Positions 1 through 64,000 of a stretch of 64,000 nucleotides of DNA are shown here, one piece after another. The stretch covers positions 62,001-126,000 of the forward strand of contig JAFDXR010000016.1 in assembly GCA_018267825.1 (NCBI GenBank), read 5' to 3'. Every line of letters starts with the position of its first letter. Within the stretch, counting starts at the first letter, position 1. Made by a program: the position numbers and the translations under genes. The notes beneath the pieces are model-generated. The model made no database searches and was not told where the DNA came from. It worked only from the letters and a program-made list of their open reading frames with translations. This DNA is from Bacteroidota bacterium. GTDB taxonomy: Bacteria; Bacteroidota; Bacteroidia; B-17B0; Aurantibacillaceae.

Positions 1-3000
1 AGACCCGTGCCGTTGAAGCCGAAGCCATGGAGTATGCCGAATCGGTGTCCTCATCAGTTCCGGTAACGAATGCTGCTAATAAGTTCGCGAATACCGATTC
101 TGTTAAACGCAGGTATTTCATTGATTCCATTAAGGTTAAAACCTTCGACCATTATCTGGATTCGGTTAAAACACTGCCGGTATACAGCCTTGGCTTTACC
201 AGCTACACTTACGAGGAGTGTAAGAAACGCGAGATCAACCTCGGTCTCGACTTACGTGGTGGGATGAACGTGACCCTGGAGGTTTCTGTTCAGGACATCA
301 TCAAAAACATGTCGAACAACAGCGAGGATAAGGATTTCAAAGCCGCCCTCGAAAGTGCACAAAGCAAACTGGGAGTGAACAATAACGATGATTTCGTTAC
401 TTTGTTTGACAAGGAATACAGAAGAATTGCTCCAAACGGCCGCCTGGCCCCTATTTTCTCAACCATCGAGAATAAAGGTAAACTGGAATACAGTGCAACC
501 AACGACCAGGTGATTGCCTTTATCCGTACCAAAGTAGAAGAAGCTATCTCTAACTCTGAGAAAACTTTCCGCAGCCGTATTGACCGTTTCGGTGTGGCTC
601 AGCCAAATATCCAGAAACTGGAATCAAGCGGACGTATCCTGGTTGAATTACCGGGTGTAAAAGATAAAGAACGCGTACGCGAACTGTTACAGGGTACTGC
701 TAATCTGGAGTTCTGGGAAACATATGATAACGAAGAAGTTGGTCCGCTGATGCTGAAAGCCAATGAGAAATTATCGCAGGTTTTATTCCCTGATTTCCAG
801 ACAACCAAAGATACTACAAAAGCGATTGACACGACATCTGTTAAAAATGCAAGTGTTGCTGCGACATCGACTGCTACTGTAAAAGAAGACACAACCAAAA
901 AAGGAAAAGTGGATTCTGCAGCCCTGGCTGTTAAAACCGGCACCAATGCCGCTGCAAAAGATACAGCTTATCAGAACTTCATGAAACGTTTCCCATTGTA
1001 TTACTTCGGTAACTACCCTGGTCCGTTAAAAGCGTTTGTAACTTATAACCAACAAAACCAGCAACCTGAGCGCTTTATTCCGGGTGCTGTTGTGGCCCGT
1101 GCCTTCAGTAAAGAAGATACAGCCTTAGCCAACAAATACCTTCGCAATGAAGCTCTCCGCGCTGTATTTCCAAGCAAGCTGAAGTTTATGTGGAGTGCCA
1201 AGGCTAAAGACGTGAAAAACGAAGCCGGTGACGTTGTAGGAAAATACTTCGAATTATACGCCATTAAAGTAACTGACCGTAATGGTAAAGCTGCGCTTTA
1301 TGGCGATATCATCACAGATGCCCGTAAAGATTACGACCAGAAAACAGGTGGTCACCCATTCATCAGCATGTCGATGAACTCAGAAGCTGCTGAAAAATGG
1401 AAACGTATTACAGGTAACAATGCCCCTAAAGATGGTAAACCGGGACACAGCATTGCTGTAGTTATGGATAACATGGTATACTCTGCTCCGGTTCCAAGCG
1501 GCGAAATTGCCGGCGGTAACTCGCAGATCACAGGTGATTTCTCGAATGATGAAGCCGATGCTCTCGTAGCTATTTTAAGTGCAGGTAAATTACCTGCTCA
1601 AGCACGCATCGTCGAAGAGAATATCGTTGGTCCGACCCTGGGTCAGGAAGCCATTGACTCCGGTTTAATGTCATTTGCTATTGCCCTCGTGGTGATCCTG
1701 GTGTTCATGTTTATGTACTATAATAAAGCCGGTATGGTGGCAAACATTGCTCTCATCGCCAACATGTTCTTTATTATGGGTATTCTCACATCGCTCGGTG
1801 CGGTATTAACATTACCGGGTATTGCGGGTATCGTATTAACGATCGGTTTAGCGGTGGATGCGAACATCCTGATCTTTGAACGTGTGCGTGAAGAACTGGC
1901 GCTTGGCAAAAACACGTCGCAGGCCATTAAAGAAGGCTTTAAACATGCCATGAGTTCTATCATTGACTCCAACGTGACGCTGGCTATCCTCGCTGTCATC
2001 CTGATGGTATTTGGTACAGGTCCGGTACAAGGTTTCGCTACTACCTTATTAATTGGTATCGGTGCTTCACTGTTCTCTGCTATCCTGATTACCCGAGTTA
2101 TTTTCGACTGGATGCTGGAACGCAAAATGAGCATTCCTTTCGATAACAATGCAACGCGCAACTCATTCAAAAACATACACATTGATTTCGTTGGAAAACG
2201 TAAGGTATACTACATTATCTCTTCATTAATCATTGTGGCCGGTGCTGCTATGTTTGTTAAACACGGTGGATTAAACCTCGGGGTTGACTTCAAAGGTGGT
2301 CGTACTTACCAGGTTCGTTTCGAGAAAGAAATGAACACTGAGAATATCAAACAGGCATTAGCCAAACCGTTTGAGTCGGCTCCGGAAGTAAAAACTCTGG
2401 GTAGCGCCAACCAGGTGAAAATTACAACGACATTCCGTGTAGCTGATAATAACATCAAGGCCGACAGCCTGGTAGATGCTTCTCTGAAAACCGGTTTAAA
2501 TACCCTGGGTACCAAGTATGAAATCATGAGCCAGCAGAAAGTTGGTCCTACCATTGCCACAGACATCGTTTATGGTGCTTATGGAGCGATCCTCTTCTCG
2601 TGCTTACTGATGTTTATCTACATCATTATCCGATTCAAAAAATGGCAGTATGGTCTCGGTTCGGTAGTGGCTTTATTCCACGACGTACTTGTTGTATTAT
2701 CGTTCTACACCATATTTGACGGTATTCTGCCGTTCTCACTCGAAATTGGCCAGGACTTCATCGCAGCTATCTTAACGGTAATGGGTTACACCATGACTGA
2801 GACGGTGGTTGTGTTTGACCGTATCCGTGAGAAGCTGGCTGAAAGCGGTAAGAGCGATGTATTCGGTGAAGAGCGTAATAAACTGATCAATTTCGCATTG
2901 AACAGCACATTAAGCCGTACCATTTTAACATCGTTGACTGTATTCTTTGTGTTATTGGTTATCTTCATCTTCGGTGGTGAAAGTATCCGCGGCTTTATCT

Positions 3001-3089
3001 TTGCCTTATTGATCGGTCGTATCATTGGTACGTACTCTTCTTTATGTATCTCTACGCCTATCGTAGTTGACTTTGATAAACGCAAATAA
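1..3089 (+). CDS. secDF: Protein translocase SecDF, fused SecD-SecF (5' end outside window)
   Basis: This is the RND-type membrane subunit of the Sec translocase, which uses the proton gradient to pull exported proteins to the periplasmic side. The reading frame is open to the left edge (codon phase starts at base 3), so the first membrane helix and the true start lie outside. The visible part has about 1028 codons. SecD part: the LGLDLRGG motif near residues 72-79 counted from the Met at base 27, then a long periplasmic domain with an Ala/Thr/Lys/Asp-rich insert around residues 255-320. The GLAVDAN helix motif lies near residue 607. The SecF part begins with LGVDFKGG near residue 752. Fusion of SecD and SecF in one chain is usual in Bacteroidota. 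A strong terminator follows 28 nt after the stop, so it ends its operon. Confidence 0.97.
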   Translation, partial: TRAVEAEAMEYAESVSSSVPVTNAANKFANTDSVKRRYFIDSIKVKTFDHYLDSVKTLPVYSLGFTSYTYEECKKREINLGLDLRGGMNVTLEVSVQDIIKNMSNNSEDKDFKAALESAQSKLGVNNNDDFVTLFDKEYRRIAPNGRLAPIFSTIENKGKLEYSATNDQVIAFIRTKVEEAISNSEKTFRSRIDRFGVAQPNIQKLESSGRILVELPGVKDKERVRELLQGTANLEFWETYDNEEVGPLMLKANEKLSQVLFPDFQTTKDTTKAIDTTSVKNASVAATSTATVKEDTTKKGKVDSAALAVKTGTNAAAKDTAYQNFMKRFPLYYFGNYPGPLKAFVTYNQQNQQPERFIPGAVVARAFSKEDTALANKYLRNEALRAVFPSKLKFMWSAKAKDVKNEAGDVVGKYFELYAIKVTDRNGKAALYGDIITDARKDYDQKTGGHPFISMSMNSEAAEKWKRITGNNAPKDGKPGHSIAVVMDNMVYSAPVPSGEIAGGNSQITGDFSNDEADALVAILSAGKLPAQARIVEENIVGPTLGQEAIDSGLMSFAIALVVILVFMFMYYNKAGMVANIALIANMFFIMGILTSLGAVLTLPGIAGIVLTIGLAVDANILIFERVREELALGKNTSQAIKEGFKHAMSSIIDSNVTLAILAVILMVFGTGPVQGFATTLLIGIGASLFSAILITRVIFDWMLERKMSIPFDNNATRNSFKNIHIDFVGKRKVYYIISSLIIVAGAAMFVKHGGLNLGVDFKGGRTYQVRFEKEMNTENIKQALAKPFESAPEVKTLGSANQVKITTTFRVADNNIKADSLVDASLKTGLNTLGTKYEIMSQQKVGPTIATDIVYGAYGAILFSCLLMFIYIIIRFKKWQYGLGSVVALFHDVLVVLSFYTIFDGILPFSLEIGQDFIAAILTVMGYTMTETVVVFDRIREKLAESGKSDVFGEERNKLINFALNSTLSRTILTSLTVFFVLLVIFIFGGESIRGFIFALLIGRIIGTYSSLCISTPIVVDFDKRK

Positions 3090-3116
3090 TAAGATATCAT
3101 TCCTTTTTAAATAAAG

Positions 3117-3150
3117 AATCCCCGGCTTATACCGGGGATTTTTTATTTTA
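3117..3150 (+). terminator. Rho-independent terminator of secDF
   Basis: A perfect 9-bp stem, AATCCCCGG (3117-3125) with CCGGGGATT (3132-3140), has a 6-nt loop and is followed by a T-rich run. It lies 28 nt past the secDF stop codon. Confidence 0.9.
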
Positions 3151-3170
3151 TATGGTTTCGCTGGAATCCA

Positions 3171-3208
3171 TTAAAAAAGCCCTTCCGGAAACAGAAGAGC
3201 TTTTTTAA
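3171..3208 (-). terminator. Terminator of the ECF sigma gene, probably bidirectional
   Basis: TTAAAAAAGC (3171-3180) pairs perfectly with GCTTTTTTAA (3199-3208), with an inner TTC/GAA pairing. Both strands show a run of T after the stem. The sigma factor gene on the minus strand ends 40 nt away, so this most likely ends it and backs up the secDF terminator. Confidence 0.75.
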
Positions 3209-3248
3209 AACAAAACAAGCAACGACCCGGCTATCGCGTAGCCCACTA

Positions 3249-3842
3249 TTACATAAAGACTTCCATATTTTTTTCTTCCATCATTTTCTTGAGGTTGATT
3301 AAAGCATAACGCATACGCCCCAAAGAAGTATTGATGGATACATTGGTAAATTCGGCAATTTCCTTGAAGCTCATATCGTAATAGGTGCGCATAATCACAA
3401 CTTCGCGTTGTTCGGCGGGCAGTTCGTTTACGAGGTTGCGCATATCGCGTTTAAATTCGCTTTGTTCACGTTCATCGGTGGTATCGTGGCATGGTATCAG
3501 GTCGAAGATGGCGGTTTCCTCCCCTTCTTCATTGATGATAGCCGGAATGGTTGGCATTTTCTTGATCCGGCGGAAGTGATCAACGATCAGGTTTTTGGCA
3601 ATCCGGAGCAGCCATGGTAAAAACTTTCCTTCTTCGTTGTATTGGCCGCGTTTCAGGGTTTGAATCACCTTAAAGAAGGTGTCCTGGAACACATCTTCGC
3701 TCAGGGTTTTATCACGTGTAATAATATAGATATATGAAAATATCTTACGCTTGTGACGTTGAATTAAAATAGCCAGGGATTGCTCGTTACCGTTGATATA
3801 GAGCTGTACAAGCTCATTATCGCTTAGATTTTGCATAGACAT
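3249..3842 (-). CDS. RNA polymerase ECF-type sigma-70 factor
   Basis: A 197-residue extracytoplasmic-function sigma factor that would direct RNA polymerase to a stress or envelope regulon. Sigma region 2 covers about residues 20-90, including the DVFQDTFFKV helix and the FLPWLLRIAKNLIVDHFRR part that contacts the -10 element. Region 4 covers about 135-190, with LPAEQREVVIMRTYYDMS and a helix-turn-helix before the final KKMMEEKN. Two in-frame Met codons (3842 and 3836) are possible; a GAGG 6-7 nt before the first favours 3842. No anti-sigma gene is adjacent. The downstream neighbour is the convergent secDF; upstream is the START-like gene, also on the minus strand, with a 158-nt gap. The regulon is unknown. 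Confidence 0.92.
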   Translation of the reverse strand: MSMQNLSDNELVQLYINGNEQSLAILIQRHKRKIFSYIYIITRDKTLSEDVFQDTFFKVIQTLKRGQYNEEGKFLPWLLRIAKNLIVDHFRRIKKMPTIPAIINEEGEETAIFDLIPCHDTTDEREQSEFKRDMRNLVNELPAEQREVVIMRTYYDMSFKEIAEFTNVSINTSLGRMRYALINLKKMMEEKNMEVFM

Positions 3843-4000
3843 AATACCTCGTTTTTATTAGAGAAAGAAATAAATTAGGTAGATGTCTAAGCGATGGTAA
3901 CTCCTTTTTTTAGTTTAACAGATTTTATCAAAAATAATACAAAAATTTCATCGAACACCGGGTATAACCCGATGTTTGAGTGAAAGTCTATAATGGCTGA

Positions 4001-4972
4001 TTAAAAATAAGATCCTAATACGTGAAGCAATTTGTCGATTTGGCTTCTCCACAGCAATTTAACAGATTCTTCTTCGCCCTTATCGCTGGCAAAGTCTGTA
4101 ATCATGAGGGAAATATCGTTGGTGAGTTCGTCGCGCTGGATACGGAATTCGAAATAACTGCCATCATTCTTATCGGCCCACTGGTAGCGGATCAGGGATT
4201 CAGGAACATCTTTTACAAGGTGTGCCTGTTGTTGCTGGCCATCCCATACAAATGAATAGATGCCGTTACGGATATTTACATCGTCGCAGAACCATTCTGA
4301 CAGGCCACTTGGAGAGCTAAGAAACTCATACAATAATTCGGCGGAAGAACGGATTACAAATTCGATTTCAAATTTTCCGGGAGGCTCTTTCAGCGGTTTG
4401 GCGCTGATCATTGGATCCACTTTATAGGTTGGCGGCATCACGATGGGTTTCGGTGCCGGTTTTGGTGTTTCTTTCTTAACGGGTGCTGGTTTTGCTACAG
4501 CTGCTTTTACCACTTCCTTAGCCTTAGGTACAGGAGCAACTGTTTTTTTCACAGGGGCCGCTACCTTGGCTGGTTTTGCTGCTTTAACCGGTTTCGATTT
4601 TACGATGGGTTTCGCTACTTTTTTTACAACTGCTTTTTTCGGGGCAGCCTTTTTCACAACTTTCTTTGCCACCGGTTTTTTAGCGGCTGCTTTTTTCTTT
4701 ACCGGAAGAGCTTTGGTTATTTTTTTGACAGCTTTTTTAACTGCTTTCTTGGCTTGTTTTTTTGCTGGTTTTGCAACCTTTTTCGCGGTGCTTTTTTTGC
4801 TCACAGGTTTCGTTGTTTTCCTGGCAACTGCTTTTTTAGGAGCTGGCTTCGCTTTGGCTTTTTTTGCAGGTTTTGACGGTGTTTTACTTTTTTTGGATAC
4901 TACTTTTTTCGCCGTTTTTTTCTTGGGGGCGGACTTTTTTGATTTGGACGAAACCTTACTTTTTTTCGACAT
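4001..4972 (-). CDS. Histone-H1-like Lys/Ala/Pro-rich tail fused to a START-like (AHSA1-type) domain
   Basis: A 323-residue two-part protein. Residues 1 to about 190 are a low-complexity basic tail of Lys, Ala, Pro and Val with repeated KKA, KPA, AKK and KKV tripeptides, like bacterial histone-H1-like and AlgP/HU-tail proteins that bind DNA without sequence preference. Residues about 203-323 form a START/SRPBCC fold of the Bacteroidota START-like family, with KFEIEFVIRSSAELLYEFLSS, a SGLSEWFCDDV strand region and a final VLGSYF helix. That family is normally about 130 residues alone, so the tail is an N-terminal addition. There is no signal peptide, so it is cytoplasmic. Its ligand and role are unknown; a nucleoid-associated role for the tail is inference. 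Confidence 0.85.
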   Translation of the reverse strand: MSKKSKVSSKSKKSAPKKKTAKKVVSKKSKTPSKPAKKAKAKPAPKKAVARKTTKPVSKKSTAKKVAKPAKKQAKKAVKKAVKKITKALPVKKKAAAKKPVAKKVVKKAAPKKAVVKKVAKPIVKSKPVKAAKPAKVAAPVKKTVAPVPKAKEVVKAAVAKPAPVKKETPKPAPKPIVMPPTYKVDPMISAKPLKEPPGKFEIEFVIRSSAELLYEFLSSPSGLSEWFCDDVNIRNGIYSFVWDGQQQQAHLVKDVPESLIRYQWADKNDGSYFEFRIQRDELTNDISLMITDFASDKGEEESVKLLWRSQIDKLLHVLGSYF

Positions 4973-5073
4973 AACTGCAAATTTTTCGGAAATGTATAAA
5001 AAAAAAAGTATTTCACAATAGCCAACTATAAAAAAACAAAGAAAAATTAATGCGTGGTATTTTATTAAAACTG

Positions 5074-5081
5074 TATATTTG
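5074..5081 (+). promoter_or_regulatory. Bacteroidota -7 box upstream of tRNA-Met
   Basis: TATATTTG matches the TAnnTTTG -7 consensus. No clear TTTG lies at -33. If used, transcription starts near 5085, leaving about 88 nt before the tRNA. Confidence 0.5.
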
Positions 5082-5172
5082 CCACCCTGAAATGGAGATG
5101 CTATAAGTTATCGGGTGAACCATCCCGGGCAGATGCATAAAAAACTTCGGATTCAGTTTAAAAAAAACACCT

Positions 5173-5246
5173 GGCGGGGTAGCTCAGATGGTTAGAGCGC
5201 AGGATTCATAACCCTGAGGTCCCGGGTTCAACTCCCGGCTCCGCTA
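5173..5246 (+). tRNA. tRNA-Met (anticodon CAU)
   Basis: A 74-nt cloverleaf: acceptor stem GGCGGGG with CTCCGCT (two G-U pairs), D stem GCTC/GAGC, anticodon loop TTCATAA with CAU, T stem CCGGG/CCCGG around TTCAACT, and discriminator A. CCA is not encoded (the next bases are CAA). The last pair of the anticodon stem is A-C. The strong GC acceptor and the start G-U pair fit an elongator Met tRNA better than an initiator; a CAU isoleucine tRNA (lysidine-modified) cannot be excluded by eye. A terminator follows directly, so this tRNA is a single-gene unit. Confidence 0.93.
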
Positions 5247-5251
5247 CAAAA

Positions 5252-5277
5252 AAAGGCCCCTTATGGGGCCTTTGTCG
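5252..5277 (+). terminator. Terminator of tRNA-Met
   Basis: AAAGGCCCC (5252-5260) pairs with GGGGCCTTT (5265-5273) around a TTAT loop, 5 nt after the tRNA. The T tract is short. Confidence 0.85.
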
Positions 5278-5468
5278 TTCATACACGTTTGATTGAAAAC
5301 CTGATTTCTTTTGTGATCAACTCTTTGATTGTTATTATTATGATTTTAGAAGGTCATTAAATAGATGTACTTTAATGTTTATATTGTGATAACGCAGAGA
5401 TCGCAAAAGTGAACAGTATGTTGCAGTGATAGATTTTGAACACAGCTAAATTTCTAATGATGATACAA

Positions 5469-6581
5469 ATGAAAAAACTGGTATTTATTTTTTGCATGAC
5501 CATTACGGCTCTTTCATATTCTCAGACAAGCGATTCCATTGAAAATATTATCATTATCACTACAGATGGTTTGCGCTGGCAAGAGGTATTTAAGGGAATG
5601 GATACGCTTATTGCTTCGGATAACCGGTATAACCAAAAACAAGAAAAGGAATTATTCGAAACTTACTGGGCTGCTTCGGCAGCAGAAAGAAGGGAAAAAT
5701 TATTGCCATTTATATGGTCTGTTATCGAAGCCCAGGGCCAGTTATATGGTAACAGGGATTGTAAATCGAATGTAAATGTTACTAACAAATACTGGTTTTC
5801 GTATCCGGGATATAGTGAGATGTTTTGCGGGTACGCCGATAAAAAGGTGAATTCAAATGCATATACATTTAATCCCAATACAAACCTGTTTGAATTCATG
5901 AATACGCAAAAGGGATTTGAAGGAAAAGTAGCGGCTTTCGGGGCCTGGGAAGTTTTTGATAAAATATTGAATGAGCCCAGAAGTAAAATTCCGGTTGTAA
6001 GTGGTGGCGACTCCTGCGGTATGCCTGAACCGGATACTGTGGAAAGTGCGATCAATAAAAGCAAAAAGGAAACTCCCAATCCGGAAGCTCTGGGTAAAGA
6101 AGAATATGGCGATATGTTTACATACCAGGCATCCAAACATTATGTCGAGAAACATAAGCCGCGTGTTATCTTTATTGGCTATGGCGAAACGGATGTCTGG
6201 GCGCATTGGAGCCAGTACGCGTCATACTTGAATGCGGCACATCAGTTTGATCAGTGGATGAACGATTTATGGCAGTATATTCAGAATGATCCAGTATATA
6301 AAAACAAGACCTTATTATTTATAAGCACTGATCATGGCCGCGGCTATAAGGAGAATGAATGGACGAATCATAACCGCAGGACTAAAGGTTCTAACCAGAT
6401 TTGGTTCGGAGTTATGGGACCTGGGGTTACAGCCAAGGGTGAGGTTAAGAATTCCAAAACACTTTATCAGAAACAATTTGCAGAAACCTGGGCAGAATTT
6501 TTAAACCTTCATTTCGTTTGCGATCATAAGGTTGCCAAGGGTTTTAAGCCTGTTTTGACAGATACTTCAAAAAAGAAATAG
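5469..6581 (+). CDS. Exported alkaline-phosphatase-superfamily (phosphodiesterase/phosphoglyceromutase-like) protein
   Basis: I start the gene at the ATG at 5469, not at the in-frame ATG at 5436, because MKKLVFIFCMTITALSYSQ there is a clean Sec signal peptide. The mature protein of about 350 residues has metal-site motifs of the alkaline phosphatase superfamily: ITTDGLRW near the N-terminus (first metal Asp), WFSYPGYSEM in the position of the nucleophile segment, GYGETDVWAHW in the middle, and STDHGRG near the C-terminus (metal Asp/His). The family acts on phosphate or phospho-ester substrates in the periplasm; the exact substrate cannot be read from sequence. It is convergent with the next gene, which belongs to the same superfamily, with only 4 nt between the stops. 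Confidence 0.8.
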   Translation: MKKLVFIFCMTITALSYSQTSDSIENIIIITTDGLRWQEVFKGMDTLIASDNRYNQKQEKELFETYWAASAAERREKLLPFIWSVIEAQGQLYGNRDCKSNVNVTNKYWFSYPGYSEMFCGYADKKVNSNAYTFNPNTNLFEFMNTQKGFEGKVAAFGAWEVFDKILNEPRSKIPVVSGGDSCGMPEPDTVESAINKSKKETPNPEALGKEEYGDMFTYQASKHYVEKHKPRVIFIGYGETDVWAHWSQYASYLNAAHQFDQWMNDLWQYIQNDPVYKNKTLLFISTDHGRGYKENEWTNHNRRTKGSNQIWFGVMGPGVTAKGEVKNSKTLYQKQFAETWAEFLNLHFVCDHKVAKGFKPVLTDTSKKK

Positions 6582-6585
6582 TTTG

Positions 6586-8562
6586 TCAGAAACCTTTTGC
6601 AGAAGTATATTTTCCGTTTTTGAAAATGAAGGAAGTGCTTTGCAAATATTGTTTAACAAAGTTAATTTCCTTCAGGTGCTTATCCGCTTGATTGCTCACT
6701 TCGGTCAGATACTTTTGATCGCGCAAACGATAGAATATGGGTGTTCCAGTTTCAAACTGAAGCTTCAGGACCAGCGTGTCAGAGCTAAACAGTATCTCAT
6801 TGCCGTAGGGTCTTGAGAAGGCAAAGGGTTTAAAATCTTTACTGAACAGATCCTGTCCTACAAAGTGAAATTGCCCCGGGTAATTTATTTCATGCAAAAT
6901 GGTAGTAGCAAAATCACATTGTGCGCACATATCATTAAACCGTCCTGGTTCTTTGCTGGTGTTTAAGAGAAGGGCCGGTATACGGAATATATTGTAGTCG
7001 CCATCATCAGGGTCATATATGGCTCCATGATCTGCCAGTACGAGGAATAATGTGTTTTTATATTCCGGATTGCGTTTACAATGTTCAATAAATTTACCCA
7101 AAGCATAATCGCTGTAATAAAATGAAGCCTGCAATTTGGTCATTTTGTTTATCTCCGGATGCTGTTTCCTGAATTCATTTGGTACTTCATTAGGGGCATG
7201 ATTGCTCACGGTCATAAGCACTGATAATGTTGGTTTCTTTTCATGCGACCAGATGAGGGTTTCTGCTTTATCATAGAGGTCTTCATCGCTAATACCCCAT
7301 TCATTTTTAACCCTCCAGGTTTTAAAGTCTTTGATGTCGATGATTTTTTCGAAACCACCCTGAGAGAAGAAATCGGACATATCATCAAATCCGGCATCAC
7401 CATTATGAATAAACTGTGTATTGTAGCCTTCACTTACAAGAATACTCCCCAGTGTTTCAAAAGGATTAACTCCTTTTCTACGTTGAAGATTGATCCCTTG
7501 TATAGCCGGAAATCCGGAAACAGTGCTGATAATACCATGCTGAGAGCGCGGACCATTTGATCTGCAGGAGGTAAACAAAATACCCTCCTGACTGATTTTA
7601 TCAAAATATGGTGAAAATCCCTTATGGTCTTCGTTTAAACATCCTATATAACGGGCGCTAAAACTCTCCATGATAACAATAACAATGTTTTTTTTGAGAA
7701 ATGGTTGTGTATTGTTGATTTTTCTGAGTGTTGGTAAGTTGCTGCTCAGTGGCTGTTCATTTTGCTTTATAATAGCCTGTTTTAACCCATTTATAGCCGC
7801 TGAATCGGCACAGAAATGATAATCGGGAATACTTTCTTTGTAAATATCATGCTGATCAACGGATTTGATGAATGAATAAGTGCCGTTTAAAGCCGCCTGA
7901 TTAAGGGTATTGGAAGTCGTGGTAGCCAGGGCCCAAAACGGTGGGCCGAGATATAAAAAAGAAAAAACCATAAGAAAAAGCAGGGCCACAGGAAATTCCC
8001 TGAATGAAAGAGCATCTGTATCAGGCAGATGTTTCCTCATTTTTCTGGTAAAAAGGATACTCAAAAAAAGCGTAATAACAAAGACCAAAAGAACTATCGA
8101 TACTGGAAAATCATGAAGGATTGTTTTTATGATGGCATGATTTTCACTTTGGAATATTTCGAGTGCTTGATAGTTAAGCCTGCTATTAAATTGCCGAAAA
8201 TAAAAACAATCGATCACATTAAGTGTAACGGCAGCAGAAAGAAGCCATGAAACAACCACACCAAATGGGGCATAAAAACGATGCCGTAAAAGGTAATACA
8301 TACAGCTTAAGAGTATAGCCAGCAGCATGATTGCAGAGCAAAGCCAGGAATCGATAATAAAGCCTATAAAAAAAGTAAAGAGCAGATCGGCAGCCGAAAC
8401 AGCGCGTGTGTCAGATAAGGTAAAGAGGATAAAGACAACCCGGGTAATACATAGTAAGATTAACCCGAAGAGGAAATATCGTGAAAGGGCGTCGAGTAAC
8501 CTGTTCTTCCAAAAAGTCATTTCTAAATATAAATATTTTTTCAATGTCAATGCATCTTGCAT
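6586..8562 (-). CDS. LTA-synthase-family membrane sulfatase/phosphoglycerol transferase
   Basis: A 658-residue protein with about five membrane helices in the first 215 residues and a periplasmic sulfatase-fold domain from about 290 to 600. This is the layout of lipoteichoic-acid synthases and of OpgB-type phosphoglycerol transferases. Catalytic features: NIVIVIMESFSARY (metal Glu), RSNGPRSQHGIISTVSG (nucleophile segment, with Ser where LtaS has Thr), HNGDAGFDDM, and LVLADHGAIY (metal Asp-His). Gram-negative relatives decorate periplasmic glycans or lipids with phosphoglycerol or phosphoethanolamine; the acceptor is unknown here. A second in-frame ATG at 8520 gives a more usual N-terminus (MTFWKNRL), so the first 14 residues may not be translated. 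Confidence 0.85.
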   Translation of the reverse strand: MQDALTLKKYLYLEMTFWKNRLLDALSRYFLFGLILLCITRVVFILFTLSDTRAVSAADLLFTFFIGFIIDSWLCSAIMLLAILLSCMYYLLRHRFYAPFGVVVSWLLSAAVTLNVIDCFYFRQFNSRLNYQALEIFQSENHAIIKTILHDFPVSIVLLVFVITLFLSILFTRKMRKHLPDTDALSFREFPVALLFLMVFSFLYLGPPFWALATTTSNTLNQAALNGTYSFIKSVDQHDIYKESIPDYHFCADSAAINGLKQAIIKQNEQPLSSNLPTLRKINNTQPFLKKNIVIVIMESFSARYIGCLNEDHKGFSPYFDKISQEGILFTSCRSNGPRSQHGIISTVSGFPAIQGINLQRRKGVNPFETLGSILVSEGYNTQFIHNGDAGFDDMSDFFSQGGFEKIIDIKDFKTWRVKNEWGISDEDLYDKAETLIWSHEKKPTLSVLMTVSNHAPNEVPNEFRKQHPEINKMTKLQASFYYSDYALGKFIEHCKRNPEYKNTLFLVLADHGAIYDPDDGDYNIFRIPALLLNTSKEPGRFNDMCAQCDFATTILHEINYPGQFHFVGQDLFSKDFKPFAFSRPYGNEILFSSDTLVLKLQFETGTPIFYRLRDQKYLTEVSNQADKHLKEINFVKQYLQSTSFIFKNGKYTSAKGF

Positions 8563-8658
8563 ACTTTCTCAGGTGTCATAGACATGAAGGTTGCCCGTGG
8601 TTTTTACCGGAAGTTTCAACACTCCACGATACTAAGAAGATTGCCTGGTGTAATACGG

Positions 8659-10107
8659 TTATGAAAATTTCAGTGAAAAAACGGTCCCCTTTTCACTCCT
8701 TATATCAAGTTGCCCGTCGAGTTGCGTTGTCAGCGAATCGATGAGTTGCAAGCCAAGAGTCTGTGAATTTTCAATGTCGGGTTTATCTGTAAATCCGACG
8801 CCATCATCGGAAACAAGCAGGTGGTATTTAAAAGATCCGGAACGCAACTCTTTAAATTGTACAACAATGTTTCCTTTCCGTTTGTCGTGGAAGGCATATT
8901 TAAAGGCGTTGGAGAGCAATTCGTTGATAATGATGCCACAGGGGATGGCCTTGTCTATTTCAATAAATTCGTCGCGGATATTGATATTGAGTTTTACCTT
9001 GATATTCTTATTAACATTGTAGGTTTCCTTTATAAAGCTTACCAGTTCCTGGATGTATTCGGCAATCTTGATATTGGAAAGATTTTTGGAACGGTAAAGT
9101 AGTTCGTGGATAATGGCCATGGACTTTATACGCCCGATACTTTCAATGTATTTTTCACGCGTTTTTGAATCCTTGATATTGTCGGCCTGCAGGTTGAGCA
9201 GGCTCGAAATGATCTGCAGGTTGTTTTTAACACGGTGGTGAATTTCTTTGAGGAGTACCTCTTTTTCAAGGAGCGAATTTTTCAGTTTTTCCTCATTCTT
9301 TTTACGTTCGAGAAAAGCAGGAATCTCTACATGCGACAGCTTTGGTATTTTCTTATTTTGTTTGAGGTACGAATCTATTTTATGGGGTGGCGCCATGATA
9401 AATGTGCAACTGGCATCACCGCGTGCTCTGCAGGTAATCTCAACAGTGGTAAGCGGAATACCGAAACTGGCTTCGCACCAGCCACTCGAATAACCGGCAT
9501 TCATGATACATACAGGCGTGGTGGCGTGTTTACCGGCTTTGATCCAGGCATCGGCTTCGAACGAAAAAGGATGATCGAATTTCAGGTAAAAAGAGTCGTC
9601 GGGACTTGGTTTACTTTCAGAAGATATATCAACAAAGGCCCAGCCTGCATAGGCAAAGTGGACAGGACCGGCAGACAGTTTACTGATCGGATCGGTGAGC
9701 TTCATTTTTTCATGAAAATTATGAGCATCTTCAATACCGATAACGTGAGCCATATCGAACAGAATGTTTTTTCCGATACTTAAGGCTTCATCCTCTCCCC
9801 TGTTCTGATAGAGGTCTTTGATAGAGTTGAGAAATTCATGCGACAAGGCCGAAGCCCTCACCAGTACATAACGCTCATTATTAATGTCGATCATACCCTG
9901 TGAAGGTGTAAACCGCAATGCTTTAAAATAATCGCCGACTGTCTTTTCCGCCTTTGCAAAAATGGCCTTCATCGACCCGGGGACCTTTACTGTAGGCTGA
10001 TTTGAACCATCGGATTTCTGATTGGCACGCAGCCGGGCATTCTCCTTTTTAAGAGTTGCAACTTCCTGTTTAAGTTGTTTTATAAGTTTTGCCTGATCCG
10101 CATTCAT
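8659..10107 (-). CDS. Soluble sensor histidine kinase with XylR_N/V4R ligand-binding domain and HisKA_2 core
   Basis: A 482-residue kinase without membrane segments. Order: a coiled coil at about 1-30; a region of about 60-260 resembling XylR_N plus V4R (4-vinyl reductase) with [12 protein letters not shown] and [16 protein letters not shown], a small-molecule-binding fold known from aromatic-responsive regulators; a linker coiled coil at 280-300; the H-box [20 protein letters not shown] of the HisKA_2/HWE-like type; then a HATPase with [14 protein letters not shown] (N box) and VSDDGVGF (G box). Two Cys in the V4R part could bind metal. No response regulator is next to it, so it is an orphan. 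It would sense a cytoplasmic hydrophobic or aromatic ligand; the ligand is unknown. Confidence 0.85.
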
Positions 10108-10218
10108 GGGAGTAAATACATGTAAGGATAATCTAAAGTAGCATATTTTTTAATATTGCGGTGTATCGGAATTTACCTATGTAACCTAAAATTTTAGTAA
10201 AAACGGTTTTGTAAATTA

Positions 10219-10250
10219 TTTGTAAGTGAATGAACATTCATTTATATTTG
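10219..10250 (+). promoter_or_regulatory. tetR promoter with palindromic operator inside the spacer
   Basis: TTTG (10219-10222), a 20-nt spacer and TATATTTG (10243-10250) form a full Bacteroidota promoter. The spacer holds a perfect 14-nt palindrome, TGAATG-AA-CATTCA, at 10227-10240. A repressor bound there would block polymerase. The ATG of the TetR gene is 9 nt past the -7 box. Confidence 0.8.
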
Positions 10251-10259
10251 TGACCGATT

Positions 10260-10847
10260 ATGAGAATCAGAGATGAAAATAAAGAAGCTTCTATCCGCGA
10301 AAAGGCGATGGAGATGATTGTGAACGAAGGCTTTGACGGACTCAGCATGCAGAAACTGGCTAAGGCAGCGGGCGTGTCACCGGCTACGATTTACATTTAT
10401 TACAAAAACCGTGAAGATTTGCTGACTCAATTGTACAATGAGGTTCAGGAAAAATTTGCGGAAGTCGCTCTCAGGCGTTTCAACCCGGAGCTGTCACTGG
10501 AAGAAGGGTTATGGCTTCAGTGGAAAAACCGGATGAAATTTATTCTCGAATACCCGGTCTATTTTCAGTTTTTCGAACAGTTCAGAAATTCCCCGCTTAT
10601 TAATCATAAAGATATTCAGAAGAATGAGTTCCGTGAGAACATGAAGAACTTCGTATTAAATGCGATTAAACGTGGCGAACTGGCTAAAATGGAACCTGAA
10701 ATATTCTGGGCAGTGGCTTATGGTTCTTTTTATACCGTGGTGAAGTTCCATCTCCAGGAGAAAACCATGATGGGCGGACCATTTAAGATGACTGACACAA
10801 AAATGAAGCAAATGCTTCAGATGGTGCTGAAAGCACTGAAACCTTAA
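10260..10847 (+). CDS. TetR/AcrR-family transcriptional repressor
   Basis: A 195-residue regulator. The N-terminal helix-turn-helix (about residues 10-55) has the family pattern AMEMIVNEGFDGLSMQKLAKAAGVSPATIYIYYKNREDLL in outline. The remainder is all-helical, as expected for the ligand-binding and dimer domain. A palindrome within its own promoter points to autorepression. The next gene downstream, 156 nt away on the same strand, is an MFS exporter, so this pair has the usual drug-efflux layout: the effector would be a substrate of the pump. The effector itself cannot be predicted. Confidence 0.92.
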   Translation: MRIRDENKEASIREKAMEMIVNEGFDGLSMQKLAKAAGVSPATIYIYYKNREDLLTQLYNEVQEKFAEVALRRFNPELSLEEGLWLQWKNRMKFILEYPVYFQFFEQFRNSPLINHKDIQKNEFRENMKNFVLNAIKRGELAKMEPEIFWAVAYGSFYTVVKFHLQEKTMMGGPFKMTDTKMKQMLQMVLKALKP

Positions 10848-11003
10848 ACCAATTTATTTAAACCAACATTTATTAAAAAACATGTGCTGTTAGGCTGCCG
10901 GAAAATACCACCGGCCTGCTCCCGGGAACCACTGACCTATTGTTCGTTGTGCAGACCGGTTGGTGATATTAGTTTCGCGGCAAACGCATATTCCTGAAAA
11001 ATT

Positions 11004-12254
11004 ATGACAACATCTCCTACTACCCCGGCTCCTACCGGATTTACAAAATACCAGGCCTTTATTATTGCTATTCTGGCCATATTGCAGTTTACTGTTATTC
11101 TTGATTTCATGATCCTTTCTCCCCTGGGAGATACCTTACAGAAGACGCTGCACATCGAAGCCTCGGCTTACACCATGGTTGTTTCGGCTTACGCTATCAG
11201 TGCCGGCATTTCCGGCTTATTGGCAGCAGGCTTTGCTGATAAATTTGACCGCAAAAAACTGTTATTGTTTTTTTACGCCGGCTTTATTCTGGGTACGGTT
11301 ATGTGCGGACTGGCAGAGAGCTATGGTGCTCTGCTTATTGCACGCATTGTTACCGGCTTATTTGGCGGGGTTCTTTCTTCAACATCCTACGCCATTATTA
11401 CCGACCTGTTTAAAATGGATCAGCGTGGCCGTGTTATGGGATTTGTGCAAATGGCTTTTGCGGCCAGCCAGATTCTCGGTATCCCTTTGGGGCTTCTGTT
11501 ATCTGAATTGTTCAGCTGGCATGCGCCATTTTTCCTTATTGTTGGCTTTAGTGCTGCCGTATGGGTTATTGTGCTCCTGTACATGAAACCGGTTACGGAT
11601 CACCTGAAGATAAAAAACGATCACAATCCTATACAACACTTAATCAAAACGCTAGGGCGCAGGGATTACCAGATAGGTTTCCTGGCCACTACTCTGCTTG
11701 CCACCGGCGGTTTTATGCTCATGCCTTTCGGGGCGGCTTTTGCGATTAACAACTTACATGTCTCCAATAAGCAGTTGACGCTTATGTATACAATTACCGG
11801 TATTGTTTCAATTATTTTCGGTCCGCTCATCGGTAAGCTGAGTGATAAGGTAGGAAAGTATAAATTATTTATAGCGGGTTCCATGTATACCATGGTGATG
11901 GTAGGCATATACACCAACCTGAGTGCCACGCCACTTGCTGTAATTATCGGTTTAAATTCCTTGTTGTTTATCGGTGTATCGTCGCGGATGATTGCTTCGC
12001 AGGCCCTTATGACCGCGGTACCCGACATGAAAGACCGTGGTGCGTTTATGAGTATTAATGCATCGGTTCAGCAGTTTTCGGGTGGCCTGGCAGCCATGCT
12101 TGCAGGAGCTATTGTAATACAGCAGAAAAGCGGATTTATCGAAAACTATTATGTACTCGGCTCTGTTGTTATTGGAGCTATGGGTGTATCCATTGGATTC
12201 ATGTATTTCATTAACCAGCTGGTGAAACGAAAACTGGCAAATAAAAATGCGTAA
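11004..12254 (+). CDS. MFS transporter, multidrug/sugar efflux type
   Basis: A 416-residue major-facilitator protein with about 12 predicted membrane helices. The loop between helices 2 and 3 has the family motif as GFADKFDRKKLL (G-x-x-x-D-x-x-x-R-K), and ARIVTGLFGG follows. It probably exports small molecules by proton antiport. It lies downstream of the TetR gene and overlaps the next small gene by one base (TAATG), so all three are likely co-transcribed. I see no separate strong promoter in the 156-nt gap before it; that gap holds a 5-bp GCCGG/CCGGC hairpin near 10897-10915 with no T run. Confidence 0.9.
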   Translation: MTTSPTTPAPTGFTKYQAFIIAILAILQFTVILDFMILSPLGDTLQKTLHIEASAYTMVVSAYAISAGISGLLAAGFADKFDRKKLLLFFYAGFILGTVMCGLAESYGALLIARIVTGLFGGVLSSTSYAIITDLFKMDQRGRVMGFVQMAFAASQILGIPLGLLLSELFSWHAPFFLIVGFSAAVWVIVLLYMKPVTDHLKIKNDHNPIQHLIKTLGRRDYQIGFLATTLLATGGFMLMPFGAAFAINNLHVSNKQLTLMYTITGIVSIIFGPLIGKLSDKVGKYKLFIAGSMYTMVMVGIYTNLSATPLAVIIGLNSLLFIGVSSRMIASQALMTAVPDMKDRGAFMSINASVQQFSGGLAAMLAGAIVIQQKSGFIENYYVLGSVVIGAMGVSIGFMYFINQLVKRKLANKNA

Positions 12255-12463
12255 TGGTATTGGTTTTTAAAACATCGGTTCAACATAAGAAACAGGTTAA
12301 GCAATTGAAACCGTTGCTGGATCATTCGCTGAAGCCCGCCGTCTGGAATTTTGACCTTGAAGATTGCGATAAGATCTTCCGGGTTGAAGCCAGCAGTAAC
12401 ATCAGTCATGATGTGATCCGGCTCCTGAACAAGGAAGGGTTTTCGTGCGAGGAACTTATATAG
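12254..12463 (+). CDS. Small protein with HMA-like pattern but no metal-binding cysteines
   Basis: A 69-residue protein translationally coupled to the MFS gene (its ATG shares a base with the upstream stop). The pattern VLVFKTSV, helix KQVKQLKPLLDH, AVWNFDLED, IFRVEAS, helix DVIRLLNKEGF, CEELI fits the beta-alpha-beta-beta-alpha-beta order of heavy-metal-associated (HMA) domains. The first loop, where HMA proteins carry GxCxxC, reads SVQHKKQ. So it is probably an HMA-fold protein that lost copper binding; small proteins of this kind are common in Bacteroidota. Fold assignment is inference from pattern. It may be a cofactor of the pump or a general small protein. It ends 2 nt before the convergent response regulator. 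Confidence 0.75.
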   Translation: MVLVFKTSVQHKKQVKQLKPLLDHSLKPAVWNFDLEDCDKIFRVEASSNISHDVIRLLNKEGFSCEELI

Positions 12464-12465
12464 GT

Positions 12466-13140
12466 TTAAAATTCGCTGATAAACGACAGCAGGTCTTTGT
12501 TTTCGTTTATCCAAAGTACCAGGCTGTTGTTACGCGGCGGAAGCCCCAGTTTCTGGCAAATACGTGATCTGTAATTTTCAATGGTTTTCTCTGAGAGAAA
12601 CAACAGTTCCGCAATTTCTTTTGATGTGCGGTTCTGGCTAACCAGTTTCAGGGTTTTAAGCTCGGCCTGACTGAGGCTTTTGATAGCTTCATTCAGGCCC
12701 TGTTTCTTTTTATCTTCTTCATTCACCTGATCGTAGTACGGAGCGAGTGAGGTGCCTATATACTTTTCGCCTCGCAGTACCATTTTAATACAATCAATGA
12801 TCTCGTCCACAGCGTTATCTTTCAGAATATAACCAGAGGCTCCGGAGAGTACCGCCTTTTTGATCATTTCCTTCTCGCGATACATGGTCAGGATAATCAC
12901 CTTGGTATTAATACCTTCTTTCAGGATCTGCTTGCACACATCCAGCCCGTTCATTTCAGGCATATTTATATCCAGGATAGTAATGTCGGGGATTTCCTTT
13001 CGCACATTTTCAATCGCTTCTGAACCGTTTGTACATTCGATCAATTTTGCATCTTTAAAATAATCCTGCAAAATATCTTTCAGACCTTTCCGGAATATCG
13101 GATGATCATCAGCAATCAGGAGTTTTGTGAAATCAGTCAT
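12466..13140 (-). CDS. NarL/LuxR-family response regulator
   Basis: A 224-residue regulator. The receiver domain (1-120) has Asp9-Asp11-type acidic residues (ADDHP), phospho-acceptor Asp57 in ILDINMPEMNG, and Lys near 105 (LKDN). The LuxR-type helix-turn-helix at about 155-205 contains LSQAELKTLKLVSQ, SKEIAELLFLSEKTIENYRS. It overlaps the upstream kinase gene by 4 nt (ATGA), so the two are one operon and a cognate pair. NarL-type regulators bind inverted repeats. Such a repeat lies between this operon and the adhesin gene, which makes the adhesin a plausible target; that is inference. Confidence 0.93.
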   Translation of the reverse strand: MTDFTKLLIADDHPIFRKGLKDILQDYFKDAKLIECTNGSEAIENVRKEIPDITILDINMPEMNGLDVCKQILKEGINTKVIILTMYREKEMIKKAVLSGASGYILKDNAVDEIIDCIKMVLRGEKYIGTSLAPYYDQVNEEDKKKQGLNEAIKSLSQAELKTLKLVSQNRTSKEIAELLFLSEKTIENYRSRICQKLGLPPRNNSLVLWINENKDLLSFISEF

Positions 13141-15110
13141 ATGCTGTGTTTAAATTTAACGATCAGTTTTAAACCTTTCTGAACTTTATCATCGAGGTAT
13201 ACGATGCCATTGATGATTTTTGCACGCTCGCGGATCGACAACATGCCCATTCCTTCCGATTTTTCTTTACCGCTGAGGCCATGGCCATTGTCCTGATATA
13301 TCAGATGAAACTCATCCTGCTTATGCAGAATCGAAATTTTCAGAGCTGTAGCACCTGAATGTTTAATGGTATTATTGGTACATTCCTGTATAATCCTGTA
13401 GAGGTGTGTTTTGACATTAACCGGTAATTGTTCAACAACTTCATCAATATCAAAACTGCATTCGATGGTGGTTGCCGATTGTATGCTTTCCACGAGGCGG
13501 GCAACGGATCTGATCAAACCGATTTTTTCGAGGTAAGACGGGTACAGTCGGTGAGACATTTCGCGGGTTTGTTCTATAACCCTGCTCAATTCACTATCCA
13601 GGTCCGGATCAATGTCTTTTCCGGTGAATGATTTGGATACCTTTGATCTGATGATGGAGAGCGACTGACCGATATCATCGTGAAGATCCTGTGAAATACG
13701 GGAGCGTTCTTCTTCCACGTTCTGGATCAACTGACGGCTGAATTGTTCCTGTTTTTCGCGGAGTTTTTTTGAGTAACGCAACCAGGTGATACTGACCAGC
13801 AATACCAGGATAACCGCAGCAATGGTAACGGCCAGCCATTTCAAAAAGCGTTCGGCCTGTGTGCTTTTCTCCAGCTGAATAGATCGTGTTCTTTCTTTTT
13901 CGAGTTCAATTTCTTTCTTCTGGACATTGTAGCGCAACTGGAGTTCCTGTATGATCTTGCCATTGAGTGTTTGATCAATACTATCTCTTACTTTGCGGTG
14001 ATTTAAGTAATCGTCGACGGCAGCTTTGTATTTTTTTTCTGCATAATCTACCCGGTAAAGGATCAGGTAGTAGGCGCTTTTATCTTCCAGGATTCCTGTT
14101 TTCTCAAGCAGTTTTCGGGACTCTTCCAGGTTTTCGCGGGCTTCGCGGGTCCGGTTCATGCGAACCAGGATATCGGCTTTTTCCTGGTAGGCTTTGGTAA
14201 GTTCAAAAGCCATGTTATGCAGTTTGAGCACATTGATGGCAGAATCCAGATAGGCAATGGCCACATCCGGTTTATTTGAACTTAAATAGGCTGTTCCCAG
14301 GTTGATAAACACACTGGAAAGTTCGCGCGGATGGTTGTTTTTTCTGGAATACTCAAGTACTTCATTGAATAGTTCCCTGGCTTTATTCTCACGGTTGCTT
14401 GTAATATAAACCAGGCACATATTGATCTGGATGTGATTCACCAGGCGCTGATCATTTTCTTTTTTGGCAATCTCCAGGCCTTTTTCAAAATCGATGAGGG
14501 CATCTTCATTCTGATTGGTGTATACTTTAATAAGCCCCAGGTTATTTCTGAATACGCCACTATAATGTTTTAAACTGTGCTGATCGGAAAGCGCAAGGCC
14601 ATCCAGGTACAGATGGGCGGCCTCTTTAAACTGATTTTTCTCTTCGTTGATGATTCCCAGGAGGTTGATCAGCTCTGCAGTATTGTCATAATCTTTTGTT
14701 TTCTTCAGTTGTTCATATATAGTCCTGAATTCCTGTTCAGTATCATCGCGGTATCCCTGCTCATAGTCCATGAAAATGAGCCGGATATTTGCCAGGTCTT
14801 CAATATGTTTATTGCCGGTTTTTTTTCCTTCGTTCAGAGAAAGGGTCAGATACTTTTTAGCCTTATCGATATTATGGATGTAATAGAAATAATTGCCGTA
14901 ATATAAATAGACTTCCGCAATGGCATCTTTACGATCTGTTTTTGTAGCAATATCAATGGTTTTTTTTCCAACTGTAAATAGCTGAATCGAATCATAGTAA
15001 GACGCCTCCTTTACGTCGGCCATGAGTCTGTTCAATTCAGGCGAGTATTGTGCCCGGGAAGTAAGGCAGAAGAAAAACAGGAATGCGCTTATGAGGACTG
15101 TTTTTTTCAA
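13137..15110 (-). CDS. TPR-containing sensor histidine kinase (HisKA_3/NarX type), TTG start
   Basis: A 657-residue kinase if started at TTG 15110. The longest frame opens at 15188, but a Bacteroidota -7 box lies inside that extension (15134-15141) and the residues from the TTG give a perfect signal peptide (KKTVLISAFLFFFCLTSRAQ). Order: signal peptide; about six to eight tetratricopeptide repeats in the periplasm (about 30-400); one membrane helix WLAVTIAAVILVLLVSITWL; the H-box EEERSRISQDLHDDIGQSLS with His near 477; and a HATPase with IIQECTNNTIKHS and YQDNGHGL. It is paired with the LuxR-type regulator by a 4-nt overlap. TPR kinases of this kind often respond to envelope or nutrient cues; the signal is unknown. 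Confidence 0.9.
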   Translation of the reverse strand: MKKTVLISAFLFFFCLTSRAQYSPELNRLMADVKEASYYDSIQLFTVGKKTIDIATKTDRKDAIAEVYLYYGNYFYYIHNIDKAKKYLTLSLNEGKKTGNKHIEDLANIRLIFMDYEQGYRDDTEQEFRTIYEQLKKTKDYDNTAELINLLGIINEEKNQFKEAAHLYLDGLALSDQHSLKHYSGVFRNNLGLIKVYTNQNEDALIDFEKGLEIAKKENDQRLVNHIQINMCLVYITSNRENKARELFNEVLEYSRKNNHPRELSSVFINLGTAYLSSNKPDVAIAYLDSAINVLKLHNMAFELTKAYQEKADILVRMNRTREARENLEESRKLLEKTGILEDKSAYYLILYRVDYAEKKYKAAVDDYLNHRKVRDSIDQTLNGKIIQELQLRYNVQKKEIELEKERTRSIQLEKSTQAERFLKWLAVTIAAVILVLLVSITWLRYSKKLREKQEQFSRQLIQNVEEERSRISQDLHDDIGQSLSIIRSKVSKSFTGKDIDPDLDSELSRVIEQTREMSHRLYPSYLEKIGLIRSVARLVESIQSATTIECSFDIDEVVEQLPVNVKTHLYRIIQECTNNTIKHSGATALKISILHKQDEFHLIYQDNGHGLSGKEKSEGMGMLSIRERAKIINGIVYLDDKVQKGLKLIVKFKHSI

Positions 15111-15133
15111 AATATTTCGGGAAGAAGATGTTT

Positions 15134-15141
15134 CAAATATA
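15134..15141 (-). promoter_or_regulatory. -7 box of the TPR-kinase operon
   Basis: On the minus strand this reads TATATTTG, followed 23 nt later by the TTG start at 15110. It lies inside the longer reading frame and argues against a start at 15188. Confidence 0.65.
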
Positions 15142-15209
15142 TTAAAATACTGTTCGACTGCCGTCACGGGTTTCATTTCTATAGTCATTGATGCGTGTCA
15201 TTTACTCAA

Positions 15210-15258
15210 TGAGGGGGCAGCCCTCCTTTAACAGACCTGTTAATTTATAAGATTTGCA
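15210..15258 (+). promoter_or_regulatory. Bipartite regulatory element upstream of the adhesin (copy A)
   Basis: TGAGGGGG-CAGCCCTCCT-TTAA (15210-15231), exactly 20 nt, then ATTTGCA (15252-15258). The first part contains the imperfect inverted repeat AGGGGG-N4-CCCTCCT-like (15212-15227). The second part is a degenerate -7 box, AAGATTTG (15249-15256). The repeat would be centred near -41, the usual site for a class II activator. It also lies in the divergent gap shared with the TPR-kinase operon. A second copy with identical spacing lies at 19486-19534. Confidence 0.65.
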
Positions 15259-15279
15259 AAACCCGCTAAATGTACTTTT

Positions 15280-18200
15280 ATGAAAAAACGTTCTTCTTTC
15301 ATTGTTCTTTTCTTCATTATTTTCTTTTCAGGTCTGCAGCTTCAATCCCAGACATTTTCATGGGCATCGTATCCGGCTGGCGCCACCACTTACACTACGG
15401 GAAATATGAGTGTAAGTATTACCTCCAGTGGGGCTTATTCCCAGAGCGGTTCACCCAAATATGTAGCGGCAGGCAGCAACGCCAATAATCCATCAACAGG
15501 TACGAGTTATTGTACTTCAGCGGGTCTGTTGCTGGCTGTAGACTGGCCCAATACCAGTCAGAATATAACAACTACCATTACATTTGCCACACCTGTATGC
15601 GGGCCGCTGACATTTAGTTTGTATGATATAAATGCTGATTTTTACGACGATGGAACAACCAAGTGGACCTATTTTACAGACAAAATAGATATATCGGCCA
15701 CAGATGCAGCGAGTGCCAGTATTCCTGCTGCTTCCATCAGTTCTTCGGGTTGCTCCAGTACATCGTCGGCGGCGGGTTCAGTTAAAACCATTACAGCCAA
15801 TTACAACAATTGCCAGTGCGGTACAAACAATGTTACCATCAGCGGCTCCACGATAAAGCAGGTGGTTATTAAATATTATTCGGGCCCTGCGACCTATGGT
15901 CCCACACCAACATATCCTTCCTGGCAATACATTGTCATTGGTAATATTACTGCCACAGCTCCGCCTACGGCATCTATTACTCCCGGGGTGCTTGCCTGTG
16001 GCGCTACTTCTACAACGCTTACAGCCGGCACATCGGCATCATCGCCAACCTATTCCTGGTCGGGCCCGGGAGGCTCCACAGTAACATCACCGGCAGCGGC
16101 AAGCACCCCTGTATCGGGGGCAGGTATCTACACGCTTACGATCAATCCGGCGGGATGCAGTGCTACAGCAACCTATACGTTAAATGCAACAGGGACCCCA
16201 CCGGTTGTAACGTCTACAGGCGGTAACACAATAACCTGCAGCACATCATCCGTTCAAACTGTGCTGACGACTACTTCCACTCCCGTAACATATACCTGGA
16301 CCGGTCCTGGAATCGTATCGGGTGCCGGCAGCAATACTATGACTGCCAACGCCGGTGGAACCTATAATTACACTGTAACAAACAGTTCTACCGGATGCCA
16401 GACCAGTTCTTTTGTAACCATTGCCAGCAATACGATCGTACCGGATGTCAGTGCGATCAGTTCAGGATCCATAACATGCTCTGTGAGTAGCGCCACACTA
16501 AGTGGTAACTCAGGGATTCCTTCACCGGTATTTGCATGGACAGGTCCGGGCACGGGAACACCAGCTGGTTCATCACCAAATGCTTCTTCTACGATTGTGT
16601 CTGCTGGTGGAACCTATTCTCTTTCTGTAACAGATCCATCCAATGGCTGCAAGTCGACCGGAACAGTGAGCGTAAACAGCAATACGACTTTGCCAAACAG
16701 CAGTGCCGGCGTAACCCAGAGTTTGAGCTGTACAACGTCTACAGTCAGTTTAAACGGGAGTTCATCTACGCCGGGGGTTAGCTACTCATGGACTGGTCCC
16801 ACAGCCGGGAATCCTGCAGGAACAGCTCCAACCAATTCTGTAACAAGTGTGACTACTGCCGGTGTATACACCCTAACGGTTCTTAATCCGGTTAACGGCT
16901 GCTCCAAAACATCGACGGTATCGGTAGTAACTAATACAAGTACGCCGAATTTGTCTATGGGCTCAAACCAGGTTATTACATGCTCGGCTTCATCGGTTAC
17001 ATTAACCGGCAGTTCATCTACACCATTGGCCGCATATTCCTGGATGGGGCCGAATACCGGCGTACCCGCGGGCTCTGCCCCTACTGGATCGGCAACTAAT
17101 GTAACATCAGCCGGAATATATACTTTAACGGTTACAAATCCAGCAAATGGTTGTTCGGTTTCAAATACATTAAGTGTGAGCAGCAATACAAGCATGCCTC
17201 AGATCAGCATGAATCCCGGACAAATGATCAGTTGTTCCTCTACGACTGTTTCGATCTCCGGCAGCTCATCAACACCCGGTGCGAACTATTCCTGGACAGG
17301 ACCGGTTGTTGGTACTCCCGCCGGCGCTACCCCTAATGCCTCATCAACAGCCGTATCTTCAGCCGGTATATATACATTAACGATTACTTCTCCTGCAAAC
17401 GGGTGCAGCATCACCGGAACCGTTGCTGTAACATCAAACTCCGCCGTACCCCAATTGAGCGTTGCAGGCAGCCAAACGATTACCTGCTCGGCGTCGAGTG
17501 CCACCCTGAGTGGTAGTTCTCCGGTTTCGGGTGCTACATATGCATGGACCGGCCCGGGTGCTGGTGTTCCGGCAGGGTCAAGCCCTGCAGCGGCAACAAC
17601 GATTGTATCTGCCAGTGGAAATTATACATTAACCGTTACAGATCCCGCAACGGGTTGTACCAACCAGGCTGTGATCCCTGTGACAACAGATACGCTGCAG
17701 CCTGTTTTAAACATGGGGACCAACCAGGCAATTACCTGTACTACAACTTCGGCCACACTTACCGCCAACTCCTCTACTCCGGGAGCCGGATTCTCGTGGA
17801 CAGGCCCTGGCAGCGGTATACCTGCAGGCTCAACACCCGGCAGTCCCACAACGGTTGTTGGCGGAAGCGGTGTTTATACACTCACGGTAAATAATCCTGC
17901 TAATGGTTGTGTAAGCAGCAATACGGTTTCCGTTTCGAGTAATACAGCCATCCCGCAGGTGAGTGCAGGCAGCAGCCAGACATTAACCTGTAGTACAACA
18001 ACTGTAAACATCAGCGGGTCGTCATCAACACCAGGTGTCAGTTATTCGTGGACCGGACCTGCAAGTGGTGTGGCCGCCGGTTCATCGCCTACAGCCTCTA
18101 CAACTGCCGTTTCATCGGCAGGTATTTATACGCTTACTGTTTTAACAGTATCAACAGGTTGTCAGAATACAGCCACCGTGGCGGTTTCAACAAGTTCGCA

Positions 18201-19455
18201 GGTGCCGCAGATCACGATCGGAACCAATCAGACTATAACCTGTACAGATCATACGGTTACTTTAAGCGGCAGCTCCTCATCCGCCGGCGTTTCCTATTCA
18301 TGGACCGGTCCGCTTGCCGGCAATACTGCAGGTTCTACACCTACAGCTACTACAACACAGGTAACACAGGCAGGGATTTATACACTTACTGTTACCGATC
18401 CTGTTACAGGTTGTTCGGCCTCACAATCATTGTCTGTTATCACAGATAGCATCAAACCGGTTATTACTGTAAATGCATCCGGCTCTGCGACTTTATCGTG
18501 TGCCAATAGCAGTGTAACTTTCACGGCCAGTGCTCCCGGCAATAATACCCTGAACTGGACAGGACCCGGTGGGGCACTGAGCGGAAACCCCGTATCGGTT
18601 CAAACGTCAGGTGTTTATACGGTTCAGGCCACAAACCCTTCTAATGGCTGTACTGCGAGCTCCACGGTTGCTGTCAGTGGAAATGTTTTATTGCCATCGC
18701 TTAGTGTTTTACCGGGTGTTGATTCAATCAGTTGTATGAATCCAACGGTGAGTATTCAGGCAACATCGAATGCTTCAGTACCTGCATATACCTGGTCGGG
18801 TCCCGGTGGTTATACATCCAGCCAGCCAACGGCTTCGGGCATATTCAGTCCGGGAGTATACACGGTTGTGGTTACAGACAGTGTATCGGGTTGTTCAGCT
18901 ACATCCACAGTTGCAATTACGCAAGGCAGCAATCCGCAGGCAGGATTTAATGCGAATCCGGCTACAGGTACAGCGCCGCTGCCGGTGCAGTTTACAAATA
19001 CAAGCAGTAACGGCTTTACCGGGTTCAGCTGGTCTTTTGGCGATTCCAATACGAGTTCAGCCACAAACCCTGCCAATACCTATACTCTGGCAGGAACCTA
19101 TACGGTAACGCTGGTTGGTATTGCGGCCAATCCAAATTGCAATGACACGATCAGCTCTGTTATTATTGTTACAGATGAGGAGGGCATTGAGATACCAAAT
19201 GTATTCACTCCTAATGGAGACGGAGCCAATGACGTATTTACTATAAAAACAAACGGCTACAAAGACCTGGAGCTGGTTATCTATAACCGCTGGGGACAGG
19301 TGCTGATAGAACTGAGCGGACTAAACCTTGGTTGGGATGGTGTAAATGCCAATGGGAAACATGCTCCTGACGGTACTTATTTCTATATGCTTACCGGCAC
19401 TTCGCTAAGCGGAAAAAGTATCGAGAGAACCGGGTTCCTGACACTCTTCAGGTAA
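15280..19455 (+). CDS. Giant secreted repeat adhesin with gliding-motility/type IX secretion C-terminal domain
   Basis: A 1391-residue extracellular protein. Signal peptide about 1-24 (ends LQLQSQ). An N-terminal domain of about 25-228 carries several Cys and a CQCG motif. Then about twelve tandem Ig-like repeats (231-1220), most exactly 84 residues, each with the pattern TCS...STPG-YSWTGP...PAGS...AGIYTLTV..P.NGC and thus one probable disulfide. Next comes a PKD domain (about 1221-1300, FSWSFGD), then the CHU C-terminal domain (about 1304-1391: PNVFTPNGDGAND, YNRWGQ, DGTYFYML, TGFLTLFR), which sends proteins through the type IX system with type B sorting. The likely role is surface adhesion or matrix. 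No clear terminator follows directly. Confidence 0.92.
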   Translation: MKKRSSFIVLFFIIFFSGLQLQSQTFSWASYPAGATTYTTGNMSVSITSSGAYSQSGSPKYVAAGSNANNPSTGTSYCTSAGLLLAVDWPNTSQNITTTITFATPVCGPLTFSLYDINADFYDDGTTKWTYFTDKIDISATDAASASIPAASISSSGCSSTSSAAGSVKTITANYNNCQCGTNNVTISGSTIKQVVIKYYSGPATYGPTPTYPSWQYIVIGNITATAPPTASITPGVLACGATSTTLTAGTSASSPTYSWSGPGGSTVTSPAAASTPVSGAGIYTLTINPAGCSATATYTLNATGTPPVVTSTGGNTITCSTSSVQTVLTTTSTPVTYTWTGPGIVSGAGSNTMTANAGGTYNYTVTNSSTGCQTSSFVTIASNTIVPDVSAISSGSITCSVSSATLSGNSGIPSPVFAWTGPGTGTPAGSSPNASSTIVSAGGTYSLSVTDPSNGCKSTGTVSVNSNTTLPNSSAGVTQSLSCTTSTVSLNGSSSTPGVSYSWTGPTAGNPAGTAPTNSVTSVTTAGVYTLTVLNPVNGCSKTSTVSVVTNTSTPNLSMGSNQVITCSASSVTLTGSSSTPLAAYSWMGPNTGVPAGSAPTGSATNVTSAGIYTLTVTNPANGCSVSNTLSVSSNTSMPQISMNPGQMISCSSTTVSISGSSSTPGANYSWTGPVVGTPAGATPNASSTAVSSAGIYTLTITSPANGCSITGTVAVTSNSAVPQLSVAGSQTITCSASSATLSGSSPVSGATYAWTGPGAGVPAGSSPAAATTIVSASGNYTLTVTDPATGCTNQAVIPVTTDTLQPVLNMGTNQAITCTTTSATLTANSSTPGAGFSWTGPGSGIPAGSTPGSPTTVVGGSGVYTLTVNNPANGCVSSNTVSVSSNTAIPQVSAGSSQTLTCSTTTVNISGSSSTPGVSYSWTGPASGVAAGSSPTASTTAVSSAGIYTLTVLTVSTGCQNTATVAVSTSSQVPQITIGTNQTITCTDHTVTLSGSSSSAGVSYSWTGPLAGNTAGSTPTATTTQVTQAGIYTLTVTDPVTGCSASQSLSVITDSIKPVITVNASGSATLSCANSSVTFTASAPGNNTLNWTGPGGALSGNPVSVQTSGVYTVQATNPSNGCTASSTVAVSGNVLLPSLSVLPGVDSISCMNPTVSIQATSNASVPAYTWSGPGGYTSSQPTASGIFSPGVYTVVVTDSVSGCSATSTVAITQGSNPQAGFNANPATGTAPLPVQFTNTSSNGFTGFSWSFGDSNTSSATNPANTYTLAGTYTVTLVGIAANPNCNDTISSVIIVTDEEGIEIPNVFTPNGDGANDVFTIKTNGYKDLELVIYNRWGQVLIELSGLNLGWDGVNANGKHAPDGTYFYMLTGTSLSGKSIERTGFLTLFR
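15970..18940 (+). repeat. Tandem Ig-like repeat tract within the adhesin
   Basis: About twelve units, mostly 252 nt (84 codons), similar in protein but diverged in DNA. Each holds TCS near its start, YSWTGP in the middle and NGC near its end. The first and the last two units are shorter and most diverged. Confidence 0.85.
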
Positions 19456-19485
19456 ATCGTTTCAGGCGTCATCTTTTTTTATTAT

Positions 19486-19534
19486 TGAGGGGGTAGCACT
19501 CCTGTAAATGGGGTTTCGGATTCTCAAATTTGCA
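19486..19534 (+). promoter_or_regulatory. Bipartite regulatory element (copy B) before a mini-gene
   Basis: TGAGGGGG-TAGCACTCCT-GTAA (19486-19507), exactly 20 nt, then ATTTGCA (19528-19534). This matches copy A at 15210-15258 in both blocks and in spacing, while the 20-nt spacers differ. The -7 position reads CAAATTTG, again a degenerate box. Confidence 0.6.
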
Positions 19535-19552
19535 TAACCAAAAACAAGCACT

Positions 19553-19591
19553 ATGAAAACTATCCAGGCTGGTATCATGATCATTATCTAA
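19553..19591 (+). CDS. Twelve-codon mini-ORF after the repeated promoter motif
   Basis: ATG at 19553 opens MKTIQAGIMIII and stops at 19589-19591. It begins 18 nt after the ATTTGCA block and is followed 6 nt later by a terminator, so a transcript of about 80 nt is implied. It may be a leader peptide, a small RNA, or the scar of a deleted gene whose signal peptide began here. I cannot decide between these. Confidence 0.35.
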   Translation: MKTIQAGIMIII

Positions 19592-19597
19592 TGAAGG

Positions 19598-19622
19598 ACC
19601 CGTTTTTTACAAACGGGTTTTC
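19598..19622 (+). terminator. Terminator of the mini-gene, perhaps also of the adhesin
   Basis: ACCCGTTT (19598-19605) pairs perfectly with AAACGGGT (19611-19618) around a 5-nt loop, followed by TTT. It is the first clear terminator after the adhesin stop at 19455. Confidence 0.75.
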
Positions 19623-19732
19623 AGCGCAAACATCTTATGTGACAGCATTGCCTGTCGTGCCTTATACACCTCTATTTTGTAACATTTTTCCCCCTTTTTA
19701 TTACGTGTTCCTGATGTTTCTGCAAGCCGGGG

Positions 19733-19762
19733 TTTGTGCTTCCAAATTATGCAGTATTTTTG
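19733..19762 (+). promoter_or_regulatory. Promoter of the LytS-type kinase, leaderless arrangement
   Basis: TTTG (19733-19736), an 18-nt spacer and TATTTTTG (19755-19762). The ATG of the kinase at 19767 is only 4 nt beyond, so the mRNA would have almost no leader. Confidence 0.7.
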
Positions 19763-19766
19763 CGCC

Positions 19767-20525
19767 ATGAGCACCACAACGCTATGCCTGTTATTTGTTC
19801 TTGTGTTTTTTATCGGATTGGCGTGCGGGGCTTTATACCAGGCTTTTTTCAAAAAGAACACGCTTCAGCAGCAGAATGCGCGTTTGAAAAAAGAGCTGGA
19901 AGACATTTCCGGCAAAATTCAGGATATAGAACTTACCCAGTCGAAATTTATTCTGAATCCCCATCTGTTTAAAAACACCCTTAACTCCATTCAGAGCTAT
20001 GCTTTCAGAACACATCAGTCGCTTGAGCGATTGGGGGGCGTGCTGGACTACATATTATATGACAGCAATACAGAGTTGGTTTCGGTTCAGGAGGAGCTTG
20101 AGTTTGCACGAAACTTCATTGATCTGAATAAAATCAAACTGAATCCTCTGTTTGACATCCGGGTGAAAGTGAAAATTGATGAGCATCATCCTCTGTATTC
20201 CCAACCTTTACTCACCCCGCTGATTACAGCCTATTTTATTGAGAACGCATTTAAACATGCAGATCTGCAGAGCCCCGATGCTTTTATTTCGATCGTATTT
20301 GAGTTAAAAGACGATCACTTTTACTATACTGTTTCCAACAAAATCCTGAAACATCCTATTTTCAAGGAAAAAGGAGGGATTGGCAAAAAGAATATTGAGA
20401 AACGGCTTGATATCACATATAAAGACAGCTATAAGATAGATTATTTTACCGAAGGTCATGTTTATACAGCGTATCTAAAAATTAATCTCATTGAGTTCAA
20501 AAGTAAGATGCTTGATATTGGATGA
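19767..20525 (+). CDS. LytS-like sensor histidine kinase (His_kinase family), short form
   Basis: A 252-residue kinase starting at ATG 19767; the earlier in-frame ATG at 19734 lies upstream of the -7 box and would not be transcribed. One N-terminal membrane helix (about 6-26), a short coiled coil (30-58), then the His_kinase domain with phospho-acceptor His66 in ILNPHLFKNTLNSIQ, and a HATPase with YFIENAFKHA and GIGKKNIEKRLD. No large sensory domain is present, so it may sense through the membrane helix or a partner. The response regulator gene begins inside its 3' end (35-nt overlap), so they form a pair. Confidence 0.9.
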   Translation: MSTTTLCLLFVLVFFIGLACGALYQAFFKKNTLQQQNARLKKELEDISGKIQDIELTQSKFILNPHLFKNTLNSIQSYAFRTHQSLERLGGVLDYILYDSNTELVSVQEELEFARNFIDLNKIKLNPLFDIRVKVKIDEHHPLYSQPLLTPLITAYFIENAFKHADLQSPDAFISIVFELKDDHFYYTVSNKILKHPIFKEKGGIGKKNIEKRLDITYKDSYKIDYFTEGHVYTAYLKINLIEFKSKMLDIG

Positions 20526-21204
20526 TGAACTGCCAGGGTTGACTTACCTGCGCATGCTCTGCGAACAGATACCGTTTGCAGAAGTAGTGCGTTGTTTTGA
20601 CTCACCGGAAACGTTTCTGAAGCAGCATGAACAACTCGACTATGATGTTTGTTTGCTGGATATACATATGCCCGGGCTGAATGGTATGGAAGTAGCCCAG
20701 CTGCTGCAATCCAGGCCTGTTATTTTTGTGTCGGCGCATCCCGAATATGCTATTGAGGCATTTAACCTGGATGCTATAGATTTTATAAAAAAACCGGTGT
20801 CGCGCGACCGCCTGGAAAAGGCACTCTCCAAAGTCATGAACCGGCTGAATGATCTCCCGGGGAAAAGTTATTTTATCTGGAATACCAACCTGGGCAAATC
20901 AACTCTTTATTTCAATGAGATTACCTATATCACTACCGGTGAGATTGATAAGCGCGACAAGCTGGTGTATATGGCCGATCAGGGTACACTGTTACTCAAA
21001 AATATTACCATCGACAGGCTTCTTGAATTTTTACCGGCCCGTGATTTTATAAGGGTCAATAAGTCCGATATTATAAACCGAAAAGCTATCCAGGCATACA
21101 CGTTCGATGAAATTGTACTGAAGCTCAAAACGGCCAGGCAATTGCCCATGACCATTACACTCGGTGATATTTACCGAAGGGCTTTCCAGGATTGGATCCT
21201 TTGA
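20491..21204 (+). CDS. LytTR-family response regulator
   Basis: A 237-residue regulator. The receiver domain has ILDDE (acidic pocket), phospho-acceptor Asp57 in LLDIHMPGLNG, and Lys in FIKKPVSRD. The LytTR DNA-binding domain (about 130-235) has YFNEITYITTGEIDKRDKL and FIRVNKSDIINRKAI. The only in-frame start before the receiver is TTG at 20491, which overlaps the kinase by 35 nt; no ATG fits. LytTR proteins bind pairs of short direct repeats. The pair sits downstream of the adhesin and upstream of the antiporter. Its targets are not known. Confidence 0.9.
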   Translation: MSSKVRCLILDDELPGLTYLRMLCEQIPFAEVVRCFDSPETFLKQHEQLDYDVCLLDIHMPGLNGMEVAQLLQSRPVIFVSAHPEYAIEAFNLDAIDFIKKPVSRDRLEKALSKVMNRLNDLPGKSYFIWNTNLGKSTLYFNEITYITTGEIDKRDKLVYMADQGTLLLKNITIDRLLEFLPARDFIRVNKSDIINRKAIQAYTFDEIVLKLKTARQLPMTITLGDIYRRAFQDWIL

Positions 21205-21240
21205 TTTCATTTCATTTTTTCAGGGTTTTATTACAAGGCC

Positions 21241-21292
21241 AGGGATACCTGTTACATCCCTTAAATTATAGACTTTCACGGTCTTACTTTTG
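21241..21292 (+). promoter_or_regulatory. Antiporter promoter with upstream inverted repeat
   Basis: TACTTTTG (21285-21292) fits the -7 consensus and lies 21 nt before the ATG. Upstream is a perfect inverted repeat, AGGGAT (21241-21246) and ATCCCT (21256-21261), with a 9-nt centre, placed near -45. It is a candidate activator site. Confidence 0.5.
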
Positions 21293-21313
21293 TGTGGTTT
21301 ATAAGTTCTTTCT

Positions 21314-23584
21314 ATGAAAACCTACAAAAACATTGCGTTCTATATTCTTGTTATGAGTGCTTTTGCAGCCCTCATTTATTTCCTGGTTCAATCCGGTAAA
21401 ACACTTGAGGAGGTGAGGCTTCAGCCCGGATTAAAGATTCAACCTGAAGTATCGGCCTGGACCGATTTTAAAGCATCGATGGAGCACAACGTGACACATC
21501 CACTGGCAATCCTCTTATTGCAGATCGTCACCATTATTTTTACGGCCCGTACATTCGGTTTTATTTTCAATAAGATCGGTCAGCCAACCGTTATTGGTGA
21601 AATCATTGCCGGTATCTTTCTCGGCCCCTCCCTGCTTGGTGCCTGGTTCCCCGAGTATTCCACATTTCTTTTCCCGAAACAATCGTTGGGCAATCTGCAG
21701 TTTCTGAGTCAGGTTGGGCTTGTGTTGTTCATGTTTGTTATTGGCATGGAACTGGATTTAAAAACGCTGAAAAACAAAGCGCATGATGCGGTCATCATCA
21801 GCCATGCCAGTATTATTATCCCCTACTCCCTGGGTATGGGGCTTGCTTATTTTATATACCTCGAATTTGCTCCTGCGGGCATCAATTTCACGTCGTTCAG
21901 CCTGTTTATGGGTATAGCCATGAGCATTACGGCATTTCCGGTACTGGCGCGGATTATACAGGAACGTAACATGACCAAAACCCGCCTGGGGGCTATGGCT
22001 ATAACATGTGCTGCTGCCGACGATATTACAGCATGGTGTATACTGGCTGCGGTTATTGCCATTGTGAAAGCGGGCTCATTTATCAGCTCACTGTATACCA
22101 TCGCCATGGCTATAGGTTATGTGTTTATCATGCTCAAGCTTGTACGACCGTTTCTGAAGCGCATGGGTGAGGTATATTCCAATAAGGAGTCGCTGAGCCT
22201 CAATATTGTATCAGCGATTTTCGGTATACTGCTTATCTCTTCATTTATCACGGAAGTTATCGGTATTCATGCTTTGTTCGGCGCCTTTATGGCTGGTGTG
22301 ATTATGCCGCCATCCATCAACTTCAGACGAATTGTGATCGATAAAACAGAGTCGGTTTCCCTGGGGCTATTGCTTCCGCTTTTCTTTGTGTTTACCGGGT
22401 TGCGTACGCAGATCGGTTTACTGAACGACGCACATCTCTGGGGAGTATGCGGTCTGGTGGTATTAGTAGCTATATTCGGAAAGTTTGGTGGCAGCATGCT
22501 TGCGGCGAAGGTTATTGGCCAGAGCTGGAAAGACAGTCTGTCTATTGGTGCCCTGATGAACACCCGCGGGCTTATGGAACTGATCGTTTTGAATATCGGT
22601 TATGATCTTGGTATTCTGAAACCCGAAATTTTTGCCATGATGGTGATTATGGCGCTGGTTACTACATTTATGACCGGCCCCGCGCTCGACCTGATTAACA
22701 GGTTCTTTGGTAAGGGGCTGGCCGAAACGACAGGACATCTTAAACAAAAATTCAGGCTGTTGCTATCATTTGCGAATCCACAGAGCGGTAAAAAACTTTT
22801 GAGGATTGCCAATCTTATTACGGGGCATTCCAAAAACATGGCAGAGATAAATACGCTGCACATTACGCCCACTGCCGATATTAATCAATACCAGCTGGCA
22901 GAATTTGAAAAGGAGAATTTTAAACCGATCCGCCTCGAAGCATCGAAACTGGGCTTAAAGGTTGGGATGAGTCACCGGGTATCGAACGATGTCAGTGATG
23001 AAATACTGAAAGAAGCCAATTCAGGTGCCTATGATCTGATGCTTGTGGGAATAGGTCGCTCGGTGTTTGAAGGAACCCTGCTTGGCCAGTTTATAGGCCT
23101 TACAGCACATGCCCTTAATCCTGATAAACTCATCGGTGCCATTACCGGGAAAACACCTTTGTTTAAATCACAGGGACTGGATGAACATTCGGCTAACCTG
23201 ATCAGTAATAGTAAAATTCCGGTTGGCATTTTTATAGACCATCAGTTCGACCAGGTGGAACGGGTGTTATTACCAATTACATCTATCAGCGATGTGTTTC
23301 TTTTGTTTTATGCCAAGAAGATGATCCGCAACAGTGATGTAACAGTTACCATTGTGGATTGCTCGGGTATTATAGAAGCCAATACGGAGATCAAGGAAGA
23401 AATATATGGCATCGAAAACTTTGCACCGAATACATTGCAGATGATTTCTGAAAAGGAGTTTGAAACGGTGTCGTTATCTTCTTATAACATGATGCTGCTG
23501 AGCATGGATGGTTATAGGTTTTTATCAGGCAGGATACAGGCTGCCCAGGAGAACTCACCATCCCTGTTATTAATCAGGCCTTGA
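21314..23584 (+). CDS. CPA2-family cation/proton antiporter with C-terminal USP-like region
   Basis: A 756-residue protein. The membrane domain (about 60-475) is of the Kef/NapA (CPA2) type with 12-13 helices: GQPTVIGEIIAGIFLGPSLLG, and the ion-site pair Asp236-Asp237 in AAADDITAW. One more helix lies at the N-terminus (7-25), before a short periplasmic stretch. The C-terminal 250 residues include a segment like universal stress proteins (VGIGRSVFEGTLLG), probably regulatory. It should exchange Na+ or K+ for H+. Its last 15 nt overlap the convergent barrel gene. Confidence 0.92.
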   Translation: MKTYKNIAFYILVMSAFAALIYFLVQSGKTLEEVRLQPGLKIQPEVSAWTDFKASMEHNVTHPLAILLLQIVTIIFTARTFGFIFNKIGQPTVIGEIIAGIFLGPSLLGAWFPEYSTFLFPKQSLGNLQFLSQVGLVLFMFVIGMELDLKTLKNKAHDAVIISHASIIIPYSLGMGLAYFIYLEFAPAGINFTSFSLFMGIAMSITAFPVLARIIQERNMTKTRLGAMAITCAAADDITAWCILAAVIAIVKAGSFISSLYTIAMAIGYVFIMLKLVRPFLKRMGEVYSNKESLSLNIVSAIFGILLISSFITEVIGIHALFGAFMAGVIMPPSINFRRIVIDKTESVSLGLLLPLFFVFTGLRTQIGLLNDAHLWGVCGLVVLVAIFGKFGGSMLAAKVIGQSWKDSLSIGALMNTRGLMELIVLNIGYDLGILKPEIFAMMVIMALVTTFMTGPALDLINRFFGKGLAETTGHLKQKFRLLLSFANPQSGKKLLRIANLITGHSKNMAEINTLHITPTADINQYQLAEFEKENFKPIRLEASKLGLKVGMSHRVSNDVSDEILKEANSGAYDLMLVGIGRSVFEGTLLGQFIGLTAHALNPDKLIGAITGKTPLFKSQGLDEHSANLISNSKIPVGIFIDHQFDQVERVLLPITSISDVFLLFYAKKMIRNSDVTVTIVDCSGIIEANTEIKEEIYGIENFAPNTLQMISEKEFETVSLSSYNMMLLSMDGYRFLSGRIQAAQENSPSLLLIRP

Positions 23585-24163
23585 TTTTTTGCGGGTATGC
23601 AACTGAAAACCCAATCCGCCGGAAAACATGATTTCATCGAGTTGTAAAGTTCCTGCAGAAGTGCCTGTATAGCGCGATGTTACATAGCGGGCATTCAGGT
23701 AAAAATTACAATAATCCCATACATAAAATGTATAACCGGCAATAAGCGATACCCCCGGATCGATCCTGGCAGGATAAAACGTGCCTGAAGAATCGCGCAT
23801 ATTGGGTTGCGCCAGTATAGCTGCCGGTTGAAGTCCCAGAAAGAAATCGCTTTTCTTTTTGGAAAAGTGATACAGAGCCCCGAAAAAGATCATGCTGTTC
23901 TGTTTCATGAAATCGGGTTTCTGCTGACTGTTAAGGTACCAGTAACAATCGCCGCGAACACTCACTTTATTTTCGAGAAAATATTCGAGTTCGCCCGGAA
24001 CATATATATTACTCACCGCACGATTCAGCATAGTGCCGGGACTGATTGTTGCCGTGGCTTTCAGCAAACCCTTTCTTACAAATGGTCCCTCCTGTTCCTG
24101 CGCCCACGCTGCACTGACTGTACAAAGAGTCGTACCGAGTATGAATATCCATTGCTTTACCAT
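23570..24163 (-). CDS. Predicted outer-membrane beta-barrel protein
   Basis: A 197-residue protein with a signal peptide (ends TVSAAWAQ) and alternating hydrophobic/polar strands ending in an aromatic-rich segment (GGLGFQLH), as in small eight-stranded barrels. I do not recognise a named family. Its start overlaps the 3' end of the upstream barrel gene by 7 nt, so the two are co-translated. Function unknown. Confidence 0.7.
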   Translation of the reverse strand: MVKQWIFILGTTLCTVSAAWAQEQEGPFVRKGLLKATATISPGTMLNRAVSNIYVPGELEYFLENKVSVRGDCYWYLNSQQKPDFMKQNSMIFFGALYHFSKKKSDFFLGLQPAAILAQPNMRDSSGTFYPARIDPGVSLIAGYTFYVWDYCNFYLNARYVTSRYTGTSAGTLQLDEIMFSGGLGFQLHTRKKSRPD

Positions 24164-24795
24164 AGATCCACAAGTTTGTAATTTAAGCTCAGGTTAAATA
24201 ATATATGCCCTTCGAGATTAACACCATTTTCTTTCTCGAACACCACAGCTCCGTTTTCCTGCCGGGCATGTATATCGGTTCCCAGGTGAATCATATACTG
24301 GGCGGTTGTAGAAATATCGAAACGTTTGGTGAGGTTGAAATGTGCGCCGATTCCGGCCTGCACGGCTGAACTCCAGCGTTCGGCATAATTGCTCCGGTTC
24401 AGGTTATCTTTCTGGTTGGTGTAATCGAAACAGTGCCCGGCGAGTATATAGGGCTGCACTTTGGCCCCCAACGGATCTTTATTGGTCAGGTAATACAGCA
24501 CACTCCACCCGATATGATAATCGGTGCGGGAGGCAAAACTACCGACATTGCCGGTGATGTAATCGAAGAACCAGTCGGTATTGATCCTGTCGGCCACGCG
24601 AATCCTGAATTGTCCACCGGAACCATAACCAAAATTACGCCAGTCGCCATCGTTGAAGGCGCTTACCGGGCAGCGCACCCCTAGAGAAAAAATGCCACTC
24701 GGGTTCTTTTTGATTTTCATGTCCTGCTGTGCCTTAGAGCTGTTGCAGTAAAGCAGAGATAGCAGGCATACGGATATGCGAATGAGAGATTTCAT
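24157..24795 (-). CDS. Predicted outer-membrane beta-barrel protein
   Basis: A 212-residue protein with a signal peptide (LLYCNSSKAQ). Barrel-like strands include FSLGVRCPVSAFNDGDW, AGIGAHFNLTKRFDISTTAQYM and a final LFNLSLNYKL, fitting the OmpW/OMP_b-brl type. It is the first gene of a two-gene barrel operon. On the minus strand, TATATTTA lies about 19 nt before the ATG and may be a variant -7 box. Function unknown. Confidence 0.7.
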   Translation of the reverse strand: MKSLIRISVCLLSLLYCNSSKAQQDMKIKKNPSGIFSLGVRCPVSAFNDGDWRNFGYGSGGQFRIRVADRINTDWFFDYITGNVGSFASRTDYHIGWSVLYYLTNKDPLGAKVQPYILAGHCFDYTNQKDNLNRSNYAERWSSAVQAGIGAHFNLTKRFDISTTAQYMIHLGTDIHARQENGAVVFEKENGVNLEGHILFNLSLNYKLVDLW

Positions 24796-24877
24796 ACCGA
24801 TAGGTTTAATGCTTTAAATATAACGCGGAAAGATAAGAAATAGTATCAGTTACATACTGATATAAATCAGAACGAGC

Positions 24878-25765
24878 TTAAGGGTATACTTCGCGCTTGG
24901 CAGCCAGCAAGGTGTTCTTGAGGAGCGAAGCAATAGTCATGGGGCCTACTCCACCCGGCACCGGTGTAATGTATGAGCATTTCGGCGCCACTTCATCAAA
25001 CTTCACATCACCCTTAAGCTTAAAGCCGGACTTTGTTTCGGCAGATGCCACCCGGGTTGTGCCGACATCAATAACAACAGCGCCTTCTTTTACCATATCA
25101 GCAGTTACAAACTCCGGGCTGCCGAGGGCACAAATAAGAATATCCGCGCTGCGTGTATGGGTTTTCAGATTTTCCGTTTTACTGTGGCAAAGTGTTACAG
25201 TAGAGTTCCCGAGAGAGGTGTTTTTTGCCATGAGGATACTCATGGGTGATCCTACGATATGACTGCGCCCAATAACAACACAGTGTTTGCCTGATGTTTC
25301 GATATTGTATTTATGAAGCAGGTGCACAATGCCGTAAGGTGTGGCACTTACATAGCATGGCAGGTTAAGTACCATACGTCCTACATTAATCGGATGGAAA
25401 CCATCCACATCTTTTTCCGGCTTTACAGCCTCTATGATTTTGTGTTCATTGATCTGGCGCGGTAGTGGTAACTGTACGATAAATCCGTCGACATCCGGAT
25501 CATTATTCAGTTCGTGAACTGTCTGCAGGAGTTTTTCTTCCGTTACATATTCCGGCAGTCGGATCAGTGTCGACTTGAATCCTACTTTTTCACAGGCCTT
25601 AATCTTGCTGGCGACGTAGGTTTCGCTCCCTCCGTCATTTCCTACCAGAATAGCCGCCAGGTGTGGCGTTTTCATTCCGGCAGCTTTCAACTTTTGAACT
25701 TCTGCTGCAATTTCGTCCTGGAGTTCCAGGGATATTTTTTTTCCGTCGATAAGTTGAAAGGCCAT
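24878..25765 (-). CDS. folD: Bifunctional methylenetetrahydrofolate dehydrogenase/cyclohydrolase FolD
   Basis: A 295-residue cytoplasmic enzyme that interconverts methylene-, methenyl- and formyl-tetrahydrofolate with NADP. Signature segments: [17 protein letters not shown] (catalytic Tyr and Lys), [35 protein letters not shown] (nucleotide-binding) and [16 protein letters not shown]. Length matches the family. It lies 46 nt downstream of ffh on the same strand and is probably expressed with it. A weak hairpin (TATCAGT/ACTGATA, 24844-24862) follows, without a clear T run. Confidence 0.97.
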
Positions 25766-25811
25766 ATATTAATAAAGATCTGTCGTTGAAACTGAGGTTT
25801 ATGAATGTGTA

Positions 25812-27167
25812 TTACATCTTAGGTGCACCAGGTCCTCCCGGCATTTTAGGCATGTTGCGCATCAGTTTACTCATGGCGTTTTTATCGCCCATCATGCGCA
25901 TCATTTTACGAGTATCTTCAAACTGTTTCAGGAGTTTGTTTACTTCCTGGATGGATTGACCGCTGCCTTTGGCAATACGCTGGCGGCGTGAACCATTAAT
26001 GAGTTCGGGCTTTGAGCGCTCTGCTGGTGTCATGGAATGTATAATGGCTTCGATGTGTTTGAAGGCATCATCGTTTACATCTATTTCTTTCATGGCTTTC
26101 CCCACACCCGGTATCATACCGACGAGGTCTTTGAGGTTACCCATTTTTTTGATCTGCTGAAGTTGACCGAGGAAGTCGTTGAAATCGAACTGATTTTTGG
26201 CAATCTTTTTAGATAATTTACGGGCTTCTTCTTCATCGAACTGCTCCTGGGCACGCTCTACGAGGGTTACCACGTCGCCCATCCCGAGAATACGGTCGGC
26301 CATACGTTCCGGGTAAAACACATCGAGGGCCTCCATTTTTTCACCGGTACCGATAAATTTGATCGGCTTATTAACCACCGATTTAATGGAAAGAGCGGCA
26401 CCACCACGGGTATCGCCATCGAGTTTGGTGAGGATCACGCCGTCAAAATCGAGTCGGTCGTTAAATGCCTTGGCTGTATTCACGGCATCCTGACCGGTCA
26501 TGCTATCGACTACAAACAGGATCTCGTTCGGCTTGATCCTGGCTTTGAGGTCCGCAATTTCATTCATCATCGCCTCATCTACGGCAAGACGTCCGGCTGT
26601 ATCTATGATAACAACACTGTTCCCGTTTTCTTTAGCCTGTTTAATAGCACGCTCTGCAATTTTAACCGGGTTCTTCTCCTCTTTATCCGAGAAAACCTCG
26701 ATGCCTAATTGCTCACCGAGTACATGTAACTGATCGATAGCCGCCGGGCGGTATACGTCGCACGCTACGAGCAACGGTTTTTTCCCTTTTTTGGTTTTGA
26801 GAAAGTTAGCCAGTTTACCGGAAAAAGTTGTTTTACCGGAACCCTGTAAGCCGCTCATTAAAATAATGGTTGGGTTACCACCCAGGTAGATCTCTTCTTT
26901 TTGGCCACCCATGAGGGTTGTAAGCTCATCGTGGGTTATTTTAATAAGTAATTGCCCTGGAGAAATAGCGGTTAATACGTTTTGACCAAGGGCTTTTTCT
27001 TTGATGGTATCGGTAAATTGTTTAGCGACTTTATAGTTGACGTCGGCATCCAGCAAGGCTTTGCGAACCTCTTTGAGGGTTTCGGCAACGTTGATCTCGG
27101 TGATTTTACCGTGACCTTTTAACACTTTAAATGCGCGATCGAGCTTATCGGATAAATTATCAAACAT
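25812..27167 (-). CDS. ffh: Signal recognition particle protein Ffh
   Basis: The SRP54 GTPase that, with 4.5S RNA, brings nascent membrane proteins to FtsY and the Sec channel. N domain, then G domain with SGLQGSGKTTFSGKL (P loop), DVYRPAAIDQL, DTAGR and TKLDGDTRGG, then the Met-rich M domain with MIPGVGK, RRQRIAKGSG and a Met/Pro/Gly tail. I start at ATG 27167 (451 residues, family length). A longer frame from a GTG at 27188 would begin within the -7 box. Expressed ahead of folD. Confidence 0.97.
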   Translation of the reverse strand: MFDNLSDKLDRAFKVLKGHGKITEINVAETLKEVRKALLDADVNYKVAKQFTDTIKEKALGQNVLTAISPGQLLIKITHDELTTLMGGQKEEIYLGGNPTIILMSGLQGSGKTTFSGKLANFLKTKKGKKPLLVACDVYRPAAIDQLHVLGEQLGIEVFSDKEEKNPVKIAERAIKQAKENGNSVVIIDTAGRLAVDEAMMNEIADLKARIKPNEILFVVDSMTGQDAVNTAKAFNDRLDFDGVILTKLDGDTRGGAALSIKSVVNKPIKFIGTGEKMEALDVFYPERMADRILGMGDVVTLVERAQEQFDEEEARKLSKKIAKNQFDFNDFLGQLQQIKKMGNLKDLVGMIPGVGKAMKEIDVNDDAFKHIEAIIHSMTPAERSKPELINGSRRQRIAKGSGQSIQEVNKLLKQFEDTRKMMRMMGDKNAMSKLMRNMPKMPGGPGAPKM

Positions 27168-27187
27168 GGTATTCTGATTTTGGACCA

Positions 27188-27216
27188 CAAAGATAATAAA
27201 ACCCTTGTAAAATCAA
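27188..27216 (-). promoter_or_regulatory. ffh promoter
   Basis: On the minus strand: TTG (27214-27216), 18 nt, then TATCTTTG (27188-27195). The ffh ATG is 20 nt downstream. Confidence 0.55.
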
Positions 27217-27320
27217 GCATCGGGGCCAAAATTGTCTCTCGGAAACCACAGCTGGCTATCCGCGGTCTAAGCGAGTTTTAACTGGCCGGGGTTAAAAAAA
27301 GCCCATTTTATGTGTATAAA

Positions 27321-27353
27321 TTTGGAAAATAAAAGACAAAAACCGTATATTTG
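27321..27353 (+). promoter_or_regulatory. Strong Bacteroidota promoter of rplS
   Basis: TTTG (27321-27324), a 21-nt spacer and TATATTTG (27346-27353). Transcription would start near 27357, giving a leader of about 70 nt. Confidence 0.75.
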
Positions 27354-27356
27354 CCC

Positions 27357-27399
27357 CTCGCTTTTCAGCCGCTGATTACACAGGGTAATGCATGCCGAG
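27357..27399 (+). ncRNA. Candidate structured leader of rplS mRNA
   Basis: CTCG (27357-27360) can pair with CGAG (27396-27399), enclosing hairpins CAG-CCG-CTG (27366-27374) and ATTAC-ACAGG-GTAAT (27375-27389). Such a branched fold just before an L19 gene could be an autoregulatory ribosomal leader. The stems are short and covariation cannot be tested here. Confidence 0.3.
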
Positions 27400-27426
27400 A
27401 GCTTTAAACTAAAAAAACTATAAGTC

Positions 27427-27792
27427 ATGAGCTTATTATTAGATTTCGTAAAAAAACAATTGGTAGGTGAAGTGAATCACCCTGCATTCAAAGCCGGTGA
27501 TACTGTAACTGTTCACTACAAAATTAAAGAGGGTGATAAAGAACGTATCCAGCAATTTACTGGTGTTGTTATTCAACGTAAAAATGAGCCAACTACAGCT
27601 TCATTTACTGTACGTAAAATCTCTAATGGTGTTGGTGTTGAGCGTATTTTCCCTTTAGCTTCTCCTTTCATTGATAAAATTGAAGTTAACAAAGTGGGTG
27701 TTGTACGTCGTGCCAAATTATATTACATCCGTACACGTACTGGTAAATCAGCACGTATCCGCGAAAAATTAACGACTTCTAAAGAAGCATAA
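27427..27792 (+). CDS. rplS: 50S ribosomal protein L19
   Basis: A 121-residue ribosomal protein at the 30S-50S interface. Family segments: [51 protein letters not shown] and [13 protein letters not shown]. Length is as usual with a small C-terminal extension. It is a single-gene unit: a strong promoter and about 70 nt of leader precede it and a terminator follows. Confidence 0.98.
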
Positions 27793-27828
27793 TTCAAGCA
27801 TATAACAGGTTTCCTGTTCATTATACAG

Positions 27829-27864
27829 AAGGGTTTTCCAAACGGGAAACCCTTTCTTTTTTGG
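27829..27864 (+). terminator. Terminator of rplS
   Basis: AAGGGTTTTCC (27829-27839) pairs with GGGAAACCCTT (27844-27854; one G-U pair), followed by TTCTTTTTT. A smaller hairpin, AACAGG-TTT-CCTGTT, lies just before it. Confidence 0.9.
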
Positions 27865-27932
27865 GTTAATGAATAACTGTGAGAATGCAGGAATCTAAGC
27901 CCAAGCTGATTGACTCGGGTTCAAAATCATTA

Positions 27933-29096
27933 CTATTCCTCATCCGGTTCTTTTCCTTCTGTGACACCTGGTCCATCAATTGCCTGGAAAATACGCCAGG
28001 TTGCGTAAACACTGCGATTGAGCCGGTTACTTAACACGACAATCGTGAGCCCGTCGCGGAGACGCCGGTGAAAAGATGTTCTGTAGCCATGCCACCAGCC
28101 ATTGTGAAACACGTCTTTGTCTGTGCCCGTGAAATTTTTCATGCGCCAGCCATAGCCGTAGTTACTGAGTTTTTTCTCTTTGCTGTATGGTGTATATGCG
28201 AGCTCCTGGGTTTCTGCCTTCAATAAAGTATGCTGATACAAGGCTTCACTGAAAAGAAAGAGATCATAAGTGGTTGAGTAGATTCCCTTATCACCATATA
28301 CACCATCAAAACGATCGTTACTCACCGGTTTAAATGATGTGGTGTAACCGGTTGTAACCTCCGGAGTTGAAATCCTGCAGCTGTTATTTACCATGCTGTG
28401 TTTCATGCCGAGCGGTGCAAACAATTCACTTTCCATAAATTGTTTATAGTTCATGCCCGACCGTTTTTCGATAATAAGTGCCAGCAGCATGTAGTTTGTG
28501 TTGCTGTAATTGAAACGGGCACCTGCATTAAAGTATACGTTGGGCTTATGCGCGATCATGAGTTCGAGCACCGATGCATTGCTTAGCATGGCTGTATCAC
28601 CCGGAAGGTATTCGCTGCAGAAATAGGTATAGTTTGGCAAACCGGAACGGTGAGACAAAAGATGTTTCACGGTGATCTCCGGGTATGGAAATCCTTTCAG
28701 GATGTCCGACACTTTTTCGTCTAATGATAATTTCCGTTGTTCATACAGCATCAGGGCTGCTGTTGCGGTAAATACCTTTGAGACGGAAGCCAGCTGAAAC
28801 ATACTGGTGTCGCAAAGCATGCGCCCCTGCTCCTTATTAGCCCATCCGAAACATTTCTGATAAATAATCTCTCCGTTTTTAGAAATCAATACATTGCCAT
28901 TTATCATATTGGCAGTGTAGAGTTTTGTAAAGAGGGTGTCGAGTCTGTAGCGTACGTCTTTATATCTGGAACTGTCGATAAGGCACTTCACACCCGGCTG
29001 AGACGGCTTATCGTAAGGTTGCTTATCCGTTGCTTCGGTTTGACTGCAGTTGGCTGTTAAAATGAACAGGAGGGTAACTATAAAGAGGTGCTTCAT
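27933..29096 (-). CDS. Beta-lactamase-family serine hydrolase, lipoprotein
   Basis: A 387-residue class C beta-lactamase/DD-peptidase-like hydrolase. The signal peptide ends in the lipobox LTANC, so it is predicted to be lipid-anchored. Catalytic motifs: SVSK (nucleophile Ser and Lys of SxxK), YSN (YxN) and HNG in the KTG position. Its start overlaps the stop of mtgA by 4 nt (ATGA), so the two are one operon. This pairing suggests trimming of peptidoglycan peptides or a related ester, but many members are esterases, and the substrate is not fixed by sequence. Confidence 0.88.
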   Translation of the reverse strand: MKHLFIVTLLFILTANCSQTEATDKQPYDKPSQPGVKCLIDSSRYKDVRYRLDTLFTKLYTANMINGNVLISKNGEIIYQKCFGWANKEQGRMLCDTSMFQLASVSKVFTATAALMLYEQRKLSLDEKVSDILKGFPYPEITVKHLLSHRSGLPNYTYFCSEYLPGDTAMLSNASVLELMIAHKPNVYFNAGARFNYSNTNYMLLALIIEKRSGMNYKQFMESELFAPLGMKHSMVNNSCRISTPEVTTGYTTSFKPVSNDRFDGVYGDKGIYSTTYDLFLFSEALYQHTLLKAETQELAYTPYSKEKKLSNYGYGWRMKNFTGTDKDVFHNGWWHGYRTSFHRRLRDGLTIVVLSNRLNRSVYATWRIFQAIDGPGVTEGKEPDEE

Positions 29097-29851
29097 TTAT
29101 TTTTCTTCGGCTTTTTTTTGGAGACAGATGTCGTATCGTCATCATCTTCGTATTTATCGTAATCCAGTTTATTGCCCCAAAAGCTCATTTGCTGTTTGAT
29201 CCAGGCTTTACGTTTATTGATGTAATCGCTGGGCGGGTTTGCCTTATATTTCAGGGGATTGGGCAGAATGGCGGCAATAGCCGAGGCTTCATCTTTGCTA
29301 AGACTTTTGGCAGGTTTATGGAACCAGTACTGGGCAGCAGCTTCTGCTCCATATACGCCATCACCCATTTCAATGCTATTGAGGTACACTTCCATGATCC
29401 GCTCCTTGCTCCAGAAAATCTCTATCAGCAGTGTAAACCAGGCTTCAAGAGCTTTGCGAATATAGCTTCTGCCCTGCCATAAAAACACATTTTTGGCAGT
29501 TTGCTGTGTAATGGTACTACCACCCCGCATACGCCGGCCCGACTCATTTTCTTTCATGGCTTTTTCGATGGCCTTGAAGTCGAAACCGAAATGCTTCAGG
29601 TAGTTCTGATCTTCGCTGCATACAACGGCTAATTGCAACTTTGGTGATATTTCATCAAGCGATACCCAATCGTGCTTCATGGAAAAAGACCGCCCATCTG
29701 CTTTTTGTTCAATGCCGCGGATAAACATAAGCGGTGTGGCAGGCACAGGTACCCAGCGGAAAACAATGACAGAAACAATCGATAAAACAATGAATCCTAC
29801 AAAGGTTTTCCATAGGATTCTCCATATCTTTAATAAAACAGTTTTTAACAT
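29093..29851 (-). CDS. mtgA: Monofunctional peptidoglycan glycosyltransferase MtgA
   Basis: A 252-residue GT51 enzyme that polymerises glycan strands from lipid II at the outer face of the inner membrane. One N-terminal helix (about 10-32), then the family blocks: VVCSEDQNYLKHFGFD (catalytic Glu), RRMRGGSTITQQTAKN, KERIMEVYLNSIEMGDGVYGAEAAAQYWF in outline, and ASAIAAILPNP. No transpeptidase domain. The C-terminal tail is acidic and then Lys-rich (DDDD then KKKPKKNK). First gene of a two-gene unit with the serine hydrolase. Confidence 0.95.
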   Translation of the reverse strand: MLKTVLLKIWRILWKTFVGFIVLSIVSVIVFRWVPVPATPLMFIRGIEQKADGRSFSMKHDWVSLDEISPKLQLAVVCSEDQNYLKHFGFDFKAIEKAMKENESGRRMRGGSTITQQTAKNVFLWQGRSYIRKALEAWFTLLIEIFWSKERIMEVYLNSIEMGDGVYGAEAAAQYWFHKPAKSLSKDEASAIAAILPNPLKYKANPPSDYINKRKAWIKQQMSFWGNKLDYDKYEDDDDTTSVSKKKPKKNK

Positions 29852-29929
29852 GACGCTTATAAATCTATCTTTAAATTTGTAAAGTCATTTAGGTCCTATT
29901 TAAAAATTAACAACATCCGGCTTTTAATA

Positions 29930-30424
29930 ATGAATGCACAAAAATCATATATCCTCCTGGTTATTTTCGTGGCTGGTTTAATCGGTTTGTATTTCTTTAA
30001 TAAATACAGGGTAGCTCCATCGATGAAACTTGACAGCCTGGAGCTGGTAGATGAAACCGGTAAGGAATTCAGGCTTTCAGCAACTGCCGGGAAAAAGCGG
30101 ATCATCAGCTTTTATGCCTCCTGGTGCGGCGATTGCCTCCGGGAGTTTAAGGCGCTGAATACCATCAAGGAAAAGGAATTGGGAGATGTGGATGTAATAG
30201 CCATAACCGATGAACCCATCGAAAAGATGATCTCATTTAAAGAAAAAAAACAATATCCCTTTCAGTTCCTGAAGCTCCGCAAAGCATTCAGCGATATCCA
30301 GATATTTTCAATTCCTGTGGTATATATTGTGAACGAAAAAAACGAAACAGTGTATGAACATGTTGGTTTTGTAGACTGGACGGACCCATCGACCCTCAAT
30401 TACCTGAAGACCTTGCTGCACTAA
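29930..30424 (+). CDS. Membrane-anchored thioredoxin-like protein (TlpA/ResA type)
   Basis: A 164-residue protein with one N-terminal membrane helix (about 7-24) and a thioredoxin fold. The active site is WCGDC in FYASWCGDCLREF; the cis-Pro is in FSIPVVYIV. It would act in the periplasm as a thiol-disulfide reductase. Its 3' end overlaps the convergent ubiX by 4 nt. Confidence 0.88.
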   Translation: MNAQKSYILLVIFVAGLIGLYFFNKYRVAPSMKLDSLELVDETGKEFRLSATAGKKRIISFYASWCGDCLREFKALNTIKEKELGDVDVIAITDEPIEKMISFKEKKQYPFQFLKLRKAFSDIQIFSIPVVYIVNEKNETVYEHVGFVDWTDPSTLNYLKTLLH

Positions 30425-30993
30425 GCTGGGTCGTTCCAGCGATAGGTACTTACTTCCAGTTGACATAAATCGAGCACACGATCTACTACAGTTGCTGCAA
30501 GCTGCTCAAAATTATTGGGATTGCTGTAAAAAGACGGGGATGCCGGGCAGATAATACCGCCGGCTTCGGTCAGTGTTTTCATATTATTTATATGAATCAG
30601 ACTATAAGGTGTGTCGCGAAGGACAAGCACCAGTTTGCGTCGTTCTTTGAGGATCACATCGGCAGCCCGTGTCACGAGGTCATTGCTTATACCGCCAGCA
30701 ATACGAGCCAGGGTGCCCATGCTGCACGGGCATATGATCATGGTATCGTAGCGGGCCGATCCGGAGGCAAAAGGCGCATTAAAATCATGTTTATCGTAAA
30801 AGGTAACCGGGTATTTTGTATAATCTTCGTTCCCGAGTTCATGTTGCCAAACAGTTTTGGCATTATCGCTCATCACTACACCTACCCTGATGTTACTTTC
30901 TTTCAAAGCACAGAGCTTGTCGAGCAATACACGGGCGTATATGCTGCCACTGGCACCGGTAATGGCTACTACTATTTTGCGGGGATCAGACAC
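30421..30993 (-). CDS. ubiX: Flavin prenyltransferase UbiX
   Basis: A 190-residue enzyme that joins dimethylallyl phosphate to FMN to make prenylated FMN for UbiD-type decarboxylases. Motifs: ITGASGSIYARVLLD (flavin phosphate loop), ICPCSMGTLARIAGGISNDLVTRAADV in outline, and LVLRDTPYSLIHINNM. Length equals the family norm. No ubiD lies in the window. It overlaps the upstream barrel gene by 8 nt and is probably translated with it. Confidence 0.95.
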   Translation of the reverse strand: MSDPRKIVVAITGASGSIYARVLLDKLCALKESNIRVGVVMSDNAKTVWQHELGNEDYTKYPVTFYDKHDFNAPFASGSARYDTMIICPCSMGTLARIAGGISNDLVTRAADVILKERRKLVLVLRDTPYSLIHINNMKTLTEAGGIICPASPSFYSNPNNFEQLAATVVDRVLDLCQLEVSTYRWNDPA

Positions 30994-31633
30994 TTTTCTT
31001 TTTTGGTTTGATTTTATAACCGAGGGTTATTTCAAGGATGTTGTTATACAAACCCTTATTGAATTTGCGGGCAATGAAATTATTGTAATAAATCTGCCCG
31101 GGGACCTGGTATGGTCTGATGGTAATGAAAGAATTACTGCTGCGGACATTGGCATAGAATTTTTCGCTGAGTTTATATCCCAATCCCGCTTTTACAGAGT
31201 ATTCCATTTTCCGGAAAGGGCTATAACCCGTAATATTACCGAGTTCTGTTCCTTCGTAATAACTGATCAGGTAACCGGCAGACACACCTATATCGAACAG
31301 GAAACGCTGTTGCTTATAGGTGAATAACAAAGGTACTTCTACGTAATTCAGGTTCAGGTAATAAGCCTTGAGGTCGCCTTTGGCCGGATTGGGATTATGC
31401 TGAGCCCCTTTCTGGATGAACTGAATATAAAGGCTTGGGGCAAACTTCCCGGAAACGGTATACTCTACTCCAACACCTCCCATACCTCCAAGTTTATGAA
31501 AGCCATTATAACTATCGCCATGCACCTGGCATGCGGTAATGCCGGCATTGATCAGAAGATTAAATGTTTTGGGTTCCTGCTGGGCGGCAAGTGTTGCTGC
31601 AGCAAAAGAAAATATAGTGATGAGTTTTTTCAC
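30986..31633 (-). CDS. Outer-membrane beta-barrel (PorT-like family) protein, GTG start
   Basis: A 215-residue barrel protein. The frame is open to an ATG at 31687, but the GTG at 31633 gives a clean signal peptide (KKLITIFSFAAATLAAQ), so I place the start there. Strands such as FNLLINAGITACQ, GGVGVEYTVSGKFAPSLYIQFIQKG in outline, VEVPLLFTYK and ILEITLGYKI fit the PF13568-type barrels often labelled PorT family. I do not claim it is the type IX component PorT. It is co-translated with ubiX. Confidence 0.78.
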   Translation of the reverse strand: MKKLITIFSFAAATLAAQQEPKTFNLLINAGITACQVHGDSYNGFHKLGGMGGVGVEYTVSGKFAPSLYIQFIQKGAQHNPNPAKGDLKAYYLNLNYVEVPLLFTYKQQRFLFDIGVSAGYLISYYEGTELGNITGYSPFRKMEYSVKAGLGYKLSEKFYANVRSSNSFITIRPYQVPGQIYYNNFIARKFNKGLYNNILEITLGYKIKPKKKSV

Positions 31634-31662
31634 AGTAAGGCTATACTGTGTAAAGGTAACAA

Positions 31663-32052
31663 TTATTGCATGAATTGTTTCAACCATTCCCTGGCTTCAG
31701 ATTCCACATTAAAGAACCGGGTGGGTCTTTCAGGCTTGTTAATTTTGAGGTAGAAATTCGCGAGTATCTTCTGGGCAATGGAACTGATCACAAAGGCATC
31801 GGCACTTGAATAGGGATTGTTCTGGTTTTTGGAAAGCGCCTGCAGAAGCTCTACGTTTGTAGTAGCCGAAGGGGGGCAGATAACAAGTACAGGTAGTTTT
31901 TGTCCGCCGATCTCTTTCTCAGCGTGCACAAGGGTTTCGAGATCGTCTATCCCAAATTCCACATCTTTGTTTAACAGTAACAGGTAATATTTATTGTCAA
32001 CAACCTTTACTGTAAACTTGACGCCAGACTCCTTCAAAACTGCATTTTTCAT
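31663..32052 (-). CDS. SpoIIAA/STAS-like small protein (DUF7793-like)
   Basis: A 129-residue soluble protein. Alternating strands and helices, with KYYLLLLNKDVEFG, VLVICPPSATT and the segment AFVISSIAQKILANFYLKINKPERPTRFF in outline, match a Bacteroidota family of SpoIIAA-like/SEC14-like domains. These resemble anti-sigma antagonists in fold, but no partner kinase or sigma gene is adjacent. Role unknown. It lies 29 nt upstream of the barrel-ubiX unit on the same strand. Confidence 0.6.
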   Translation of the reverse strand: MKNAVLKESGVKFTVKVVDNKYYLLLLNKDVEFGIDDLETLVHAEKEIGGQKLPVLVICPPSATTNVELLQALSKNQNNPYSSADAFVISSIAQKILANFYLKINKPERPTRFFNVESEAREWLKQFMQ

Positions 32053-32161
32053 AGATTAAACAGCGTTATCCATAGATAAGTATCTTAAAGTTAATGAAAA
32101 GCCTTTTAAAAAACAAATAAAGAATTTGCCTTCAATCCGGGGTTTAATCCCCCTCTTTTAG

Positions 32162-32169
32162 TACTTTTG
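32162..32169 (+). promoter_or_regulatory. purB -7 box
   Basis: TACTTTTG fits TAnnTTTG and lies 23 nt before the ATG. A hairpin-forming GGGG-TTTAAT-CCCC (32139-32152) sits in the spacer region just upstream and could be an operator. Confidence 0.5.
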
Positions 32170-32192
32170 CCTTTTGTTTTTTTAATCTTTTT

Positions 32193-33548
32193 ATGGAATT
32201 ACAAGCCCTTACAGCGATCTCTCCGGTTGATGGACGATACAGAAAAGCCACCGAAAATCTGGCCCCATATTTTTCTGAATTCGGACTGATCCGTTACCGT
32301 GTTCAGGTCGAGATTGATTACTTTATTGAACTTTCGAAAAGCGGTATCGAACAATTACCAGCTATTTCGGGTGATATGGCCGACAAGCTGAAAGCCGTTT
32401 ACCTGCAATTTTCCCTGGCTGATGCCCGGAAAATAAAGGACACCGAGAAAATAACCAATCACGATGTAAAGGCGGTTGAGTACTTTGTGAAGGAAAAACT
32501 GGAAGCCCTGGGTCTCGCCAAATACCTTGAATTTGTGCACTTCGGGCTTACCTCCCAGGATATCAACAATACCTCTATTCCCCTGTCTCTGAAAGCTGCC
32601 AGCACAGATGTGCTATGGCCTGCATTGAATCATATTATAGCCAAATTATCAGGATTGGCTGTTGAATGGAAAACTATTTCACTCCTGGCCCGCACCCATG
32701 GTCAACCCGCTTCTCCTACCCGCCTTGGCAAGGAAGTCTATGTATTTGTAGAACGCCTGAACAAGCAGCTGGAACAATGGAAACAGGTACCTTTCTCTGC
32801 CAAATTCGGCGGGGCTACAGGGAATTTCAATGCGCATTATGTGGCATACCCGAAACAGGACTGGATCTCTTTCGGGAACCATTTTGTAAACAATACACTT
32901 GGCCTGAGCCGCAGCCAGTTTACCACCCAGATTGAGCATTACGATAATATTGCCGCCTACTGCGATGCGCTTAAACGCATCAATACCATCCTGATTGATC
33001 TTTGCCGCGATGTGTGGACATATATCAGCATGGATTATTTCAAACAAAAACTGAAAGCCGGCGAAATCGGTTCATCGGCCATGCCTCATAAAGTAAACCC
33101 GATCGACTTTGAAAATGCCGAAGGAAATTTAGGAATGGCCAATGCCGGGCTGGAATTTCTGGCGGCCAAATTACCGGTATCGCGCCTGCAAAGGGACCTG
33201 ACCGATAGTACGGTTTTGAGAAACATTGGTGTTCCGCTGAGCCACACCCTCATTGCATTTCAAAGCATTGTAAAAGGGCTTGATAAGCTTATTCTGAATG
33301 AACAGGCCATGCAACAGGACCTGGAAGATAACTGGGCTGTTGTAGCCGAGGCCATACAAACCATTCTACGACGCGAAGGCTATCCGAAGCCTTATGAAGC
33401 TTTGAAAGACCTCACCCGTACCAATACACACATCACCAAAGAATCGATGCATGCCTTTATTGAGAGGCTGACGGTGAGTGATGCCATTAAACAGGAATTA
33501 AAACAGATTACACCACATAATTACGTGGGAGCTAATCCGCAATTCTAA
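32193..33548 (+). CDS. purB: Adenylosuccinate lyase PurB
   Basis: A 451-residue fumarase-superfamily enzyme that releases fumarate from SAICAR and from adenylosuccinate in purine synthesis. Motifs: SPVDGRYR at the start, FVHFGLTSQDINNT, LARTHGQPASPTRLGKE and the lyase signature GSSAMPHKVNPIDFENAE. It heads a three-gene unit with a small membrane protein 3 nt downstream and a glycosyltransferase overlapping that. Confidence 0.97.
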   Translation: MELQALTAISPVDGRYRKATENLAPYFSEFGLIRYRVQVEIDYFIELSKSGIEQLPAISGDMADKLKAVYLQFSLADARKIKDTEKITNHDVKAVEYFVKEKLEALGLAKYLEFVHFGLTSQDINNTSIPLSLKAASTDVLWPALNHIIAKLSGLAVEWKTISLLARTHGQPASPTRLGKEVYVFVERLNKQLEQWKQVPFSAKFGGATGNFNAHYVAYPKQDWISFGNHFVNNTLGLSRSQFTTQIEHYDNIAAYCDALKRINTILIDLCRDVWTYISMDYFKQKLKAGEIGSSAMPHKVNPIDFENAEGNLGMANAGLEFLAAKLPVSRLQRDLTDSTVLRNIGVPLSHTLIAFQSIVKGLDKLILNEQAMQQDLEDNWAVVAEAIQTILRREGYPKPYEALKDLTRTNTHITKESMHAFIERLTVSDAIKQELKQITPHNYVGANPQF

Positions 33549-33551
33549 GGT

Positions 33552-34067
33552 TTGAAAAAGCTGTTTGCATCCCTGTTTATTGCCCTTGGCCTGCTGATAG
33601 TTATAAAGGTCGGGATTCAGTCTGTGATAGGCCTGATTATTGGTGTTTCCACGGTTGCTGTAGGAATTCTGTTGTTCGTATTGAAAACCAAAGCAAGCAA
33701 ATCTTTACATCCATCCTCCAACGAAGCGCTTATTAAGCAGCTAAGAGAAGAAGGTGATCGTATTGAAGTCATACTTGATCAGTGTATGATCAGTGATAAT
33801 ACAACATCCGGAAATATCCGGATTTCAATATCCGGTTTCAGCCTGAATGAGTTCCCCGATGCACCTGGTAAATTATCAGTTGTTAGATACAGATCCAAGT
33901 ACAACGGAAAAGAATATATCTTCACCAGCCCAACAATGCCATTTGACCGCAAACAACTTGTTTATACATTCACCCAGAAAGAAACAACATCTATTTATAT
34001 AGACAAATCAAACCCTTCGCTTTATTATTTCGATCTTAGATTCATGTTTGATCAACCCAGCCTATGA
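33552..34067 (+). CDS. Small membrane protein of unknown function, TTG start
   Basis: A 171-residue protein beginning with TTG 3 nt after the purB stop, with TAAGG directly upstream as a possible ribosome site. Two membrane helices (about 4-20 and 23-44) precede a soluble beta-rich domain (60-171). I do not recognise the family. Its 3' end overlaps the glycosyltransferase start by 4 nt. Confidence 0.7.
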   Translation: MKKLFASLFIALGLLIVIKVGIQSVIGLIIGVSTVAVGILLFVLKTKASKSLHPSSNEALIKQLREEGDRIEVILDQCMISDNTTSGNIRISISGFSLNEFPDAPGKLSVVRYRSKYNGKEYIFTSPTMPFDRKQLVYTFTQKETTSIYIDKSNPSLYYFDLRFMFDQPSL

Positions 34068-34939
34068 AAGTCACAGGATTCACCATTATACGCAATGCCA
34101 TTAAATACGACTATCCGGTTGTGGAAGCCATTACGTCTATATTGCCGCTGTGCGATGAGTTTGTGGTAGCTGTGGGTAACAGTGAGGACGACACCCTGAA
34201 CCTGATCCGGAACATTAACTCTCCGAAAATCCGGATTATCGAAACGGTTTGGAATGATTCTTTGCGCGAAGGCGGACGAGTGCTGGCCGATGAAACCAAT
34301 AAAGCCTATGATGCCATCAGTGCCGATACCGACTGGTGTTTTTATATACAAAGCGATGAAGTGATCCATGAGAAATACCATGGCGCCATTCGTTCAGCGA
34401 TGCAGAAATACAAAGACGATCCGCAGGTAGAAGGTCTTCTGTTTAACTATGTGCATTTTTACGGTTCCTACAGTTACGTTGGAAATTCAAGGCGCTGGTA
34501 CCGCAGGGAGATTCGCATTGTCCGGAAAAACAATAGCATCCGCTCCTATAAAGATGCCCAGGGTTTCCGGAAAACAGACAATAGCAAACTGCATGTAAAA
34601 GCCATAGATGCGGCCGTATTCCATTATGGCTGGGTGAAACCGCCGAAAGCCCAGCAGGCTAAACAGGAGAACTTCCATAAAATGTGGCATGATGACGAAT
34701 GGATGAAGAAAAACGTAGCCGTGGCCGAAGAGTTTGATTATTCCAATATCGACAGCCTCGAAGCCTTTAAGGATACACACCCGGCTGTAATGCAAGCCCG
34801 TGTAGACCGCATGAACTGGCAGTTCAGCTTTGATAAATCACAGATCCGGCTTTCGGCAAAAGATAAGCTGCTGCTGTTCATTGAAAAACAAACCGGCTGG
34901 AAAGTCGGTGAATACAGAAATTACATCCTCCTCAAATAA
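34064..34939 (+). CDS. Family 2 glycosyltransferase-like protein
   Basis: A 291-residue cytoplasmic protein. The N-terminal part (1-110) has the GT-A pattern: VTGFTIIRNAIKYDYP, CDEFVVAVGNSEDDT and CFYIQSDEV (DxD-like). The second part is rich in aromatic residues (HFYGSYSYVGNSRRWYRRE, HYGWVKPP). There is no membrane helix. Such proteins may glycosylate envelope precursors; donor and acceptor are unknown. Followed by a terminator. Confidence 0.8.
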   Translation: MKVTGFTIIRNAIKYDYPVVEAITSILPLCDEFVVAVGNSEDDTLNLIRNINSPKIRIIETVWNDSLREGGRVLADETNKAYDAISADTDWCFYIQSDEVIHEKYHGAIRSAMQKYKDDPQVEGLLFNYVHFYGSYSYVGNSRRWYRREIRIVRKNNSIRSYKDAQGFRKTDNSKLHVKAIDAAVFHYGWVKPPKAQQAKQENFHKMWHDDEWMKKNVAVAEEFDYSNIDSLEAFKDTHPAVMQARVDRMNWQFSFDKSQIRLSAKDKLLLFIEKQTGWKVGEYRNYILLK

Positions 34940-34960
34940 GAAAAGATTATAACACATAAA

Positions 34961-34989
34961 AAAAGCGGGAAGAAATACTTCCCGCTTTT
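34961..34989. terminator. Bidirectional terminator between convergent genes
   Basis: AAAAGCGGGAAG (34961-34972) pairs perfectly with CTTCCCGCTTTT (34978-34989) around AAATA. Both strands end in a T run, so it serves the glycosyltransferase and the minus-strand DUF4468-like gene. Confidence 0.92.
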
Positions 34990-35007
34990 CGTTTTATAAA
35001 GTCTCTG

Positions 35008-35646
35008 TTACCATTCGTCTTTCTCGCCCTGCGGCGCATCGCTTGGCACTTTCATAGCTTCTTTCAGGTCGGCGCTTACGAGATTAGCCTCTTTCATGCC
35101 TTCACTTTTTATTTTCTTCCACAGATCCGGTGGTAGCTTCATGCTTCCGCATTGCGGCACTTCATTGTAAATGTCGCCTCCGGACATCTCCGTGTTTTTA
35201 GCCACGTGGTTAATTTTTGAAATGGTATAACGGTATTTTCCTTCTTTCGCCTCGATGCTCACGTGCATGGTAATTGTACCTTCCACGTCGGCCTGTGGAT
35301 TCAGTTCTTTTGGTTTGTATTTAAATGTCACCACACATTCTGCTTTTGAACCGGAGTTTACACCGCTGCTTTTTACATATTTCGGGTTATCGAGTTTTAC
35401 CCAGTTTACGGCGCGTTTCAGGATCTCATCCGACTTCATCGGTTTTGCAGCCGGTGCGGCTGTATCTGTTACGGTGCCGTCGGCATTTACAGGGCTTGGT
35501 GCTGCGGGAGCATCCATGCCAATAACTTCCTGTATTTTATGTTCGTCTTTTTTAGCTGCATTTTCCTGAGCGGAAAGGCTCAGTGATCCAAGGAAAAAAC
35601 CGGTAAGTGTGAGTAATCGGAAAATATTCAGGCTTTGTCTTTTCAT
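35008..35646 (-). CDS. Exported DUF4468-like protein
   Basis: A 212-residue protein with a signal peptide (ending SLSLSAQ), a Pro/Ala/Asp-rich linker (30-75) and a domain at about 75-160 (EILKRAVNWVKLDNPKYV, YKYTISKINHV-like) resembling DUF4468, a TBP-like fold common in Bacteroidota exports. Function unknown. It lies 31 nt downstream of the E1 gene on the same strand and may be co-transcribed. Confidence 0.65.
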   Translation of the reverse strand: MKRQSLNIFRLLTLTGFFLGSLSLSAQENAAKKDEHKIQEVIGMDAPAAPSPVNADGTVTDTAAPAAKPMKSDEILKRAVNWVKLDNPKYVKSSGVNSGSKAECVVTFKYKPKELNPQADVEGTITMHVSIEAKEGKYRYTISKINHVAKNTEMSGGDIYNEVPQCGSMKLPPDLWKKIKSEGMKEANLVSADLKEAMKVPSDAPQGEKDEW

Positions 35647-35676
35647 ATGAGAGTAGTTATAATATAATCGGTAGAA

Positions 35677-38094
35677 TTAATAAATGGGTGTATACTTGTT
35701 TGGATTTGTTTCTGACATCAGGTTATATACAGCATCAAACACATCGTCAACACTTGGCTTGGAGAAATAATCACCGTCACTGCCATAAGCAGGGCGATGT
35801 TCTTTCGCGGCGATCGTTACGGGTTGAGAATCGAGGTACTGATACCCACCCTGTTCTTCCAGTACTTTCTGAAGGATATAAGCGCTTGCTCCACCCGGTA
35901 CGTCTTCATCCAGCACCACGAGCCTGTTTGTCTTACGAAGCGATTCCACAATGTAATGTTCCGTATCAAATGGCAGCAGGGTTTGAATATCGATAAGCTC
36001 TACAGAAATATCATGTTCCTGTAACAGTTTAATGGCTTCCTGGGCAATGCGCACATTGGAACCATAGGTTACCAGGGTTACGTCATGACCTTCTATCAGT
36101 GTTTCCGGGATTCCCAGTTTGATCTTGTATTCCCCCAGGTTTGACGGCTGTTTTTCTTTCAGGCGATAGCCATTCAGCGGCTCCACAATCAATGCAGGTT
36201 CATCGGCTTCGAGCAGGGTGTTGTAGAACCCTGCGGCCTGTGTCATATTGCGCGGAACGCATACATGAATTCCTCTGCAGGCATGAACGATCATACCCAT
36301 GGGTGAACCGCTGTGCCAAACCCCTTCGAGCCTGTGGCCGCGTGTGCGTATAATAACAGGAGCTTTCTGATTTCCCTTGGTACGCCATTGCACGGTTGCC
36401 AGGTCATCGCTCATAATCTGCAATGCATACAGCAGGTAATCGAGGTATTGTATTTCGGCAATCGGACGCAGACCACGCATGGAAAGACCTATGGCCTGCC
36501 CCATGATGGTAGCTTCACGAATACCGGTATCAAACACACGGTGTTCACCGTATTTAGCCTGAAGGCCTTCAAGTCCCTGGTTAACACCACCGATTTTTCC
36601 GGAGTCTTCGCCAAAGATCATTACCTCAGGATATTTTGCGAGTATAGCATCGAAGTTGTCGCGCAGAATCTCACGTCCATCCACCATTTTATCATCAGCA
36701 TATTCAACCGGTTTAGGGTCAATATGGCTGATCTGCTGTGCAGACTGAGAATACAGGTAAGCGCTGTAACGATCGTTACTGACTGTTTTTGCAGCGTTTA
36801 ACCAGTTCACCAGGTTTTCACGGGCAGCAGAGGTTTCGCCTTTGGTAAGGCGTAATACTTTTTTCACAGCAACGTGTACATCCTTACGGATCGGCTCTTT
36901 CAGGCTGTTCAGTTCATTTTTGATTGGTGTAATAAAAGCACCTTTGTCGCCGCCAGCCAGTTCATCAAACAATGCGGATACTTCGGTTACTTCCTGTTTA
37001 ATCGGATTGAGGTATGCGGTCCATGCTGCATTTTTAGCATCGCGTACGGCATTTTTCGCATCCTCTTCAATTTTATCGAGTGTGGCATCATCCGCCAGTG
37101 CATTCTGGATAATCCATTCGCGCAGCTTTTTAATGCAATCGAAATCGGTTTCCCATTGCAGGCGCTCCTTGGATTTATAGCGTTCGTGCGAGCCGGACGT
37201 ACTGTGACCCTGAGGCTGCGTTACTTCCTCTACATGCACCAGCACCGGGATATGTTCTTCGCGGCAAACCTTCGCTGCTTTTTCGTATGTTTCGCAAAGG
37301 TGAGCATAATCCCAACCCCTGGTTTTGAATATTTCATAACCTTTACCTCCTTTTTCACGCTGAAAACCTTTCAGAATTTCAGAGATACTTTCTTTGGTGG
37401 TCTGGTATTTTTTAGGAACTGAAATGCCGTGTCCGTCGTCCCATACACTCATGAGCATAGGCACCTGCAGTACACCGGCAGCATTGATGGCTTCCCAGAA
37501 AAGTCCTTCGGATGTAGAGGCATCGCCAATGGTACCGAAGGCAATTTCGTTTCCTTTATTGGAATAGTTCAGGAACTTACCCTGTTGTAAATCCTCATTT
37601 ATACGATAGAAGTGAGAAGCATAGGCTAATCCTAATAATCGAGGCATTTGCCCTGCAGTCGGAGAAATATCGGCTGATGAATTCTTTTGTTTTGCCAGCG
37701 CCTTAAACGAACCGTCAGGGTTCAGGCTGCTGGTACCAAAGTGTCCGCCCATCTGGCGACCGGCACTCATGGGTTCATGATCAATATCGGTATGCCCGTA
37801 TAAACCGGCAAAGTATTGCTGCAGGCTCAGTTGCCCGATAGCCATCATTAAAGTCTGATCGCGGTAATAACCGCTGCGGAAATCACCATCACGAAATACC
37901 TTGGAAAGCGCGATCTGGGCCAGTTCTTTTCCATCACCGAAAATCCCGAACTTCGCTTTTCCTGTCAATACTTCCTTACGCCCCAATAAACTGGTTTGAC
38001 GACTCTCATTGGCGAGACGAAAATCATCGAGAACAATTTTTTTGAACTCTTCAAAACTCAATCCTTTTGCTGTGGATAAAACACCTTCTTGCAT
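35677..38094 (-). CDS. Fused alpha/beta E1 subunit of a 2-oxoacid (branched-chain) dehydrogenase
   Basis: An 805-residue thiamine-diphosphate enzyme in which E1 alpha (about 1-390) and E1 beta (about 460-800) are one chain, a layout usual in Bacteroidota. The alpha part has RSGYYRDQTL, HFGTSSLNPD and GTIGDASTSEGLFWEAINAAG (ThDP-Mg motif). The beta part has MIFGEDSGKIGGV, IREATIMGQAIGLSM and RLVVLDEDVPGGASAY. It decarboxylates 2-oxo acids and passes the acyl group to lipoyl-E2; branched-chain substrates are most likely, though pyruvate is possible. E2 and E3 are not in the window. Confidence 0.93.
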   Translation of the reverse strand: MQEGVLSTAKGLSFEEFKKIVLDDFRLANESRQTSLLGRKEVLTGKAKFGIFGDGKELAQIALSKVFRDGDFRSGYYRDQTLMMAIGQLSLQQYFAGLYGHTDIDHEPMSAGRQMGGHFGTSSLNPDGSFKALAKQKNSSADISPTAGQMPRLLGLAYASHFYRINEDLQQGKFLNYSNKGNEIAFGTIGDASTSEGLFWEAINAAGVLQVPMLMSVWDDGHGISVPKKYQTTKESISEILKGFQREKGGKGYEIFKTRGWDYAHLCETYEKAAKVCREEHIPVLVHVEEVTQPQGHSTSGSHERYKSKERLQWETDFDCIKKLREWIIQNALADDATLDKIEEDAKNAVRDAKNAAWTAYLNPIKQEVTEVSALFDELAGGDKGAFITPIKNELNSLKEPIRKDVHVAVKKVLRLTKGETSAARENLVNWLNAAKTVSNDRYSAYLYSQSAQQISHIDPKPVEYADDKMVDGREILRDNFDAILAKYPEVMIFGEDSGKIGGVNQGLEGLQAKYGEHRVFDTGIREATIMGQAIGLSMRGLRPIAEIQYLDYLLYALQIMSDDLATVQWRTKGNQKAPVIIRTRGHRLEGVWHSGSPMGMIVHACRGIHVCVPRNMTQAAGFYNTLLEADEPALIVEPLNGYRLKEKQPSNLGEYKIKLGIPETLIEGHDVTLVTYGSNVRIAQEAIKLLQEHDISVELIDIQTLLPFDTEHYIVESLRKTNRLVVLDEDVPGGASAYILQKVLEEQGGYQYLDSQPVTIAAKEHRPAYGSDGDYFSKPSVDDVFDAVYNLMSETNPNKYTPIY

Positions 38095-38112
38095 AATAAA
38101 GCCTATATCTCA

Positions 38113-38142
38113 CAAATATAATTTTTTAGGGTGAGAAACAAA
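38113..38142 (-). promoter_or_regulatory. Promoter of the fused E1 gene
   Basis: On the minus strand: TTTG (38139-38142), 18 nt, TATATTTG (38113-38120), then 18 nt to the ATG. Confidence 0.7.
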
Positions 38143-38280
38143 AATCAAAATCGGGGCTTTTTTGAGAAAAAACAAGGCCTGCAGGATTGTTGAAAAAGGG
38201 GTTAAATCCCTGTTAAATTTCCCATAAAATGGTGTATTTCTCCGGCACGAATCATCTGGTCACGAATCCGAGATTTATTT

Positions 38281-38439
38281 CCGATCGGAATGACAAGAAA
38301 CCATGAATAAGAGGTTGTCATGTCGACCGGAACAAAGTGGAATGCAGACATCCCTGCTTTTCATGAGATTCCTCCGCTCCGCGTGCCGCTGAAGCTTCAG
38401 CATAGGCACATAGCGGAGGCGTTACGGTTGGAATGACAA
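38281..38439. repeat. Palindrome-ended dispersed repeat, one full unit and the end of another
   Basis: A unit of 125 nt (38315-38439) starts TTGTCATGTCGACCGG and ends with the inverted form ACGGTTGGAATGACAA. Inside are CCTCCGCT (38371-38378) with AGCGGAGG (38412-38419) and the palindrome CTGAAGCTTCAG. A second right end, CGGAATGACAA (38286-38296), lies just before it. No reading frame is present. Such intergenic repeats are widespread in Bacteroidota genomes. Confidence 0.65.
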
Positions 38440-38514
38440 AGGCCATAACAATACAATGCTATTCAATACACCGTTATGAGAGATTGTTTACAACCTGATC
38501 CCCGATTACATCAG

Positions 38515-38604
38515 TGTGAATCTGCGTGTTCCCAATCTGCGCCTATCTGCGTGAGTTAGTTCTCGCTGATTTTCACAGATAAAGCGCTGATTTTCGCTGA
38601 TTCT
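38515..38604. repeat. Short direct and inverted repeats (CTGCG / CGCTGATTTTC type)
   Basis: Three ATCTGCG-like words (AATCTGCGTG, AATCTGCGCC, ATCTGCGTG) are followed by CGCTGATTTTC twice and a further GCTGATT. The stretch 38143-38677 holds no gene; besides this it has the palindromic unit upstream and a few weaker hairpins. Confidence 0.55.
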
Positions 38605-38677
38605 AAGAATTCTTCGGCTGAAATACAGAAATGAGATGACGTTGTCGCATCTCTTCGCAATTCAGAGGCAGGAATTA

Positions 38678-39256
38678 TTATTCCTCAATGCGGAGCTGAT
38701 GTCTTTCCAGTAAGCCGGGCAAGGCATGCAGGGAAATCTTTGCATTTTTGAGGGTATTGATTTCCGGATCAATGGATAAACCGTATGAACTTACCAGATC
38801 TGCCCCGGTCAGGTTTGTGCGGTTAAACTGAGCTCTGCTCATATCGCATTGCTGAAAAACAGCCTGGGCGAGATCGGCTCCGGTAAAATTCACTTCATTT
38901 AACCGGCACTCTTTGAAAATTGTTTTTTTCAGCGGTTTCCCTGCAAAAGTGGCATAATCCAGGATGCAACCCGAAAAGCGCATAGATAGCGTGAAGTCGT
39001 TAGCGGTACTGAAATCGGCGCCCATCAGTTTACAGCCTTCAAAAGCAATTTCAGATAAACCGGTCTTTTTGAATTTGACCATGGACAGGTTGCATTGCCT
39101 GAAGGTACAATTGCTGAACGTGGATGTTGTAAAACTGACATTCGAGAGATCGCAGGATACAAACTCGCAGCCATCAAACTCCCTGCGTTCATAGGTATTT
39201 CCGGCGAAAACAAGGTTCGTATACGTTTTACCAACCTGGTATGTTTCCAGTTGCAT
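38678..39256 (-). CDS. Pentapeptide-repeat protein, coupled to uvrB
   Basis: A 192-residue protein made of A(D/N)LXX-type pentapeptides from about 18 to 160 (for example FDGCEFVSCDLSNVSF, GADFSTAND, VNFTGADLAQAVF, AQFNRTNLTGADL), which fold as a right-handed beta helix. The size and the short interruption in the middle resemble Qnr/MfpA-like proteins that mimic DNA and bind gyrase, but many pentapeptide proteins have other roles. It starts 2 nt after the uvrB stop, so it is translated from the same mRNA as a DNA repair gene. Confidence 0.85.
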   Translation of the reverse strand: MQLETYQVGKTYTNLVFAGNTYERREFDGCEFVSCDLSNVSFTTSTFSNCTFRQCNLSMVKFKKTGLSEIAFEGCKLMGADFSTANDFTLSMRFSGCILDYATFAGKPLKKTIFKECRLNEVNFTGADLAQAVFQQCDMSRAQFNRTNLTGADLVSSYGLSIDPEINTLKNAKISLHALPGLLERHQLRIEE

Positions 39257-39258
39257 AA

Positions 39259-41280
39259 CTACTTTTCTTTTAACAGGTTTTCCAATACATACATTTCATC
39301 GCGAAGTCTCGCCGCCTCCATAAAGTCCATTTCCTTGGCGGCCTTCAGCATGGCCGTTTTCACCTTGGTGATTTGTTTTTTGAGTTCATCGGCATTCATA
39401 TACTGCGTTACCGGATCTGCTGCCATGCTTATCTCTTCCGGTTCTGCATAGGCGCGGATCAGTTTTCCGTCAACTGTGACTTCGACACCTGAATTAGGCT
39501 GCAGCAATTGTTTTTTACCTGCCTGGGTTGGCGTAATGCCATGTTTATAGTTGTATTCAATTTGTTTTTTACGGCGGCGTTCTGTCTCCTGCATGGTATA
39601 TTTCATGCTGTCGGTAACCTTATCGGCATACATAATCACACGGCCATTGACGTTCCTGGCCGCACGGCCAACGGTTTGCACAAGGCTGCGTTCATTTCTG
39701 AGGAAGCCTTCCTTATCGGCATCAAGGATGGCTACTAATGATACTTCCGGTAAATCCAATCCTTCGCGAAGGAGGTTAATCCCTATGAGTACGTCAAACA
39801 TACCTACACGGAGCTGCCTCAATATTTCAATACGTTCGAGCGTATCAACCTCACTGTGAATATAACGGCAACGCACATTCAGCTTGGTCAGGTATTTGGT
39901 CAACTCCTCTGCCATGCGTTTGGTAAGGGTTGTCACCAATACACGCTCATCGCGTTCCACAATTTTATGAATTTCATCCAGCAGATCATCTACCTGGTTC
40001 TGACAAGGCCTTACTTCAATCTGAGGATCCAGGATACCGGTCGGTCGGATCAGCTGTTCAATAATCACACCTTCTGCCTTTTCAAGTTCATACTCAGCCG
40101 GTGTGGCACTGATGTATATGGCCTGGTTGACCAGCGTTTCAAATTCTTCGAACTTCAGGGGGCGATTATCCATGGCGGATGGCAGGCGGAATCCATATTC
40201 CACGAGGTTGGTTTTACGTGCAAAGTCGCCCCCATACATGGCCCTGATTTGTGGCACGGTAACATGGCTTTCATCGATCATGATCACAAAGTCATTCGGA
40301 AAATAATCGATCAGGCAAAAGGGTCTTGTTCCGGGAGCTCTGCCGTCCATGTAGCGTGAGTAGTTCTCAATGCCACTGCAATAGCCCAGTTCACGCATCA
40401 TTTCCAGGTCATAGTTCACGCGTTCTTCAAGCCGTTTGGCCTCGAGTGTTTTTCCCTGCGATTTGAAAAACTCAACCTGGGCGGCCATATCCACCTGGAT
40501 TTGCCCCATGGCTTTCTGAAGTGTATCAGGTGCTGTAACGAATATATTGGCTGGGTAAATCGTAAAACCATCGTATTTTTTGATGCTATGGCCATTTATC
40601 GGATCAAAGGTTTCAATGCTTTCAATTTCATCGCCGAAGAAACAAATACGCACAGCATAATCGGCATAGGATAAATTGACATCGACTGTATCACCCTTTA
40701 CACGAAAGGTACTCCGGTTGAAATCGGCTGTGGTTCTCGAATACAATGCATTCACCAGCTGATGTAAAAACTTGTTGCGGGAAATAACCTTCCCTACTTC
40801 GAGTGAGATCACATTTTTGCGGAAGTCTGTTGGGTTACCGATACCATAAATGCAGGAAACGGAAGAAACCACAATCACATCACGACGCCCTGATAATAGA
40901 GCAGAGGTAGCACTGAGGCGGAGTTTCTCGATCTCATCATTGATCGCCAGATCCTTTTCAATATAGGTTCCGGTGGTTGGCATATAAGCCTCCGGCTGAT
41001 AATAATCGTAATAACTCACAAAATATTCCACGGCATTGTTCGGGAAAAATTGCTTGAACTCGCTGTATAACTGTGCCGCCAGGGTTTTATTATGACTCAG
41101 GATTAATGTAGGCCTGTTGGTTTGCGCAATCACATTGGCCGCCGTAAAGGTTTTACCGGAGCCTGTTACCCCAAGTAATACCTGGTGTTGTGAGTTTGAG
41201 TTGATGCCCTCCACCAATTGGCGAATGGCTTCCGGCTGATCGCCGGTGGGTTGAAATTCTGAAATAAGTTCGAAAGGCAT
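39259..41280 (-). CDS. uvrB: Excinuclease ABC subunit UvrB
   Basis: A 673-residue helicase-like subunit that verifies DNA damage and loads UvrC in nucleotide excision repair. Walker A GVTGSGKTFTAAN; beta-hairpin region YYDYYQPEAYMP; YFPNDFVIMIDESHVTVPQ (DEAD-like box); helicase motif VGRAARN; and the C-terminal UVR helix pair (MDFMEAARLRDEM). Length equals that of the E. coli protein. The -7 box lies 4 nt before the ATG. Confidence 0.98.
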   Translation of the reverse strand: MPFELISEFQPTGDQPEAIRQLVEGINSNSQHQVLLGVTGSGKTFTAANVIAQTNRPTLILSHNKTLAAQLYSEFKQFFPNNAVEYFVSYYDYYQPEAYMPTTGTYIEKDLAINDEIEKLRLSATSALLSGRRDVIVVSSVSCIYGIGNPTDFRKNVISLEVGKVISRNKFLHQLVNALYSRTTADFNRSTFRVKGDTVDVNLSYADYAVRICFFGDEIESIETFDPINGHSIKKYDGFTIYPANIFVTAPDTLQKAMGQIQVDMAAQVEFFKSQGKTLEAKRLEERVNYDLEMMRELGYCSGIENYSRYMDGRAPGTRPFCLIDYFPNDFVIMIDESHVTVPQIRAMYGGDFARKTNLVEYGFRLPSAMDNRPLKFEEFETLVNQAIYISATPAEYELEKAEGVIIEQLIRPTGILDPQIEVRPCQNQVDDLLDEIHKIVERDERVLVTTLTKRMAEELTKYLTKLNVRCRYIHSEVDTLERIEILRQLRVGMFDVLIGINLLREGLDLPEVSLVAILDADKEGFLRNERSLVQTVGRAARNVNGRVIMYADKVTDSMKYTMQETERRRKKQIEYNYKHGITPTQAGKKQLLQPNSGVEVTVDGKLIRAYAEPEEISMAADPVTQYMNADELKKQITKVKTAMLKAAKEMDFMEAARLRDEMYVLENLLKEK

Positions 41281-41284
41281 AAAA

Positions 41285-41292
41285 CAAATTTA
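41285..41292 (-). promoter_or_regulatory. uvrB -7 box, leaderless arrangement
   Basis: TAAATTTG on the minus strand, 4 nt before the uvrB ATG. No clear TTTG at -33. Confidence 0.6.
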
Positions 41293-41349
41293 CACAATAA
41301 AGCACGAAGATTTATGTGCCGTTCTGTAACTGTCAGTCAATGATTTTAA

Positions 41350-41357
41350 TACATTTG
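41350..41357 (+). promoter_or_regulatory. ribD -7 box
   Basis: TACATTTG. The first ATG of ribD is 26 nt downstream; in-frame CTG (41363) and ATT (41360) codons are nearer. Confidence 0.5.
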
Positions 41358-41383
41358 TTATTCTGAAAACCGACGAATATTAT

Positions 41384-42406
41384 ATGCAGCATTGCCTTGA
41401 TCTGGCCCGCAAAGGCCTTGGTCATGTGGCTCCGAATCCCATGGTGGGTGCGGTACTGGTGTATAACGACCGTATTGTAGCCGAAGGTTATCATGAGCAA
41501 TATGGCAAAGCACATGCTGAAGTCAATGCCTTTAATAATCTGAAAGACTCTTCTGTTTTATCGCAGTGTACATTGTATGTGAACCTGGAGCCTTGTGCGC
41601 ACCATGGCAAAACACCTCCCTGTGCCGATCTTGTGATTCAAAAGGGAGTGAAACGGTTGGTTGTCGGAAATCTTGATACCAATCCGCTTGTCGCGGGCAA
41701 AGGCATCGCCCGGATCCGGGCAGCGGGTATTGACGTAACGCAAGGTATTCTGGATAAAGAATGCCGCGAATTGAACAGGCGTTTCTTTACCTTTCACGAA
41801 CAGAAACGCCCTTATGTTATTCTGAAATGGGCGCAGACCGGTAATGGTTTCATTTCTCGCAATCCGCTACCGGAATCAAAAGAAGACAACTGGATTACAG
41901 GACCTGAAAGCAAAAGACTGGTGCACCAATGGCGGTCCGAAGAACAGGCTATTCTCGTGGGGCGGAAAACAGTAGAGGCAGATAATCCGCAACTCACCAC
42001 CCGATTAATAGATGGCAAAAGCCCCCTGCGACTGGTGATCGATAAAGACCTGAAGCTGGATTCTTCTCTGGCGGTATTTAATGCAGAGGCTCATACCATT
42101 GTATTTACAGCACTAGAAAATGAGGATGTATCACATATCCGTTTTGTGACGCTGGATTTCAGCAGGGATATTATTCCGCAGATCTTACGTTACCTGCATG
42201 AACATGGTATTTCAAGCCTTATTGTAGAAGGTGGTACAACACTCCTGCAAAGTTTTATTGATTTGAATGTGTGGGATGAAGCCCGTGTTTTTGTGAATAC
42301 CCATAAGGTTTTTGAAACCGGGTTAAGAGCGCCGCATATCCGCATGGCCCATGTACAGCCGATAAACTCAGGAACCGATCAACTTTATATTATCCAGAAT
42401 CTCTGA
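41384..42406 (+). CDS. ribD: Riboflavin biosynthesis deaminase/reductase RibD
   Basis: A bifunctional enzyme of the riboflavin pathway. The N-terminal deaminase has the zinc site HAEVNAF and PCAHHGKTPPC; the C-terminal reductase has ILKWAQTGNGFIS, WITGPESKRLVHQWRSE in outline and LIVEGGTTLLQSF. From ATG 41384 it is 340 residues, which cuts the usual start (a Glu-Tyr-Tyr-Met-type N-terminus). The in-frame codons before it read TDEYYM, typical of the family, so the real start is probably a few codons earlier at a non-ATG codon such as CTG 41363. First gene of a unit with the EamA and YigZ genes (gaps 2 and 3 nt). Confidence 0.95.
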   Translation: MQHCLDLARKGLGHVAPNPMVGAVLVYNDRIVAEGYHEQYGKAHAEVNAFNNLKDSSVLSQCTLYVNLEPCAHHGKTPPCADLVIQKGVKRLVVGNLDTNPLVAGKGIARIRAAGIDVTQGILDKECRELNRRFFTFHEQKRPYVILKWAQTGNGFISRNPLPESKEDNWITGPESKRLVHQWRSEEQAILVGRKTVEADNPQLTTRLIDGKSPLRLVIDKDLKLDSSLAVFNAEAHTIVFTALENEDVSHIRFVTLDFSRDIIPQILRYLHEHGISSLIVEGGTTLLQSFIDLNVWDEARVFVNTHKVFETGLRAPHIRMAHVQPINSGTDQLYIIQNL

Positions 42407-42408
42407 TT

Positions 42409-43290
42409 ATGATTTTTTTAATTCTTTCTATCCTGGCTTCCACCCTCTTTGGCATTTCCTTTAAGATCATTTCCATTCGCAATATTCCTTCATTCCAGGC
42501 AATTATCATTAATTATATCATAGCCGGATCACTGGGGTTTCTTACAACCAAATCGGGTATTACACCTTTAAATGTGTTTAATCAGTCATGGATCTGGGTT
42601 GGTATTGGTCTCGGTTTGGTATTTATCGGCAGTCTTTTTGTGATTGCGGAAACTACGGCTAAGTCAGGGATTTCTGTAGCACAGGTATCCAATCGTATGT
42701 CGGTGGTAATCCCTGTTAGTATTGCCATTTTGTTTTATAACGATGGTATTTCCGTTTACAAAATCATGGGCATTATCCTGGCCCTGATCTCCGTTTACCT
42801 CGTGTCTCATAAAGAAAACACCGATAAAAGCAATCAGAAATTCTGGTGGTTATTTCCGGCTATTATTTTTGTATGCAGCGGGATCATTGATTCTTCCATC
42901 AATTACACCCAGCGCTACATGCTTAGTGAAACCGATTTTGATGTATTCCTCTCCTCTATTTTTTACACCGCATTTATTTTCGGGTTCCTTGTCCTGGTGT
43001 ATCAACTCGCCTTCACCAAAGAGAAATTTCAATACAAAGCCATTCCGGCAGGGATTATACTCGGGGTGATCAATTACGGAACCATGTTCTTTATCATAAA
43101 AGCCCTGAATTCAGGTGTTCTCGAACCTTCCGCCCTGTTTCCTGTAAACAACCTGAGTATCCTGACCTTATCAACCCTCATTTCAGTTCTGGTATTTCAT
43201 GAAAAACTCTCCCGTAAAAACTGGATCGGAATCGGGTTAAGCCTTCTGGCTATTTTCATCCTGGGTTTATTACCTGTTATGCTTCATTAA
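42409..43290 (+). CDS. EamA/DMT-family transporter
   Basis: A 293-residue protein with about ten membrane helices in two EamA-like halves (first half ends near LALISVYLVSHKEN; second half ends LSLLAIFILGLLPVML). Members export metabolites or amino acids or take up nucleotide-related compounds. Its place between ribD and a YigZ gene does not fix the substrate. It starts 2 nt after ribD. Confidence 0.85.
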   Translation: MIFLILSILASTLFGISFKIISIRNIPSFQAIIINYIIAGSLGFLTTKSGITPLNVFNQSWIWVGIGLGLVFIGSLFVIAETTAKSGISVAQVSNRMSVVIPVSIAILFYNDGISVYKIMGIILALISVYLVSHKENTDKSNQKFWWLFPAIIFVCSGIIDSSINYTQRYMLSETDFDVFLSSIFYTAFIFGFLVLVYQLAFTKEKFQYKAIPAGIILGVINYGTMFFIIKALNSGVLEPSALFPVNNLSILTLSTLISVLVFHEKLSRKNWIGIGLSLLAIFILGLLPVMLH

Positions 43291-43293
43291 CCC

Positions 43294-43914
43294 ATGTTGT
43301 TCGACGATACATATTATACGGTTTCGGCGCCGGCTGAAGGACTATTCAAAGACCGGGGCAGTAAATTTTTCGGGTATATTTTCCCTGTGAAAAGTGAGCA
43401 GGAAGTAAAGGATCACCTGGCAGCATTGCGTAAAGAACACCATAGTGCCCGGCATCATTGCTATGCCTACAGGCTGGGGCCCGACAAGCAGAATTTCAGA
43501 GCAAACGACGACGGGGAACCATCGAGTACGGCGGGCAAACCCATTCTCGGACAAATCCAGGCGCATGATCTTACGGATGTACTGGTAGTGGTAGTTCGCT
43601 ATTTCGGAGGCACCCTGCTTGGGGTCAGTGGCTTGATAAACGCCTATAAACAGGGTGCTATCGAAGCCATACAGGCATCGCAAATACTGGAAAAACACGT
43701 GATGTATCATTACCGGGCTACATTTCGGTTCGAACAGACCAGCGAAATTATGAAGATACTGAAGCAGTATGATTGTAAAATCACGGAACAGGGCTTCGAT
43801 GAAAACAGCTACCTGGAGTTCGATATCCGGAAAAATTTTGCCGGAACCTTTGAAGATAAAGCCGCTCAGCACCCCTCCCCGTTCCTTTCCCTTGTTTATC
43901 AAGGGCTTCGATGA
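43294..43914 (+). CDS. YigZ/IMPACT-family protein
   Basis: A 206-residue protein. The N-terminal IMPACT domain has KDRGSKFFGYIFPV, ARHHCYAYRLG, NDDGEPSSTAGKPILGQI and VVVVRYFGGTLLG; the C-terminal half is a ferredoxin-like domain. The eukaryotic relative inhibits Gcn2; the bacterial role is unclear. It is the third gene of the ribD unit. Confidence 0.92.
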   Translation: MLFDDTYYTVSAPAEGLFKDRGSKFFGYIFPVKSEQEVKDHLAALRKEHHSARHHCYAYRLGPDKQNFRANDDGEPSSTAGKPILGQIQAHDLTDVLVVVVRYFGGTLLGVSGLINAYKQGAIEAIQASQILEKHVMYHYRATFRFEQTSEIMKILKQYDCKITEQGFDENSYLEFDIRKNFAGTFEDKAAQHPSPFLSLVYQGLR

Positions 43915-44010
43915 CCAAAACTTTCCTTTTTTGTTAATAGTTTGTGGAAACAAATACAGGCATTTCAATCCTGAAATTTTAATATTTGCTGTAACCACTA
44001 ACCTATCACT

Positions 44011-46368
44011 ATGCGTAAACTTATACTTCTGGCCTGCTTATGTGTTGGTCTTTCCGCATTTTCGCAAAATGCATTTGACATTGACCAGCTTCCGAATATC
44101 CTCGTACATGAGCTGAATAAATTCAGAATACAAAACGGACTCGACACTTTCGATGTGAATGATGTGCTGATCAAAGCCGCCACGATCGATGCCACTAAGA
44201 TGGCGAAAGCCGGACAGGTAAAGGTTGATCCCGCAGCTGTACAGAAAAACCTCGTAAAAGCAGGCGGTACCAAAAAAGGAGAAGAAGTGGCTGCCAACGG
44301 ACCCGTTGCCAAGGGCCGCGATAATTACAAAACAGAAGATGTTGCCAAAACCATCCTCATTCGCTGGCAAAATAACAAAAAGGATAAACCAATTATTCTG
44401 AACCCGCAATATACCATGATCGGTATTAAATGCCAGATGGATAAAGACAGTAAAAAGGTCTATGCTATTGCTGTTTTCGGTGGTTATGACAGTTTCAACT
44501 CCGGAGCCAATAAGAAAAAAGAACTGGCCGTACCTTTTAACAGCAAATCAAAAAAACTGGGAACACCTGATCAGAAGTCCTGCAAAAACTGTGATAAGTG
44601 GAAAAACTACGACGTGCTGCAAAAGGGCCTCACGGTTGAAAACGGTAAGATATACCTGGAATATGCCAACATGAAAGATCTGAAACGGATTCTTAAAAAA
44701 CCGAAAGACGGCCTGGCTGTGGATATTGTACAACGCGCCCAGTACGAAAAACCGGATTATAACATTGTAGATAATAACCTGCAGAACAAAGGCGTGATGC
44801 AGAAAGTGATTTACAAGGATGCTGTATTTTCCAAAAACCTGATTAAACCTGATCCGAAAGCCAAGAAAAAAGTAAAGATCAACAAGCTTAAAATTGAAAT
44901 GGGTAAGCTGGATAAAAAAATCACAGGCCCTTATGAGCTCAACCTGATTGTGGTTCAGGATGGCCATGTGTGTCGTACCGTAACACGCAGCTACCTCGAA
45001 AACAACGACCAGGAAAGCAATACCCCTATTGGCTTATTGCCGGCAGAAGAAAGTACCGGTTTAAAACCAGAGTTTGAACCGCGTTCCGAAAGTTCTATTC
45101 TCAATTTCACCATCCCTTTTGAGAAAAATAAGTCAGAGTTTAAACCGGAAGATATTCAGCCATTTATCAATGCCATGAATGAACCCGACTTTATCATTGA
45201 CGGTTTATACATCTATGCCTACTCATCCATTGAAGGGGACGCCAATGCCAATAACAAACTGCAGCATAAACGGGCCGAAAGTGTGGTGAAAGTACTACAG
45301 GGCATGCAACAAAATAAGATCAACCCGAATATCGAAACCAAAGATTCATGGAACCTGTTTGAGCTGGAAATGGAAGATGGCAAATATGCTGATCTCGTGA
45401 AGCTCGGCAAAGAAAAAGCCATCCGCAAAATAAACACCGATGGTGCCCTTTTGAAGGAACTGGAACCGATCCTGGCCAAAGAACGTTTTGCGCAGATCGT
45501 GATGGATGTAACCTATGATATCCGTGGCGACAAAGAACAGAAGTTCTCTGCCATTTCGTTTAACCGCGCCGTGAAAGCCAATAATACCAAACAGGCTTAT
45601 AAAATCATGGAGTATATCTTTAAGCAGAACCTGAGCAAAAAATATACGGATGCCGTATGGGATAGTCTGAAAATGCCGAACGATCCGAAGTATGTGAATA
45701 TGTTCAACAATAAAGTGTATTACAATTACCTGCGTAATAACAGCATGGTGACCGATGATGATTTCGAAGAGATGAGCAGGCTCAACAAAATGGACCCTGC
45801 CAATGAAATTGTAAAATACAACCTCTTGTATTGCGCCATTAAACTGGATTCGACCACGGGCAATAAAGACGCCCAGCTTAAAATGCAACAGGATATTGAT
45901 GCCCTGTATAAAACCAAAATCGCTAAAAAGCTGGTGGATGGTCTGAATATCGAATGGCAGTTTAAAATCATTGAATCGCTCGATACCATTGAAGGGGCCG
46001 AAGCACAGATCGACCTGTGCATTGCCAAAATCAAGGGCTTTTATAATTTCAAGGAAGCCAGCTGGCAGAATTCCCTGAAACTGGCTTATGTATTTACAAG
46101 AGCCAAGGATTATAAATTCGCTTCCGGTTTACTGGAGCCTTACCTGAAAGATCCGAATGTGAATGAGAACCTGGTTTACAGTTATATATCCATTGCTTCG
46201 CATCTGCCTGAGAAGTTCTATTCACGCACATTCAGCGATGCCCTGCACACGGCTAAGGAAAAGAACCCTGAACGTTATTGTAAATTGTTCGGTGATCCGT
46301 ATATGAGTTTCCAGGCACTCGGAAACCCAAATGCCAAACGTGATTATACAGAAGCCGGTTGCCGCTAG
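44011..46368 (+). CDS. Exported chimera: CAP/SCP-like domain, OmpA-like domain and helical repeats
   Basis: A 785-residue protein with a signal peptide (ends LSAFSQ). Residues about 24-160 resemble a CAP/SCP-like domain (VHELNKFRIQNGLDTF, YTMIGIKCQM), though the usual metal His residues are not evident. Residues about 180-190 hold a CKNCDKW pair. Residues about 363-440 look OmpA-like (LNFTIPFEKNKSEFKPEDI, then AYSSIEGDANANNKLQHKRAESV), the pattern that binds peptidoglycan. The C-terminal 300 residues are helical, like tetratricopeptide repeats. It may link a secreted or surface system to the cell wall. I do not know a named relative. Confidence 0.65.
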   Translation: MRKLILLACLCVGLSAFSQNAFDIDQLPNILVHELNKFRIQNGLDTFDVNDVLIKAATIDATKMAKAGQVKVDPAAVQKNLVKAGGTKKGEEVAANGPVAKGRDNYKTEDVAKTILIRWQNNKKDKPIILNPQYTMIGIKCQMDKDSKKVYAIAVFGGYDSFNSGANKKKELAVPFNSKSKKLGTPDQKSCKNCDKWKNYDVLQKGLTVENGKIYLEYANMKDLKRILKKPKDGLAVDIVQRAQYEKPDYNIVDNNLQNKGVMQKVIYKDAVFSKNLIKPDPKAKKKVKINKLKIEMGKLDKKITGPYELNLIVVQDGHVCRTVTRSYLENNDQESNTPIGLLPAEESTGLKPEFEPRSESSILNFTIPFEKNKSEFKPEDIQPFINAMNEPDFIIDGLYIYAYSSIEGDANANNKLQHKRAESVVKVLQGMQQNKINPNIETKDSWNLFELEMEDGKYADLVKLGKEKAIRKINTDGALLKELEPILAKERFAQIVMDVTYDIRGDKEQKFSAISFNRAVKANNTKQAYKIMEYIFKQNLSKKYTDAVWDSLKMPNDPKYVNMFNNKVYYNYLRNNSMVTDDDFEEMSRLNKMDPANEIVKYNLLYCAIKLDSTTGNKDAQLKMQQDIDALYKTKIAKKLVDGLNIEWQFKIIESLDTIEGAEAQIDLCIAKIKGFYNFKEASWQNSLKLAYVFTRAKDYKFASGLLEPYLKDPNVNENLVYSYISIASHLPEKFYSRTFSDALHTAKEKNPERYCKLFGDPYMSFQALGNPNAKRDYTEAGCR

Positions 46369-46397
46369 AAGCTAGCAGCCATGCTGTTTTACAAATC

Positions 46398-47150
46398 ATG
46401 AAGCGTTCCCGGATTATATTACTTTTGATTTTCCTGTGTCACGCTTCTCTTCTTTTTTCAAGAGCTGGTGGCGGCGGTGGTGATGGCAGTAGTAGTAGTT
46501 CTTCCTCCGGTTATAATAGCAATAGATATTATAATGATTATCATAACTCATACAACGATGGAAGTCTCTCAGGCATCATTTTCATTCTTTTTGTTTTTGG
46601 TGCAATTGCCTTACTGATTTATTTTTCTTATAGAAACAGTATCAAAACCAGGAAAAGAAAGGAGTCTTCCGTTATTTTAGAAGCCGCATCACTTCAGGAT
46701 GCAATGTGGAATGAAGCGAAACTGACAGAGCTGTGTCGCAAAATTTTCATGGATATGCAGTATGCGTGGAGTATTGGGAGTTTGCGCTCTGTAACAGATA
46801 AAATAACTGAGAAATTATACAATGATTATACAATAGCCCTGAATGATATGAATTCAAGGGGCGAGAAAAATATAATTCGTAATATTTCAATTGATACTAT
46901 AGAAATTATAGGAGCAGAAGACTATATTAGCAATGACAAAGATTCATTTTATGCATACATTGCCGGAAGCCTTCTTGACTATACTACGCGGGGTGATGAT
47001 ATTATAAAAAATCAGGAAAAAACCCGGGAAAATTTTAAAGATATCTATCATTTCGTGCGGCACGAAAATACATGGAAACTGGATTTAATTATTAATGAAC
47101 CCGGCATTTTCGATTTTCAGAGGGCAAGAAACACTTTTGAAAAAAAATAA
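46398..47150 (+). CDS. Tim44-like-domain membrane protein
   Basis: I start at ATG 46398, which gives a signal peptide (MKRSRIILLLIFLCHASLLFS), rather than at 46359, which overlaps the previous gene. A Gly/Ser/Tyr/Asn-rich linker (about 25-55) precedes one membrane helix (about 60-80), then a cytoplasmic-type domain (100-250) with LCRKIFMDMQYAWSIGSL and TWKLDLIINEPG that fits the Tim44/MRPL45-like fold. In bacteria such proteins are inner-membrane and their function is unclear. 250 residues. Confidence 0.75.
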   Translation: MKRSRIILLLIFLCHASLLFSRAGGGGGDGSSSSSSSGYNSNRYYNDYHNSYNDGSLSGIIFILFVFGAIALLIYFSYRNSIKTRKRKESSVILEAASLQDAMWNEAKLTELCRKIFMDMQYAWSIGSLRSVTDKITEKLYNDYTIALNDMNSRGEKNIIRNISIDTIEIIGAEDYISNDKDSFYAYIAGSLLDYTTRGDDIIKNQEKTRENFKDIYHFVRHENTWKLDLIINEPGIFDFQRARNTFEKK

Positions 47151-47176
47151 ATACTTTTATAGAAACTCTATTCATC

Positions 47177-47491
47177 ATGTTACAAACAGCTACTGACGCG
47201 GATTTTGAATCCCTATTAAAAAGCAACCCAAAGGTGGTTGTAAAATATTACGCCGACTGGTGCGGCTCTTGTAAATTATTTGCACCTAAGTTCAAGCGTA
47301 TTGCTAATGACGAAGCTAATGCCGGAATTTTGTTCCTGGACATTAATGCCGAGGAAAATGAAAATGCGCGGAAACTGGCCGGTGTAGACAACTTACCATT
47401 CCTGGCTACATTTAAGGATGGTATCCTGGTTGAAGGTGCTGCCACCAGTAAAGAAGAATACCTTCTGAAAATGATAAACGATATCCGATGA
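47177..47491 (+). CDS. Thioredoxin-family protein
   Basis: A 104-residue cytoplasmic thioredoxin-fold protein. Active site WCGSC in YYADWCGSCKLF; cis-Pro in DNLPFLATF. It probably reduces a peroxiredoxin or other target. Its end overlaps the next small gene by 4 nt. Confidence 0.92.
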   Translation: MLQTATDADFESLLKSNPKVVVKYYADWCGSCKLFAPKFKRIANDEANAGILFLDINAEENENARKLAGVDNLPFLATFKDGILVEGAATSKEEYLLKMINDIR

Positions 47492-47730
47492 AAACACCAT
47501 CCATTAAAGCACTTGTAGAAACCTACTCGCTGGCAGAGCTCCAGGAAGCAGAAGTTGCCTTACTTGAAGAGCACACACCGGCCATTACCATCGAAGGCAA
47601 AGATGAAGGTGAACAGCTTACACATGTTCTGGCTGCCATTTACATCAAGACGCAAATGGAAACGAAAGGTATTCCGTTTAACCAGGGACTGCGCGACTTC
47701 AGTCAGAGGGTTCGTAAAAGTATTAGCTGA
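47488..47730 (+). CDS. DUF6952-family small protein
   Basis: An 80-residue soluble protein (PSIKALVETYSLAELQEAEVAL, DEGEQLTHVLAAIYI) of a Bacteroidota family found beside thioredoxin genes. It is coupled to the thioredoxin gene by a 4-nt overlap. Role unknown; a redox link is inferred from context. Confidence 0.75.
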   Translation: MKTPSIKALVETYSLAELQEAEVALLEEHTPAITIEGKDEGEQLTHVLAAIYIKTQMETKGIPFNQGLRDFSQRVRKSIS

Positions 47731-47751
47731 TCAGACGACCTGTTTAAGGTT

Positions 47752-47951
47752 TTGCTCCTACGGAGCAATGAGCCCGACATGGCTGAGAGTTCTTAATAAT
47801 ATCTGGCCCCGCCGGGGCCATGGTTCATGTATTTTACATGAACTTTCGTATAGAAAAATTCACATAATCAATCTAAACACAACAGCCCCGGCGGGGTTGA
47901 ACTTTATTAACAAAAGTATCTGCTGCTATGCAGGTGGCTCCGGAGGAGTCA
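47752..47951. repeat. Array of five triloop hairpins between convergent genes
   Basis: Each has a stem of 6-8 bp and a 3-nt loop: TTGCTCC/GGAGCAA (47752-47768), TGGCCCC/GGGGCCA (47804-47820), TTCATGTA/TACATGAA (47824-47842), AGCCCC/GGGGTT (47884-47898, G-U pair) and TGGCTCC/GGAGTCA (47935-47951, one G-U). No reading frame is present. It fills the gap of 225 nt between DUF6952 and yjjG. Likely a dispersed Bacteroidota repeat. Confidence 0.75.
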
Positions 47952-47955
47952 AACA

Positions 47956-48654
47956 TTAAAGCATCCTCAATAGTTCTTTTAGCTCAGAAATCTGCACGGT
48001 ACCTGGTTTTTCTTCATTGTTGCCTGCTACATTCAGGTGTATGGCTTTCCAGTTAGCTCCTTTTGCCCCGTTTATATCCATGTCGTGATTATCGCCGATC
48101 ATGAGACATTCACCGGTACTGGCGCCACTCAGGGTTTCAGCAAGCCTGAAAATTTCAGGTTCAGGTTTACTCACCCCATGTTCCTCAGATATCAGGATGG
48201 TATGAAAATAGGCTCGCAGGCGGCTTTTATCTATTTTTATGTTCTGTACTTCCTTAAACCCATTTGTGATCAGGTGCAGTGTATACCTGGGTTTCAGGTA
48301 ATCCAATACCTCCATGGCTCCGGGCATGAGGTTGGTTTTGTAAGGGGATATCTGCAGATACTCCTCCGCCCAGTGTTTACTGAGCTCCAGATCATCGTAT
48401 TTAAAGTGCAGAAATGCATCGTAAAAGCGACGGTAGCGCAGTTCTTCTTTTGTGATTCCCCGGGTGCTGTATAAATTCCAGTATTGGTGATTGATGGCTT
48501 CATACACGTCAATCCATTCGCAAAATGTAGTGTTGCATTTCTCCTCCAATTCATGCTTCGAAAACATATCCGATAGGGCCTCGCGTGAATTGGTTTCAAA
48601 ATCCCAAAGGGTATGATCGAGATCAAAGAAAATATGTTTGATGTGACTATACAT
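47956..48654 (-). CDS. YjjG-family HAD pyrimidine 5'-nucleotidase
   Basis: A 232-residue HAD-IA phosphatase. Nucleophile FFDLDHTLWDF (DxD), motif II LHLITNGF, motif III ISEEHGVSKPEPEIF (Lys) and motif IV MIGDNHDMDINGAKGA. Family members dephosphorylate non-canonical pyrimidine nucleotides as house-cleaning enzymes. It is downstream of upp and of a small membrane protein on the same strand, so a salvage-linked role fits. Confidence 0.88.
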   Translation of the reverse strand: MYSHIKHIFFDLDHTLWDFETNSREALSDMFSKHELEEKCNTTFCEWIDVYEAINHQYWNLYSTRGITKEELRYRRFYDAFLHFKYDDLELSKHWAEEYLQISPYKTNLMPGAMEVLDYLKPRYTLHLITNGFKEVQNIKIDKSRLRAYFHTILISEEHGVSKPEPEIFRLAETLSGASTGECLMIGDNHDMDINGAKGANWKAIHLNVAGNNEEKPGTVQISELKELLRML

Positions 48655-49133
48655 TAATCAAACCAGCTCTTAAAAGCCGAATAAAAAAACAGGAACAGAA
48701 AATAAAGAACAAAGCTCCACATCACAACCGACACACTCAGGTAGAGAATCACTTTTCCTTTTTTCTTATAGAAGCGCTCACCCAGGAAAGCACCCAATGG
48801 AATGGAAAGTAAGATGGGAGATAATATAGCGATGCCAGTCAGTCCGAAGCGTCTTTTAATACGAATGATGCGGCGGTTTGCCTTTGTAAATTTCTTTTTG
48901 GGTTGATGTTTGGTGAACCACTTATGTTTGAAGCGATCCCACCATTTGAGCAGGCCCGCACTGAGGTAGGTAAAAAATACGGATCCGAATATACCGCCGG
49001 CACAGCTGACGGTGATCGATTTGAAAAAATTGAATTTAAAAAAACTAACGGCAGCAGGCATTCCTACCTTCCCAAAGAACAAAGCGCATGAAATAAAAAC
49101 GGAAATGATTTTCCAAACCTCTGTTCTTTCCAT
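48654..49133 (-). CDS. Small membrane protein, small-multidrug-export-like
   Basis: A 159-residue protein with three to four membrane helices (about 8-25, 36-58, 95-115, 128-150). The segment GLTGIAILSPILLSIPLGAFLGERFY resembles PF06695-type membrane proteins. Function unknown. It meets yjjG at one base and lies 13 nt after upp. Confidence 0.6.
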   Translation of the reverse strand: MERTEVWKIISVFISCALFFGKVGMPAAVSFFKFNFFKSITVSCAGGIFGSVFFTYLSAGLLKWWDRFKHKWFTKHQPKKKFTKANRRIIRIKRRFGLTGIAILSPILLSIPLGAFLGERFYKKKGKVILYLSVSVVMWSFVLYFLFLFFYSAFKSWFD

Positions 49134-49145
49134 AAATCATATTGA

Positions 49146-49796
49146 TTAAATCTTCTCGCCAAAGGCCAGGTCACCGGCATCACCCAGGCCCGGAACAATA
49201 TATGCCTGCGAAGTAAGCTCTTCATCCACCGCACCACACCAGAGTGTGTAATTTTGTGAAGGCATTTGTGTTCTGACATGGTCTATACCCTGACGGCTGG
49301 CAATAGCCGTCACAATATGCGTATGTTTTGGTGTACCGCGCGATAACAAAGCCTTATAAGCCAGCACCATCGAAGAACCTGTAGCCAGCATCGGATCACA
49401 CAGAATAAGGGTTTTATCGTTGAGATCCGGACTCGAAATGTATTCGATGTGAATATCGAACGTATTGTCTTTATGATGACGGCGGTATGCCGAAATAAAG
49501 CAGTTGCCGGCTTTATCGAAATAGTTTAAAACACCCAGGTGCAGCGGCAGACCAGCTCTCAGGATGGTGGCAATAACCGGTTCGGATGTAATCCTGTATG
49601 TATCTGCAACACCGAGTGGTGTTGTTGTCTGCACAAGTTCATATTCCATTTTCTTACTGATCTCATAGGCCATGATTTCGCCCATACGCTCCATATTGCG
49701 GCGAAAACGCATGCTGTCGCCCTGCACATTCACATCGCGTATTTCAGCGATGAATTGGTTGAAAATAGAATTTTGCTGTGATAAGATATGTACCAT
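49146..49796 (-). CDS. upp: Uracil phosphoribosyltransferase
   Basis: A 216-residue salvage enzyme that makes UMP from uracil and PRPP. The PRPP loop is LILCDPMLATGSSMV; the uracil-binding end is YIVPGLGDAGDLAFG. Its gene begins 19 nt after the peptide-transporter stop on the same strand and is followed by the small membrane protein and yjjG, which suggests a nucleotide-salvage operon. Confidence 0.95.
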   Translation of the reverse strand: MVHILSQQNSIFNQFIAEIRDVNVQGDSMRFRRNMERMGEIMAYEISKKMEYELVQTTTPLGVADTYRITSEPVIATILRAGLPLHLGVLNYFDKAGNCFISAYRRHHKDNTFDIHIEYISSPDLNDKTLILCDPMLATGSSMVLAYKALLSRGTPKHTHIVTAIASRQGIDHVRTQMPSQNYTLWCGAVDEELTSQAYIVPGLGDAGDLAFGEKI

Positions 49797-49815
49797 AAAT
49801 AAATTTTCGATCGTT

Positions 49816-51454
49816 TTACTGTTCTTTAAATACTTTGTTCAATCGCTTTAACAATAAGAATAAGACGAGAGCCGCCAGCATTAATAGTGCGAAGTTAAGG
49901 TAAAAATAATTCGCTTTATTATCAAACTTATCCCAATTTTTGGCCAAAACGCCGCTTAGTTTATTACCAATGGATGTAGCCAGGCTCCAGCCCCCCATCA
50001 TGAGGGCTGTAAAACGAAGCGGTGATAATTTGGATACCATCGAAAGTCCCATCGGACTCAGGCATAACTCCCCGATTGTAATAACGCCGTAGCTCGCAAT
50101 TAACCACCAGGCACTGGCCTTCTCTGCACCATTATGAGTTTCGTAAATAGCCCACACCATCACTAATGTCGAAAGTGCACTGATCAATAAACCATACGCA
50201 ATTTTGGTGGCCGTCGTCGGTTCCTTGCCGCGACGACGAAGGAATGTAAAAAACATAATAACAAACGGCGTCAGAAGCACCACAAACAAAGGATTTACAG
50301 ATTGGAAAAGTTCTGTGTTAAACAGGTAAATGCTCTCCCCTTCTTTCGGAATATCTTTTACAGCAGCATTTTTGAAATAAGACGGGTAATCATTTATTTT
50401 TATAACGCCACCGGTATCGTTTTTCATCCGACGGAACTGGGCATCCAGTTTATCTCTCTCTTTTCTGGCATACGTTATTTCTTCTGTTTGTTTCAGTGGT
50501 TTTATAGCCTCTGCCAGCTCTTTCGGGGCACGCCTGTCGGTATAGGATTCGGCATAGGTAGTAAGCGCTGTACCGTTTTGTTTAAATACCGCCCAGAATA
50601 AAATCACGATAAAGAAAATGGTATACATCGTTTTGAGGTTCGGCTTTTCTGTTTCACTGGCCGAACGGTAAATGGTAAAGTAGAAATAACAAACAGGCAG
50701 ACAGGCCATCAGGAATGCGTCGGTACTATCGCTCCCAACAATATTACCCGGAATAAACCAGCCTGCAATTCCAAATACCAGGGCAAGACCCAATACCGCC
50801 ATGAGGCGCATAATAAGGGGTTTGTCTTCCGCTTTGGGTTCACGGCGCACGTCCAGGTGTTTGTAGTATTTATTCCCCATCCAGAATGTGGCTACACCGG
50901 CAAACATTCCGATTCCGGCAGTTGTAAAAGCTCCAGACCATCCATATTTATTTCTCATATAGGCCGCTACGAGATTACATACCAGTGCACCTATGTTGAT
51001 TCCCATATAGAATATGTTATAACCAAAATCTTTCCTGGCTTTGTATTTGGGATCATTGTACATGTTGCCAAGCAGTGTGGATATATTGGGTTTGAAGAAT
51101 CCATTACCTAAAATCATAAGACCGAGGGCCGAATAAAATGCCCATACTTCGTGCACTCCCAGCATGCAATAACCAATACCCATTAATATTCCACCCAGTG
51201 TGATGGAAAACCGGTAGCCGAGTTTCAAATCGGCAAGCAGGCCGCCCACAAAATGGTGTCAGGTATACCAGGGCTATAAACGTTCCGTAAATATCAGACC
51301 CTATGGCATTGTCCCAACCCCATGCGCCTTCGTCGGTGGGTTTGGTCATATACATAAAGAAAATGCCGATCATGAGGTAGTAACCGAAACGTTCCCAGAA
51401 TTCGGTAAACACCAGATAAAACAGGCCCTTAGGGTACTTAGGTTCTTTTGCCAT
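49816..51454 (-). pseudogene. POT/PTR2-family peptide transporter, broken by a one-base frameshift
   Basis: Two frames together make one proton-coupled peptide transporter. The N-terminal part (from 51454) has the family motif TEFWERFGYYLM (ExxERFxYY). The C-terminal part (to 49816) has GNGFFKPNISTLLG, FGYNIFYMGINIGAL and a further string of helices, ending in VLFLLLKRL. The frame changes at a run of four A (51250-51253, T4 in the gene): with one base fewer, the text reads through LTPF-VGGLLADLKLG. As it stands the frame meets a stop at 51104. This is a real loss, a phase-variable tract or a sequencing error; a four-base run is short for the last two. About 545 residues if intact. Confidence 0.85.
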
Positions 51455-51495
51455 CTTTTGATTTTGGATAAAGATAGAAAAAACCTCCGATGGCG

Positions 51496-51975
51496 CTAAC
51501 GGTAATAGAAATGATTCGTCAGCAAAAGACTGTCCTTTGTGGAATCATAAAAGCGCACGGTCACAGCCGATGGATTATGACTGTTGATGCCATTGATGAG
51601 TACTTTGTATTGATGGCATTTGGAAATATGTTTATCAAATTGTTTGGCTCCGTAATACACACTATCCGCATAATAGTGTGTGTAATTAATTGTACCCACA
51701 TGTACCAGTCTGTATAGTGTATCTGAGCCGGCCTGGCGGAGTTCGCCGTTCTCAACATCTATGCGCATTGTGCAGCGTTTATCAGCAGGGATCTTCAGGT
51801 AAAACATATCATGTTTACCGGGAGATATCGTATCGCTGGGTGTACCTTTCTGGAAAAAATAAAAATTCAGATCGGACGAACGCACCCTGATCTTCGAGGG
51901 TATTTGCGCCTGAGCAGTTGTTATCAGCAAACCAGGCAAAAAAATAAGGCAGATTTTAAGTAGTGGTGATGTCAT
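51496..51975 (-). CDS. Exported protein of unknown function
   Basis: A 159-residue protein with a signal peptide (ends LLITTAQAQ). The mature part is beta-rich with four Tyr/Phe-heavy strands and one pair of Cys (RCTMRI and SKCHQY). I do not recognise it. It is downstream of tatA on the same strand (gap 41 nt) and upstream of the transporter. Confidence 0.65.
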   Translation of the reverse strand: MTSPLLKICLIFLPGLLITTAQAQIPSKIRVRSSDLNFYFFQKGTPSDTISPGKHDMFYLKIPADKRCTMRIDVENGELRQAGSDTLYRLVHVGTINYTHYYADSVYYGAKQFDKHISKCHQYKVLINGINSHNPSAVTVRFYDSTKDSLLLTNHFYYR

Positions 51976-52016
51976 ATAATGGCATATAACACCATCAACA
52001 GAAAAAGGTAACAGAA

Positions 52017-52253
52017 TTATTTTTCGATTTCTTTTTTAACTTCCTGGATATGCTCCTGTACCTGATTGGTAATATGGCCGGTATGCTCCTGAATGTCTTT
52101 CTGAATGCCATTAGCGGCATCTTTAAATTCCCGGATTCCCTTTCCCAGTGCCCTGGCGACATTCGGAACACCTTTACCGCCAAACAGCAATAAAATAACA
52201 ATAATGATCAGAGTTACTTCGCCGCCACCGAGATTTAAAAACAAAGGGGTCAT
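52017..52253 (-). CDS. tatA: Twin-arginine translocase subunit TatA/TatE
   Basis: A 78-residue protein that forms the channel of the Tat system for folded proteins. One N-terminal helix (about 10-26, EVTLIIIVILLLFGG), a Gly-Pro-type hinge at KGVPNVARALGKGIREF, and an amphipathic helix with a charged tail. TatB and TatC are not in the window. It has its own -7 box. Confidence 0.93.
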   Translation of the reverse strand: MTPLFLNLGGGEVTLIIIVILLLFGGKGVPNVARALGKGIREFKDAANGIQKDIQEHTGHITNQVQEHIQEVKKEIEK

Positions 52254-52269
52254 TGGGATGAATTTTAGG

Positions 52270-52277
52270 CAAATTTA
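52270..52277 (-). promoter_or_regulatory. tatA -7 box
   Basis: TAAATTTG on the minus strand, 16 nt before the tatA ATG. Confidence 0.55.
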
Positions 52278-52340
52278 CGCATTATTTGAGCCGGAAAAGG
52301 ATTGCCGGGAAAGTTTTCAGGCAAGGAAACGTTAAAAAAA

Positions 52341-52448
52341 TCAGTCTTTACGACGCATAAACTTAAAAATGGTATAAGCGCCGAAACAAAAGATAGCTGC
52401 AATAAGAATCAGGATAAAGTAATCCCCTATTTCGAGTTCTGATTTCAT
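52341..52448 (-). CDS. 35-residue membrane microprotein coupled to the ABC ATPase
   Basis: ATG at 52448, 4 nt after the ATPase stop, opens a 35-residue peptide with an acidic start (MKSELEIGDYF), one membrane helix (ILILIAAIFCFGAYTIF) and a basic end (KFMRRKD). This is the charge layout of a genuine single-pass protein. It may be a subunit of a transporter with the ATPase; that is inference. A longer frame upstream overlaps the ATPase and is unlikely. Confidence 0.55.
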   Translation of the reverse strand: MKSELEIGDYFILILIAAIFCFGAYTIFKFMRRKD

Positions 52449-52452
52449 GGGT

Positions 52453-53091
52453 TTATGGTTTAAAATCCGACATCCGGAGTTCGCGGGTACAGAAAGCGTA
52501 TTCTTCTTTGATGGAATTGGAAGCCACCACAATGGTTTTATGCGAGGCATATTCACGGATCATCTGCCCATACCAGGCTATAACGGAGGCATCCAGGTTT
52601 GTAGTAGGCTCATCGAGCAATAACACCGGAGCATCTGCCAGAATAGCCAGGATCAGTTTAAGTCGTTGCTTCATACCACTGGAAAACAAACGGATGAATT
52701 TGTGGCGGTGCGCCGCAAGGCCCGACAATTCAACAACGGCATCGTTGCTCAACTGATTCATAAAAGGCTTATAGTTCGCCGCATGCGCGATCATTTCCTG
52801 GAGTGTAAAATCTTCGATGAGTTCCAGGTAAGGCGATGCCAGGCTGATGTAATGGTATTGTTTTTCGTCCTCGACCAATGTCTCGCCGGCCGTGTATTTT
52901 AGGCTGCCCTCATTGAGGGTGAGGTAACCGCTGAGAGCCTGTAAGAGTGTGGATTTTCCGGAGCCATTCAGTCCAAGTATAACCAGCTTTTCGCCCGGGT
53001 GTATATCCAGTGTTACTTTCCGGAAGATCCAGTCTTTTCCAAATTTCTTTCCGGCATTCGAAAGTGTTATGCTGATGGCTGGTTGCGGCAC
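52453..53091 (-). CDS. ABC transporter ATP-binding protein (CcmA-like, no permease nearby)
   Basis: A 212-residue ATPase. Walker A GLNGSGKSTLL, signature LFSSGMKQRLKL (SSGM for SGGQ), Walker B VLLLDEPTTNLD, and a final His-switch-like VVASNS (no His). The change in signature and switch is unusual. It lies directly after lpxA (4 nt) in the lipid A operon and before the 35-residue membrane protein. It may energise lipid or envelope transport; the permease must be elsewhere, unless the microprotein is part of it. Confidence 0.85.
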   Translation of the reverse strand: MPQPAISITLSNAGKKFGKDWIFRKVTLDIHPGEKLVILGLNGSGKSTLLQALSGYLTLNEGSLKYTAGETLVEDEKQYHYISLASPYLELIEDFTLQEMIAHAANYKPFMNQLSNDAVVELSGLAAHRHKFIRLFSSGMKQRLKLILAILADAPVLLLDEPTTNLDASVIAWYGQMIREYASHKTIVVASNSIKEEYAFCTRELRMSDFKP

Positions 53092-53094
53092 GAT

Positions 53095-53868
53095 TTATAT
53101 ACCCCGGATAATACCATCTTTTTCGCCGCGAATAAAATTCACAATTTCTTCGCGAACTTCTGACTTCGGAATTTCCTGTTCTACCATTTCAAGGGCATTG
53201 GTAATATTATAGCCACGCACAAAAATAAGGCGGTAGATGTCTTCGATCTGGTGAATCACTTCTTTGCTGTATCCCCTGCGGGCCAGGCCAATGGTATTGA
53301 CACCAATGTACTGAAGCGGCTCACGGGCTACACGCACATAGGGCGGTACACTTTTCCGAACCTGTGAACAACCGGCCACAAAACTATGCGCCCCGATGGT
53401 TGTAAACTGCTGCACACCACACATACCTTCAATGATAGCATAGTCCTGTATGTTGACGTGACCGGATAAGCCCGTGTTGTTGGCAATGATGATGTTATTA
53501 CCCAGGATACAATCGTGTGCGATATGCACATAAGCCATCAGCAGGCAGTTATCGCCTATTTTGGTAGTATAGCGGTCGGCTGTGCCTTTATGTATCGTAA
53601 CTCCTTCGCGGATAATGTTATTATTTCCGATGACTGTATTTGTCTTTTCTCCCTTGTATTTCAGGTCCTGAGATACGGCTCCGATGGATGCCGTGGGGTA
53701 AATTTTACAATTGCTGCCGATAATGGTATCCGGGAAAATGACCACATTAGGGCCAATCCAGGTATTATCGCCAATTTCTACATCTTCATATATTACGGCA
53801 AAGGGCTCAATCGTCACATTGTTGCCTAATTTGGCTTTCGGACTTACATGAGCTAATGGTGAAATCAT
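53095..53868 (-). CDS. lpxA: Acyl-ACP--UDP-GlcNAc O-acyltransferase LpxA
   Basis: A 257-residue left-handed beta-helix enzyme for the first step of lipid A synthesis. I start at ATG 53868 (MISPLAHVSPKAKLG), the normal N-terminus; the in-frame ATG at 53913 would add 15 residues and overlap lpxC-fabZ. Hexapeptide repeats span about 1-180 with the catalytic His in VHIAHDCILGNN, followed by a helical C-terminus (NTIGLARRGYSKEV). Third of the lpxD, lpxC-fabZ, lpxA order. Confidence 0.96.
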   Translation of the reverse strand: MISPLAHVSPKAKLGNNVTIEPFAVIYEDVEIGDNTWIGPNVVIFPDTIIGSNCKIYPTASIGAVSQDLKYKGEKTNTVIGNNNIIREGVTIHKGTADRYTTKIGDNCLLMAYVHIAHDCILGNNIIIANNTGLSGHVNIQDYAIIEGMCGVQQFTTIGAHSFVAGCSQVRKSVPPYVRVAREPLQYIGVNTIGLARRGYSKEVIHQIEDIYRLIFVRGYNITNALEMVEQEIPKSEVREEIVNFIRGEKDGIIRGI

Positions 53869-53893
53869 AAAACGAGGTTTAGTGTAAATGAAC

Positions 53894-55324
53894 TCAGGCT
53901 TCTGCCGGTTCATTTACTTTTTTATCAATGTTTCTAACTTTTACAATCTGAGCGGTCATATCGGCTTCGCATACCAGCTTGTTACCCACGAAAGCCATAC
54001 CTTTCATGTGACACATACCGCGACGAATCGGGTCTACAAGGTCCATACGGAACACCAGTGTATCGCCCGGTACCACTTTCTGTTTAAACTTGGCGTTTTC
54101 TATTTTCAGGAAATAGGTCTGATAGTTTTCAGGATCCGGTACTGTTTTCAGGCAAAGAATACCACCGGTTTGTGCCAGGGCTTCAATAATAAGTACGCCA
54201 GGCATAACAGGCTCATCCGGGAAGTGCCCTGTAAACCAGTAATCGTTCATGGTTACATTTTTTACACCGATTACATAGTCCTTATGCAGTTCCATGATTT
54301 TATCCACCATCAGGAATGGCGGACGGTGTGGCAGGATGCTCATGATGGCGCGTGAATCACAGGCAGGTGCAGCAGAAAGATCCAGTTTCGGAACCATTTT
54401 TTCTGCTTTTTCCTTCTTAATCAGTTCTTTTATTTTCCTTGCAAAAGAAACGTTTCCTGCATGACCCGGGCGTGCGGCCAGTACATGTATTTTCAACGGA
54501 CGGCCTACCAGGGCCAGGTCTCCTACAATGTCCAGCAGTTTATGTCGGGCGGGCTCGTTATAGAAATGCAACTTCGTGTTATTCAATACACCACGACCTT
54601 TCACCTCTACATTCTCTTTATTAAAAACCTTTTTCAGGGCTTCAATTTTTTCCTGCGAAATTTCTTTGTCAACCAATACGATAGCATTGTCGAGGGCGCC
54701 ACCTTTAATGAGATTATGAGCCAGCAACGCTTCGAGTTCATGCAGGAACACAAAGGTGCGGCAACGGGCAATCTCCTGTTTGAATTCGCCCAGGTGATAC
54801 ATGGAGGCATGCTGTGTCCCCAGCAGATCGCTGTTGTAGTCAACCATTACCGTAACACGGTATTCGTCCTGTGGCACCGCCAGCATTTCAACGTGTTTGA
54901 CAGGATCTTCGAATGTCAGGTTTTCCTTCAGTTCAAAATATTCACGCTCCGCATTCTGTTCAACGGTTTCGGCAATCTCGAGTGCTTCAATAAATTTGAT
55001 GGAACTTCCGTCCATAATCGGCATTTCCGGGCCGCTTACCTGGATGAGGCAATTGTCGATTCCCATACCAACGAGGGCTGCCAGAACATGCTCTGTTGTA
55101 TGTACGCGAACGCCGTTTTTTTCGAGTGTTGTACCACGTGAGGTATCTACCACTAAATCGGCATCTGCGTCTATGATGGGTTGTCCTTCTACATCAGTAC
55201 GCTGAAATTTGTACCAGTGATTTTCCGGAGCCGGGTTAAAGGTTAAGGTTACAGGCTTTCCGGTGTGCAAGCCAATCCCGGTTACTGATACGGCTTGTTT
55301 GATGGTTCTTTGTTTATCACTCAT
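53894..55324 (-). CDS. lpxC-fabZ: Bifunctional UDP-acyl-GlcNAc deacetylase / hydroxyacyl-ACP dehydratase LpxC-FabZ
   Basis: A 476-residue fusion typical of Bacteroidota. The LpxC part (about 1-310) has VTGIGLHTGKPVTL, the zinc motif HTTEHVLAAL, FHN-type HDKL-like RHKLLDIVGDLAL and HAARPGHAGN-type VLAARPGHAGN. The FabZ part (about 325-476) has LPHRPPFLMVDKI and FTGHFPDEPVMPGVLIIEALAQ (catalytic His and Glu). It couples the committed step of lipid A synthesis to fatty-acid dehydration in the cytoplasm. It sits 16 nt after lpxD. Confidence 0.98.
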   Translation of the reverse strand: MSDKQRTIKQAVSVTGIGLHTGKPVTLTFNPAPENHWYKFQRTDVEGQPIIDADADLVVDTSRGTTLEKNGVRVHTTEHVLAALVGMGIDNCLIQVSGPEMPIMDGSSIKFIEALEIAETVEQNAEREYFELKENLTFEDPVKHVEMLAVPQDEYRVTVMVDYNSDLLGTQHASMYHLGEFKQEIARCRTFVFLHELEALLAHNLIKGGALDNAIVLVDKEISQEKIEALKKVFNKENVEVKGRGVLNNTKLHFYNEPARHKLLDIVGDLALVGRPLKIHVLAARPGHAGNVSFARKIKELIKKEKAEKMVPKLDLSAAPACDSRAIMSILPHRPPFLMVDKIMELHKDYVIGVKNVTMNDYWFTGHFPDEPVMPGVLIIEALAQTGGILCLKTVPDPENYQTYFLKIENAKFKQKVVPGDTLVFRMDLVDPIRRGMCHMKGMAFVGNKLVCEADMTAQIVKVRNIDKKVNEPAEA

Positions 55325-55340
55325 AATTCTGGCTCTGTTA

Positions 55341-56381
55341 TTACAACGTTTTACTTAGTTTAATTTGCTTCTCCAGGTTTCTCACCTGTTCCTGGAGTTT
55401 GGGAAGATTTTTAAACAGCACATAACTGCGTTTGTAATCTCCCACATGAAATGCCGGGGAACCCTGCATAAGTCCACCCTCTTCCACATTGTTTCCGATA
55501 CCCGACTGCGCGGCTATTTTGGAACCATCGCCAATTTTAAGATGTCCGATAATTCCGACCTGCCCGGCAATCATACAGTTTTTACCAATTTTGGTAGAAC
55601 CTGCCACACCGGTTTGGGAAGCAATAACCGTGTTTTCACCTATCTCTACATTGTGTGCAATCTGGATCAGGTTATCGAGTTTCACACCTTTGCGGATCAC
55701 GGTAGACCCGATGGTAGCCCGATCAATGGCAGTATTGGCTCCGACTTCCACATTATCTTCGATCACCACATTACCGATCTGTGGTATTTTATGGTAATTG
55801 TTTTCCGAGTTCGGAATAAATCCGAAACCGTCGCTGCCAATAACCACACCGGCATGAATGGTACAGTTGTTCCCGATTTTACAATCGGCATATACCTTAA
55901 CACCGGCATAAATCACTGTGTTATCGCCTATCTCGCAATTGTCGCCAATCACCGAGTTGGGGTAAATCTTTACGTTTTTTCCAATTTTACTGTGATGCCC
56001 GATGTAAACAAAAGCGCCTATGTAGCAATCTTCACCCATATGGGCATTCGGACTGATAAACGAAGGTTGTTCAATACCAACCTTATTGCTGCGCATCTGG
56101 TTATAAAGTTCAAGCAATTTGGTAAATCCGGCATAGGCATCTTTTACCCGGATCAGGGTACAGCTTGTTTTTACCGGTTTTTCGAGCTGAAACGCTTCAT
56201 TCACGATCACAATGCTGGCATTGGTATCGTAAATATAGGGGGCATATTGCGGGTTGGCCAGAAAAGACAGTGTTCCGGGTTTTCCCTCTTCTATTTTAGA
56301 GAGGTTTGAAACAACTGTATTCTCGTCTCCTTCTATGGTACCATTGAGCAATGCCGCTATTTGGGAAGCAGAAAATTCCAT
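55341..56381 (-). CDS. lpxD: UDP-3-O-acylglucosamine N-acyltransferase LpxD
   Basis: A 346-residue enzyme for the third step of lipid A synthesis. An N-terminal uridine-binding domain (1-100, [20 protein letters not shown]), then hexapeptide repeats (110-300) with the catalytic His in [12 protein letters not shown], then a C-terminal helix ([14 protein letters not shown]). Its -7 box is 4 nt before the ATG. First gene of the lipid A operon. Confidence 0.97.
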
Positions 56382-56385
56382 TTCT

Positions 56386-56393
56386 CAAATATA
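56386..56393 (-). promoter_or_regulatory. lpxD -7 box, leaderless arrangement
   Basis: TATATTTG on the minus strand, exactly 4 nt before the lpxD ATG. Confidence 0.65.
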
Positions 56394-56472
56394 CTGTTTT
56401 TATTCCTACCGAAATACCGTATCGGGTCAGTTTTTGAACAGTAAAAAGTCAATTCCTGTGCCCCCGGAATGC

Positions 56473-57432
56473 TTATTTCAGGAATCGATCGTCGGTGAGT
56501 GATTTCAGGAATGATTCCAGGTCTGTTTTATCCTGTTCGGTTAAATGCAGAGGCTTTGAAAGCAAGGTATCACGGTTTTGTGCATGGGAAACGAATTTAT
56601 CGGGAGTATCGTAATAGTCGATCACTTCGCGGAGGGTTTTAAACATGCCGTTATGCATGTAAGGCCCTGTAACACTAACGTTGCGGAGTCCGGGCACTTT
56701 GAATTTTCCCAGGTCTTTCGGTTCATGGGTAATGGCTATGCGACCGCTGTCATTGAGATCCCGGCCATTGAAGAGGCCGATATTCCGGAACTGATCGCCG
56801 GTAAAATCGGGGCCGAAATGGCAATCAAAACACTTTGCCTTTTCATTAAAAATAATCCGGCCACGTTTTGCCGATTCACTGAACCGGGTGGTGTCTTTAT
56901 CACTCATGTAATCATCGAAAGCGGTATGGCTTGTTAAAAGTGTTTCTTCGTATGCAGCCAGGGCTTTCACGAGATTTTCCTTATCGGCCGGGCGGCCATA
57001 TATCTTCCGGAAGAATCGGCTGTACTGGCTGTGTTTATTGAGTTTTTCAACAATGTCGCTCACTTTCATGTTCATTTCAATCGGGTTTTCCATTGGACCG
57101 GAGGCTTGCTGTTCAAGGCTTTCGGCACGTCCGTCGTGAAAAAAGAAAGAGTGCCCGGAAAGGTTCATGGCACTTGGTGTATTGCGGAGCCCTGCGGTAC
57201 TATCGACCCCAAAACTAAATGCCACATTATCGGCAAAAGCATACTGGGGTTTATGGCAGGATGCACAACTTACCTGGTTGTTTTTGGAGAGAAGTGAATC
57301 AAAGAAAAGTAACTCTCCCAGCTCCGCTTCTGTCTGAGGTTCTTTCAGCGTTTTTTCAATCCCTTTTTTTTCTTCGCTGCAGGCCCAAAGCACGGCCAGC
57401 AAAGCTGTAATGATAACCCATGATCTTAACAT
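56473..57432 (-). CDS. Di-heme cytochrome c peroxidase/MauG-family lipoprotein
   Basis: A 319-residue periplasmic protein. The signal peptide has the lipobox LWAC. Two c-type heme sites are CASCH (near residue 57) and CFDCH (near 200). Family segments include GLRNTPSAMNLS and FKVPGLRNVSVTGPYMHNG (sixth-ligand Met/His region). It would reduce peroxide with electrons from cytochrome c, or oxidise another partner. It is a single gene next to the divergent CPBP gene. Its -7 box is 4 nt before the ATG. Confidence 0.93.
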   Translation of the reverse strand: MLRSWVIITALLAVLWACSEEKKGIEKTLKEPQTEAELGELLFFDSLLSKNNQVSCASCHKPQYAFADNVAFSFGVDSTAGLRNTPSAMNLSGHSFFFHDGRAESLEQQASGPMENPIEMNMKVSDIVEKLNKHSQYSRFFRKIYGRPADKENLVKALAAYEETLLTSHTAFDDYMSDKDTTRFSESAKRGRIIFNEKAKCFDCHFGPDFTGDQFRNIGLFNGRDLNDSGRIAITHEPKDLGKFKVPGLRNVSVTGPYMHNGMFKTLREVIDYYDTPDKFVSHAQNRDTLLSKPLHLTEQDKTDLESFLKSLTDDRFLK

Positions 57433-57436
57433 GCGA

Positions 57437-57444
57437 CAAATATA
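57437..57444 (-). promoter_or_regulatory. Peroxidase -7 box, leaderless arrangement
   Basis: TATATTTG on the minus strand, exactly 4 nt before the ATG at 57432. No upstream Met fits the signal peptide, so the start is firm. Confidence 0.65.
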
Positions 57445-57537
57445 GATACTTTTCAGCGCCTTTGATTCATGATTTTAGTCGCTAAAAATGCCAGGCGACC
57501 TTTTATGTAATAATCCCTTTAAAATCATATATTGTGC

Positions 57538-57545
57538 TAATTTTG
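57538..57545 (+). promoter_or_regulatory. -7 box of the CPBP-M61-LytS-LytTR operon
   Basis: TAATTTTG, 7 nt before the ATG at 57553. A nearly leaderless start. Confidence 0.5.
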
Positions 57546-57552
57546 CTTATGT

Positions 57553-58527
57553 ATGGAGTCATTAGAAACATCTGAACCGGAAAAACTGAATCCTTTTAAC
57601 AATTTATTTTTAGCCCGTGGATTTTATACCGGTCGCAATGATTGGTGGATTTATATCCTTGGAATTTTCCTTGCCATTATCGGTTACGTTGTAGCGCAGA
57701 TTATAATTATTGTGCCACTGATGGGGGTTGCTACCAACCATGGGCTTTCGTTATCGGAAATCACCAAAAACCCTAATATTCTCTTTAACCCGGAAGCGAT
57801 GGGTATGAATCGCTCGGTGATGCTGGCCTTACTGATGCTCATGTTTGTATTTTGCCTGCTGGGTCTTTTTGTGGCCATTCGTTTTATTCACCGCAAGACC
57901 ATAAGCTCTGTGATCTCGGGTTTTGAAAAAATACGCTGGAGTCGCTACTTCTTTTCATTTACGGTCTGGAGTCTTCTGCTCATCATACTGACGGTTATTT
58001 CCTATTATTCCGCACCCGAAGAACTGGAGATACGTTTTCAGCTTAAACCTTTCCTCATCCTGTTACTTGTAGCCTGTATTTTTATTCCGATACAAACGGC
58101 TACCGAAGAAATTTTATTTCGCGGTTATCTCATGCAGGGACTTGGAATTGGCAGTAAAAATGGGCTGATGCCTCTTATTACAACCTCTGTACTTTTTGGA
58201 CTCATGCACGGTGCGAATCCCGAAACAGAAGCTTTTGGATTTGCGACCATGATGCCCTATTACATGTCATTTGGTTTATTCCTGGGGCTGATTACACTCC
58301 TTGATGAAGGTCTTGAACTGGCCATGGGTATACATTGCGCCAATAATCTGATTTCGAGTCTGCTCGTAACGAGCAAAAACTCCGTACTGCAAACAGATGC
58401 TGTTTTCTACCAGAAAACCGAAGATCCGGGTGGAGAAATATATGCCTGGCTGGTGATGGCTGCCATTTGTTTTGGCATACTGTACGTAAAATACCGCTGG
58501 AAAAACTGGAACGTGATTATTAAATAA
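57553..58527 (+). CDS. CPBP-family intramembrane metalloprotease
   Basis: A 324-residue membrane protein with about eight helices. The CPBP (CAAX protease/bacteriocin-processing) motifs are EEILFRGYL (Glu185-Glu186 and Arg190), FGLMHG (His) and MGIHCANN (His). Such enzymes cleave or modify targets inside the membrane; some members have been linked to signalling. It is the first gene of a four-gene unit (gaps 9, 15 and 5 nt) with an M61 protease and a LytS/LytTR pair. Substrate unknown. Confidence 0.9.
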   Translation: MESLETSEPEKLNPFNNLFLARGFYTGRNDWWIYILGIFLAIIGYVVAQIIIIVPLMGVATNHGLSLSEITKNPNILFNPEAMGMNRSVMLALLMLMFVFCLLGLFVAIRFIHRKTISSVISGFEKIRWSRYFFSFTVWSLLLIILTVISYYSAPEELEIRFQLKPFLILLLVACIFIPIQTATEEILFRGYLMQGLGIGSKNGLMPLITTSVLFGLMHGANPETEAFGFATMMPYYMSFGLFLGLITLLDEGLELAMGIHCANNLISSLLVTSKNSVLQTDAVFYQKTEDPGGEIYAWLVMAAICFGILYVKYRWKNWNVIIK

Positions 58528-58536
58528 AATTTATAA

Positions 58537-60387
58537 ATGATGAAAAACATTCGATTGACTGCTCTGCTCCTGCTCTCTCCGTTCCTGGGCCTGCTGGCCG
58601 ATAACGACTACCATTATACCGTAGATATTGCACACATTAACAATGATAAGGTGCATGTAAAACTGACGCCACCTGATATTTCGGCCAACGAAACCGTGTT
58701 TATGTTTCCGGCTATGGTACCCGGTACCTACGAGGTTTATAACTTCGGACGCTTCATCGAAAATTTCAAGGCTGAAGGCAAAAACGGACAGGTTATTACC
58801 ATACAGAAACTTGATAATAATTCCTATAAGCTTTCACCCGCCGGGGCTATCAGTGAAATAAGCTACGATGTAAACGACACATGGGATACAGAGATTAAAG
58901 AGAAAGTGGTGTTTGAACCGGGAGGTACCAATATAGAAGATGGTAAAGCCATTGCGATGAACACGCATGGTTTTTTCGGCTATTTCAAAAACATGACAGC
59001 CGCCAATTTCCTGATACACGTTATAAAACCGGAAGGTTTCTATGCATCCACAGGGCTTACAGGCTTAAAAAGCGGTAAGACCGAAGACGATATTTCGGTG
59101 TTCGATTACCACGACCTGGTAGATTCTCCAATATTATATTGCCAGCCCGATACAACTACTATACATATCGGTAATTCACAGGTACTTGTATCGGCATACT
59201 CGCCCAACCATATTGTAAGCTCCAAATTTATTGCCCGCAACCTGTCGGAACTGCTCATGGCCCAAAGCGAATACCTGGGCGGGGAGCTGCCTGTTGATAA
59301 ATATGCATTCCTGTTTTATTTTATTGATAAGCCAACCCTGAGTGGCATGACCGGCGCCCTGGAACACTCCTACTCTTCTTTTTATGTATTGGGCGAAGGC
59401 GACACCTCCGATATTGCCCAGGAGGTAAGGGATGTGGCGGCCCATGAATTTTTTCACATTGTAACGCCTTTGAGCATTCATGCCGAAGAAATCGGGAATT
59501 TCGATTTCAATAACCCGAAAATGAGTATGCACTTATGGCTGTATGAAGGTCTTACCGAATACGCTGCACACCATGTTCAGGTAAAAAGCGGCCTGATCGA
59601 TTACAGTGATTTTTTTCAGGTGATGACCGATAAAATGGAGAATGCCCGTAAAAACTATAACGATACGGTTCCGTTTACCATGATGAGCAAGTATGTGCTC
59701 GATAAGTACAAAAAAGAATACCCGAATGTATACGAAAAAGGCGCTCTGATTGGCATGTGCCTGGATATAATGCTACGCTATTATAGCAATGGCGAATACG
59801 GCACACAGGAACTTATGAAAGACCTTGCCAAGAAATATGGCAAACGCAAATCGTTTAAAGACGAAGACCTTTTCAATGATATTGAAAAACTGACATATCC
59901 GGAGATCGGTACATTTCTGCGCACCTATGTGGGCGGCAATAAGCCTCTGCCTTTCAAGGATGTATTTAATATGGTGGGAATGACTTATATAGACAAACAG
60001 GTGGTGAAGAAAATCACACTTGGTGGTATTTCCGTAGGTTTCAACCCATCAACCAACCGCCTGGTAGTAGCCAGCACTGAGAAGCTCGATGACTTCGGTA
60101 AAAAACTGAAATTCCAGGAAGGTGATGAACTGGTTTCTTTCAATGGCCGTAAACTCACACTCGACAATATCAAAGAAATCTTCTCGAATTACTTTAATAA
60201 TGCCAAACCAAAAGACAAGCTGGAGATTGAAGTGTTAAGAAAAGACAAGAAAGGCAATGAAGTGATGAAAACACTGAAAGCCAAAGTGAAACCTGTGAAT
60301 GTTACGGAATACGATGTGATCGACGTGAATAAAGCGGCTACCGAAAAACAGGTTAAAGCCCGCCGTGCATGGCTGGGAATTAAATAA
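58537..60387 (+). CDS. M61-family metallopeptidase with C-terminal PDZ domain
   Basis: A 616-residue exported protease. Signal peptide about 1-22 (LLLLSPFLGLLA). The zinc site is HEFFH (His303) with the third ligand Glu in WLYEGLTEYAAHH. Before it lies the beta-rich M61 N-terminal region; after it a helical part, then a PDZ-like domain at about 500-590 (LGGISVGFNP, FQEGDELVSFNGRKL). Members are glycyl aminopeptidases or broader proteases in the periplasm. Second gene of the CPBP unit. Confidence 0.93.
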   Translation: MMKNIRLTALLLLSPFLGLLADNDYHYTVDIAHINNDKVHVKLTPPDISANETVFMFPAMVPGTYEVYNFGRFIENFKAEGKNGQVITIQKLDNNSYKLSPAGAISEISYDVNDTWDTEIKEKVVFEPGGTNIEDGKAIAMNTHGFFGYFKNMTAANFLIHVIKPEGFYASTGLTGLKSGKTEDDISVFDYHDLVDSPILYCQPDTTTIHIGNSQVLVSAYSPNHIVSSKFIARNLSELLMAQSEYLGGELPVDKYAFLFYFIDKPTLSGMTGALEHSYSSFYVLGEGDTSDIAQEVRDVAAHEFFHIVTPLSIHAEEIGNFDFNNPKMSMHLWLYEGLTEYAAHHVQVKSGLIDYSDFFQVMTDKMENARKNYNDTVPFTMMSKYVLDKYKKEYPNVYEKGALIGMCLDIMLRYYSNGEYGTQELMKDLAKKYGKRKSFKDEDLFNDIEKLTYPEIGTFLRTYVGGNKPLPFKDVFNMVGMTYIDKQVVKKITLGGISVGFNPSTNRLVVASTEKLDDFGKKLKFQEGDELVSFNGRKLTLDNIKEIFSNYFNNAKPKDKLEIEVLRKDKKGNEVMKTLKAKVKPVNVTEYDVIDVNKAATEKQVKARRAWLGIK

Positions 60388-60402
60388 AGCTATACCGCAA
60401 CG

Positions 60403-61431
60403 ATGACACGAAAGCAACGTGCATACTGGATCTGCCAGGCAGGTGGCTGGGCGTTTTACATCACGCTCAATTTCCTGTTTTTCCGTCTGAGTTACCACAC
60501 CAATATAAAAGATCTTCTCAATTATATTCTGTGGCTTCCGATCGGTATAGGCCTTACGCATGTGTTTCGTTTCTTTATCAAAAAATATAATCTCACGCGC
60601 TTAACACTGACCGCACAAATTCCGCTGATCCTGTTTTCGTGTTTTGTACTGGCTGTTCTGTTTTTCTTTTTAACCATCGGTATGGCCATGGGGCTGGGAC
60701 TTATCTCCTACCACATCAACCTGGTGAACTCTACCCGCACCATTCTCGACGTATCTGTTATTTTTATTCTGTGGTCAATCATTTATTTCGGATTTCATTA
60801 CCTGGAAAATTACAAGCAGGCTGAAATCCAGAATCTGAAACTCGAGGCAAACAGCAAGGAAGTTGAACTCAATACCCTGAAGTCGCAGCTCAACCCGCAT
60901 TTTATGTTCAACAGTATGAACAGCATCAGGGCCCTCATCGATGAAGACCCTGTAAAAGCAAAAGCTGCAGTAACGCAACTGTCAAATATCCTGCGGAGTA
61001 CCCTCATGATTCATAAAAACAGGCTGGTGAGTCTGCAGGAAGAGCTGGCACTTATAGAAGATTACCTGGAGCTGGAACACAACCGCTATGAAGAGCGCCT
61101 GAACTACAGTTTTAATATACAACCCGACACACTTAAATGCCAGGTTCCCCCTATGATACTGCAAACCCTGGTGGAAAACGGCATCAAACATGGCATTTCC
61201 AAACAACCCCGCGGAGGAAGCATTTCTATTCATACATCGTTGAGCGACCAGGGTATACTGGACATTAAAATTTTTAATACAGGACAGGTCCGGAATGAAC
61301 AAGGCGGTACAGGTTTTGGATTAATAAACACCCGGCAGCGCCTGCATTTATTGTTTGGCGACAATGCCAGTTTTAAAGTCACCAACAGCGATGATCACAC
61401 TGTATTATCTGAAATTATTATAAAAACATAG
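60403..61431 (+). CDS. LytS-type sensor histidine kinase
   Basis: A 342-residue kinase with four membrane helices (about 13-32, 40-58, 72-100, 112-132), a coiled coil (138-158) and the His_kinase domain with His166 in SQLNPHFMFNSMNSIR. The HATPase has ILQTLVENGIKHGIS and GFGLINTRQRL. The sensor is the membrane part; there is no periplasmic domain of size. Paired with the LytTR regulator 5 nt downstream, and 15 nt after the M61 protease. Confidence 0.93.
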   Translation: MTRKQRAYWICQAGGWAFYITLNFLFFRLSYHTNIKDLLNYILWLPIGIGLTHVFRFFIKKYNLTRLTLTAQIPLILFSCFVLAVLFFFLTIGMAMGLGLISYHINLVNSTRTILDVSVIFILWSIIYFGFHYLENYKQAEIQNLKLEANSKEVELNTLKSQLNPHFMFNSMNSIRALIDEDPVKAKAAVTQLSNILRSTLMIHKNRLVSLQEELALIEDYLELEHNRYEERLNYSFNIQPDTLKCQVPPMILQTLVENGIKHGISKQPRGGSISIHTSLSDQGILDIKIFNTGQVRNEQGGTGFGLINTRQRLHLLFGDNASFKVTNSDDHTVLSEIIIKT

Positions 61432-61436
61432 ACAAG

Positions 61437-62150
61437 ATGAAAGCCATTATTATTGACGATGAACGCCTGGCACGCCAGGAACTCAAGAACCTGCTGGCAG
61501 CTCATAAAGAAATTGAAGTGGTAGCAGAATGCAATGATGCTGAAACGGCTAAAGAAAAAATAAAAGAACTGGCTCCGGATGTTATTTTCCTGGATGTACA
61601 GATGCCCGGGAAATCGGGCTTTGAACTCCTGGAAGAGATTTCGGCCGTACCGGATGTGGTATTTGTTACAGCCTACGATGATCATGCGATCAAAGCCTTT
61701 GAGATCAATGCATTTGACTACCTGTTAAAACCTGTTCAACCACAACGTCTTGCTGAAACCATTAAGAAACTGACCCTGAAAGAAGGCGGTGAGAAAAAGG
61801 AGAATAACTCTCCTTTATCGGAACAGGACCAGGTATTTATTAAAGACGGTGAAAAATGCTGGTTTGTAAAGCTGAGTAACATCCGCCTTTTTGAAAGCGA
61901 GGGAAACTACGTACGTGTTTATTTTGATACCAACCGGCCCCTGATTTTACGTAGCCTCAACAGCCTGGAGGAACGCCTGAATGAGAAAGTATTTTTCAGG
62001 GCCAGCCGTAAACATATTGTCAACCTCAATTGGGTAGAAAGTATTGAAACCTGGTTCAATGGCGGTTTAATGGTGAAACTACGTGGTGGCCAGGAAGTGG
62101 AGATCTCAAGGCGGCAAGCAGTGAGGCTCAAGGATCTGATGAGTTTATAA
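61437..62150 (+). CDS. LytTR-family response regulator
   Basis: A 237-residue regulator. Receiver with IIDDERLA, phospho-acceptor Asp53 in FLDVQMPGKSG, and LLKPV (Lys). LytTR domain (about 130-237) with FVKLSNIRLFESEGNYVRVYF in outline, SRKHIVNLNWVESIE and EISRRQAVRLKDL. Last gene of the unit; terminator 7 nt after. Confidence 0.95.
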   Translation: MKAIIIDDERLARQELKNLLAAHKEIEVVAECNDAETAKEKIKELAPDVIFLDVQMPGKSGFELLEEISAVPDVVFVTAYDDHAIKAFEINAFDYLLKPVQPQRLAETIKKLTLKEGGEKKENNSPLSEQDQVFIKDGEKCWFVKLSNIRLFESEGNYVRVYFDTNRPLILRSLNSLEERLNEKVFFRASRKHIVNLNWVESIETWFNGGLMVKLRGGQEVEISRRQAVRLKDLMSL

Positions 62151-62156
62151 TATATA

Positions 62157-62187
62157 GAGGTGGTTATGAAACCACCTCTTTTTTTGT
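62157..62187 (+). terminator. Terminator of the CPBP-M61-LytS-LytTR operon
   Basis: AGAGGTGGTT (62157-62166) pairs perfectly with AACCACCTCT (62171-62180) around ATGA, followed by seven T. Confidence 0.95.
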
Positions 62188-62213
62188 TCTGATTATTTGA
62201 ATATCTTTAATTC

Positions 62214-63731
62214 ATGCTAAATGCCATTGTGCCGCGTTTTATAAAACGCCTGGATAAGTACTTCCTGCTACATTATCCGATCCTCTGGATCAGTAAGATT
62301 CATTACGTTTTATATTTTGCCGTGATCATGTGGGCTTTATCGGCCCTTATTGGTTTTGCCATGCCCGTAAACCTGGCACAGCCGGAAGACATGGCGCTCT
62401 GGTACGTGATGTTTACCGTACTGGCTATCATTCTTTTTTGTGTCTGGCTTTATAAAAATACCATTTTCAATGTAGAGAAGAAATTCGGGAACCGGCACTG
62501 GACAGATGAGTTTAAGCTGTTCTTTCTGTATACCTGTACCATTTTTATTTACTTCTCCTTTGCGTATCCGTTTTCATTGGTATATAGCCATAAAGTCGCT
62601 AATGCTGTTTCTACAGATGACTTCATTCATGACATTAATATCCTCAACGAATCGGACGCATTTATTGCAGATAACTTCTACAAGTATTATAGCTACACCG
62701 ATACAACAACGAATACAACACATTATGATATTAACCGAAGAGTGTCTTTCGGAGAAAACACCCCTTATATGATGGTATATGACTCCATACAGCATCCCGG
62801 GTTGTTAACAAACAAAATGCTGGAAGTCGGATACAATCAAAGAAAAAAATCTGACGAAGCTATTCTGGAGATCTTAAATAAACGGGTTGAGGTATTTAAA
62901 CGTTATCACCTGGAGGCGGATATCAACCCGGCAGATGTTCTACATACATACAGAGAACTCTGCAAACGCTGGCAGACCGATAGCAATGATGTTGACCTTA
63001 TCCGTAAGAGCTATTCCTTTATGAGCCCTATCAGTCGCATATTTGACAATGTGGCTGAAGCTAAATTCCAGGTCATTTTCTTACTCCGTGGTGATTTCAT
63101 CACATTCGAATTATACTTTACATTTTACGTATGCCTTATCTTCCTCCTTTTCCGCAATGTACGCTGGCAGCATTTCCTCGTGACGATCGTCAGTATGATC
63201 GTGGTTTCCATCCTGCTCCTTATCATCAGCCTGCTTTTCCCTTACTACGGGGATTATGATACCTATATAACGGGACGGAATTACAATGACCGATGGCTGA
63301 TATACAATACCACCATTCTGCTCATTTTTCTGTCAACCATCATTTTCACTATCGTTGCTGTTTTTCAGAAAAAACGTTTTTCGGCGGTGACCAACATCTT
63401 CATGCAGGTGGGCTATATCATTTTCCCGATGATGCCTCTTTTTATTGTGTTCTATATTCGCGAATACTGGGGCTTTTGCCATAATCCAAACCAGGAAGTG
63501 TACGACAGGTTTGCAGAAGCCTATAAAGTATCGCATCAGGGCCAATACGACAGTCTCTATTCTACATACGAATACCAGTACAACGAATTGTTGAACCAGT
63601 ATTACAATAACCAGTATTACCTGTGTTGTTTTATTGCCCAATGGCTGGGAGTAATATTATTCATTGCCCTGGTGATGCCATTTATGAAATCATTATTCGT
63701 TAAACAACTGGCCCTTCCCCGAAAAAAATAA
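62214..63731 (+). CDS. Large multi-pass membrane protein of unknown function
   Basis: A 505-residue protein with about eight membrane helices: three in the first 125 residues, a soluble loop of about 130-285 (Asp/Thr/Tyr-rich), then five more to the end. Aromatic residues are frequent. I do not recognise the family; the layout is permease-like. It begins 27 nt after the terminator, so it probably has its own promoter. Its stop overlaps the GSCFA gene start by one base. Confidence 0.7.
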   Translation: MLNAIVPRFIKRLDKYFLLHYPILWISKIHYVLYFAVIMWALSALIGFAMPVNLAQPEDMALWYVMFTVLAIILFCVWLYKNTIFNVEKKFGNRHWTDEFKLFFLYTCTIFIYFSFAYPFSLVYSHKVANAVSTDDFIHDINILNESDAFIADNFYKYYSYTDTTTNTTHYDINRRVSFGENTPYMMVYDSIQHPGLLTNKMLEVGYNQRKKSDEAILEILNKRVEVFKRYHLEADINPADVLHTYRELCKRWQTDSNDVDLIRKSYSFMSPISRIFDNVAEAKFQVIFLLRGDFITFELYFTFYVCLIFLLFRNVRWQHFLVTIVSMIVVSILLLIISLLFPYYGDYDTYITGRNYNDRWLIYNTTILLIFLSTIIFTIVAVFQKKRFSAVTNIFMQVGYIIFPMMPLFIVFYIREYWGFCHNPNQEVYDRFAEAYKVSHQGQYDSLYSTYEYQYNELLNQYYNNQYYLCCFIAQWLGVILFIALVMPFMKSLFVKQLALPRKK

Positions 63732-64000
63732 TGAAGTTCCATCTCGATTACCAGGTTCCAAAAGCGGCGTTTCAACTGGAACACAGACACTCTCTGCTCC
63801 TTGTAGGTTCATGTTTTACGGAGCACATCGGGCATTATCTGCAATCGCACAAATTCAATGCGTTGTGTAATCCCTTCGGACTCATGTTTAATCCGGCCAG
63901 TATCTGCCAGGCCCTGCAACGCATTATAAACAATACACCGTTCCGGGATCAGGATCTGATATTTCATCAGGATACCTGGTATGCCTGGGAAGCGCACGGC
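63731..64000 (+). CDS. GSCFA-domain protein (3' end outside window)
   Basis: The first 90 codons are present. The segment LLLVGSCFTEHIGHYL contains the family name motif, followed by NPFGLMFNPASI. GSCFA proteins are SGNH-hydrolase-like and found mainly in Bacteroidota and Proteobacteria; their substrate is unclear. The ATG shares a base with the upstream stop (TAATG). Confidence 0.88.
   Translation, partial: MKFHLDYQVPKAAFQLEHRHSLLLVGSCFTEHIGHYLQSHKFNALCNPFGLMFNPASICQALQRIINNTPFRDQDLIFHQDTWYAWEAHG

Follow-up and report, generated by a model that had tools for sequence, protein, structure and literature searches.

The window analysed here, a 64,000-nucleotide stretch of the genome of a member of the Bacteroidota, contains a two-component system that lies upstream of, and divergent from, the gene of a large secreted adhesin. 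The two genes of the system overlap by 4 nt on the minus strand; one (12466-13140) encodes a NarL/FixJ-type response regulator, likely an activator, with a receiver domain (Pfam Response_reg, 1.7e-27) and a LuxR/GerE helix-turn-helix domain (GerE, 4.3e-12), both above cutoff, and the other (13137-15188) a TPR-containing sensor histidine kinase (Pfam TPR, HisKA_3 and HATPase_c). The adhesin (15280-19455, plus strand) has 1391 aa, Ig/PKD domains and a type B sorting domain of the type IX secretion system (T9SS), which is matched by Pfam CHU_C (3.2e-21; 75.7 bits versus a cutoff of 27) and by TIGR04131 (57.4 bits versus a cutoff of 35), so that the protein belongs to the T9SS type B cargo. Its gene sits between two plus-strand copies of a short element (15210-15258 and 19486-19534), the first with its palindrome 24 nt from the kinase start codon and the second with its palindrome 33 nt past the adhesin stop codon. 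Behind the second copy follow a micro-ORF of 12 codons (MKTIQAGIMIII and a stop codon, 19553-19591, plus strand) and a terminator-like hairpin (19598-19622, plus strand). A second two-component pair, consisting of a His_kinase protein (PF06580) and a LytTR regulator (19734-21204), is located directly behind this micro-gene on the same strand.

The two-block pattern that the original prediction had described occurs at both places without a single mismatch, with an exactly fixed distance between the blocks, while the half-sites and the length of the spacer had to be corrected. The half-sites read AGGGGG and C(A/C)CTCC with a loop of 3 nt, and the right half-site is separated from the -7 box by exactly 22 nt. 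In copy 1, the putative activator palindrome AGGGGG-CAG-CCCTCC (15212-15226) is thus followed by the box AAGATTTG (15249-15256), and in copy 2, AGGGGG-TAG-CACTCC (19488-19502) is followed by CAAATTTG (19525-19532). Identity between the two copies is only 45% in the spacers and 30% and 47% in the 60-nt flanks, so that nothing but the contacts is common to both. The same divergence speaks against a recent duplication of the promoter block, and duplication, which had been offered as the other possible origin of the pair, is not supported. Dinucleotide-shuffled windows contained no two-block match, even when 3 mismatches were allowed, and the full-form element is present in the 4.8-Mb genome in the two window copies only. 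A loose pattern (TGAGGG-N34-38-ATTTG) yielded 9 matches in the complete genome versus 15 in the reversed control, and among these nine the entire element is found in the window pair alone; five palindrome-like blocks with 2-3 mismatches that were inspected elsewhere in the genome lacked a correctly placed -7 box.

The same element was found at 6 of 11 loci of regulator orthologs in the family to which the window belongs (up to 20 kb around each ortholog), and it was the alignment of these six loci that redefined the half-sites, the loop and the spacing: an imperfect palindrome AGGGGG-N3/4-C(C/A)C(T/C)C(T/C), 22 nt, and a TAnnTTTG -7 box. The clearest statistical result is the distance between the two parts. 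When boxes resembling TAnnTTTG in at least 5 of 6 positions were counted at all distances from 0 to 59, 48 of 100 palindrome orientations had one at 22 nt and no more than 5 had one at any other spacing, the ceiling being about one half because the symmetric palindrome is counted both ways. The element and its spacing are established by sequence comparison, and the suspected constraint on spacing is supported, 22 nt being the sole enriched distance. A matrix built from 67 non-redundant sites carries information only in the half-sites, which have A/T-rich edges, and in the -7 box; it contains no -33 element, and the sequence of the 22-nt spacer is close to random.

In Flavobacterium psychrophilum, the TAnnTTTG box occupies positions -12 to -5 (PMC9723704). 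On this basis, transcription in the window would start at 15261 and 19537, with the palindrome centred at -42 for loops of 3 nt or at -41.5 for loops of 4 nt. Class II activator sites lie near -41.5 and overlap or replace the -33/-35 element, and the predicted geometry, with its dominant distance of 22 nt and its lack of information at -33, agrees with this and with the position near -41 that had been anticipated; thus the palindrome fits a class II activator site, and activation would follow from its position. Compared with the flavobacterial sigma-A promoters (PMC9723704), the -7 box is alike, but a palindrome at a fixed distance replaces the -33 region. The absence of the first T of the -7 box, which had been read as a sign of activator dependence, is real in both copies but carries little weight as an argument, since this T is present at most sites of the family (58 of 67), its loss being particular to the copies of the window genome and a few other sites.

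At most sites, the downstream genes encode large secreted proteins, several of them with type IX sorting domains, and the start codon is found 54 to about 150 nt, mostly 62-87 nt, from the start of the site. Domain searches with six of these targets revealed CHU_C in four, one of which also has SprB repeats, the CHU_C-associated Ig_7 domain in one, and weak Ig/PKD-like matches in the last. The length of the adhesin ORF that is predicted to be driven by the element varies among five Fluviicola-type loci, with 39, 18 or 25 codons in some genomes and 1043 and 1098 in others. One further locus (L105) has three copies of the element (at 10747, 18435 and 18666), which accompany a secreted protein of 1501 aa, a 12-codon ORF (MKRIIIDPVILP) and a secreted protein of 541 aa.

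Copy 2 is predicted to be the promoter of a separate tiny gene behind the adhesin, which would account for its position there, a point that the original prediction had left without an explanation. The predicted transcript of about 86 nt ends at the hairpin ACCCGTTT-TTTAC-AAACGGGT, followed by TTTC, which was missed by a default terminator scan, presumably owing to its short T-run. In G005 and G020, two genomes from another genus, an element divergent from the kinase gene leads not to an adhesin but to the related micro-ORFs MNQPIIQKGIIINI and MNTGIHKGIIIHI, respectively, each with a strong terminator behind it. The ending shared by the three peptides, G-[IV]-[IMLV]-[IV]-x-[IVL], was found in four distinct ORFs among 13,510 ORFs of 9-20 codons (1.49 Mb), and three of the four are those of the window, G005 and G020, all behind the element. 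A DNA pattern of the micro-ORF that did not include the palindrome matched 3 places in 87 whole genomes, each behind the element, and only the window in 395 sampled genomes of the class; since this pattern was built after all three sequences had been seen, it measures rarity and is not an independent prediction. The three sequences, from three genomes and two genera, were aligned by hand at the protein level for a codon comparison. The window differs from either relative at 9 of 13 third codon positions, compared with 4-5 of 26 other positions (p = 0.003-0.004), as expected for a translated micropeptide; between the two relatives, the same test was not significant. The ORF is thus kept while its third positions change, which is a coding pattern, and the micro-ORF seems to encode a conserved, isoleucine-rich peptide of 12 residues, the main rival being a structured or pairing RNA.

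The alternative that the short transcript of copy 2 is a non-coding regulatory RNA, the micro-ORF being incidental, is less likely but quite possible; both a surface protein and a small RNA would then answer to the regulator, much as RsmY/Z are controlled by GacA. The evidence for it comes from another family of Bacteroidia. In several genomes of that family, the element next to the regulator gene is followed by a predicted terminated transcript without an ORF, which carries TTTAACTTASTACTAC and hairpins of unrelated sequence. As a short transcript without a shared ORF exists there, the activity may reside in the RNA as such. A pattern of this RNA that did not include the palindrome had 7 matches in 6 of 229 genomes, with 1 control match; six of the seven coincide with the coordinates of known element sites, and the seventh has the same sequence as the transcript at locus L122, which follows the palindrome, so that all lie behind it. 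These short RNAs have no match in Rfam. Nor did Rfam 15 yield a match above the gathering score in the window region and nine related loci; a weak match to the PK-BYV viral pseudoknot model in the window region was discarded because it is on the opposite strand and below the gathering score. On the other hand, the transcript of the window has no sequence in common with the RNA of the other family, and within the family of the window the ORF is kept while its third codon positions change, as in coding sequence. No convincing target for base pairing emerged. Base pairing of the short transcript with the 54 gene starts of the window ranked the adhesin only 51st, the kinase 21st and the regulator 39th. 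The best duplex involved the start of the LytTR regulator gene that lies behind the short transcript, and 1 of 500 shuffles was as good; as the best of 54, it is not significant.

Several further observations concern the short transcripts. At six loci (L160, L163, L164, L165, L180 and L122), one of which (L164) has two tandem copies, the RNA reads UUAAC(A)CUAC...UUUAACUUASUACUAC, followed by a hairpin and a T-run, and it mostly adjoins the regulator gene behind the same palindrome. Some adhesin mRNAs of the family with these RNAs have similar ACUACUA stretches around the start codon (e.g., TTTAACATTACTACTATGAAAGTTAACATACTACTATCC at L168), and the mRNAs and the small RNA could possibly be bound by the same factor; CTA is a leucine codon that is used in signal peptides, and therefore ACTACTA near adhesin starts may also be a coincidence. 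At two other loci (L152, position 6908, and L174), the element is followed by a different short transcript, with a conserved CATAGTTAACAGTGATTTTCATAGCACGGTG and then a TTAAGGG/CCCTTAA hairpin.

It is improbable that copy 2 is a relic, left over from a second adhesin gene that was lost or from a stray duplication, with a meaningless ORF behind it. Some sites elsewhere do precede truncated adhesin starts, for example, at locus L100, where a signal peptide stops after 33 residues. However, copy 2 retains both blocks and the exact spacing though its spacer and flanks are unrelated to those of copy 1, the micro-ORF recurs in another genus, with three of the four ORFs that have its ending behind the element, and another family, too, has short terminated transcripts behind the element.

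With copy 2 read as the promoter of a tiny gene of its own, its nearest known counterparts are small RNAs that are transcribed from the 3'-UTR by their own promoter. Like these, copy 2 lies just behind the stop codon of the adhesin gene and its transcript ends at the probable adhesin terminator; it differs from them in sharing the predicted activator site with the parent gene and in having a conserved micro-ORF.

Beyond the window genome, the search of whole genomes and related genomes that the original prediction had suggested revealed few copies per genome, placed before gene starts. In the family of the window, 12 distinct sites (14 listed) were found in 11 of 87 genomes, with 1 control match; the order-level set consists of the same 87 genomes, as the order holds only this family. 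The other family had 22 sites in 20 of 120 genomes and none in the reversed control, and the sampled class added seven genomes with matches, compared with two control matches; the class matches L075 and L077 look like chance. The element also stands beside regulator orthologs in distant Bacteroidia. When the regulator alignment was scanned against genome contigs, 80 loci were obtained, and scoring of sites over these loci on both strands gave 80 raw matches, at roughly 47 loci, versus 13 on the reversed sequence.

The linkage to the regulator is likewise a result of sequence comparison, and it favours the adjacent NarL-type protein, singled out at the outset as a candidate binder, because this protein is linked to the element and co-occurs with it in other genomes. 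In the family of the window, the regulator is present in 10 of 11 genomes with sites and in 13 of 76 others (Fisher p = 2.7e-6, a value that overstates independence because the genomes are related), and a stronger argument is that, in several genera, site and regulator are linked on one contig. The association has exceptions on both sides: some genomes with the regulator have no recognisable site near it (e.g., G007 and G014), and one draft genome with a site (G089) has no regulator ortholog. There is a slim chance that a different regulator, e.g., another NarL-type paralog, binds the palindrome, given that linkage alone is no proof of binding and that the window genome has 51 places matching the regulator at E values up to 0.001, and about 50 related regulators. 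Against this, unbiased genome-wide searches for sites land next to this ortholog in most genomes with sites, presence of the two is correlated, and the DNA-binding helix is almost invariant among the orthologs, which are 59-72% identical within the family of the window. At one locus (L086), the site precedes the kinase gene itself, which suggests autoregulation of the kinase there. It is very unlikely that the inverted repeat represents a dispersed repeat or acts as an RNA hairpin instead of a protein-binding site, as it occurs in few copies per genome before gene starts and at a fixed 22 nt from the -7 box, and, lying upstream of the predicted transcription start, it would be absent from the RNA of copy 1.

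The element probably marks the promoters of a small, dedicated regulon. In the mechanism proposed, the TPR histidine kinase would phosphorylate the NarL-type regulator, and a dimer of the latter would bind AGGGGG-N3-CMCYCC, a site whose centre lies some 42 nt before the start and which takes the place of a -33 element; these steps are inferred from the protein families and the geometry. The bound regulator would touch RNA polymerase positioned on the TAnnTTTG box at the fixed distance of 22 nt, activation being indicated by the position of the site. Copy 1 would then turn on the adhesin exported by the T9SS, and copy 2, in the 3' region of the adhesin gene, an independent, hairpin-ended transcript of about 86 nt from which a 12-residue peptide would be translated. 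We would guess that the small product tunes the same output, by feedback on, or fine tuning of, surface display.

A limited search of open-access titles and abstracts found no description of the site or of the micro-gene. The results provide a precise, searchable putative activator site for an apparently unstudied clade of Bacteroidota regulators that is tied to type IX-exported adhesins, and they point to a putative conserved peptide, some 12 residues long, and to a distinct family of small RNAs, both of which are overlooked by ordinary annotation. It is a speculative and rather doubtful extension that a widespread two-component system of the Bacteroidota pairs adhesins with a co-activated tiny product that feeds back on their expression or display, this product being a peptide in certain lineages and, in others, a small RNA with UUAAC...ACUAC motifs. 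In the lineage with the RNA, the ACUACUA motifs near the starts of some adhesin mRNAs mean that the RNA could serve as a decoy for a factor that binds them.

Among the known systems, FimS/FimR of Porphyromonas gingivalis, which activates the mfa1 fimbriae as well as the first fimA-cluster gene (PMC1974823), is alike in being a two-component system of the Bacteroidota whose regulator binds the promoter of a surface adhesin, binding being a prediction in the present case. The kinase is weakly similar to FimS according to NCBIfam (1.3e-10), with 40.2 bits far below the cutoff of 600 of the FimS model. No matching site is given for FimR (PMC1974823), and the predicted targets in the present system are T9SS adhesins and a micro-gene. 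The two systems would work in a similar way but need not be the same.

The regulator also falls below the UvrY/SirA/GacA model, with 127 bits versus a cutoff of 280. The gammaproteobacterial GacS/GacA-RsmY/RsmZ system (BarA/UvrY-CsrB) likewise has a NarL-type regulator whose regulon is very small, with a palindrome upstream of the targets and short terminated transcripts among them, and GacA with RsmY and RsmZ comes nearest in its logic to the system described here. Should the pairing of adhesins with a tiny product be true, it would represent a Gac/Rsm-like logic in bacteria without a known Gac/Rsm system. The system described here differs from the gammaproteobacterial one in that the short RNA is unlike any Rfam family and the adhesin genes are themselves the predicted direct targets.
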